From: a virus
IMG/VR virus record: IMGVR_UViG_3300020182_000153
Coordinates: 1-27,297 of that record
Direction: 5' to 3' (one strand)
DNA length: 27,297 bases
The notes under the pieces are model-generated. The model did no database searches. It worked only from the letters and a program-made list of their open reading frames with translations, and had not been told where the DNA came from. Of this stretch, positions 1 through 27,297 are shown one piece after another. Both the position numbers and the translations under genes were made by a program. Position 1 is the stretch's first letter. Each line of letters begins with the position of its first letter.

Positions 1-560
1 TGATAGTTGATGATGCCTTCTTTTGTTTGTGGTCCTGCAATACCGTCTAATTGGCCTGCATAGTAACCCGTTTTGCTAAGAAGCTTTTGAAGGTATCTAA
101 TTCTGTCGTTAGCCTTATTATCTTTAGATACTAAAGTTGGATTACCTGTAAGACCGCGATATTCTAAGTTTGCATCAAAGCAAGGACAGGCTTTCGCTGC
201 ATATTGGTTATGGCCTGAGATTTTATTGATGTCTGGATATTTGCTTAATAGATTTTTTAACAGCAATTCTAGCGATTTCTTTTGTGCTGCTGTCCTTGTA
301 TCTTTGGGTGTTTTCCCATCACGTTTTACGCCGCCGATATAGCAAACGCCGATTGTGCCAGTGTTACGACCGGCAACGTGCGCGCCTTTAAGACGGATAG
401 AGCGCCCTTCATGAATGCTACCATCAAGATAAATTACATAGTGATAGCCGATGTCTGACCAACCACGAGCTTTGTGCCAGCGCCCAATCTGTTCAACCGT
501 GAAGTTTTTACCTTCAGGCGTGGCTGCGCAATGCACAATGATCTCATTGAGCTTTCTCAT
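1..560 (-). CDS. Endolysin: N-acetylmuramoyl-L-alanine amidase with C-terminal peptidoglycan-binding domain (partial, 3' end off window)
   Basis: The 186 codons present encode a T7-lysozyme-like (Amidase_2) zinc amidase that would cut the bond between MurNAc and L-Ala of peptidoglycan at lysis. The zinc ligands by pattern are H10 (IVHCAAT), H117 (SGHNQ) and C125 (KACPCFD); Y39 in GYHYVI and K123 match the T7 lysozyme catalytic Tyr and Lys. From about residue 150 a PG_binding_1-type repeat begins, with DGIAGPQT and a following Ile-rich helix. It is read through the window edge, so the C-terminus is missing. The ATG at 560 has an AAAGGA Shine-Dalgarno 9 nt upstream. It is the last visible gene of the leftward late operon, 17 bp after the small membrane protein gene. 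No signal peptide is seen, so export would need a holin; none is recognised with certainty here. Confidence 0.93.
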   Translation of the reverse strand, partial: MRKLNEIIVHCAATPEGKNFTVEQIGRWHKARGWSDIGYHYVIYLDGSIHEGRSIRLKGAHVAGRNTGTIGVCYIGGVKRDGKTPKDTRTAAQKKSLELLLKNLLSKYPDINKISGHNQYAAKACPCFDANLEYRGLTGNPTLVSKDNKANDRIRYLQKLLSKTGYYAGQLDGIAGPQTKEGIINY

Positions 561-577
561 ATTAAATTTTCCTTTGA

Positions 578-862
578 TTACTTTCCGTAGTGTCGCCAAC
601 CGAAAAGGCGAACTGAAAGCCAATATGTGATGGCAAGAATTAAGCAGATGAATATTTTTGAAAAGCGCTCTTGCTTGGATGCATCGCGCAACATGGCTTG
701 CAAAAATCGCTTGTCGCAATGCCAACGTGATTTGATTGCAAGTTTATAGCCTTCATCGTGTTTGTTGGCGCTTGCTTCATCGAAGTAATGAGTTGAAAAT
801 CGATTGAAGGTTTGTTGTAGTTTTTTAGGCCAGCTTTCCGGCCCAAAACCGTTAGGCATCAT
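578..862 (-). CDS. Small lysis-region protein with HD motif and C-terminal membrane helix
   Basis: This 94-residue protein starts MMPNGFGPESW and has an internal HDEGYKLA motif (about residues 35-42) followed by CDKRFLQAM. That layout resembles a family of small phage proteins found beside endolysins (usual pattern NGCGPEGW, then C..HD..Y, then AD..F), which recalls the His-Asp core of phospholipase A2 folds; this is from memory of the family and unproven. Residues about 71-89 form one hydrophobic helix (IFICLILAITYWLSVRLFGW). The Cys usual in the first motif is Phe here, and the Cys before HD is Lys, so an active lipase is doubtful. Its ATG overlaps the tail fibre stop (TAATG), and the amidase follows. 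A lysis accessory role (holin-like or envelope-disrupting) is inference. A second ATG one codon in is an equally possible start. Confidence 0.75.
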   Translation of the reverse strand: MMPNGFGPESWPKKLQQTFNRFSTHYFDEASANKHDEGYKLAIKSRWHCDKRFLQAMLRDASKQERFSKIFICLILAITYWLSVRLFGWRHYGK

Positions 863-2394
863 TATGCGCTGAGTAGCGATTTTAATGATTGCAAGTGTTT
901 TTCAAGCTCTAACTCAACCACTTCTTTTGTCGCAGCAGAATTAATGGCGGCCTGCCCTTCGAAGTGCTTTTCGGCAGCTAACCCAACTAGCTCATGATAT
1001 GCCTTGCTTTTTTCGAGGATGTAATTTGACATCTCATTGAGTGAAAAACCTCTTTTGTCAGCTTCTGGTTTAAGTATAGCATCTTGATAGTTCTCCGAAG
1101 AACCTTTTAATATCGCACTTGCCGCTTGTGCTTTGGGAAACCATGTTTTTTGTTCTTCGGGAGTCGCTCGACCAGTTGCCAATCTCAATACCCTGCCATG
1201 TTCAACATGAAGAACAGAAATTGCGCGGGATTTTATTTCATCAAGACTTTGCATTTTTGATTCATCTATAATTGGCTGCTCGTCATTACTCTTTTCGGAT
1301 CGCATGATCAGTTCACCAACAGCCCTCCATAGTTTGGCGATCAACTGCATATGCGCATCGGGCGCCAGTGATAGAAACGTTTCACCATCCAGTTCATGCG
1401 GAATGGGAATTGTGTTTCCATCAGCATCACTGACTAACTCGCCGTTTTCGCCCTTTTCATATTCTCGTTCGAATGGTACAGGCATTTCCTGCACCAGATT
1501 GGGATCGAGTTTCACCAATTCTTGTGCATAAAAACCATCGCGCTCACCTTCTGGCATAGCGACAGGAATACCGTCTTTTGGAGTATAGCGAACAACACCA
1601 ACTTTCTTGATTTCATCAAAAATGTGCCCGCTGAAATTGACACGATCTTTAAAGTTCTGATCTGACGGACTGCTGTTAATTAGTACATAAGCGTTGCCGT
1701 CGATCCGGTAATAAAATCCTGAGTTCCAATGGAAATCAAGTTGGTTCGGCATGTCCAACCACATACGCCCGCCGGTATCTTCTGACCGGAACATGTTGGC
1801 ATTACGTGCATACCCACTAGAATCTGAGATTACAAGAGGGCCGCTCAAACCATTCCTCCCCTGCGCCATAATCCCGCCAAATGACGCATCATAGAAAAGC
1901 GCGTAATTAATGCCATTGGATGCATCACGATACCATAAATGGGAAGAGCCAGCCCCTGTTAGGCCCTGCCCAACATAAATACTCGCTCCGTTTACGTTAA
2001 TGTTTGCGGCGAATGTTTCTTCTTGGTCTTTCCTTGCGAAAGCATTGGCCTGCAACCCATCCAATAAATCTGCATCTAATCCAGACCCTGAGCCATCATT
2101 ACCGCTTGTCCATACTACACCATCTGAATCTGGCAATGAAAATACGCGTGTTGTGCTTGTTGATATGTTACCGGCATCAAGTCTTATTCTCTTCGTATGA
2201 TCGTCAGGATCAGCAAGCGTGAATGTATCATGTAATGGTGATGTGCCAGCGTTCATATCAGCCAAATGCGACATGATTTCCCGCTGAGAATTATCAAAAT
2301 TACTTGGGATATTTGTGCCTTGTATCCCGATACTTCCAACATCTGTATTTAAAGTAGGGTCTGTGTCATAATCCGTAATTGCATTCTTAGCCAT
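862..2394 (-). CDS. Tail fibre/spike with C-terminal S74 self-cleaving chaperone
   Basis: The 510-residue protein is the only obvious receptor-binding protein in the window. The N-terminus (residues 1-50) would join the tail. Residues about 106-142 carry the DADLLDG...TF.....N..G..IYVG fibre repeat seen in many phage fibres. Residues 240-305 are a Peptidase_S74 intramolecular chaperone: the catalytic Ser-Lys dyad fits S244-D245 and K249 in SDQNFKDR, followed by FDEIKKVGVVRY and DGFYAQELV. Cleavage before S244 would release a trimerisation chaperone of about 267 residues, longer than usual, because an acidic insertion (about 308-340) and an extra domain of about 130 residues follow. That extra domain (RLATGRATPEEQ, RGFSLNEMSNYILEKSKAYHELVG) is a pattern I associate with phage tail proteins of unknown role. 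The start has AGGA 7 nt upstream. Confidence 0.9.
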   Translation of the reverse strand: MAKNAITDYDTDPTLNTDVGSIGIQGTNIPSNFDNSQREIMSHLADMNAGTSPLHDTFTLADPDDHTKRIRLDAGNISTSTTRVFSLPDSDGVVWTSGNDGSGSGLDADLLDGLQANAFARKDQEETFAANINVNGASIYVGQGLTGAGSSHLWYRDASNGINYALFYDASFGGIMAQGRNGLSGPLVISDSSGYARNANMFRSEDTGGRMWLDMPNQLDFHWNSGFYYRIDGNAYVLINSSPSDQNFKDRVNFSGHIFDEIKKVGVVRYTPKDGIPVAMPEGERDGFYAQELVKLDPNLVQEMPVPFEREYEKGENGELVSDADGNTIPIPHELDGETFLSLAPDAHMQLIAKLWRAVGELIMRSEKSNDEQPIIDESKMQSLDEIKSRAISVLHVEHGRVLRLATGRATPEEQKTWFPKAQAASAILKGSSENYQDAILKPEADKRGFSLNEMSNYILEKSKAYHELVGLAAEKHFEGQAAINSAATKEVVELELEKHLQSLKSLLSA

Positions 2395-2404
2395 TTAATA
2401 TCCT

Positions 2405-4372
2405 TTAGTCTTTCTTTGAACCGCCAAACATGCTGCTGAAAATATTATTTCCAACAGGGGCCGATTTATTTACGTTTGGTGAGCCTTTAATGCTCCATTT
2501 ATCTGCCTTTGGGCTGTAATATTTATATTGACCGTTTCCTAGTGAAATGGCTTGTGAACCGTTGCTTGCAGTGTTTGAAGAACCGCGTGGCCCATACATT
2601 GCATTTGTCATACGATTACTAGAATTACTGCCCGCTGATTGAAAAGTGTTTAACGGCTGGTTGGACCTGTCAAACAGACCGCCAAACAAACCTTGCTGCC
2701 TGTTGCCGTTAAGACGTTTTGCAATTTGAGGGCCTAGCATCATTCCAGCACGTGAACCCATTGGACCGCCTAAAAGACCGCCTATCAAAGCCCCTGCTCC
2801 GCGAGCTGCGATTGTCTCTGGTTTAAGCTGCTCTTTAATATTATTGCCAAATGTTCGTTTAGCTTTATCAAATCTGCTTTCACGCTCTAATGTTGGCGCT
2901 GTAATAGGTACGTTTTGAATTGGCTGTCCTACTGGTCCATCGATAACCGCCATTGGCCCTAAATCAGCCGGTCTTGCAGCCGGCAATGGTATTGCGCTGC
3001 CTGTTGGTAACGTAGGCTGCTTCACGTTCATCATGTAATTTGAATAATCAGCAGCTTTTGGCGTGTATGTTGGCTTTGGAATATCAGTTGGACGCGCTAC
3101 CGGCGTAGGTACGTTGTTTTTCTGATAAGCAACTTGCAACTTGCGGGCGGTTGGATTTGTTGCTTCTTGCGGCTTTGCTTTTGGTAAACTTCCCGCGCGG
3201 GTTACGTTTCCAAATGGGGCAGGAGTAATACTTGCTGGTCCAAGTTCTTGACGCTCTACTTTCCCGAAAGGTGCTGCATTGGTAGAAGATTCATAGCGTG
3301 GTTGAGGGATAGGAACATCGACGTTTAGCGTTTGATTAGGATCGTATCTTGACCGGCCCCGCGAATGAGCGTCACGCACAAATTTAGATGCTGGCTCACC
3401 GCTTTTGCCCCACGTTGCAGGCTTACCATAACCAATATGAAGCGTTTTTGTCCCCATGTAGTTAGGTGCGCCACCTATACCAGTAGCCCCACGCGCTGCG
3501 CTTTCCTCAATGATTGTTCCCAAAATGGTCTTATCGTTTGGATTTCGCATATCAAGCAATTTGCCATTTGCTTTAAATTGCATATCACCAGCTAGGCCGT
3601 GGTCATGTCTTGTTGAACCAACGCGACCACCTTTAAACCCACCTGATTTTAAATCAGTTTTTGAGAATTGACCGCCTGACGAAATAACCGGTGTAATTTC
3701 TACCCCGTGTTTTTCAGATGCCGCAGCCGCAGATTGATCAATAACAGCCTGAAGACCTGGCGAAAGCCTTTGATTTCGTGTTGCTTGCTGATTAGCATAT
3801 TGAACCGCGCTTTTATTGCGGTTTCCGTCAACTAGATTTGCAAGACCAAGACCGTTACTTTTTGGCACATCGTTTAAAACAGAAGCAAACAAGCCATCAG
3901 GAACCGGCGCGACATCATTACTTGGCAACCCTTGATCATTGTAAGCAAGCATTTGCGGGGTAGCGCTGTTGACTTGCTGGTAATCAATCTTTTTCAGTCC
4001 GCTTGCTGTGTAGATTGGCCTTTGTTGCGGGTCTGTAAAATAGATATGCCCATCTGTTGATGTAACTTTTTGTAAGCCTTTTGGGAGATTGCCTTGCGCT
4101 TTTGGCTTTGCATAAAACGTTGCGTTGTGGATTGGACCTGTGGTTTTAACTTGTTCAATTGCTTTTTCAGCCATCGAGCGGTATTGATTTACCCCGCTTG
4201 GCAGTGGTTTACCGTAGGCGTTAAACTCAGATGTTCTGGAAACAACGTCCTGAAAGCTTGTGCGCCCGCCTGTGGCTCTATTAGAAATCACACTAGCGAT
4301 AGCAAGCATATCTTGATATGATCCGGCCTTAGCTTCGCCAAGAATGACATCTACAACGGTTTTTGCAGTCAT
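2405..4372 (-). CDS. Virion-associated lysin: SleB-type hydrolase plus M15-type peptidase domains
   Basis: This 655-residue structural-region protein has two cell-wall-degrading patterns. Residues 1-125 resemble Hydrolase_2 (SleB-like lytic transglycosylase): a Glu in LGEAKAG (E13), MLAIASVISNR, then an Ala-Thr-Phe-Tyr segment. Residues about 203-335 resemble a zinc D-Ala-D-Ala peptidase (M15): RHDHGLAGD supplies H256 and D263 of HxxGxAxD, and LHIGYG supplies H312, followed by TWG. The next 150 residues are Pro-rich with ARPTD/ARPAD repeats, then a glycine-zipper helix (GALIGGLLGGPMGSRAG) that may insert in membrane, and a Gly/Asn/Ser-rich end. Likely it is ejected or carried at the tail tip to open the wall during DNA entry, rather than being the lysis endolysin. 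The start has GAGG 5 nt upstream, on the antisense of the moron's own Shine-Dalgarno. Confidence 0.82.
   Translation of the reverse strand: MTAKTVVDVILGEAKAGSYQDMLAIASVISNRATGGRTSFQDVVSRTSEFNAYGKPLPSGVNQYRSMAEKAIEQVKTTGPIHNATFYAKPKAQGNLPKGLQKVTSTDGHIYFTDPQQRPIYTASGLKKIDYQQVNSATPQMLAYNDQGLPSNDVAPVPDGLFASVLNDVPKSNGLGLANLVDGNRNKSAVQYANQQATRNQRLSPGLQAVIDQSAAAASEKHGVEITPVISSGGQFSKTDLKSGGFKGGRVGSTRHDHGLAGDMQFKANGKLLDMRNPNDKTILGTIIEESAARGATGIGGAPNYMGTKTLHIGYGKPATWGKSGEPASKFVRDAHSRGRSRYDPNQTLNVDVPIPQPRYESSTNAAPFGKVERQELGPASITPAPFGNVTRAGSLPKAKPQEATNPTARKLQVAYQKNNVPTPVARPTDIPKPTYTPKAADYSNYMMNVKQPTLPTGSAIPLPAARPADLGPMAVIDGPVGQPIQNVPITAPTLERESRFDKAKRTFGNNIKEQLKPETIAARGAGALIGGLLGGPMGSRAGMMLGPQIAKRLNGNRQQGLFGGLFDRSNQPLNTFQSAGSNSSNRMTNAMYGPRGSSNTASNGSQAISLGNGQYKYYSPKADKWSIKGSPNVNKSAPVGNNIFSSMFGGSKKD
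4317..4322 (+). promoter_or_regulatory. Candidate -10 box for the plus-strand insert genes
   Basis: TATGAT matches the sigma-70 -10 consensus at five of six positions and lies about 70 bp before the TTG start of the exported protein, inside the antisense lysin gene. No convincing -35 is present 16-18 bp upstream (best three of six), so this is only a candidate. Confidence 0.25.
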
Positions 4373-4377
4373 TTAAA

Positions 4378-4386
4378 CCTCAGGAG
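4378..4386. promoter_or_regulatory. Shared divergent Shine-Dalgarno palindrome
   Basis: CCTCAGGAG sits in the 20-bp gap between two divergent start codons. Read rightward it gives AGGAG 6 nt before the TTG at 4393; read leftward it gives GAGG 5 nt before the ATG at 4372. The core CCTCAGG is an odd palindrome, so each gene's ribosome site is largely the complement of the other's. Confidence 0.7.
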
Positions 4387-4392
4387 AATGAA

Positions 4393-4686
4393 TTGAAAAA
4401 GTTATTGATTTTGATGCTTATTGCATCTGCCCCCGCCACCGCGAAGACTTGGAATAGCTGTGAAGAAAGCTTGATTTTAGAAGATGGCGTTTATTCGTTC
4501 TTGTCCGACCATGCAGGCAATCGAAAATGTGAAATGTTGTTCTGGCCTGCGCGAAATCCAATTGCTTTACTCAGATGCGACAACCAGAAATTTTCAACGT
4601 TTGAAATGATTAGCGATACAGAAATTATTTTTGACAATATCTCAATGTATTCCGGTAAAGCCGGTGAAGATGCTTGCGGAAACTAA
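4393..4686 (+). CDS. Exported Cys-rich protein of a moron-like insert
   Basis: The gene lies on the plus strand inside an otherwise minus-strand late operon. I place the start at the TTG (AGGAG 6 nt upstream), giving 97 residues beginning with Lys-Lys and a hydrophobic run LLILMLIASAPATA: a signal peptide with likely cleavage after ATA. The mature part has four cysteines (NSCEE, RKCEM, LRCDN, DACGN), fitting two disulphides in a small periplasmic or surface domain; the core reads as beta strands. No family is recognised. It is translationally coupled (TAATG) to a two-helix membrane protein. Opposite orientation, self-contained size and export point to a moron: a gene expressed from the prophage for host benefit or superinfection exclusion. 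That role is inference. An upstream in-frame start at 4363 would lengthen the N-terminus by 10 residues and weaken the signal peptide. Confidence 0.78.
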   Translation: MKKLLILMLIASAPATAKTWNSCEESLILEDGVYSFLSDHAGNRKCEMLFWPARNPIALLRCDNQKFSTFEMISDTEIIFDNISMYSGKAGEDACGN

Positions 4687-4898
4687 TGAACGAAGAACCA
4701 GCAAACGAATGGGCCACGAAAAAAGAGCTTATATATAGCACCTTGGGCTTTTTAGTTTTTGGCATCCTGTGCGTAATTTCCTTATTTCTATCAGGAATGG
4801 ACGCAGTAATAGTTTTTGGTGTGGCGTTTTTTTTCTTTGTTGCAGGCGTTAGCTCTGCGCCGTTGTTTTATAAATTCTGGTTTAAACGCAACGATTAA
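4686..4898 (+). CDS. Two-helix membrane protein of the moron-like insert
   Basis: The ATG overlaps the previous stop as TAATG, which I prefer over an in-frame TTG 12 nt earlier. The 70-residue product has a charged N-terminus (about 16 residues), two hydrophobic helices (about 17-37, STLGFLVFGILCVISLFL; about 41-61, VIVFGVAFFFFVAGVSSAPL) and a short basic tail KFWFKRND. This fits a small inner-membrane protein, with both ends probably cytoplasmic. No family recognised. It is expected to act with the exported Cys-rich partner. Alternatives include a superinfection-exclusion protein or a class II holin, although a holin on the opposite strand from the lysis genes would be odd. Its stop overlaps the stop of the convergent ejection-protein gene, so no terminator fits between them. 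Confidence 0.75.
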   Translation: MNEEPANEWATKKELIYSTLGFLVFGILCVISLFLSGMDAVIVFGVAFFFFVAGVSSAPLFYKFWFKRND

Positions 4899-6856
4899 TC
4901 AGCCACTTGCATACCAAAAGGAATCGTAACGTTTTGCGCTGACATCAAGTTATCTGTAAAAGTTCTTAAAGCGTTCATATATTTACCGCTCATAGACGCA
5001 TTAGCAGCAACTCGCGTGATTGCATTTTTATCTGTTGAAGTAAGTAATTTAGCAATAGCCATCATTGTGCGCTCATCAGCCTTGCCTTTGCCATAACGAG
5101 CAGCAGTTAACCCGCCAGCAATGGCAGAGGCACGATAATCACCAGTAGTTAAGCCATACAGACCCGCAGTCGCATTACCGCCACCAACAAGCCCAAGCTC
5201 GATTAATTGGCGTGCTGTTGTGGAGTTGCCCATAGCACCGCGTAGCTGGTCCATAACACCCTCAATACGCACAAATGCCTCTAGTTCGTCGGCTTTAGCC
5301 TTACCAAAAGCCATAGTCATTTTTGCCCGCATCTCTGGCGATTGAAAGACGGATCGAATAACATTTGATCTATCGTTAGTAGATTTAATCTTATCGATAA
5401 TCTCAGATGCAAATCCAGTTTTGAATGCTTTCAATTCTTCAGGTGACATCTTTTTAATAGCTTCCGACATCTCAGGCGTGTTGCGTGTGGCTTTTGCAAA
5501 CACCTTGCCAGCGTCTACGGCATCATCAACGCCAAAGGCTGCCGCCGCCCCTGCCCTGGCCTGCTTATAATGCGGGTTAACATTATCCATTATGTTTAGA
5601 AGTTCTTTATGAAGAGATTTATATGCAGTTCCTACCTCACCAGCACCCGATTTGAACTCTTTATCTATAGCCCCACGTAAACCGCGCTGGATATAATCAA
5701 GCTCTTGAAATGATGGCTTACGCGCAAAAGTAACTGTTCCTGTCGCATCATCGATGCTTGCTATAAGCTGTTGTCCAAATGGGCGACCATCTGCTTTTGC
5801 AACTTTCATAGCGTTTCTGATTGCGGTTGCTGGCACACGTTGCACAATACTATCTAGCTCAACAGGATGGTTATTCCCAAAGTTAAACTCGTATGCTTTT
5901 TTATAGTTTGCACTGTTTGTCATACGCGCTCTTGAAGAGATTTGCTTTTGCAATGCAATGTCATCAACCTCACCGCCCGCAACACGTTTAACCGCGTCTA
6001 CCGCCCTGTCACTTTGACCTACAAACCTATCATTTGTCACACGTTGCATAGTTGCGCGAGCATCTGGATCCACATTAGAAGCTGCACGAGCAAGGGCGCG
6101 GGTCTTTTCGCCACCTCGATCAACGTTCATCAATGTTTGTCCGTTTTGACGTGCTATCGCCTCATCACTTGATGATATAACTGCATCGTCCATTTGCATT
6201 GCTTGTGCTATTTTTGCCTTTGCTGTGGCTTGTGGATTTACAAGAGATTTAACACCATCTTTGATGTAACGACCACCCTTGGATAATCCCGCACCGATAG
6301 CAGGACCAGCAGCACCGCCAATGCCGCCATATACACCGCCTTTTAAGGTAGCTTCCACATCACCGCCAGACTTCACCGCCGCGTCTGTCGCGCCCAAAGC
6401 ACCGCCACTTGCACCGCTCGCAAGCATTCTGGGGATTAGCGGACCACTACCCACGCCAAACGCGGCAGGAGCTGCCGAAATCATCGGGGCTGTGCCAGCA
6501 ATCGCGCCTGTAATATTCCCAAGCGTTGCTGTTGTCGGGTTATCTTTGGCGAGTTGTTCACGATCAGCCGAAAGTTTTTCGCGCATCTCGTCATATGTTT
6601 CGGGACCGGTCGCAGAAATGATGCCAGCAGAAAGCATGTCGGACGCTTCACGAGCCATATTACCAATAATAGGCAAGCCTTCCAATGCTTCACCCAAGAA
6701 AGTGCGCGTCTTATCATAACGTGCATCTGGTTTGGATTGCGCTTGCTCTGCTGCGAACTCTGGAAATTTAGAGGCAATAAGCCCCTTGATTTGCTCTTTA
6801 GGCATATCATCAGGAAAATTGACTTGATCGCCGTTTGGCATCTCTACGATTGGCAT
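4895..6856 (-). CDS. Large internal/ejection protein
   Basis: This 653-residue protein begins with IVEMPNGDQVNFPDDMPKEQ, then an IKGLIASKFPEF segment; that N-terminal module recurs in large phage ejection and tail-associated proteins. Residues about 110-200 are very Gly/Ala-rich with alternating hydrophobics (ITGAIAGTAPMISAAPAAFG, then GGVYGGIGGAAGPAIGAGLS), suited to insertion in the host membrane. The remainder is Ala- and charge-rich and probably helical (about 210-600). No enzyme motif is seen. By position (after two smaller Gly/Gln-rich structural proteins and before the virion lysin) it would be the gp16/gp20-like component of a DNA-ejection channel. Its ATG overlaps the upstream stop (TAATG), so stoichiometry may be set by coupling. 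Confidence 0.75.
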   Translation of the reverse strand: MPIVEMPNGDQVNFPDDMPKEQIKGLIASKFPEFAAEQAQSKPDARYDKTRTFLGEALEGLPIIGNMAREASDMLSAGIISATGPETYDEMREKLSADREQLAKDNPTTATLGNITGAIAGTAPMISAAPAAFGVGSGPLIPRMLASGASGGALGATDAAVKSGGDVEATLKGGVYGGIGGAAGPAIGAGLSKGGRYIKDGVKSLVNPQATAKAKIAQAMQMDDAVISSSDEAIARQNGQTLMNVDRGGEKTRALARAASNVDPDARATMQRVTNDRFVGQSDRAVDAVKRVAGGEVDDIALQKQISSRARMTNSANYKKAYEFNFGNNHPVELDSIVQRVPATAIRNAMKVAKADGRPFGQQLIASIDDATGTVTFARKPSFQELDYIQRGLRGAIDKEFKSGAGEVGTAYKSLHKELLNIMDNVNPHYKQARAGAAAAFGVDDAVDAGKVFAKATRNTPEMSEAIKKMSPEELKAFKTGFASEIIDKIKSTNDRSNVIRSVFQSPEMRAKMTMAFGKAKADELEAFVRIEGVMDQLRGAMGNSTTARQLIELGLVGGGNATAGLYGLTTGDYRASAIAGGLTAARYGKGKADERTMMAIAKLLTSTDKNAITRVAANASMSGKYMNALRTFTDNLMSAQNVTIPFGMQVAD

Positions 6857-7854
6857 TATTTAAAATACTCCGAAGCAGGGGTTATATTGCCGGTGTTTTG
6901 CGTCTGTGGTTGTTGAGGTGCTTGACCAGCTTGCATTGCTAAAAGCTGCTTACCGCGAGCAAGAGCCTGTTTAAATTCGTTCATAGCTTGGATAAAATCA
7001 GCTTCGCTTTTTGCTTGCGATGCACGTACAAGGGCTGTTTCAGCTTTTTGGCCTTCATAGTCAGTAATCGCACCGCCGCCTTTAAGCTCTTGGCGAGCAC
7101 TTAGGAAAGCTTTGTTTTTAATCTGCTCAACTCGTTCATCGAAGTCTCTTGCACCAGCAGTAAAGCTTGGCAAGCGCCCATCAATAGGTCCGACCGCAGC
7201 ACTCAATGAAGGGTGCTCAAGTACAGAATCCACAAGTGCCATTGTATCGTCCAGTCCTTGAGTAGCAGCCCCTAGATTAGCAGCATTTGCACCTTGCGCC
7301 TTACCAATGGCTTTATCACGTTCTGCACCGATAAGATTTTTATCCTCATAGCCAACAATTTCACCGGTGCGCTTGTTCATAATCCCGATACGGTCGCCCA
7401 AATCTACTTTTGTAATACCTGTACTTGGTGTGAAATCACCAGTGTCAAGAACTTTAAATGAACCATCATCACCTGGAACGCCAAGACGAATATTTCCTTC
7501 CGCATCCTCGCCATAGATAGGAGATTTGCCGTAAGAAGCGCCGTTATTAGGTGCTTGAGCCTTTAAATGCGTTGAATAAGCATCTTTAGGAGACATTGCC
7601 CCCATCTCAACCGCTTGCGCCAATTCAGGATTAACTTGCTTTAAAAACTCAACGGTTTTGTTTAATTGAGCTGCTTGCGCTTGTGTCTTGCGATTTTCAG
7701 CCTGCATAGTGCCGCCATACTGCAAGCCCTGCATAAGTGCTTGCTGCTGTGCTTGTGGACCGCCAAACATCATAGGCAAACCCGCAGATAGCAGACCTTG
7801 ACGACCGCCGAAAGCGCTGGAAATATTCCCTAATAGACCTGTTTTATTATCCAT
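6856..7854 (-). CDS. Ejection/DNA-transfer protein
   Basis: A 332-residue protein without enzymatic motifs. The N-terminus (1-75) is Gly/Gln-rich (GGPQAQQQALMQGLQYGG) and leads into a helix. The C-terminal part (about 215-300) contains the pattern DFDERVEQIKNKAFLSARQE, then LKGGGAITDYEG and KAETAL.RASQA, which recurs in internal virion proteins of many podoviruses and related phages. The middle contains a short beta-rich module (about 110-170). The tail is Gln-rich. Position between the 113-residue MGGGGN protein and the large ejection protein supports packaging inside the head or at the tail for DNA transfer. The start ATG follows the upstream stop by 2 nt (TAATTATG) with CAGGGG upstream. 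Confidence 0.78.
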   Translation of the reverse strand: MDNKTGLLGNISSAFGGRQGLLSAGLPMMFGGPQAQQQALMQGLQYGGTMQAENRKTQAQAAQLNKTVEFLKQVNPELAQAVEMGAMSPKDAYSTHLKAQAPNNGASYGKSPIYGEDAEGNIRLGVPGDDGSFKVLDTGDFTPSTGITKVDLGDRIGIMNKRTGEIVGYEDKNLIGAERDKAIGKAQGANAANLGAATQGLDDTMALVDSVLEHPSLSAAVGPIDGRLPSFTAGARDFDERVEQIKNKAFLSARQELKGGGAITDYEGQKAETALVRASQAKSEADFIQAMNEFKQALARGKQLLAMQAGQAPQQPQTQNTGNITPASEYFK

Positions 7855-7856
7855 AA

Positions 7857-8198
7857 TTACCCCTGCGGAATGTTATGTGGTTCGGCGTACCACGGATAAT
7901 CACCATTATTTGATGATGAGGTTGATGCTGAACTAGACGAAGCCGAATTAGCTGGCGTCTTGCCTAAAGACTGCAAGTAAAGCTCAATTTCGCTCGGATT
8001 AGTAAAAATTGGCAATGTAGTTTGATTAAACTGCGTAGGATCAAGCATACCGCCTAAACCAGTCATATTAAGTTGCTGTTGAACTAGATCAGGTTGCCCC
8101 GCGCCGAAAGTTCGCATCTGACCAGTAAACGCAGGATTTGCCGCTTGTTCTTGTGCCGCCGCAGCCGCTGCTTGTTCGCTATTTCCACCGCCACCCAT
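7857..8198 (-). CDS. Small Gly/Ala/Ser-rich virion protein, MGGGGN type
   Basis: This 113-residue protein starts MGGGGN, exactly like the gene immediately upstream, and continues with an Ala/Gln run (EQAAAAAAQEQAA), a short ordered part (FNQTTLPIFTNPSEIELYLQ) and a Ser-rich linker (SASSSSASTSSSNN). No domain recognised. A strong GGAGG lies 8 nt before the ATG. The shared N-terminus with its neighbour suggests either an old partial duplication or a common docking tag needed for incorporation in the virion; both are inference. It is probably a minor ejection or tail-associated protein. Confidence 0.7.
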   Translation of the reverse strand: MGGGGNSEQAAAAAAQEQAANPAFTGQMRTFGAGQPDLVQQQLNMTGLGGMLDPTQFNQTTLPIFTNPSEIELYLQSLGKTPANSASSSSASTSSSNNGDYPWYAEPHNIPQG

Positions 8199-8199
8199 C

Positions 8200-9030
8200 T
8201 TAGAAACCTCCGAATAGACCAGCCAAAGAAAGACCCGCGCCCGCCGCTTGCATAAACGGGTTTGCGCTTGGCCCTTGAGCTGTTGTTGTTGATGATCCGT
8301 AATTGCCCGCGCCCGTTGCTACTGCATTCAAGCGACCAAGATTTTCCCAAGGCTTATTCTGAGCCTCATCGAAAATGCGCAATTCGTCGTTTTTAGTTCG
8401 TGTTGCTAGGTCTTCATATGCACCGCCAACTTGCATAAGGTCTTGAGCCGGTTGACCCATACCCGCATAAGCCGTTGCAAGATTACCCTGCCCTGCTTGC
8501 CCCATATTAAACAAGTTCTGGTTTGCGGCATCTTGTCTTGAAAGCTGCTGCATATCCATTTGTGAACCAGCCGCCGATAATTGATCTGTCAATGCGCCTG
8601 TATGGGCTGCGCTGCCATAGCGACCCGCGCCCGACATAGCCTCATTCACACTATTTGAAACATCGCCAAGCGTGTTTTGTCGATAGGCTTGATAAGTCGG
8701 GTCGTTTTGATAACCGCCGGCTGCTTGTTGCATTTGGCTCATAGCGCCTTGCTGGGCTGAATTGTAACCGCCGCTATCAATAATGCCTTGATATTGACCC
8801 GATAAGCCTTGGCCGTTCATGTTGGCCGCAGCATTACCCTCAATTGCGTTAAAACCTTGTGTGGTTTGGTTCGCAAAAGGAATAACCGTAGACCCTTGGT
8901 AAACCTGTGAGCCTATACCGGCATCATAGAGGTTTTGCGCCCCTGCTAAGCCTTTTTGCAAAGCTGGTTGCTGTGCTGACCAAGGCTCTGACGTGCTTGA
9001 TTGTGTGGTTGTGTTACCGCCACCGCCCAT
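8200..9030 (-). CDS. Gln/Gly-rich ejection-type structural protein, MGGGGN type
   Basis: A 276-residue protein, low in charge and rich in Gly, Gln, Ala and Asn. The N-terminal pattern MGGGGNTTTQ...PWSAQQPAL, then YQGSTVIPFANQT, is one I recognise from podovirus proteins annotated as DNA-transfer or tail-associated. The middle (about 95-215) is predicted helical with many small residues (SGAGRYGSAAHTGALTDQ). The end PFMQAAGAGLSLAGLFGGF is a short hydrophobic Gly-rich helix that may touch membrane. It sits at the head of the ejection block. The upstream gene's last codons provide GGA before the start. No enzymatic residues are apparent. Confidence 0.72.
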   Translation of the reverse strand: MGGGGNTTTQSSTSEPWSAQQPALQKGLAGAQNLYDAGIGSQVYQGSTVIPFANQTTQGFNAIEGNAAANMNGQGLSGQYQGIIDSGGYNSAQQGAMSQMQQAAGGYQNDPTYQAYRQNTLGDVSNSVNEAMSGAGRYGSAAHTGALTDQLSAAGSQMDMQQLSRQDAANQNLFNMGQAGQGNLATAYAGMGQPAQDLMQVGGAYEDLATRTKNDELRIFDEAQNKPWENLGRLNAVATGAGNYGSSTTTAQGPSANPFMQAAGAGLSLAGLFGGF

Positions 9031-9031
9031 A

Positions 9032-9439
9032 TTAAATATCCACTTCGTAATCTGTGCCGATTTTCTCAGCTTTTGGAATTAATCTAAGCCACCCTTTGCG
9101 GCCTGTGGTAACGAGTTGCGTACCACCGTTTTGCTTTGCTAATTTTGCTACAAATTCGCTGTATGGTTTGACCCATTTACGTAGATCCTTACCCGCAAGC
9201 ATGACGCAACGAAAAACATGCGGGTTATTGGGTCTGTCGAAACGCCACACGCCCTTTGCAAGAATTTCTGTGCCATCCATCCATAAAATTAAAAACGCTT
9301 GATTTGAGCGGCACATTTCCCAAAGTATGCCAGCGTTTAATTCGTGGGCTTGGCATCGAATACAAGCTTTCTGCATATCATCCGCAATCTGCGGCCAAAC
9401 ATGGTCGATATTGTATTGATTAACGATTATAGGCTTCAT
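9032..9439 (-). CDS. GNAT-like virion protein (T7 gp13-type position)
   Basis: The 135-residue sequence shows the beta-alpha arrangement of the degenerate acetyltransferase-fold proteins encoded next to ejection genes in podoviruses (T7 gp13 and DUF2833-type proteins are the comparison). Visible parts are WEMCRSNQAFLILW (about 41-54), FRCVMLAGKDLRKWVKPY (about 76-93) and LVTTGRKGWLRLIPKAEKIG (about 108-127); the GRKGWLRLI piece is the most family-like. No clear acetyl-CoA loop (Q/RxxGxG/A) is present, so enzymatic activity is unlikely. The start overlaps the upstream gene by 20 nt and has no good Shine-Dalgarno, so reinitiation is probable. It is probably a head-to-tail or internal-core assembly protein. 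Confidence 0.6.
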   Translation of the reverse strand: MKPIIVNQYNIDHVWPQIADDMQKACIRCQAHELNAGILWEMCRSNQAFLILWMDGTEILAKGVWRFDRPNNPHVFRCVMLAGKDLRKWVKPYSEFVAKLAKQNGGTQLVTTGRKGWLRLIPKAEKIGTDYEVDI

Positions 9440-9773
9440 TCGTAGCTACTTTGAAAATCGTGGGTGTAATTGTAATTTGGTTCGCGGTCGCAGCCACGGC
9501 TTTGATTTTGAAACCCTCACGCAACCAGCGCGGAATATTACTCTCAATCACCGTGTCGCCTGCGGGGATTGATTTTTGCCAATACAAAACATCCGTAGAA
9601 CCATCATAACGATAAACCGAAACAACAACTGCGCTTGAATGCTCATTAACAATGCAAAAGCCCGCGCAAATTTCAGCGTTTCTTGTCGCTTCATATACGT
9701 CTGTAACTGCTGTAGTTGTGAGCGCAACGCTATCCGTTTGCTCCAGCCCACCAAAGTAATTACCGCTAATCAT
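9420..9773 (-). CDS. Small beta-rich structural protein of unknown role
   Basis: 117 residues, mostly alternating hydrophobic and polar segments that look like a beta sandwich (ALTTTAVTDVYEA, AVVVSVYRYDG, TVIESNIPRWLREGFKIKAV). No family is recognised with certainty. Similar small proteins located after the gp10-like gene in podoviruses are usually minor head, tail or decoration proteins. The ATG overlaps the upstream stop by 4 nt (ATGA), so it is made by coupling with the gp10-like protein. Confidence 0.62.
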   Translation of the reverse strand: MISGNYFGGLEQTDSVALTTTAVTDVYEATRNAEICAGFCIVNEHSSAVVVSVYRYDGSTDVLYWQKSIPAGDTVIESNIPRWLREGFKIKAVAATANQITITPTIFKVATNEAYNR

Positions 9774-11218
9774 TGCATACCCTCACGTGGTGCTGTTAGC
9801 TCAACGCTAGAAGCAATTGACCAGCTCTCGCCCGCTGGAATGTTCACCGTAACTTGATGGATTTTACCAGAGCAACGCAAAGGCAAGTGACCTGATCGAG
9901 CAGAAGGCGAAACCGCCGTTTTATTGGTAATAGAGCCGCCATGAAAAGCCGCAGAGCCAATAGTGACCGTGTAATTCGTCGCGTCCGATTTCACACGCCC
10001 ACCGTTTACAAAAGTCCTATGACCCGGGTTAAGCTCAATTTGAGCTGTTTGAAGTGTCGCTGCTTGGTTTGTGCCTGTAAAATAGGCTAGTTTGTTATCT
10101 GTTGTGAACGCCGCAAATGCGGGCGAGCCACCTTTAAAGATCCGGCTATCAAACGGCACATCGATATCGTCAATCGTTGCGTATAACGCATCCAGACCAT
10201 CCCAAGTAATGCCAGGCGTTAAAAGCGGTCCCGCATCCGATAAATCTTGATCTGATAAGCACCATCTATCGAGCTGCCAGTCATAGCCAAGCAGTCGACG
10301 TGTTCCGTTAATCGTTCTGAATATCCACCAGACAATCTTTTCAAATGGATCTGGTACGGCCCGCAAATCATACAAGTAATTGTGATCAACCGTATCAAAG
10401 AACCATTGATCAACCCGCTCTGCACCAATTGGCGAGCCTTCAACACCTGAGAAAAACCCGTCACTACTTAGATAAAAGAACCTTTGAGGCGCAAGGCTTA
10501 CAAATGCGAACTGCGATAGTGTACCACGCTCGCTGTTAGCTTCTGAGAATGTAAATGTAAGGCCCGTGTTAGGTGCAAAATTCTGATATCTGATTTTATT
10601 GCGCTGCATAACAACGCCGCCTGTTTGAGCACCGAAACCACCAAGAACCTCACCGCCATCTGGAAACTCTTGCGTATCAGATCCGCGTTTGCCGTAGGTC
10701 CAGAAAGTATGATCGTTTAGACCAGACCAAGCCATTTTATTCGGCTCGCTTTCTAGCGAACCAGCACAAAGATAATCACCTACTACCCAAATCGTTCTTG
10801 CTGTTGGTGAGCCCGCAATATCAGCAAATGCCGTAGGTGTATTAATATCATATGATTGTAAAACATCACCAAGGGAACACGCGATCACATGGTCACCGAA
10901 AACCGCAAACTGCCATCTGTCACCAATGGGAACATTATAAGCCGCCGCTGATTTACTGATGTTCACCCATGAATAAGGGCTTGTTGAAGTATCAAGCTTA
11001 AATAAATCAGTTCTTGTACCGGCAATAATCGTTAGCGTTTCGTTATTGTCTTGAACTTTCACATAGCCCAGACATTCATCGCCTAATGATGCCGATACCT
11101 CGGTTAATTGAGGCATACCCTTCCAGCCATCAGCCGCCGGTAATACGTTTAACGTGCCTTCACTTGCCGCAGCATTAAACTTGCTTCTGTCAGGCTCAAA
11201 TGGTGCAAATGGGATCAT
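9770..11218 (-). CDS. Tail/packaged-DNA stabilisation protein, P22 gp10-like
   Basis: 482 residues, close to the 472 of P22 gp10, which forms the hexameric hub plugging the portal and carrying tail spikes. The N-terminal pattern PFAPFEPDRSKFN...NVLPAADGWKGMPQL is typical of this beta-propeller-like family, in which early residues list source data and later blades repeat G.(R/W)....D. Further support: DRWQFAVFGDHVIACS (about 101-116), EPNKMAWSGLNDHTFWTYGK (about 159-178) and RLLGYDWQLDRWCLSD (about 310-325). A C-terminal beta domain follows. Its order after the adaptor gene matches gp4-gp10 of P22-like phages. ATGA overlap with the adaptor gene. Confidence 0.85.
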   Translation of the reverse strand: MIPFAPFEPDRSKFNAAASEGTLNVLPAADGWKGMPQLTEVSASLGDECLGYVKVQDNNETLTIIAGTRTDLFKLDTSTSPYSWVNISKSAAAYNVPIGDRWQFAVFGDHVIACSLGDVLQSYDINTPTAFADIAGSPTARTIWVVGDYLCAGSLESEPNKMAWSGLNDHTFWTYGKRGSDTQEFPDGGEVLGGFGAQTGGVVMQRNKIRYQNFAPNTGLTFTFSEANSERGTLSQFAFVSLAPQRFFYLSSDGFFSGVEGSPIGAERVDQWFFDTVDHNYLYDLRAVPDPFEKIVWWIFRTINGTRRLLGYDWQLDRWCLSDQDLSDAGPLLTPGITWDGLDALYATIDDIDVPFDSRIFKGGSPAFAAFTTDNKLAYFTGTNQAATLQTAQIELNPGHRTFVNGGRVKSDATNYTVTIGSAAFHGGSITNKTAVSPSARSGHLPLRCSGKIHQVTVNIPAGESWSIASSVELTAPREGMQ

Positions 11219-11850
11219 GAATAGTAAAACCCATAGTTCTTAGTCATGCCAACTAAGTCTGAACTTGGTCTAACAAGCCCGCGTTTTTTCTGTGATAGAT
11301 GATTTTGAGTTTCATCAATGAACTCGTCCAAAAGTGTCTTAAAGCCCTGGACTTTTCCCGCATCGGCGATATAGACACCACCCCAAACGATTGACCCTGC
11401 CAGATAAACGTCTGGATGGTCTGTCAATAAATCGTTAGTTGGACTTGCATCAGAAAGAGCAAATTTGCCGCGATATCGAAGCCTAATTGAATAAGCTGCA
11501 TCGAGCGGGCAATTAAACTTTATTTTTGTTCCGTCAAATGTTGCAAATGACGGGTAACCTGGGGTGCTTTCAAATTCTATCGTGCCAGCAGTAGCAATTG
11601 AAATTTCATCCTCATCAGCACCATTAGAAAGAAATAAGCCAATAGGCTCAATTAGGCTGATTGAAGAAATATCCACCTCGCGACTTGAGCTTACACCCGT
11701 AAACGTAGCGTCAGCCTCAACGACATTTAGAAGCCTATTAAAGCGCGCTTCAGCCAAGGTAATGAAATCTTCTGCATTGCCGGTTAAATCTGATCTATCC
11801 AGCCACTCGGTAATTGCTGCTTTAAGCTCTGTGTAATTCGATATGGACAT
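11215..11850 (-). CDS. Head-tail adaptor protein
   Basis: The 211-residue protein begins SISNYTELKAAITEWLDR and EDFITLAEARFNRLL, the helical start shared by podovirus adaptor proteins (P22 gp4 / T7 gp11 functional class; SU10-type adaptor family). The centre is a beta domain (IEFESTPGYPSFATFDG) that would contact the portal ring, followed by helices (YLAGSIVWGGVYIADAGKVQ). It attaches under the portal dodecamer and receives the gp10-like hub. The Shine-Dalgarno GAGGA lies about 7 nt before the ATG, immediately after the intrinsic terminator, so this gene can start a separately translated segment. Confidence 0.82.
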   Translation of the reverse strand: MSISNYTELKAAITEWLDRSDLTGNAEDFITLAEARFNRLLNVVEADATFTGVSSSREVDISSISLIEPIGLFLSNGADEDEISIATAGTIEFESTPGYPSFATFDGTKIKFNCPLDAAYSIRLRYRGKFALSDASPTNDLLTDHPDVYLAGSIVWGGVYIADAGKVQGFKTLLDEFIDETQNHLSQKKRGLVRPSSDLVGMTKNYGFYYS

Positions 11851-11860
11851 AAATAATCCT

Positions 11861-11892
11861 CAATAAGAAAAGAGCGGCCCGAAAGCCGCCCC
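11861..11892 (-). terminator. Intrinsic terminator after the coat gene
   Basis: Leftward, GGGGCGGC (11892-11885), loop TTTCGG, GCCGCTCT (11878-11871), then TTTCTTATT. The five core GC pairs and U-rich tail are a standard rho-independent terminator. It lies between coat and adaptor genes and would lower expression of the downstream tail genes relative to coat. Confidence 0.85.
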
Positions 11893-11908
11893 AATTTTCA
11901 TATGCTTG

Positions 11909-13183
11909 TTAAGCTGTACCCGACATGCGAATTGCAAGACGTGGGTCAATTGCCTTCACGCCATACAGGATGTCATAGCGCCAACCGGCTTTATCTGTGC
12001 CTTGATCGTAGAATGGGATAAGACGTAGGTTGATGCCTTTAAATGATTGACGAGAACCATTGTTAACCGCTGGTGGGATAGCCAATGGAGCTGACACAAA
12101 CGCAAACGCGTTCTTATGGAAAGCCATGTTTTGACGATAACCAGTGTTACTTGAACCCAACACAGTAATAGCTGAGTTATCAGCAGGGTGAGCCGCAGAA
12201 GACGAACCAGAGCCAACAAAACAAGTTTGCTGTGAACCGCTTGTGATAATCGCCGGTGTAATCGTCAATGACGCTGGACCAGTAGAGGCACCAGAATCTG
12301 CATCCGCAGTAACAGCAAATTGACGCAAGAACGGCAGTTTTGCTTTAGTGACAGGGTTAACCGCATAAACGTTAGCGATTGTAATAACATCACCAGCCTT
12401 CAGAATGCCGGTTGTTGAATTTGTCCAACCATCTGTAACAAGTGTTTGTGTCATTGTGTCTTTAACCGCTGTAAATGCAACAGCCTGCGCACCACCGTTA
12501 ACCAACGGCGTACCTGTCGCAACACCTACTGTGTGTGTAGGTACGTTTTGAGACATGTATGTTTCAACACCGCCAAGGTCACCGAGCTTAGCCATGCGAT
12601 ACGCTGACTTAGCAACATCACCCATATATAGGCTTGTTTGTGAACCCAATAGACCCCAATGGTCAGAAGGTGAAAGAACCGCACAACGTGCATCTTGTGG
12701 GATAGCAAGTTCATCCATGCGCTCTGGACCTTTACCGAAATCTTGGAAAGAATCGATAACTTGACCAGGAGTACCAGACCAGTTTGGAACTGATGTATAT
12801 AGACCCATAATGTCCATATCAACTTTGTTAGCAAGCTGGATCATTGCAGGCTTTAGAACGCGTTCACGAATACCAGACTCATTGATATCGAGTGTTAGTT
12901 CTTTAGCTGTAAATTCAACGCCAATATGTTTTTGCTTATCGATGGTGATGCTTGTTGAACCTTCAACAACGTCTTGTTTAGAGAGCGTCGCACCGTCTGT
13001 TACTTCAAAATCAGCCGGACGTTTAATTGTAATCGTATCGCCTGTTTTGTAACCATTGATGTTCTTGTCGAATTCTTTTTCATAATCAACATGAACTTTT
13101 TTGGTCATTGTTAGAGTGTTTTCAAGAATGCGAAGAGATTCCTTCGCAATCAGATTGACCTGCTTTTTGACATCATTTGCCAT
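11909..13183 (-). CDS. Major capsid protein, P22 coat (gp5) type
   Basis: 424 residues, against 430 for P22 gp5. The beginning NDVKKQVNLIAKESLRILEN, the E-loop-like segment GYKTGDTITIKRPADFEV and TIDKQKHIGVEFTAKELTL (about 74-92) match the P22_CoatProtein family pattern; KPAMIQLANKVDMDIMGLY (about 112-130) is the long spine helix. The middle (about 225-335) is a beta-rich insertion comparable in place to the telokin-like I-domain of P22 coat. It is a HK97-fold protein, here preceded by a scaffold and without a protease gene, as in P22. Moderate AGGA about 10 nt before the ATG. Followed at once by a strong terminator, consistent with high-level expression. Confidence 0.93.
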   Translation of the reverse strand: MANDVKKQVNLIAKESLRILENTLTMTKKVHVDYEKEFDKNINGYKTGDTITIKRPADFEVTDGATLSKQDVVEGSTSITIDKQKHIGVEFTAKELTLDINESGIRERVLKPAMIQLANKVDMDIMGLYTSVPNWSGTPGQVIDSFQDFGKGPERMDELAIPQDARCAVLSPSDHWGLLGSQTSLYMGDVAKSAYRMAKLGDLGGVETYMSQNVPTHTVGVATGTPLVNGGAQAVAFTAVKDTMTQTLVTDGWTNSTTGILKAGDVITIANVYAVNPVTKAKLPFLRQFAVTADADSGASTGPASLTITPAIITSGSQQTCFVGSGSSSAAHPADNSAITVLGSSNTGYRQNMAFHKNAFAFVSAPLAIPPAVNNGSRQSFKGINLRLIPFYDQGTDKAGWRYDILYGVKAIDPRLAIRMSGTA

Positions 13184-13195
13184 TTTTCAAATATC

Positions 13196-14110
13196 CTATT
13201 TAAATTTTTTGGATGCCCATTTGTCGTATTCATCCATAGTCATCTCAGATGGATCTTTTGTTGAAAGACCCGATGATTTGGCTGTTACGGTTTTGAGCGG
13301 TTTGACTGTTTTGGCTGGTTTCGGTTGACGTGTTTGCGCTTGCTTCATTGCTTGAGCGCCGACATAAGCAAGATGCAATGTGCGATAAACAGGGGGGCTA
13401 TAAGCTCCGAGCAACACCTCTTTAGTGTAGCCAAGTTCACTAATTGCAAAGTCTGTTACTTGCTTGTCAATTTCCGGTGTCCAACCTTCGATGTTCGTTT
13501 TAGCGTATTCCAAGGTTTCCTGAAGGCGCTTGGCAGTTTCCTGCTGCTCCGTTTCAGACCTGCGAGCTTGCGATCCATCTAAATAAGTTTTTGCTTGCTG
13601 CTGTTGTTTTTCAAGCTGCTGATATTCCATCCATCCAGCTTGTGCAGCCATTGGGTCTTCACTGTTCCAACCATTCCAATCAACTTTTTGATATTCATCA
13701 AGTCGCTGGTTGATGCCGATTAGAGAAGCTCTGACATTTAGCTCTTCATCGGTAACTTGCAAAGCTTGTTGCGCTTGTTCACGCAGTGCTTGCACTTCCT
13801 GTTGAGCTTTTGCCGTTTCTTGTGTTTTGCGGGTATAATCCGCTTGCATCATGTAACCATCTTTTAATTCAGGTGGTACTTGATAGGTTTGCCCGTTTAA
13901 TTCGAACTCTACAAATTCGGGTTCTTGCTGTTCCTGCTCTTCGCCTTCTTCGTCCGCTTCAAGTTCTGCATCTGTTTCAGGCGTTTCGCTTTCGTCATTT
14001 TGGTCAAGATCGACTGGTCCTTGATCCGTTTCGACTTCTGTTTCCTGCTCTGTCTCGGTTGCTGCTTCCAGTCCGTTTTCGACATGCGTGTTCATCTCGT
14101 CAAGATCCAT
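13196..14110 (-). CDS. Scaffolding protein
   Basis: I choose the ATG at 14110 (304 residues), 9 nt after AAGGAG; an in-frame start 30 nt further upstream would put that Shine-Dalgarno inside the gene. Residues about 1-75 are extremely acidic (runs of Glu/Asp/Gln), then EFELNGQTYQVPPELKDGYM (about 81-100), Gln/Glu/Ala coiled coil (about 100-205), and a basic, Lys-rich end (about 270-304, KPAKTVKPLKTVTAKS). Acidic-helical-basic layout, and position between portal and coat, are those of phage procapsid scaffolds, where the basic C-terminus binds coat protein. It should be absent from mature virions. Confidence 0.85.
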   Translation of the reverse strand: MDLDEMNTHVENGLEAATETEQETEVETDQGPVDLDQNDESETPETDAELEADEEGEEQEQQEPEFVEFELNGQTYQVPPELKDGYMMQADYTRKTQETAKAQQEVQALREQAQQALQVTDEELNVRASLIGINQRLDEYQKVDWNGWNSEDPMAAQAGWMEYQQLEKQQQQAKTYLDGSQARRSETEQQETAKRLQETLEYAKTNIEGWTPEIDKQVTDFAISELGYTKEVLLGAYSPPVYRTLHLAYVGAQAMKQAQTRQPKPAKTVKPLKTVTAKSSGLSTKDPSEMTMDEYDKWASKKFK

Positions 14111-14180
14111 GACGATGCACTCCTTCTCTGGTTGGTGCAATTGATTGCGCTTCTAAACCTCCGCGCGGGGTATTCTTTGA

Positions 14181-16151
14181 TTAGGCGTAAGGACCAACTG
14201 CATTGACAATCTTCTCGCCAATTTCAGCCTCAACCTTGATGCGGTCTGTTTGAGCTTCAAACTCATCAACCTTTAATTCGCCTTGCTTGTTCTGCATTTG
14301 CATTTTCAATTGAGCGTTTTCTTGCTCTAATTGGGCAATCTTCTGCTTGCCTTGTTCCATTGCCTGCTGAATTTGTGGCGGTAATTGCTGCTGATTGGTT
14401 GGATCAAGCTTATCAAGCTTATCTGCAATTTCTTGCGCCCCTGGCCAATCCATATTGCGAGCCAACGGACCACCAAGAATTGACGCGGCTTGTGGGAATG
14501 CTCTAATCATTTCTGTCATTTGAGCCGCCGCCTCTTCACGTCTTGACGTAAACGATGGACCAGCATCAACAGCTAGATCATATTTACCAACCGTCAAATC
14601 GTGCATAGCCATAATTATTTGGCCTTGATCGTCGGTTTCAGGTTGGCCTTTTTTGTCTAGTTGCGGCGTAGGCTGATTTAATGGAACGTTTTGTTCCTTA
14701 CCATCTTCACCAAGAACCCGAATAACGCGTTCACCGCTATAAACGGACGGGATAAGATCAATAAGAACTCTGCCCACTTGACGGATTGAACGGCTTAGAT
14801 TGTCAATGAAGTGAAACGTTGAAGTATCGCCTTCACGTTGACGAGCCATAATAGCTTTACCGCTAGTTTCGTTGGACCGAGCACCAATAGACGCATCATA
14901 CATACCAATGACTGACTTGATATCGTCGTTTGCGTTCAATGCTTCCTGTAAAGCGCCGGCCGCAACACCCATATCAAGCGGTTGGCGTTGTGGTGGTGGC
15001 CCTTTCGCCGGATCATACTCTAAAAAAGCATGACTTTCCGTGTTAGCGGTTTCCCAACGTTCTTCATCATGTGCAAACGATCCTTTTGGGCCGATAAACG
15101 GTACTCTAGGAGCAAGAGCCACTAATTCAGTAGATGTAGAGCGCCAATAGTTTAGCATCCGTTGCGCATCTTTTGCCGAATGAATTAGGCTTCTGAAATA
15201 ACGCTTGCCTTCAATTGCGAACTCATCACCATAAACAGGGATAATCGGGATATACTTCCCAGGCCATTCGTTCTTTTCTAAAACATCAACGCCAGAAACA
15301 AGATATTGTGTAACCTTATGGCCTTTTGTTGTGCGTTCATTCGTGACTTTTAATTGCCCAACCTGAATAGCCGTTAAAAGATCCGGCTCTGACATCAAGT
15401 CTTCTTCCGTGAAAACATGCCCGTTGCTGAGTTGAACGATTTTCTTGTCGACAACTTCACGAATCCAATATTCAGCAATCATGACACCTTCGTCATTTAG
15501 CCATGCTTCCGCGTCTTGCCACTCTACACCGCTAAAATCAGTATTTGCCTTGCCCTTATACCGGCGCTTAAATTCTTTCTTTGTAATTCTGTCCGTAACA
15601 AATGCTACGTTCCAATCGGAACCGTCAGCAGATGTTGAGTTAGGATCGCCATATACAGAGAACGGATTGATTACCCGTTCAATAAGCAAGTCCATATCGA
15701 ACACATCATCATAAGCATAATCGGCGTTTACTCTGATATAACCCACGCCACCGGATGCAGCGTTATCGATCGCCGTATCATATGATACATCTGCATTAGA
15801 AATATGCTCAATATTGCGGATAAGTCCGTTTAAAACTTCCGCTGTTTTCGGATCTGCGCGACTATCAGCAGCCTTAACTTTGATCTGAGGCTTGTTCTGA
15901 CGTGCATCATTCACGACCTGGCGAATAAACGTAGGCATTTTATTGATAGTCAAACAAGGACGAGATTCACTCTCACGCTTTGTTTTGATATCGCTAGGCC
16001 ATTGCTCGCCAAGTTTAGCAAACTTCATATCATTGAGCGCAGATGTCCTATTTTCGGTTTCAGCGCTACTACAAAGCTCATACGCCTCTTTAGCTTGGGA
16101 CAGAATATCCTCATCGCTGATAGCATTTTCTTCAATGTCTTGATCTGTCAT
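14181..16151 (-). CDS. Portal protein, P22 gp1-like
   Basis: I place the start at the ATG at 16151, one base after the TerL stop (TAGTATG), giving 656 residues; an in-frame upstream start would overlap TerL by 80 nt. Visible family features: helical N-terminus (DILSQAKEAYELCSSAET), RPCLTINKMPTFIRQVVND, then SGGVGYIRVNADYAYDDVFD and VINPFSVYGDPNSTSADG, all typical of P22-type portals. Residues about 390-470 contain MARQREGDTSTFHFIDNLSR, and the last 80 residues are Gln/Lys coiled coil resembling the P22 barrel. It forms the dodecameric DNA channel at one capsid vertex and binds terminase and the adaptor. Confidence 0.92.
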   Translation of the reverse strand: MTDQDIEENAISDEDILSQAKEAYELCSSAETENRTSALNDMKFAKLGEQWPSDIKTKRESESRPCLTINKMPTFIRQVVNDARQNKPQIKVKAADSRADPKTAEVLNGLIRNIEHISNADVSYDTAIDNAASGGVGYIRVNADYAYDDVFDMDLLIERVINPFSVYGDPNSTSADGSDWNVAFVTDRITKKEFKRRYKGKANTDFSGVEWQDAEAWLNDEGVMIAEYWIREVVDKKIVQLSNGHVFTEEDLMSEPDLLTAIQVGQLKVTNERTTKGHKVTQYLVSGVDVLEKNEWPGKYIPIIPVYGDEFAIEGKRYFRSLIHSAKDAQRMLNYWRSTSTELVALAPRVPFIGPKGSFAHDEERWETANTESHAFLEYDPAKGPPPQRQPLDMGVAAGALQEALNANDDIKSVIGMYDASIGARSNETSGKAIMARQREGDTSTFHFIDNLSRSIRQVGRVLIDLIPSVYSGERVIRVLGEDGKEQNVPLNQPTPQLDKKGQPETDDQGQIIMAMHDLTVGKYDLAVDAGPSFTSRREEAAAQMTEMIRAFPQAASILGGPLARNMDWPGAQEIADKLDKLDPTNQQQLPPQIQQAMEQGKQKIAQLEQENAQLKMQMQNKQGELKVDEFEAQTDRIKVEAEIGEKIVNAVGPYA

Positions 16152-16152
16152 A

Positions 16153-17664
16153 CTATCCCATCCAAGCGCCTTGAGCCGCTTTAGGTCTATTCCGTTTTTT
16201 GGGTTGAGTTGGTATTTCAAACCCATCTGCAAAGGTCATGAATGCGTCTGCACAGTGCGAATGTTCATCATGTCGCGGCTGATTTTTCCAAACGCTGTAT
16301 TTTTCGTCCCATTCCTTAGAATACGATTCTAGGTGCTTGATGCCTGCATCACATGCACCCTCATCGAACTCACATTCCGGAAGAATTGTGCGAACCTTCT
16401 GTATTGATGTTTGTTTATCTAAAGTCCTGTTTACTATTCTAAAAGAATATCCAAGACCTTGTGCAATATCCTTGCGTGTTGTCACAAATCCGTCTGAGCT
16501 GTTTTGCCTGTGGTCCATGTCATGAGGCCCGTAATGCTCACCCCAAACAGCGTCATGCCGTACTTGCCACTTATCAAGCCAACTTAGGTAGTGAGCCAAG
16601 CCCTCGCCTGAATTTTCATAAAACCCTACAAATCGGTGTTTGCCTGCAATGACCTGGTGGAGCCAGATGGAAGTGCTATCGTTTAAACCAAGATCCCAAA
16701 ACGTATTAACAGGACTGCGGGTTTCAAACTCAAACTTCCCAATTTTAGAACGTTGTCTTAATGCCGTAAGCTGCTTTGCAAAGTATGCGCCATCTCTTGC
16801 CGCTAAGAATGCCTCATCCGGCGTGGATGGGTATTCCTTAAACATTGCATCGCCTTGCTCTCTAGCCTTCAGAGCATACCAAGCTTGTTGACCGGCGCTT
16901 AACTGAATGCCGTGCTCATCGAACAGATCGGTAAAGTATTTATCTTCATCAGCAGTAAGATTAACAAGCTCAGAAGTCGTGTATTCTGAATCCTCAAACC
17001 AAGGGAAAAAATGAAATTTCCACTCCATTTGAGTTAATTCGCGATTGGAGTCTTTTGCTGCTCTTGAACTATTGGTCTTGTCGTAAAAGTCACCACCACG
17101 ACCTTCTGCCGTACTTTCGATAAAACCAAGCTGGCCTTTCGCCATTGTATTTAGCGCACCTGATTTAATTTCGGCGGCTTTATCGGGTGATTTTGCACAT
17201 ATCTTACCATATTCGGATATATGCAGAAAATTCTTTGTGCTTGAACGCAATGAAACGCCGACTTCAATTGAGCTACTATTGCTAAACTCAACGGTCGTTG
17301 CGTTCATCGTCTTGACGGTAACAACTTTTTTAATTTCAGGGTCTAGCTTATCATATGCAAACTTAATACGAGACAAAAGACCTTTAGCATTTGGCAAAGT
17401 ATCAGCGATTAAACCAGCATCGAAATGACTATTGAACAGGCAGCAATCAAGCGCCAAGATCAATATGAATGTACTGAACCCCATCTGACGGGCTTTTAAG
17501 ATTATGTTTAGAGTATGCAGATCATCCAATAGCTTTGACTGCGCTTCGTTAAGCTTAAACGTTACAACTCGCCCATGCTTATCTTGGATTTTATATAGAT
17601 TGTTTAAACGCCACTTTCGATCAGAGAACAACTCGATTGCGTCATGTAGTTCTGGTTTTCCCAT
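16153..17664 (-). CDS. terL: Terminase large subunit
   Basis: 503 residues: packaging ATPase plus nuclease. Walker A is KARQMGFST (residues 57-65), Walker B with catalytic Glu is FLHISEYG (E151), and the coupling motif is FIESTAEG (181-188). The nuclease half has acidic residues in TFWDLGLND (D324), GPHDMD (D382/D384) and HSHCADAF (D473), the Terminase_6-type arrangement of P22-like headful packagers. It cuts concatemers and pumps DNA through the portal. The start overlaps TerS by 23 nt with AAGG 6 nt upstream. Headful packaging is inferred from P22-type neighbours and not directly visible. Confidence 0.95.
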   Translation of the reverse strand: MGKPELHDAIELFSDRKWRLNNLYKIQDKHGRVVTFKLNEAQSKLLDDLHTLNIILKARQMGFSTFILILALDCCLFNSHFDAGLIADTLPNAKGLLSRIKFAYDKLDPEIKKVVTVKTMNATTVEFSNSSSIEVGVSLRSSTKNFLHISEYGKICAKSPDKAAEIKSGALNTMAKGQLGFIESTAEGRGGDFYDKTNSSRAAKDSNRELTQMEWKFHFFPWFEDSEYTTSELVNLTADEDKYFTDLFDEHGIQLSAGQQAWYALKAREQGDAMFKEYPSTPDEAFLAARDGAYFAKQLTALRQRSKIGKFEFETRSPVNTFWDLGLNDSTSIWLHQVIAGKHRFVGFYENSGEGLAHYLSWLDKWQVRHDAVWGEHYGPHDMDHRQNSSDGFVTTRKDIAQGLGYSFRIVNRTLDKQTSIQKVRTILPECEFDEGACDAGIKHLESYSKEWDEKYSVWKNQPRHDEHSHCADAFMTFADGFEIPTQPKKRNRPKAAQGAWMG

Positions 17665-18061
17665 CGACTGCCTTTAATACAAGAGCTGCGAATGTATCTG
17701 TAGTGTCGAGCTTTGTTTCATTTTTATCGACCAACAAGCCATGAAGTTTAGCTTTACCCATTGTTGCACTTGTCATAGCTGCACCTTGCTTTTCTGCTGT
17801 TGCTACCATTCGGGCTTCTTCAAGCTCTTGAGTGAGGCTATCAACGGTTACAGAATGCCGTTCACGGTGCTCTTGTTGCAATTCTGCTACCCTTTGCGCC
17901 ACCTTAGCGTCAGATAGAAGCTTTGATGCGTTTACCCAAATACTTTCCGGCTTTGTCTTTTCACTTACATCATAAGCAGACCTATAAGCCTCTGAAGCAT
18001 TGCTAGTCTCAATGAATGCCGCTGCGAACGCCTCTTGTTTTGGTGTTAGCTTATCAGCCAT
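17642..18061 (-). CDS. terS: Terminase small subunit
   Basis: 139 residues beginning MADKLTPKQEAFAAAFIET and NASEAYRSAY, the helix-turn-helix start of the Terminase_2 family, followed by VNASKLLSDAKVAQRVAELQ and a coiled segment that forms the oligomerisation core. It binds the packaging site and recruits TerL. The pac site itself is often within or near this gene but I cannot identify it. Start overlaps the 57-residue gene by 8 nt (ATGGCTGA), with only a weak GAGAG upstream, so coupling is likely. Confidence 0.9.
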   Translation of the reverse strand: MADKLTPKQEAFAAAFIETSNASEAYRSAYDVSEKTKPESIWVNASKLLSDAKVAQRVAELQQEHRERHSVTVDSLTQELEEARMVATAEKQGAAMTSATMGKAKLHGLLVDKNETKLDTTDTFAALVLKAVDGKTRTT

Positions 18062-18227
18062 ATTCTCTCAACTGCCTTGCGTGTTCTTCTAGTATTGCCG
18101 CTGTTTCTTCTGGTGTACTTGTATCCATGTAAGCGGCTATGACAGCTTCAAGCATTAGATTATTGCGAGCTATCAGCACTTCATGGACTGTTTCAGTCAC
18201 TATGCCTTCAAGCTTCTTGTCGTTCAT
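18054..18227 (-). CDS. 57-residue helical protein upstream of terS
   Basis: A short gene (MNDKKLEGIVTETVHEVLIA at the start) that overlaps terS by 8 nt and follows the 30-residue gene with a 20-nt overlap. GAGAG sits 4 nt before the ATG. The product is almost entirely amphipathic helix with Glu/Ala-rich C-terminus (EETAAILEEHARQLREYG). No family recognised. Its place directly before terS suggests a packaging accessory role, but this is guesswork. Confidence 0.6.
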   Translation of the reverse strand: MNDKKLEGIVTETVHEVLIARNNLMLEAVIAAYMDTSTPEETAAILEEHARQLREYG

Positions 18228-18300
18228 CTAGCTCTCGTGCTTTTCTTGCCTCTTCTATGAGGTCTTGTGCTGATACGGGTTTAGATGATTGATCGGGCAT
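18208..18300 (-). CDS. 30-residue peptide, first gene of the late operon
   Basis: MPDQSSKPVSAQDLIEEARK, then ten more residues. The strong AGGAG 7 nt before the ATG is the best reason to believe it is translated. The C-terminal half is an acidic/basic helix. It overlaps the next start, so it could also serve as a translational leader for the terminase genes. Too short for family assignment. Confidence 0.5.
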   Translation of the reverse strand: MPDQSSKPVSAQDLIEEARKARELDERQEA

Positions 18301-18743
18301 TTAATGCTCCTGAAAAAGCAAAAGTTGCTTTGGTTTTACCCTTAGCGACCTTTGAGCCTGCAACACGTTACAGGGTGGTAATGAAAAGATTAGAGCGTAC
18401 AAAACCAAGGCAAAACTTAGATTAGGGTTTGCCGCAGTGACAAAAGCACTTTTGGAAAATGGCCCTAGTTTATAACAGTCACACGGAGATCAACCCGTGA
18501 GGCCCTTGGTAGGGACTTAATGCAGATACTTAGTAGAGCTGCCACAAAATAAAGGACAGGGGCGTAACATTTCTGCAAGTGGCCCCTGCCATATCATGAG
18601 CGCGTATATCAATCAGTTATACTCAAATATCTTAACAACCCGCGTCTAAACGCAAATCACCATGTTAGAACCTAAGATATCTTATCATTTGCACTTGTCA
18701 AGCTACGTTCTTGTTTATCCCCCTATTTGGGCACTGTTTGCTC
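18301..18743. other. 443-bp gene-free region before the late operon
   Basis: No credible open frame on either strand. Several dyads are visible: ACCAAGG (18404-18410) with CCTTGGT (18504-18510) enclosing GGCAAA/TTTGCC (18409-18433) and CACGG/CCGTG (18482-18499); CAGGGGC/GCCCCTG (18557-18588); and AAAGCAA/TTGCTTT (about 18315-18331) with a short leftward T-run just before the first late Shine-Dalgarno. By position it should contain the leftward late promoter and leader, comparable to the pR'-tR' segment of lambda. I found no convincing sigma-70 promoter, so the promoter may need an activator. The ~107-bp nested dyads could be a structured RNA. Confidence 0.5.
18545..18588 (-). terminator. Probable terminator of the replication operon
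   Basis: Leftward, GCCC(C)-rich arm 18588-18582 pairs with 18563-18557 (seven perfect pairs, CAGGGGC), with an 18-nt loop, followed by TCCTTTATTTT. The GC stem and U-rich tail fit a rho-independent terminator, though the loop is long. It lies after the last leftward middle gene and before the late operon. Confidence 0.5.
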
Positions 18744-18956
18744 TTACTTTAGATAGGTGTATTGCTCTGGACCAATCCAATTACCAAAATGCTTTACCAA
18801 ATATAAAACTCTATACCCCGGCAAACTCACATATGGTATATGGTCCTGGTCGTACTTAACTCTACAAATAACATTAACGCCGACCGAACCAACGTCCTTA
18901 ATTTCTACATAATTGCATCTAAAAATCTTCTTTGCTAATCTCATAAAGATGCTCAT
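18744..18956 (-). CDS. 70-residue protein of unknown function
   Basis: The start overlaps the stop of the DUF6456-like gene as ATGA, the same coupling used throughout this operon, with GGAAAG upstream. The sequence is basic at the N-terminus (MSIFMRLAKKIFRC) and beta-like afterwards (VGVNVICRVKYDQDHIPYVS, YRVLYLVKHFGNWIG). No family recognised. An internal ATG four codons in (MRLAKK) is an alternative start. It is the last gene before the 443-bp gap, so a role in late control is possible but unsupported. Confidence 0.55.
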   Translation of the reverse strand: MSIFMRLAKKIFRCNYVEIKDVGSVGVNVICRVKYDQDHIPYVSLPGYRVLYLVKHFGNWIGPEQYTYLK

Positions 18957-19600
18957 GCTACTTTCCTTGCTTTGTTCTCATATCCCCATAAAATTGCTAG
19001 GGTAGTCAATGATTGCTTGAGAGAGGTGCTTTCTTCCTGCTGTCTACGTGTGTTGTCCGTTCTAAATGTCTTGAGGCAATAACGTCTTAGTGTTTGCTCT
19101 TGAACTAGAATAGCTTCCAAGCGATACACCTCGATTTTAGATAGCTGCTTGTTTGCGTCTTGCAGATCCTGCTTGGCGTTTAATTCTGATACCTGGATGC
19201 TCTCACCGTTGCCGAATGTGTCCACACGCTCTTTTGCGTAGTCTATGGCTAGGTTTGTTTGTCCAGATGACACAATGTGTGCATGATAGTATCGTTGCGC
19301 TGCATGGTACTGCTGTAGCGTTATTTGACCCCGTATGTGCATACGTTCAACAGGTGCTTGATATTTAGCCCGGGTAACTTTGGTGGTCTTCTGTGTTTCA
19401 TGAGGGTCAACTACCTCTTGCTCCATCACAAAGCCTTCGCCCTCAATCGACTTATGCTTTTTCTTTGGTGGGTCTATGTCTTTGATTTCGACATTGCCGG
19501 CTAATGAGGTTGCAACGAGGTTAGCAGACTTGCGGGTCTTGTATGCCGCGTGTAGCTTTCCATCAACGTGGATTTCATAGCGGTCTTTGTTCTTTGGCAT
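18953..19600 (-). CDS. DUF6456-like protein, candidate late regulator
   Basis: 215 residues with a basic N-terminal part (about 1-90) containing KKHKSIEGEG, then a helical domain: IRGQITLQQYHAAQRYYHAH (about 89-108), LSKIEVYRLEAILVQEQTLR (about 153-172) and SLKQSLTTLAILWGYENKAR (about 193-212). The order 'Q..AA.RY ... vc/C ... LK..L..LA..WGY' resembles the DUF6456 domain known from alphaproteobacterial proteins and phages. Its location, last in the middle operon and upstream of the terminase operon, is that of Q/ArpU/RinA-type late activators. Regulator function is inference. AGAGGG lies 6 nt before the ATG. Confidence 0.55.
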   Translation of the reverse strand: MPKNKDRYEIHVDGKLHAAYKTRKSANLVATSLAGNVEIKDIDPPKKKHKSIEGEGFVMEQEVVDPHETQKTTKVTRAKYQAPVERMHIRGQITLQQYHAAQRYYHAHIVSSGQTNLAIDYAKERVDTFGNGESIQVSELNAKQDLQDANKQLSKIEVYRLEAILVQEQTLRRYCLKTFRTDNTRRQQEESTSLKQSLTTLAILWGYENKARKVA

Positions 19601-19610
19601 GTGTTACCCT

Positions 19611-19775
19611 CTAAGCAATCCGTGTGCATTTAATCTTGATCTTTACGTGTTCTTTGTAGATCACAGTGATACGCTTTTGCGCCGCTTCGCATTTTGCCAA
19701 CGTGTCAAATAATCGCTGGCCTTCTGCTGGTGCTTGGAACGCTGCTACATTGACTAAGATGACAAGAATAAACAT
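19611..19775 (-). CDS. 54-residue exported or membrane-anchored protein
   Basis: Starts MFILVILVNVAAFQAPAEGQ, a short hydrophobic leader that could be a signal peptide (cleavage near AFQA), then LFDTLAKCEAAQKRITVIYK and a second Cys near the end (KIKCTRIA). GAGG 6 nt before the ATG supports translation. Two cysteines after the leader would allow one disulphide. Small phage proteins with this leader-F..C layout are common but functionally unknown. It ends 10 nt before the next gene. Confidence 0.6.
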   Translation of the reverse strand: MFILVILVNVAAFQAPAEGQRLFDTLAKCEAAQKRITVIYKEHVKIKIKCTRIA

Positions 19776-19778
19776 GTG

Positions 19779-19964
19779 TTACCTCACCTTCATTTTGTGG
19801 ATAAACAGACATAAACCAAAGAAAGAAACAGGTAATAAAATTCCGTAAAGTAAGCCGTAATTCGTATAGATTGTGTAGCTTGCGAAAAATAATAGCCCTC
19901 CCAACATAAAAATAATGAAAGCCATCATTGCCGATAAAAATAATTCTTCAAAATCTTCAAACAT
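19779..19964 (-). CDS. 61-residue two-helix membrane protein
   Basis: An acidic N-terminus (MFEDFEELF) is followed by two hydrophobic helices (about 10-30, LSAMMAFIIFMLGGLLFFAS; about 36-56, GLLYGILLPVSFFGLCLFIH) and a basic end (KMKVR). Its ATG overlaps the DnaA-domain gene's stop (TAATG). No family recognised. Its tail codons contain a perfect DnaA box. It may target phage replication to membrane or act in exclusion; both are guesses. Confidence 0.65.
   Translation of the reverse strand: MFEDFEELFLSAMMAFIIFMLGGLLFFASYTIYTNYGLLYGILLPVSFFGLCLFIHKMKVR
19796..19804 (-). promoter_or_regulatory. Perfect DnaA box
   Basis: TTATCCACA on the minus strand (TGTGGATAA on plus), an exact consensus DnaA box, lies within the end of the membrane protein gene and about 160 bp downstream of the DnaA-domain protein gene. 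Roughly 0.2 exact copies are expected by chance in a window of this size, so function is possible but unproven. Confidence 0.35.
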
Positions 19965-20545
19965 TAGATTTCTCCGATCCGGTCTAGGTTAAAGGGTTTG
20001 CCGTTCATCAGGAGTTGGCCAAATGCGATTGCTTTCAACATCTTCTGATAAGCGTGTATGACTGTCGTGTGATCCCTGCCGCCGTAATGCCGACCAATAG
20101 CGGGGAATGAAAGTTCAGTCTTATTGCGGGCAATGAACATCGATACTTGGCGAACAAGGGCAATCTCTCGTTTTCTGCGATGGCCTTTGATTTGTTTTAC
20201 CGTAATTTCAAACGGCTCAACTTTTACCCCGTCAAGCTCCCAGGCATTCCCTGCAACAATGTGTTGAATATCGCTAACGCTTAACCGGCTTGAAACGTCT
20301 TCTGGTGATTGCGCTTTTGCGTCAGTCCATGACAAATGATGATAGTAAGCTTTTACATGAAAGTTATGATGCCCCACGAGAACAGGCTTTGATTTGTTTT
20401 TTAATCGTTGCGCAAGTTGAATTTTAGGTGGTGCTTTAGCTGCCTCGATAAGAACGGGCTTCCAAGCCTTTGCCGCCATGCGCGCGCGTCTGGCCTTGTG
20501 TGCTTGATGAAATTCAAGGGCTTTAGATGATACTGCGATGTTCAT
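19964..20545 (-). CDS. DnaA domain IV-type DNA-binding protein
   Basis: The 193-residue protein has no AAA+ ATPase, but its C-terminal part (about 127-170) is a DnaA DNA-binding domain: KREIALVRQVSMFIARNKTE, FPAIGRHYGGRDHTTVIHAY (GGRDHTTV is the DnaA signature, residues 155-162). The first 60 residues are basic and the middle is unassigned. Such lone domain-IV proteins occur in alphaproteobacterial phages. It could bind a DnaA box at the phage origin, compete with host DnaA, or regulate transcription. Its start overlaps the winged-helix gene stop (TAATG). Confidence 0.85.
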   Translation of the reverse strand: MNIAVSSKALEFHQAHKARRARMAAKAWKPVLIEAAKAPPKIQLAQRLKNKSKPVLVGHHNFHVKAYYHHLSWTDAKAQSPEDVSSRLSVSDIQHIVAGNAWELDGVKVEPFEITVKQIKGHRRKREIALVRQVSMFIARNKTELSFPAIGRHYGGRDHTTVIHAYQKMLKAIAFGQLLMNGKPFNLDRIGEI

Positions 20546-20895
20546 TATTCCGCACTTTCCGAAATGTTGATTAGTTGATATGACGGGATGTTACCCATTC
20601 CTTTTCCGTGGCCTTTGATCTGCCAGCCGTAACCGTTAAGCTTTTTGTTAAGCGCTAAAACCATCGAATAAAGGCAATGAATCGCCCACTCAGGGCCATC
20701 CTTTGAGCAATCGAAATAAACAGCTTCAATGATATCGTCTCGCTCTACACGGCGCGGATATGCCTCTATAAGCTTTTCCAATATCCGCTTGCGATGTTTG
20801 GTCATTCTGATTTCAGTGATTTGACCAATTTCAAGCGAAGGGTTTTTCAATGGTTGCTGGCATACAGGGCAACAGATTTGAGATTGGTTGCTCAT
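20545..20895 (-). CDS. Winged-helix regulator with N-terminal CPVC
   Basis: 116 residues. CCPVCQQPL (residues 8-16) gives one CxxC knuckle. From about residue 30 an OmpR/PhoB-type winged helix follows: TKHRKRILEKLIEAYPRRVE, then RDDIIEAVY, GPEWAIHCLYSMVLALNKKL, and the wing GYGWQIKGHGKGMGNIPSYQ. No receiver domain is present. Proteins like this are common in Rhizobiales phages and islands and are expected to bind DNA, perhaps as a middle-gene regulator. ATGA overlap with the gene upstream. Confidence 0.78.
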   Translation of the reverse strand: MSNQSQICCPVCQQPLKNPSLEIGQITEIRMTKHRKRILEKLIEAYPRRVERDDIIEAVYFDCSKDGPEWAIHCLYSMVLALNKKLNGYGWQIKGHGKGMGNIPSYQLINISESAE

Positions 20896-21401
20896 GCCTG
20901 CCCCATTAATTTGCTTGCACGTTGAAAATCTTCTGGCGTTGAATGTTCACCAATTCCAAGACGTGCTTTTGTCTCGTTAATCCCTGCCCGAATTGCTTCA
21001 TGTTCAGCCGTTGTCATTTTTTGCAGTGCTGAATAAAACGCTGTGGTTCCGTCACGTTCAAACCGCAATCTCCCCGCTGGCCCCATTGGCGTTGAGGGTT
21101 TATCCTCTTGCTCGTTGCTGTTGGCTTGCTGTTGCTTGTACCGAGCTGCACCATCCTCAAAGCTTTTCTGACGTTCAAGTAATTCTGTTAGCTCGAAAAG
21201 GCTTGGGAGCGAATTAGGGTATTGCCGTTCTAGCTTGCCAGGTCGCGTCAATTGGCTGCAAATGCTCATGACAGTTCTGACCCGATATTCTTGCGCTCGC
21301 TTGATGTAACCTTCTAAAGCGCTGTCTGATAATTTCTTCGACGGGAACGAACCCACCATATCTAAAATTTCACCTTCAATCTTTTCAGCTTCAATGGACA
21401 T
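20892..21401 (-). CDS. Replication accessory protein, possible helicase loader
   Basis: I use the ATG at 21401 (169 residues, MSIEAEKIEGEILDMVGSFP), overlapping the O-like gene by 11 nt; a longer reading reaches 21671 but its first 90 residues lie antiphase over the O-like gene and look non-coding. The N-terminal half (about 1-95) is helical with RVRTVMSICSQLTRPGKLER and the segment YPNSLPSLFELTELLERQ, which recalls lambda P-type loaders that follow an O-type initiator. The C-terminal half contains Gln-rich linker and GPAGRLRFERDGTTAFYSAL. No Walker motif. The loader assignment rests mainly on gene order. Confidence 0.6.
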   Translation of the reverse strand: MSIEAEKIEGEILDMVGSFPSKKLSDSALEGYIKRAQEYRVRTVMSICSQLTRPGKLERQYPNSLPSLFELTELLERQKSFEDGAARYKQQQANSNEQEDKPSTPMGPAGRLRFERDGTTAFYSALQKMTTAEHEAIRAGINETKARLGIGEHSTPEDFQRASKLMGQA

Positions 21402-22200
21402 TACCGGCCTCCTGTTGTTGTTTTTCTTTGAGCTTGCGACGACGACGATCAACTGCGTCCTCGTATGGCTGAAATGCTGGTTTAGCCTCCACCGTTGGCG
21501 GTGGTGCTGTGCGATTTGCTTTGGCTTGGAAAATAGCTTTCGTGAAATATGCCCAATTGGTCGCTTTATGGCCTTGAGCTGCTTTGGCCTTGAGAACTGG
21601 CAAAATATCTTTTTCCAGATCACACCCGTTTTCGAACCATCGAAATATTTCAGTCCAAACAAGCAAGCCATGAGATTTGCTTTCGTCGGTTACACCCAAG
21701 GCATCGAGCATACGATTTACGTTATCTTCATTTACGTCTTTTTCGCCCGCGTTAAGAGGAGAAGAATTGTTTATTTGTTTAGTTTGTTCCTTTAAAGCGT
21801 CTTTTGCCTGCCCTTTACTCGGACTTTTTTCGGACGTTTCTGCGTCTTTCTTGCGTCCTATGTCTTGATAAAGTGAATAATTACAAATGGTTATCTGCGT
21901 CTTTCCGTGGGAAGTTTCTGCGTCAATCATGCGTTCTTCGGACAGCCTTTTTAGGAACCCTCTAACTTTTTTGTCAGATGACCACATCCACGCAGATTGC
22001 AATTCTCGAAGGGTTGTAAACAGCTCACCGCGTTTAACATCGTGGCGTTTTCCGTTTACCCAATGGTGCGTTTCTTTCCATGCGGCATGAGCAATAAGCC
22101 ATATCCATGCTTCGTATTCTGAGCGTTCAGAGCGCTTAAAAAATGGGTGTGAAATTGATTTACGATCGACAGCAAACCAACCCTCAAGACGATCAGTCAT
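21391..22200 (-). CDS. Phage replication initiator, O-like with winged helix
   Basis: 269 residues. The first 110 form a winged-helix module usual in phage replisome organisers: WFAVDRKSISHPFFKRSERS, WIWLIAHAAWKE, then RGELFTTLRELQSAWMWSSD, KKVRGFLKRLSEERMIDAET and TQITICNYSLYQD. A polar linker (about 112-150) follows, then a helical C-terminal domain (about 155-215, LLVWTEIFRWFENGCDLEKD, GHKATNWAYFTKAIFQA) seen in O-like proteins, and a basic end. It should bind the phage origin, perhaps within this gene as in lambda; I see no clear iterons. Overlaps the HNH gene by 8 nt. Confidence 0.8.
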   Translation of the reverse strand: MTDRLEGWFAVDRKSISHPFFKRSERSEYEAWIWLIAHAAWKETHHWVNGKRHDVKRGELFTTLRELQSAWMWSSDKKVRGFLKRLSEERMIDAETSHGKTQITICNYSLYQDIGRKKDAETSEKSPSKGQAKDALKEQTKQINNSSPLNAGEKDVNEDNVNRMLDALGVTDESKSHGLLVWTEIFRWFENGCDLEKDILPVLKAKAAQGHKATNWAYFTKAIFQAKANRTAPPPTVEAKPAFQPYEDAVDRRRRKLKEKQQQEAGNVH

Positions 22201-22750
22201 GGCTTCGCCCCGCTTCTTTGTCCATCCATTCCCGTAAAGACATACTTGATTTTGATCTGTTGCAAGATTTGCATGAGCACACTAAGTTGCTAGCTTCACT
22301 TGTGCCGCCTTTAACCACGGGCCAAAGATGATCTATCTCAAACGGACCTTCTGTATCGCCGCAATAAACACACATTTCCCCATCTCGTAATGAGATTTGG
22401 TTCCTAATCGTCTGTGTTGTCGCTGGTCTTGATCCCTGCTTTGAAATTACAATGATTGAATCATCCGAAATTCGAATATAATCATGCTGTATATCAAAAA
22501 ACCTGCTCAAATCTCTTGTGGATTCAAGCCATTGCTTTTTAGAGCAGTAAAGAACTCTCTTTAAGATTTTTATGTCGTTTTCGATTTTAGGATCGTTTGA
22601 CGGCTCACCCATCGTATGAACTGTTTGTGCGCCCAAATGATAAGCAAGCGAACACGCGATACCAAAGCTTGTTGGATTAACAAAATGCAATGGACTAAGA
22701 TTTATCGACATATGTTCTAATCTGGGCCAGTCGCGCGGAAATAAACTCAT
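22193..22750 (-). CDS. HNH endonuclease with an N-terminal replication-like domain
   Basis: 185 residues. The C-terminal half is a zinc-supported HNH nuclease: MCVYCGDTEGPFEIDHLWPV (C127, C130, D140, H141), KGGTSEASNLV (N155) and CSCKSCNRSK (C160, C163). The N-terminal 100 residues contain NDIKILKRVLYCSKKQWLES and LSRFFDIQHDYIRIS, a pattern like the DUF1376 domain of phage and prophage replication proteins (low-confidence resemblance). Free-standing HNH genes at cos/terminase are common; here it sits inside the replication operon between RusA and the initiator, ATGA-coupled to RusA. It may cut or nick DNA in replication or be a homing-type nuclease domesticated by fusion. Confidence 0.85.
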   Translation of the reverse strand: MSLFPRDWPRLEHMSINLSPLHFVNPTSFGIACSLAYHLGAQTVHTMGEPSNDPKIENDIKILKRVLYCSKKQWLESTRDLSRFFDIQHDYIRISDDSIIVISKQGSRPATTQTIRNQISLRDGEMCVYCGDTEGPFEIDHLWPVVKGGTSEASNLVCSCKSCNRSKSSMSLREWMDKEAGRSHD

Positions 22751-23184
22751 CCCTGTTCTCCCATTGGTGTTATTGTTACAAAGCCATCGTCTTCAATAGC
22801 GTCTGGTGAGAAAGGGCTTGCCTCTTGTATTATGAAGCACATGTTGCCGTTTTTGACTGGCTCGACTAAATGAGATTTTTCCAAGTCAAACTTGCTGTCA
22901 TCAATGCCAAGCGCGTCTGAAATACCATCTAGATAAGCCTTGGTTGCCGCATCACACCCGTCTTTGTCCCTGCGGTTACGATTAGGCGGGGAATAGATGC
23001 GCGTGACAGAAACGCCGAACTGGAACGAGTATTCGCTAAATGTAAGTCCGCGTGTTGCGGCTTTCGTCATTAGGTGAGCGTCACCACGGGCTTTTTTCGT
23101 TGCTTTGGCCTTTACTGCCCAATGTACCCTTGCATTAGGTGAAAGGTTTTTGTCAGGCCAAGGAAGGTTAATTGCAAACTTCAT
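22747..23184 (-). CDS. rusA: RusA-like Holliday junction resolvase
   Basis: 145 residues. The signature is PPNRNRRDKDGCDAATKAYL followed by DGISDALGIDDSKFD: acidic residues D73, D75 and D95/D96 match the metal-binding Asp residues of E. coli RusA, although the usual RDxDN is RDKDG here. N-terminal LPWPDKNLSPNARVHWAVKA is also family-like. It resolves Holliday junctions made by recombination-dependent replication, fitting the Rad52-type protein in the rightward operon. First gene after the hairpin-rich leader. GAGG is 11 nt before the ATG, rather far. Confidence 0.92.
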   Translation of the reverse strand: MKFAINLPWPDKNLSPNARVHWAVKAKATKKARGDAHLMTKAATRGLTFSEYSFQFGVSVTRIYSPPNRNRRDKDGCDAATKAYLDGISDALGIDDSKFDLEKSHLVEPVKNGNMCFIIQEASPFSPDAIEDDGFVTITPMGEQG

Positions 23185-23216
23185 CTATTCCGTTTCCTCT
23201 TTCTGCCCAATCGCAG

Positions 23217-23280
23217 TAAAATAAAAAAGCAGGACAAAGTGAAATCCAAGTTGGCGACGGAGACGACACCCCGCCCTGCT
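23217..23280 (-). terminator. Leftward terminator directly before rusA
   Basis: AGCAGG (23280-23275) pairs with CCTGCT (23233-23228); the 41-nt interior can fold on GGCG/CGCC. The stem is followed by TTTTTTATTTT, a strong U-tract. The long interior makes efficiency uncertain. Confidence 0.55.
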
Positions 23281-23313
23281 CTTGACCCGCCGTATTTGGG
23301 TAACGACGAATTT

Positions 23314-23358
23314 AAAAAAGGCGAAGGTGGGAGTTAGGGACGAGGCTCGACCACCTTC
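23314..23358 (-). terminator. Leftward terminator, upstream member of the pair
   Basis: GAAGGTGG (23358-23351) pairs perfectly with CCACCTTC (23330-23323) around a 20-nt loop; GCC and six T follow at 23319-23314. Confidence 0.5.
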
Positions 23359-23360
23359 TA

Positions 23361-23396
23361 AGATAACGCAAGACATGGGAGGATGCTGCGTTATCT
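23361..23396. repeat. 10-bp perfect inverted repeat
   Basis: AGATAACGCA (23361-23370) and TGCGTTATCT (23387-23396) with a 16-bp spacer. It has no T-run on either side, so it is either an RNA hairpin acting on the following terminators or a protein-binding operator. Its leftward loop carries CCTCCC, the complement of a Shine-Dalgarno. Confidence 0.75.
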
Positions 23397-23404
23397 ATTT
23401 GAAC

Positions 23405-23509
23405 TCAAAGGACGTGCAAAAACGCCCACCAAATTGACAACACCACAAAGCAAGCCGCAATGATGAAAAACATAATTCCTGCCGTTTGTTTTATATCTTT
23501 CAGTGACAT
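23405..23509 (-). CDS. 34-residue single-helix membrane protein
   Basis: MSLKDIKQTAGIMFFIIAAC is followed by FVVLSIWWAFLHVL. One transmembrane helix fills residues about 11-32. Its ATG overlaps the Cro-like gene's stop (TGATG), and that gene's last codons supply CAGGAG about 10 nt earlier. Too short for family assignment; coupling to the first leftward early gene means it would be made immediately after induction or infection. Possible roles include exclusion or control of host membrane functions; no evidence decides. Confidence 0.6.
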   Translation of the reverse strand: MSLKDIKQTAGIMFFIIAACFVVLSIWWAFLHVL

Positions 23510-23748
23510 CATTCTGCTAGCTCCTGAGATTTTACACCAACCAGCCACTCGTAAGATATACCTGAAATGCCCTGTTTTTTTGATGCTTCAATTAGCTTTT
23601 TCCAATGAATAGAAGCGATTGAATTACGCTCCTTCATTTTTCTTGCTGTTTGATACTTGCAGCCTAAATCAGTCGCAAAATCTGACAAATTAGGCCACTG
23701 GTTAATCAAATCTGTGAAGTCTTTTGGGTGTTTGTTTAATTTAGTCAT
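23509..23748 (-). CDS. Cro-like helix-turn-helix regulator (carph-isopro type)
   Basis: 79 residues from the ATG at 23748 (AAGGGG just upstream); an in-frame TTG five codons earlier is less likely. The pattern INQWPNLSDFATDLGCKYQT, ARKMKERNSIASIHWKKLIE, ASKKQGISGISYEWLV is that of the small HTH proteins often labelled carph-isopro in alphaproteobacterial phages: helix 2-turn-recognition helix spans about 21-40. It is first in the leftward operon and faces a divergent operon, the position of Cro. A 17-bp candidate operator overlaps its ribosome site. It probably represses both divergent promoters. Confidence 0.75.
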   Translation of the reverse strand: MTKLNKHPKDFTDLINQWPNLSDFATDLGCKYQTARKMKERNSIASIHWKKLIEASKKQGISGISYEWLVGVKSQELAE

Positions 23749-23755
23749 AAACCCC

Positions 23756-23772
23756 TTGTACAATATGTATAA
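23756..23772. promoter_or_regulatory. Candidate operator 1
   Basis: TTGTACAATATGTATAA, an imperfect palindrome centred on position 9, directly upstream of and overlapping the Cro-like gene's ribosome site. Confidence 0.45.
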
Positions 23773-23880
23773 TGATATTGCAAGCGAAATTATGTTTTTT
23801 TTATTTTTAATTTATGTGATAAAAACCTAACCTTTAAAAAGTACGGTAAGACTTTGTATTAACTGTTAAATTTAAAATAA

Positions 23881-23897
23881 TTGTACAGTTAGTATAT
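23881..23897. promoter_or_regulatory. Candidate operator 2
   Basis: TTGTACAGTTAGTATAT matches operator 1 at 13 of 17 positions in the same orientation. Confidence 0.4.
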
Positions 23898-23915
23898 TTT
23901 TTACTTGCATAGTAA

Positions 23916-23932
23916 TTGTAAATAATGTACAT
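23916..23932. promoter_or_regulatory. Candidate operator 3
   Basis: TTGTAAATAATGTACAT matches operator 1 at 12 of 17 positions and is itself near-palindromic (TGTA.AT A AT.TACA). It overlaps the possible rightward -10. Confidence 0.4.
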
Positions 23933-23965
23933 TAATCCCAACAACGCAATTAAAGGGATGATAAA

Positions 23966-24247
23966 ATGCAACAGACAATCGAACAGCAATCAATCGACAA
24001 GCTAATCATGAAGCTTGCTGAAATCCGCGACAACGCAAACAAAACGCAACGCCGCGACAATGCCAAGGCTGTTGCTGCTGCGTGTGCTGGTTCAATCGTA
24101 GAGCTTGGTGACGATTACGCCGATGAATTTGGCTTAGACAACCCGCGCACATTCAATGACATCAATGAGCCTATGCAGGAGACAGTAGACATCATGTTTG
24201 ATGACACTGAGCATGAAATCGAAATTCGTGATTTGGAGGTCGCATAA
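23966..24247 (+). CDS. First rightward early protein, unknown function
   Basis: 93 residues, helical and acidic at the end (IMFDDTEHEIEIRDLEVA). The N-terminal half contains KLAEIRDNANKTQRRDNAKA and an Ala-rich helix. AAAGGGATG lies before the ATG. No family recognised. As the first gene of the divergent early operon it could be a host-takeover or recombination-accessory protein. Stop overlaps the next ATG (TAATG). Confidence 0.7.
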   Translation: MQQTIEQQSIDKLIMKLAEIRDNANKTQRRDNAKAVAAACAGSIVELGDDYADEFGLDNPRTFNDINEPMQETVDIMFDDTEHEIEIRDLEVA

Positions 24248-24405
24248 TGGTCATCTCCACCAACCACCAAGCCAAGCTTAATCTTGAAAGCGCTGTTCCG
24301 TACAAATGGAAGCTAAACAGCGCAACATTCTGTCTATTAGGCGGGATCGTATTTCTGAGCGGTGCAACCGTAGCACTGTTTCTAATCAATAAAAGAATTA
24401 TCTAA
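24247..24405 (+). CDS. 52-residue single-helix membrane protein
   Basis: Starts MVISTNHQAKLNLESAVPYK and has one hydrophobic helix (about 28-47, FCLLGGIVFLSGATVALFLI) with a short NKRII tail. Both ends use TAATG coupling with neighbours, which is good evidence for translation. No family recognised. Confidence 0.65.
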   Translation: MVISTNHQAKLNLESAVPYKWKLNSATFCLLGGIVFLSGATVALFLINKRII

Positions 24406-24650
24406 TGAGCAATGAAACTAAAAATCATATTCCAGCATTTTCATGCGTAGGGCATAGCGAAGAGTTTGGTGGGGTCTACCAAGAAGGAATGAGCTTGCGA
24501 GATTACTTTGCGGGGCAAGCATTAGTCGGCCTTCTTTCTGGACCTTACCGAGACAACGGAACAAGCGTTCCTATCGAGGTCGCGCAGGAGTGTTACCTAT
24601 TCGCTGACGAACTAATAAGCGAACGAAAACAGAAAACGGGAGCTATGTAA
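24405..24650 (+). CDS. Conserved small phage protein
   Basis: 81 residues. The core MSLRDYFAGQALVGLLSG (about 29-46), followed by an Ala/Tyr helix and ADELISERK, is a pattern I recognise from many small phage proteins of unknown function in early or recombination regions. No catalytic residues apparent. TAATG overlaps on both sides. Confidence 0.7.
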   Translation: MSNETKNHIPAFSCVGHSEEFGGVYQEGMSLRDYFAGQALVGLLSGPYRDNGTSVPIEVAQECYLFADELISERKQKTGAM

Positions 24651-24856
24651 TGAGCGAACAAACACAAATAGACAGGGTTCGAGGCAAAGTTGCTCAAATG
24701 CAAAATGAGTTATCCGCAATCCTCGATCAATTAAGTGAGTACGAGAATACAAAATGCCCAGATAAAGGGGATTCAATAATTACTCAAATAATGGCCGATT
24801 TTGAGAACGTTGAAGCTCACGCAAATCAATCAGTCTATTGGGCGCAAATGATATGA
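24650..24856 (+). CDS. Small coiled-coil protein
   Basis: 68 residues: SEQTQIDRVRGKVAQMQNEL and SAILDQLSEYENTK form a likely coiled coil, followed by a second helix. One Cys. No family recognised. Coupled to both neighbours. Confidence 0.6.
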   Translation: MSEQTQIDRVRGKVAQMQNELSAILDQLSEYENTKCPDKGDSIITQIMADFENVEAHANQSVYWAQMI

Positions 24857-25035
24857 GCAAATTCACATGGCGCTTCACAAACAGAAAAGCAGCAAGTAAC
24901 GCCCGTAAATTAGGCCGTGAATGTGAAGAGCTTGCGGCATCTGAAACAGGTCATCGAAAAGACTATTGGATGGCTGAAGCTACTCGTCATTTTAACCGCG
25001 CAAAAGATTATGAATTTCATGGGAGAACATCATGA
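24853..25035 (+). CDS. 60-residue basic protein
   Basis: The ATG at 24853 overlaps the previous stop (ATGA); an in-frame TTG 15 nt earlier is less likely. Sequence is rich in Arg, Lys and Glu (FTNRKAASNARKLGRECEEL, ATRHFNRAKDYEFHG) and wholly helical. No family recognised. GGGAG in its last codons serves the Rad52-type gene. Confidence 0.6.
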   Translation: MSKFTWRFTNRKAASNARKLGRECEELAASETGHRKDYWMAEATRHFNRAKDYEFHGRTS

Positions 25036-25709
25036 GTATAGACTTCGAGGCTTTGAAAGCCGAGTTCCCGCGTGAAGCCATCTCGTGGCGTTCACAAACT
25101 CTCACCAAGGATGGAGACAAAGCTCTAGCTCTTGGTTACATCGATGCTCGTAACGTCATGGATAGACTTGACGAGGTTTGCGGCCCTGCCAACTGGAAAG
25201 ATGAATATGAAATTCATGGGTCAAAAACACTATGCAAGATTTCAATCCGCATCGATAACGAATGGGTATGGAAAACCGATGGCGCAGGAGACACGCAAGT
25301 TGAAGCTGAAAAAGGCTCACTTTCAGATGCACTAAAACGCGCTGCTGTTAAATGGGGCATTGGTCGTTATCTATATGCTCTACCTGCGATTTGGGTTGAA
25401 TGTGAGAGCTACGAAAAAAACGGCAAGAATTACTTCAGGAAATGGAAAGTTGACCCTTGGTCAAAAGTAAAACAAAGCGCCAACAATAAGCCTGTAAACG
25501 CCGCAGCAGCCAAGCAAAAAGAACGCGCTGGCAGCCTATCCGCAGAACTAAAAGCAATCGGCACTGTCGAAGGTATTCGCTCATTCTGGGATGATAACGT
25601 GGATGAGATCAAAACATTCCCGCAAGTGACGCAAGACTATTTGCAACAGGTTTCTGACAAGAAAGAAGCTGAATTTGACGAGCCACCATTTCAGGAGGCG
25701 GCAGAATGA
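25032..25709 (+). CDS. Rad52/Rad22-type single-strand annealing protein
   Basis: 225 residues. Residues about 44-115 carry the Rad52_Rad22 pattern: GYIDARNVMDRLDEVCGPAN, WKDEYEI, then GAGDTQVEAEKGSLSDALKR and AAVKWGIGRYLY. The first 40 residues (FPREAISWRSQTL) also fit. The C-terminal 90 residues are a polar linker and an acidic helix, perhaps contacting SSB. It anneals complementary strands in phage recombination, the role of lambda Bet. ATGA overlap with the gene before it; SSB and a coiled-coil partner follow. No exonuclease is seen in the window. Confidence 0.9.
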   Translation: MSIDFEALKAEFPREAISWRSQTLTKDGDKALALGYIDARNVMDRLDEVCGPANWKDEYEIHGSKTLCKISIRIDNEWVWKTDGAGDTQVEAEKGSLSDALKRAAVKWGIGRYLYALPAIWVECESYEKNGKNYFRKWKVDPWSKVKQSANNKPVNAAAAKQKERAGSLSAELKAIGTVEGIRSFWDDNVDEIKTFPQVTQDYLQQVSDKKEAEFDEPPFQEAAE

Positions 25710-26434
25710 ACCAGCTAGCAACAATTGGTGACAATAATCCACCCACCCCGTTCGACGATATTGAAGCCCGTATTAACGATTTATACGCAGAAGCAAAACA
25801 ATGGCTCGATGGTGAGGAAGTCACAACACAAGAACAAGCTGACGCGCTCAACACATTAGCTAGTCATATCCGCGAAGCTGCAAAGCAAGCCGATGATATG
25901 CGTAAAGAAGAAGCCAAACCGTTTGATGAAGGCAAGAAAGCAGTTCAAGACCGCTATAACCCGCTAATTCAAAAAGGCAAGGGCAAGACAGAAGTTGCAC
26001 TAGGGGCGGTTAAATCAGCTCTTAAACCATACCTTCTTGAGCTTGATCGCATTCAACAGGAAGCCGCGCAAAAGGCTCGTGAAGAAGCCGCAGAAGCAGA
26101 ACGCGATGCACAAGCAGCAATGCAACATCGCGACCAGTCAAATCTTGATGAACAAGAGGAGGCTAACCGACTGGCAGAAGAAGCAAAGCAGCTACAGGCG
26201 GCGGCTAATAAAGCATCTAACGCTAAAGCACATGCAAAAGGTGTTGGACGTGCAACGGGCTTACGAACACGTACCAAGGTATCAATTGCCAATGAACGCG
26301 AAGCCGCTGGGTGGGCATGGAAACACGACCGCGAAGCTTTGATGATTTTCGTATTAACGCAAGCTGAAAAGGCCGTTCGTCACGGTGCTCAAAGCCTCGA
26401 AGGTTTCAGCATAACAGAAGAGAAAGTGATTTAA
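25706..26434 (+). CDS. Long coiled-coil protein linked to Rad52/SSB
   Basis: 242 residues. After a Pro-rich start (IGDNNPPTPFDDIEAR) almost the whole protein is Ala/Glu/Lys/Gln helix, strongest at about 112-175 (AAQKAREEAAEAERDAQAAM). A compact C-terminal part follows (about 190-242, TKVSIANEREAAGWAWKHDR, EGFSITEEKVI), ending with a short beta segment as in similar phage proteins located beside recombinases. A strong AGGAGG is 7 nt before the ATG. Function unknown; a structural partner of the annealing complex is plausible. Confidence 0.78.
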   Translation: MNQLATIGDNNPPTPFDDIEARINDLYAEAKQWLDGEEVTTQEQADALNTLASHIREAAKQADDMRKEEAKPFDEGKKAVQDRYNPLIQKGKGKTEVALGAVKSALKPYLLELDRIQQEAAQKAREEAAEAERDAQAAMQHRDQSNLDEQEEANRLAEEAKQLQAAANKASNAKAHAKGVGRATGLRTRTKVSIANEREAAGWAWKHDREALMIFVLTQAEKAVRHGAQSLEGFSITEEKVI

Positions 26435-26436
26435 AC

Positions 26437-26907
26437 ATGCTCAACTCATGTAATTTTATCGGCCATATCGGAGCCGACCCAGATATCAAAGCTACAAACT
26501 CAGGCACTAGGGTTGCTAACCTATCCCTAGCTGTAACTGAGAAATGGAAAAACAAACAAGGTGAGCGTCAAGAGCGCACAGAGTGGGTTCGTCTCAATTG
26601 CTTCCAGGATGGTCTTATCGGTGTAATAGAGAGCTACATCAAGAAAGGCTCTAAGGTTTACGTCTCTGGAAAGATGGCAACCAGAAAATGGCAAACGCAA
26701 TCTGGTGAAGACCGCTATTCAACGGAAATCAATATCGACAAGCTGGTGATGCTCGACGGTCGCAGTGACAACGCCAACAATTCAGGCGGTAACTATGGTG
26801 CTGCATCACAGGGCGGAGAGTACGTAGGCGACAATGGACTTCGACAAGGCGGTGGCGGGTCATTCCCGACTGATGACGATATTCCGTTTCTCATGGAGTG
26901 GAGATAA
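26437..26907 (+). CDS. ssb: Single-stranded DNA-binding protein
   Basis: 156 residues. The OB fold spans 1-108: MLNSCNFIGHIGADPDIKAT, RVANLSLAVTEKW, EWVRLNCFQDG, KGSKVYVSGKMATRKWQ, YSTEINIDKLVML. A Gly/Asn-rich linker follows, then the acidic interaction tip DDDIPF (about residues 146-151). Unusually, five residues (LMEWR) follow the tip, so the free C-terminal Phe that partner proteins normally grip is absent. Works with the Rad52-type protein in recombination and replication. The ATG is 2 nt after the previous stop. Confidence 0.95.
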   Translation: MLNSCNFIGHIGADPDIKATNSGTRVANLSLAVTEKWKNKQGERQERTEWVRLNCFQDGLIGVIESYIKKGSKVYVSGKMATRKWQTQSGEDRYSTEINIDKLVMLDGRSDNANNSGGNYGAASQGGEYVGDNGLRQGGGGSFPTDDDIPFLMEWR

Positions 26908-26909
26908 TT

Positions 26910-27297
26910 ATGAAGAAAATTACCGAACTAAACGAAGAACAAATCGAACGTCTAACAACAAAACGTAGAGAATGGCTCAATATTGGCCTATCAACTGCTC
27001 GCGCGGACCGTGAACAAGCTCAACAAGGCGCAGTTGAAGCTTATCAAGTAGCAGGGTTAGAACCGCCTAAAGTATTTATCTGGCTAGACTCCCCACGACA
27101 AGGCGTAATGGGCGCTGCGCTGCTAGCAGGCAGTAACTTTTCAGGGGATCAGGTCGGGGCTCAGGTCTGGGATCAGGTCAGGGCTCAGGTCAGGGCTCAG
27201 GTCGGGGATCAGGTCTGGTATCAGGTCAGGGATCAGGTCGGGGCTCAGGTCTGGGATCAGGTCAGGGATCAGGTCGGGGCTCAGGTCGGGGCTCAGG
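26910..27297 (+). CDS. Tandem tetrapeptide-repeat protein (partial, 3' end off window)
   Basis: 129 codons are visible. The N-terminal domain (about 1-78; [40 protein letters not shown]) is helical, then a repeat begins after NFS: thirteen units of [G/W/R][A/D/Y]QV, the last cut by the window. Alternating Gln-Val with Trp/Arg/Gly suggests a regular beta or coil stack. I have a vague memory of [GRW][DA]QV repeats in other phage and bacterial proteins of unknown function. It follows ssb in the rightward operon with GGAG (26900-26903) 6 nt before the ATG. Role unknown. Confidence 0.8.
27144..27297 (+). repeat. 12-bp coding tandem repeat, 12.8 units
   Basis: Unit NGGGMTCAGGTC (one unit has TAT as its second codon). 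Only the first base of codon 1 and the first two bases of codon 2 vary; CAGGTC is identical in all twelve complete units. Phase matches codons exactly. Continues past the window end. Confidence 0.97.

Follow-up and report, generated by a model that had tools for sequence, protein, structure and literature searches.

A conserved hairpin RNA with anti-Shine-Dalgarno-like loops in the early operon of a viral genome, and its likeness to cuckoo-type RNAs

Introduction

What is the function of the noncoding stretch that lies between a Cro-like gene and the replication genes in the early operon of the virus studied here? The window, by which we mean the whole 27,297-bp virus record, carries a leftward operon in which a Cro-like ORF and a 35-codon membrane-peptide ORF are followed by 220 noncoding bases on the minus strand and then by rusA, an HNH gene and a gene for a DnaD-like helicase loader. 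The original prediction read these 220 bases as a three-hairpin leader whose tandem terminators form an attenuator in front of rusA, with an RNA-based antitermination mechanism as one possibility. Here, the leader was re-examined by folding, by comparison with related phages and by searches with models of known RNAs.

Results

Folding of the leader yielded four hairpins, all of them in the leftward RNA (Table 1), and the leader folds far beyond chance (z = -3.9 for 221 nt), with z scores of -5.8, -2.8 and -5.0 for HP1, HP2 and HP4 alone, respectively. The perfect 10-bp and 8-bp dyads and the GCC-T6 behind the second were found exactly where the original prediction had placed them, and the AGCAGG/CCTGCT stem followed by T6AT4 is also present, as part of a longer stem than had been described, with 17 pairs when G-U is counted. 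All three hairpins are therefore real, but their number is four, as HP3, between the second and the third, had been missed. HP1 and HP2, whose stem sequences differ, are 2 nt apart both in the window and in the sister phage described below, and each of the two genomes holds a single copy of the element.

Table 1. Features of the leader and of the genes flanking it, in window coordinates
Feature	Position	Strand	Description
Cro-like small ORF	23509..23751	-	Opens the leftward operon; unmatched in Pfam and PHROG
35-codon small membrane-protein ORF	23405..23512	-	Adjoins HP1 upstream; 54% identity to sister phage
HP1	23361..23396	-	10-bp stem AGATAACGCA/TGCGTTATCT, perfect dyad arms 23396-23387/23370-23361; 16-nt loop GCATCCTCCCATGTCT
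HP1 anti-SD-like loop CATCCTCCC	23385-23377	-	8/9 vs CCUCCUCCC
HP2	23323..23358	-	8-bp stem GAAGGTGG/CCACCTTC, perfect dyad arms 23358-23351/23330-23323; 20-nt loop TCGAGCCTCGTCCCTAACTC
HP2 anti-SD-like loop CCTCGTCCC	23345-23337	-	8/9 vs CCUCCUCCC
T6 tract	23314..23319	-	3 nt past HP2, GCC (23322-23320) between; not conserved
HP3	23285..23311	-	Stem ATTCGTCGT/ACGGCGGGT, arms 23311-23303/23293-23285; loop TACCCAAAU, fully conserved in sister phage
HP4	23225..23283	-	17-pair stem AAGAGCAGGGCGGGGTG/CACTTTGTCCTGCTTTT including G-U, 23283-23267 with 23241-23225
TTTTTTATTTT, 3' end of HP4	23218..23228	-	Not conserved; TTCTTTCAAATT in sister phage
Gene-end remnant, 29 nt	23186..23214	-	From a phrog_35370 relative that the sister phage has intact; provides rusA with its AGAGGA ribosome site
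RusA-like resolvase gene	22747..23184	-	Downstream of the RNA element; phrog_34, E 2.9e-13

A sister phage was reached via RusA (IMG/VR 3300038701_001062; L002, genome G001), with a DNA identity to the window that declines from 93% in the terminase region to ~71% in rusA, and with an HTH/Cro-like gene at the place of the window's Cro-like ORF. Its leader folds with a z score of -7.6, and a MAFFT alignment of the two leaders put all four stems in the same columns. Among the 38 pairs, which were chosen as common to both folds of just two sequences, 13 stem substitutions were found and none of the pairs was broken (2 double and 9 single-sided changes), while the same number of substitutions placed randomly in the stems broke 6-8 pairs on average, and unbroken stems occurred in 0.0005-0.0015% of trials under two null models (P = 5e-6 to 1.5e-5); a shuffle control built into the tool is powerless on an alignment of two rows. 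The HP1 stem is kept with a double change from U-A to C-G, the HP2 block with its flanks is identical at 41 of 42 bases and the HP3 block at 21 of 22, which sets them apart as a conserved island, and HP4 retains 13 pairs despite 7 changed pairs, one of them double. All nine single-sided changes result in G-U on the leftward strand only and in A-C on the opposite strand, so that the leftward RNA is the strand that folds; a DNA cruciform or a rightward RNA is disfavoured on the same grounds. The leader is thus a selected and conserved RNA structure of the leftward strand, and both the conservation of paired bases in a relative, a check proposed along with the original prediction, and the placing of a structured noncoding RNA at a position like that of nutR/putR, within the leftward early transcript, are borne out by the folding and by the sister phage.

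A 63-aa ORF (23376-23185) covers the region and abuts rusA, which would be expected if the leader were a small gene and its folding an accident. This is extremely unlikely, since the substitutions preserve the pairs (P ~1e-5), a 44-nt indel relative to the sister phage breaks the frame, no protein family matches the ORF and the HP2 block lacks a third-position pattern. The ORF was accordingly rejected, in agreement with the earlier statement that the leader contains no credible gene.

We next consider whether HP2 and HP4, together with their T-tracts, halt leftward transcription ahead of rusA, and whether HP1 or another part of the RNA modifies the polymerase in the manner of HK022 put. The place of the element behind cro resembles that of nutR and putR (HK022 putR lies between cro and cII), T-tracts follow HP2 and HP4 in the window, the HP4 stem is strong (-26.7 kcal/mol), another terminator-like hairpin lies downstream on the same strand ahead of the late genes, and no N-like gene was recognised among the ORFs of the window, as had been noted before. 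The sister phage retains the stems and loops but not the T-tracts: the T6 behind HP2 reads CCCTTTTCCC there, the tract behind the last hairpin is absent, and the tandem hairpins of Rhizobium phages described below are followed by no T-tract either. The HP2 loop is moreover 20 nt long, with a 3-nt gap to the T-run. A consensus scan for terminators called neither HP2 nor HP4, the loops of both being larger than its rule allows. After HP2, the sister phage carries GCCCTTTTCCC and a 44-nt stretch missing from the window, and the window's T6 looks like the junction of this indel. At L002 2236-2310, a 12-nt part of that insert (TGAGGCTTGACC) is the complement of the HP2 stem-loop GGTCGAGCCTCG and might pair with it instead, an option absent in the window.

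Lambda tR1/nutR also occupies a noncoding stretch between cro and the replication genes, whereas the window has no recognised N-like gene, unconserved T-tracts and no established nut-like element. HK022 putR likewise forms two adjacent hairpins in the early transcript behind cro; put RNAs, however, are ~70 nt long with bulged stems and conserved paired residues, and there are two put sites per genome (PMC9378689), in contrast to the single-copy element of the window. A covariance model built from HK022 putL and putR (R3), which recovers both sites in HK022, gave no match up to E 10 in the window or at the sister locus. Because the T-tracts are unconserved, the put model finds no match and the element occurs once, tandem terminators or an RNA antiterminator of the kind originally predicted are unlikely here; HP4 of the window may still have a terminator or processing role.

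A feature absent from the earlier reading of the leader lies in the loops of its first two hairpins. The HP1 loop holds CAUCCUCCC and the HP2 loop CCUCGUCCC, each one base off (8/9) CCUCCUCCC, the anti-Shine-Dalgarno (anti-SD) seed of the alphaproteobacterial cuckoo RNAs (alpha-r14/NfeR1 and CcsR). Among 517 hairpins found by a mechanical scan of both window strands, only HP1 and HP2, which are adjacent, have loops that reach at least 8/9. Neither 400 dinucleotide shuffles nor the controls (0.92 Mb of strand-bases, with HK022 and unrelated viral contigs among them) contained a tandem pair of anti-SD loops, and permutation of the letters within each loop gave p = 0.0098 for HP1 and p = 0.018 for HP2; these loop statistics apply to one preset literature motif, picked after a Rhizobium phage had been seen, and not to a blind motif scan. 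In the sister phage, the HP2 seed is kept at 8/9, with the same G inside the motif as in the window, while the HP1 loop is merely C-rich (6/9). The leader might alternatively serve as a processing or stability element, or be recognised by an RNA-binding protein of either the phage or the host (RNase III/E or an mRNA protector), for which the C-rich loops would be ligands; the long perfect stems (17 pairs in HP4) are consistent with this, as are the HP2 block and HP3 loop, which hardly vary between the two phages although the rest of their early regions diverges by 20-30%. Such a site does not predict that CCUCCUCCC-like loops should recur in two neighbouring hairpins across unrelated stems, and we regard it as very unlikely.

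A similar arrangement recurs in cultured phages. The 122-aa phrog_35370 protein that follows the element in the sister phage has Rhizobium phage RHph_I1_23 as its sole match in the phage collection, and the nearest terminase relative of the window is also from RHph_I1_23 (63%); the nearest cultured relatives found thus infect Rhizobium, inside the host group of the cuckoo RNAs. At the same place in its operon, RHph_I1_23 has a 550-nt noncoding gap with tandem hairpins and C/U-rich loops, of which the first contains an exact CCUCCUCCC. BLAST from this gap and from its matches led to RHph_N2/RHEph18, Y25, Y1_10, TM3_3_3/N28_2, I3_18 and Sinorhizobium phage phiLM21. Six cultured Rhizobium and Sinorhizobium phage lineages have tandem hairpins at the matching operon position, their stems unrelated and their loops C/U-rich and in most cases anti-SD: in RHph_I1_23, N2/RHEph18, Y25, Y1_10 and TM3_3_3/N28_2 the pair lies on the sense strand between the small ORFs behind a cro-like gene and the next larger gene, and in phiLM21 between two ORFs, while I3_18 has a single such hairpin and no tandem pair. 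Both loops of RHph_TM3_3_3 and one loop each of I1_23 and N28_2 contain an exact CCUCCUCCC, whereas the first loop of N28_2 and the second of Y1_10 are merely C-rich. The second stem was canonical in 60 of 60 pair cells across six rhizobial phages, with 7 of its 10 pairs varying. Model R1 had its best match in locus L052 at the element, at only 8.9 bits (E 0.26), and the case for homology between the elements of the window and of the rhizobial phages comes from their place, their layout and the type of their loops rather than from sequence.

In several GenBank records of Rhizobium phages, the stretch covering the RNA has been assigned to a hypothetical protein on the antisense strand (L055 2948-3256, L057 1540-1734, L058 1453-1713, L059 1319-1597 and L060 1331-1597), and these proteins are probably spurious. 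Downstream of the tandem pair, L059, L060 and L061 carry a further hairpin block (GGATCCGCTTATTCGCCAGTCGCATGACGACGG...), which is 80-84% identical between RHph_TM3_3_3/N28_2 and phiLM21.

Comparison with Rfam placed the elements near the cuckoo RNAs but below the family thresholds. The window element reached the gathering score of no family, its best alphaproteobacterial match being alpha-r14 at 14.6 bits (E 1.7; gathering 58.8). Scores of alpha-r14 on the rhizobial phage elements ranged from 25.8 to 35.5 bits, the highest being those of N2 and TM3_3_3 (E 0.0035), and RHph_I1_23 matched CcsR1 at 25.6 bits (E 4e-4) and alpha-r14 with E 0.008, all of them under gathering. Membership in a cuckoo family therefore fails the Rfam thresholds, and loop identity is partial. 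Alpha-r14 has three hairpins with a common loop motif and divergent stems (PMC10746234), and its seeds, which are redundant, target the ribosome-binding site of mRNAs such as ntrB and thereby silence them (PMC10746234; also PMC3927594). The window element shares with alpha-r14/NfeR1 (RF02344, the Rhizobiales cuckoo RNA) the consecutive hairpins, the divergent stems, the CCUCCUCCC-type loops and the alphaproteobacterial setting; it differs in lying inside a phage early operon instead of forming a stand-alone gene, in having two such hairpins rather than three, in its imperfect seeds and in the additional structured HP3-HP4. CcsR1-4 of Rhodobacter (RF02791, CIN1 locus) resemble it in carrying two CCUCCUCC hairpins a few nt apart behind a small ORF, and RNase E releases them from the mRNA of that ORF (PMC10253847). 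The small ORF preceding the window element, however, encodes a membrane peptide, and nothing in it points to CcaF1, a DUF1127 protein; nor was the host stress promoter seen at the element.

With moderate confidence, these comparisons point to a functional likeness of the element to cuckoo-type anti-SD RNAs. The reading we favour, and consider somewhat probable, is that the phage carries, in its early operon, a cuckoo-like anti-SD RNA which would base-pair with ribosome-binding sites; we would class the rhizobial phages as the clear cases of this phage-borne variant and the window as a case that has diverged and been truncated. Its front half, HP1-HP2, would be the phage version of tandem anti-SD hairpins, with variable stems and loops near CCUCCUCCC, behind a small ORF of the same operon. 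The element would be transcribed within the cro operon RNA and either freed by RNase processing or retained in the mRNA, and its loops may pair with the purine-rich ribosome-binding sites of target mRNAs, probably of the host, and block their translation as NfeR1 does. HP3-HP4, conserved with covariation, are not explained by a cuckoo-like function.

A different possibility is that the element controls translation of the next gene in cis, together with another hairpin that masks this gene's ribosome site, the anti-SD loops competing for that site or freeing it. The 85 nt upstream of the gene that follows the element fold as a second conserved hairpin in the sister phage (L002) and in eight other loci (L052, L055-L061); in most of the phages it pairs the AGGAG ribosome site (CCUGUG...CACAGGAG) and has an upper CUCC/GGAG stem, and it is likely to be a translational switch. 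The 12-nt complement to the HP2 loop in the sister's insert would also suit control in cis. In the window, however, this hairpin and its gene are deleted, yet HP1-HP4 are intact; the downstream genes belong to different PHROG families (35370, 26665 and 27989), for which a profile comparison gave a weak match of 26665 with 27989 (probability 30) and none for the other pairs; and the loops showed no preference for the window phage's own ribosome sites, that of rusA included, performing no better than shuffled loops. Control of the next gene in cis is, on balance, improbable. As for the deletion itself, the window (23186-23214) lacks the 122-aa gene, its leader hairpin and a 53-aa ORF that the sister phage has between the element and rusA (L002 2410-3000), and retains just the last 29 nt of that gene ahead of rusA.

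The leader DNA had no matches among phages and plasmids, and the exact loop patterns found the sister phage as their only real match among viral contigs, 14 others being without flanking stems, and none in 85k genomes. Protein-led searches of viral contigs with RusA, the helicase loader, the terminase and the 116-aa, early 93-aa and 122-aa proteins found the leader in the sister phage only. In 397 Hyphomicrobiales and 385 alphaproteobacterial genomes, model R1 gave one match of 29.5 bits, inside a coding gene of a GC-rich genome, which was judged to be chance. The element DNA of RHph_TM3_3_3 was not found in the 397 Hyphomicrobiales genomes, and a convincing tandem pair was not found in the chromosomal relatives L053 and L054 upstream of the homologue of the 122-aa protein.

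Discussion

In alphaproteobacteria, the known cuckoo-type RNAs are encoded on the chromosome and regulate stress, nutrient uptake and symbiosis, and the open literature that we searched, a scope that did not include the main cuckoo-family paper (PMC4615179), held no report of phage-borne ones. That the element occupies a fixed place in the early operon of several lineages of rhizobial phages suggests that it serves the virus, for example by controlling host translation. More tentatively, temperate phages of Rhizobiales may carry their own family of anti-SD hairpin RNAs, related to or mimicking the host cuckoo RNAs, which could reprogram host translation or override the host cuckoo/AbcR network during infection. 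The cultured phages RHph_N2, I1_23 and TM3_3_3 make the element directly testable. The case also illustrates that an apparent tandem-terminator leader in one genome can prove to be a different kind of RNA once relatives are compared.

Three further observations concern the window outside the leader. The sister phage encodes a CI-type repressor with an S24 peptidase domain between its divergent early operons, whereas the window has none at 23764-23965, and may therefore be repressor-less. On the minus strand at 18740-18424, ~440 nt ahead of the terminase genes are gene-free (~90% identity to the sister phage over 18730-18424) and contain TTGACA-16-TATCTT and, ~80 nt further, a hairpin GGCAGGGGC/GCCCCTGTC with a T-rich tail behind it; this layout appears pR'-tR'-like and would serve the late genes. 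Finally, a tandem-repeat reading frame at 26898-27296 runs past the end of the record.
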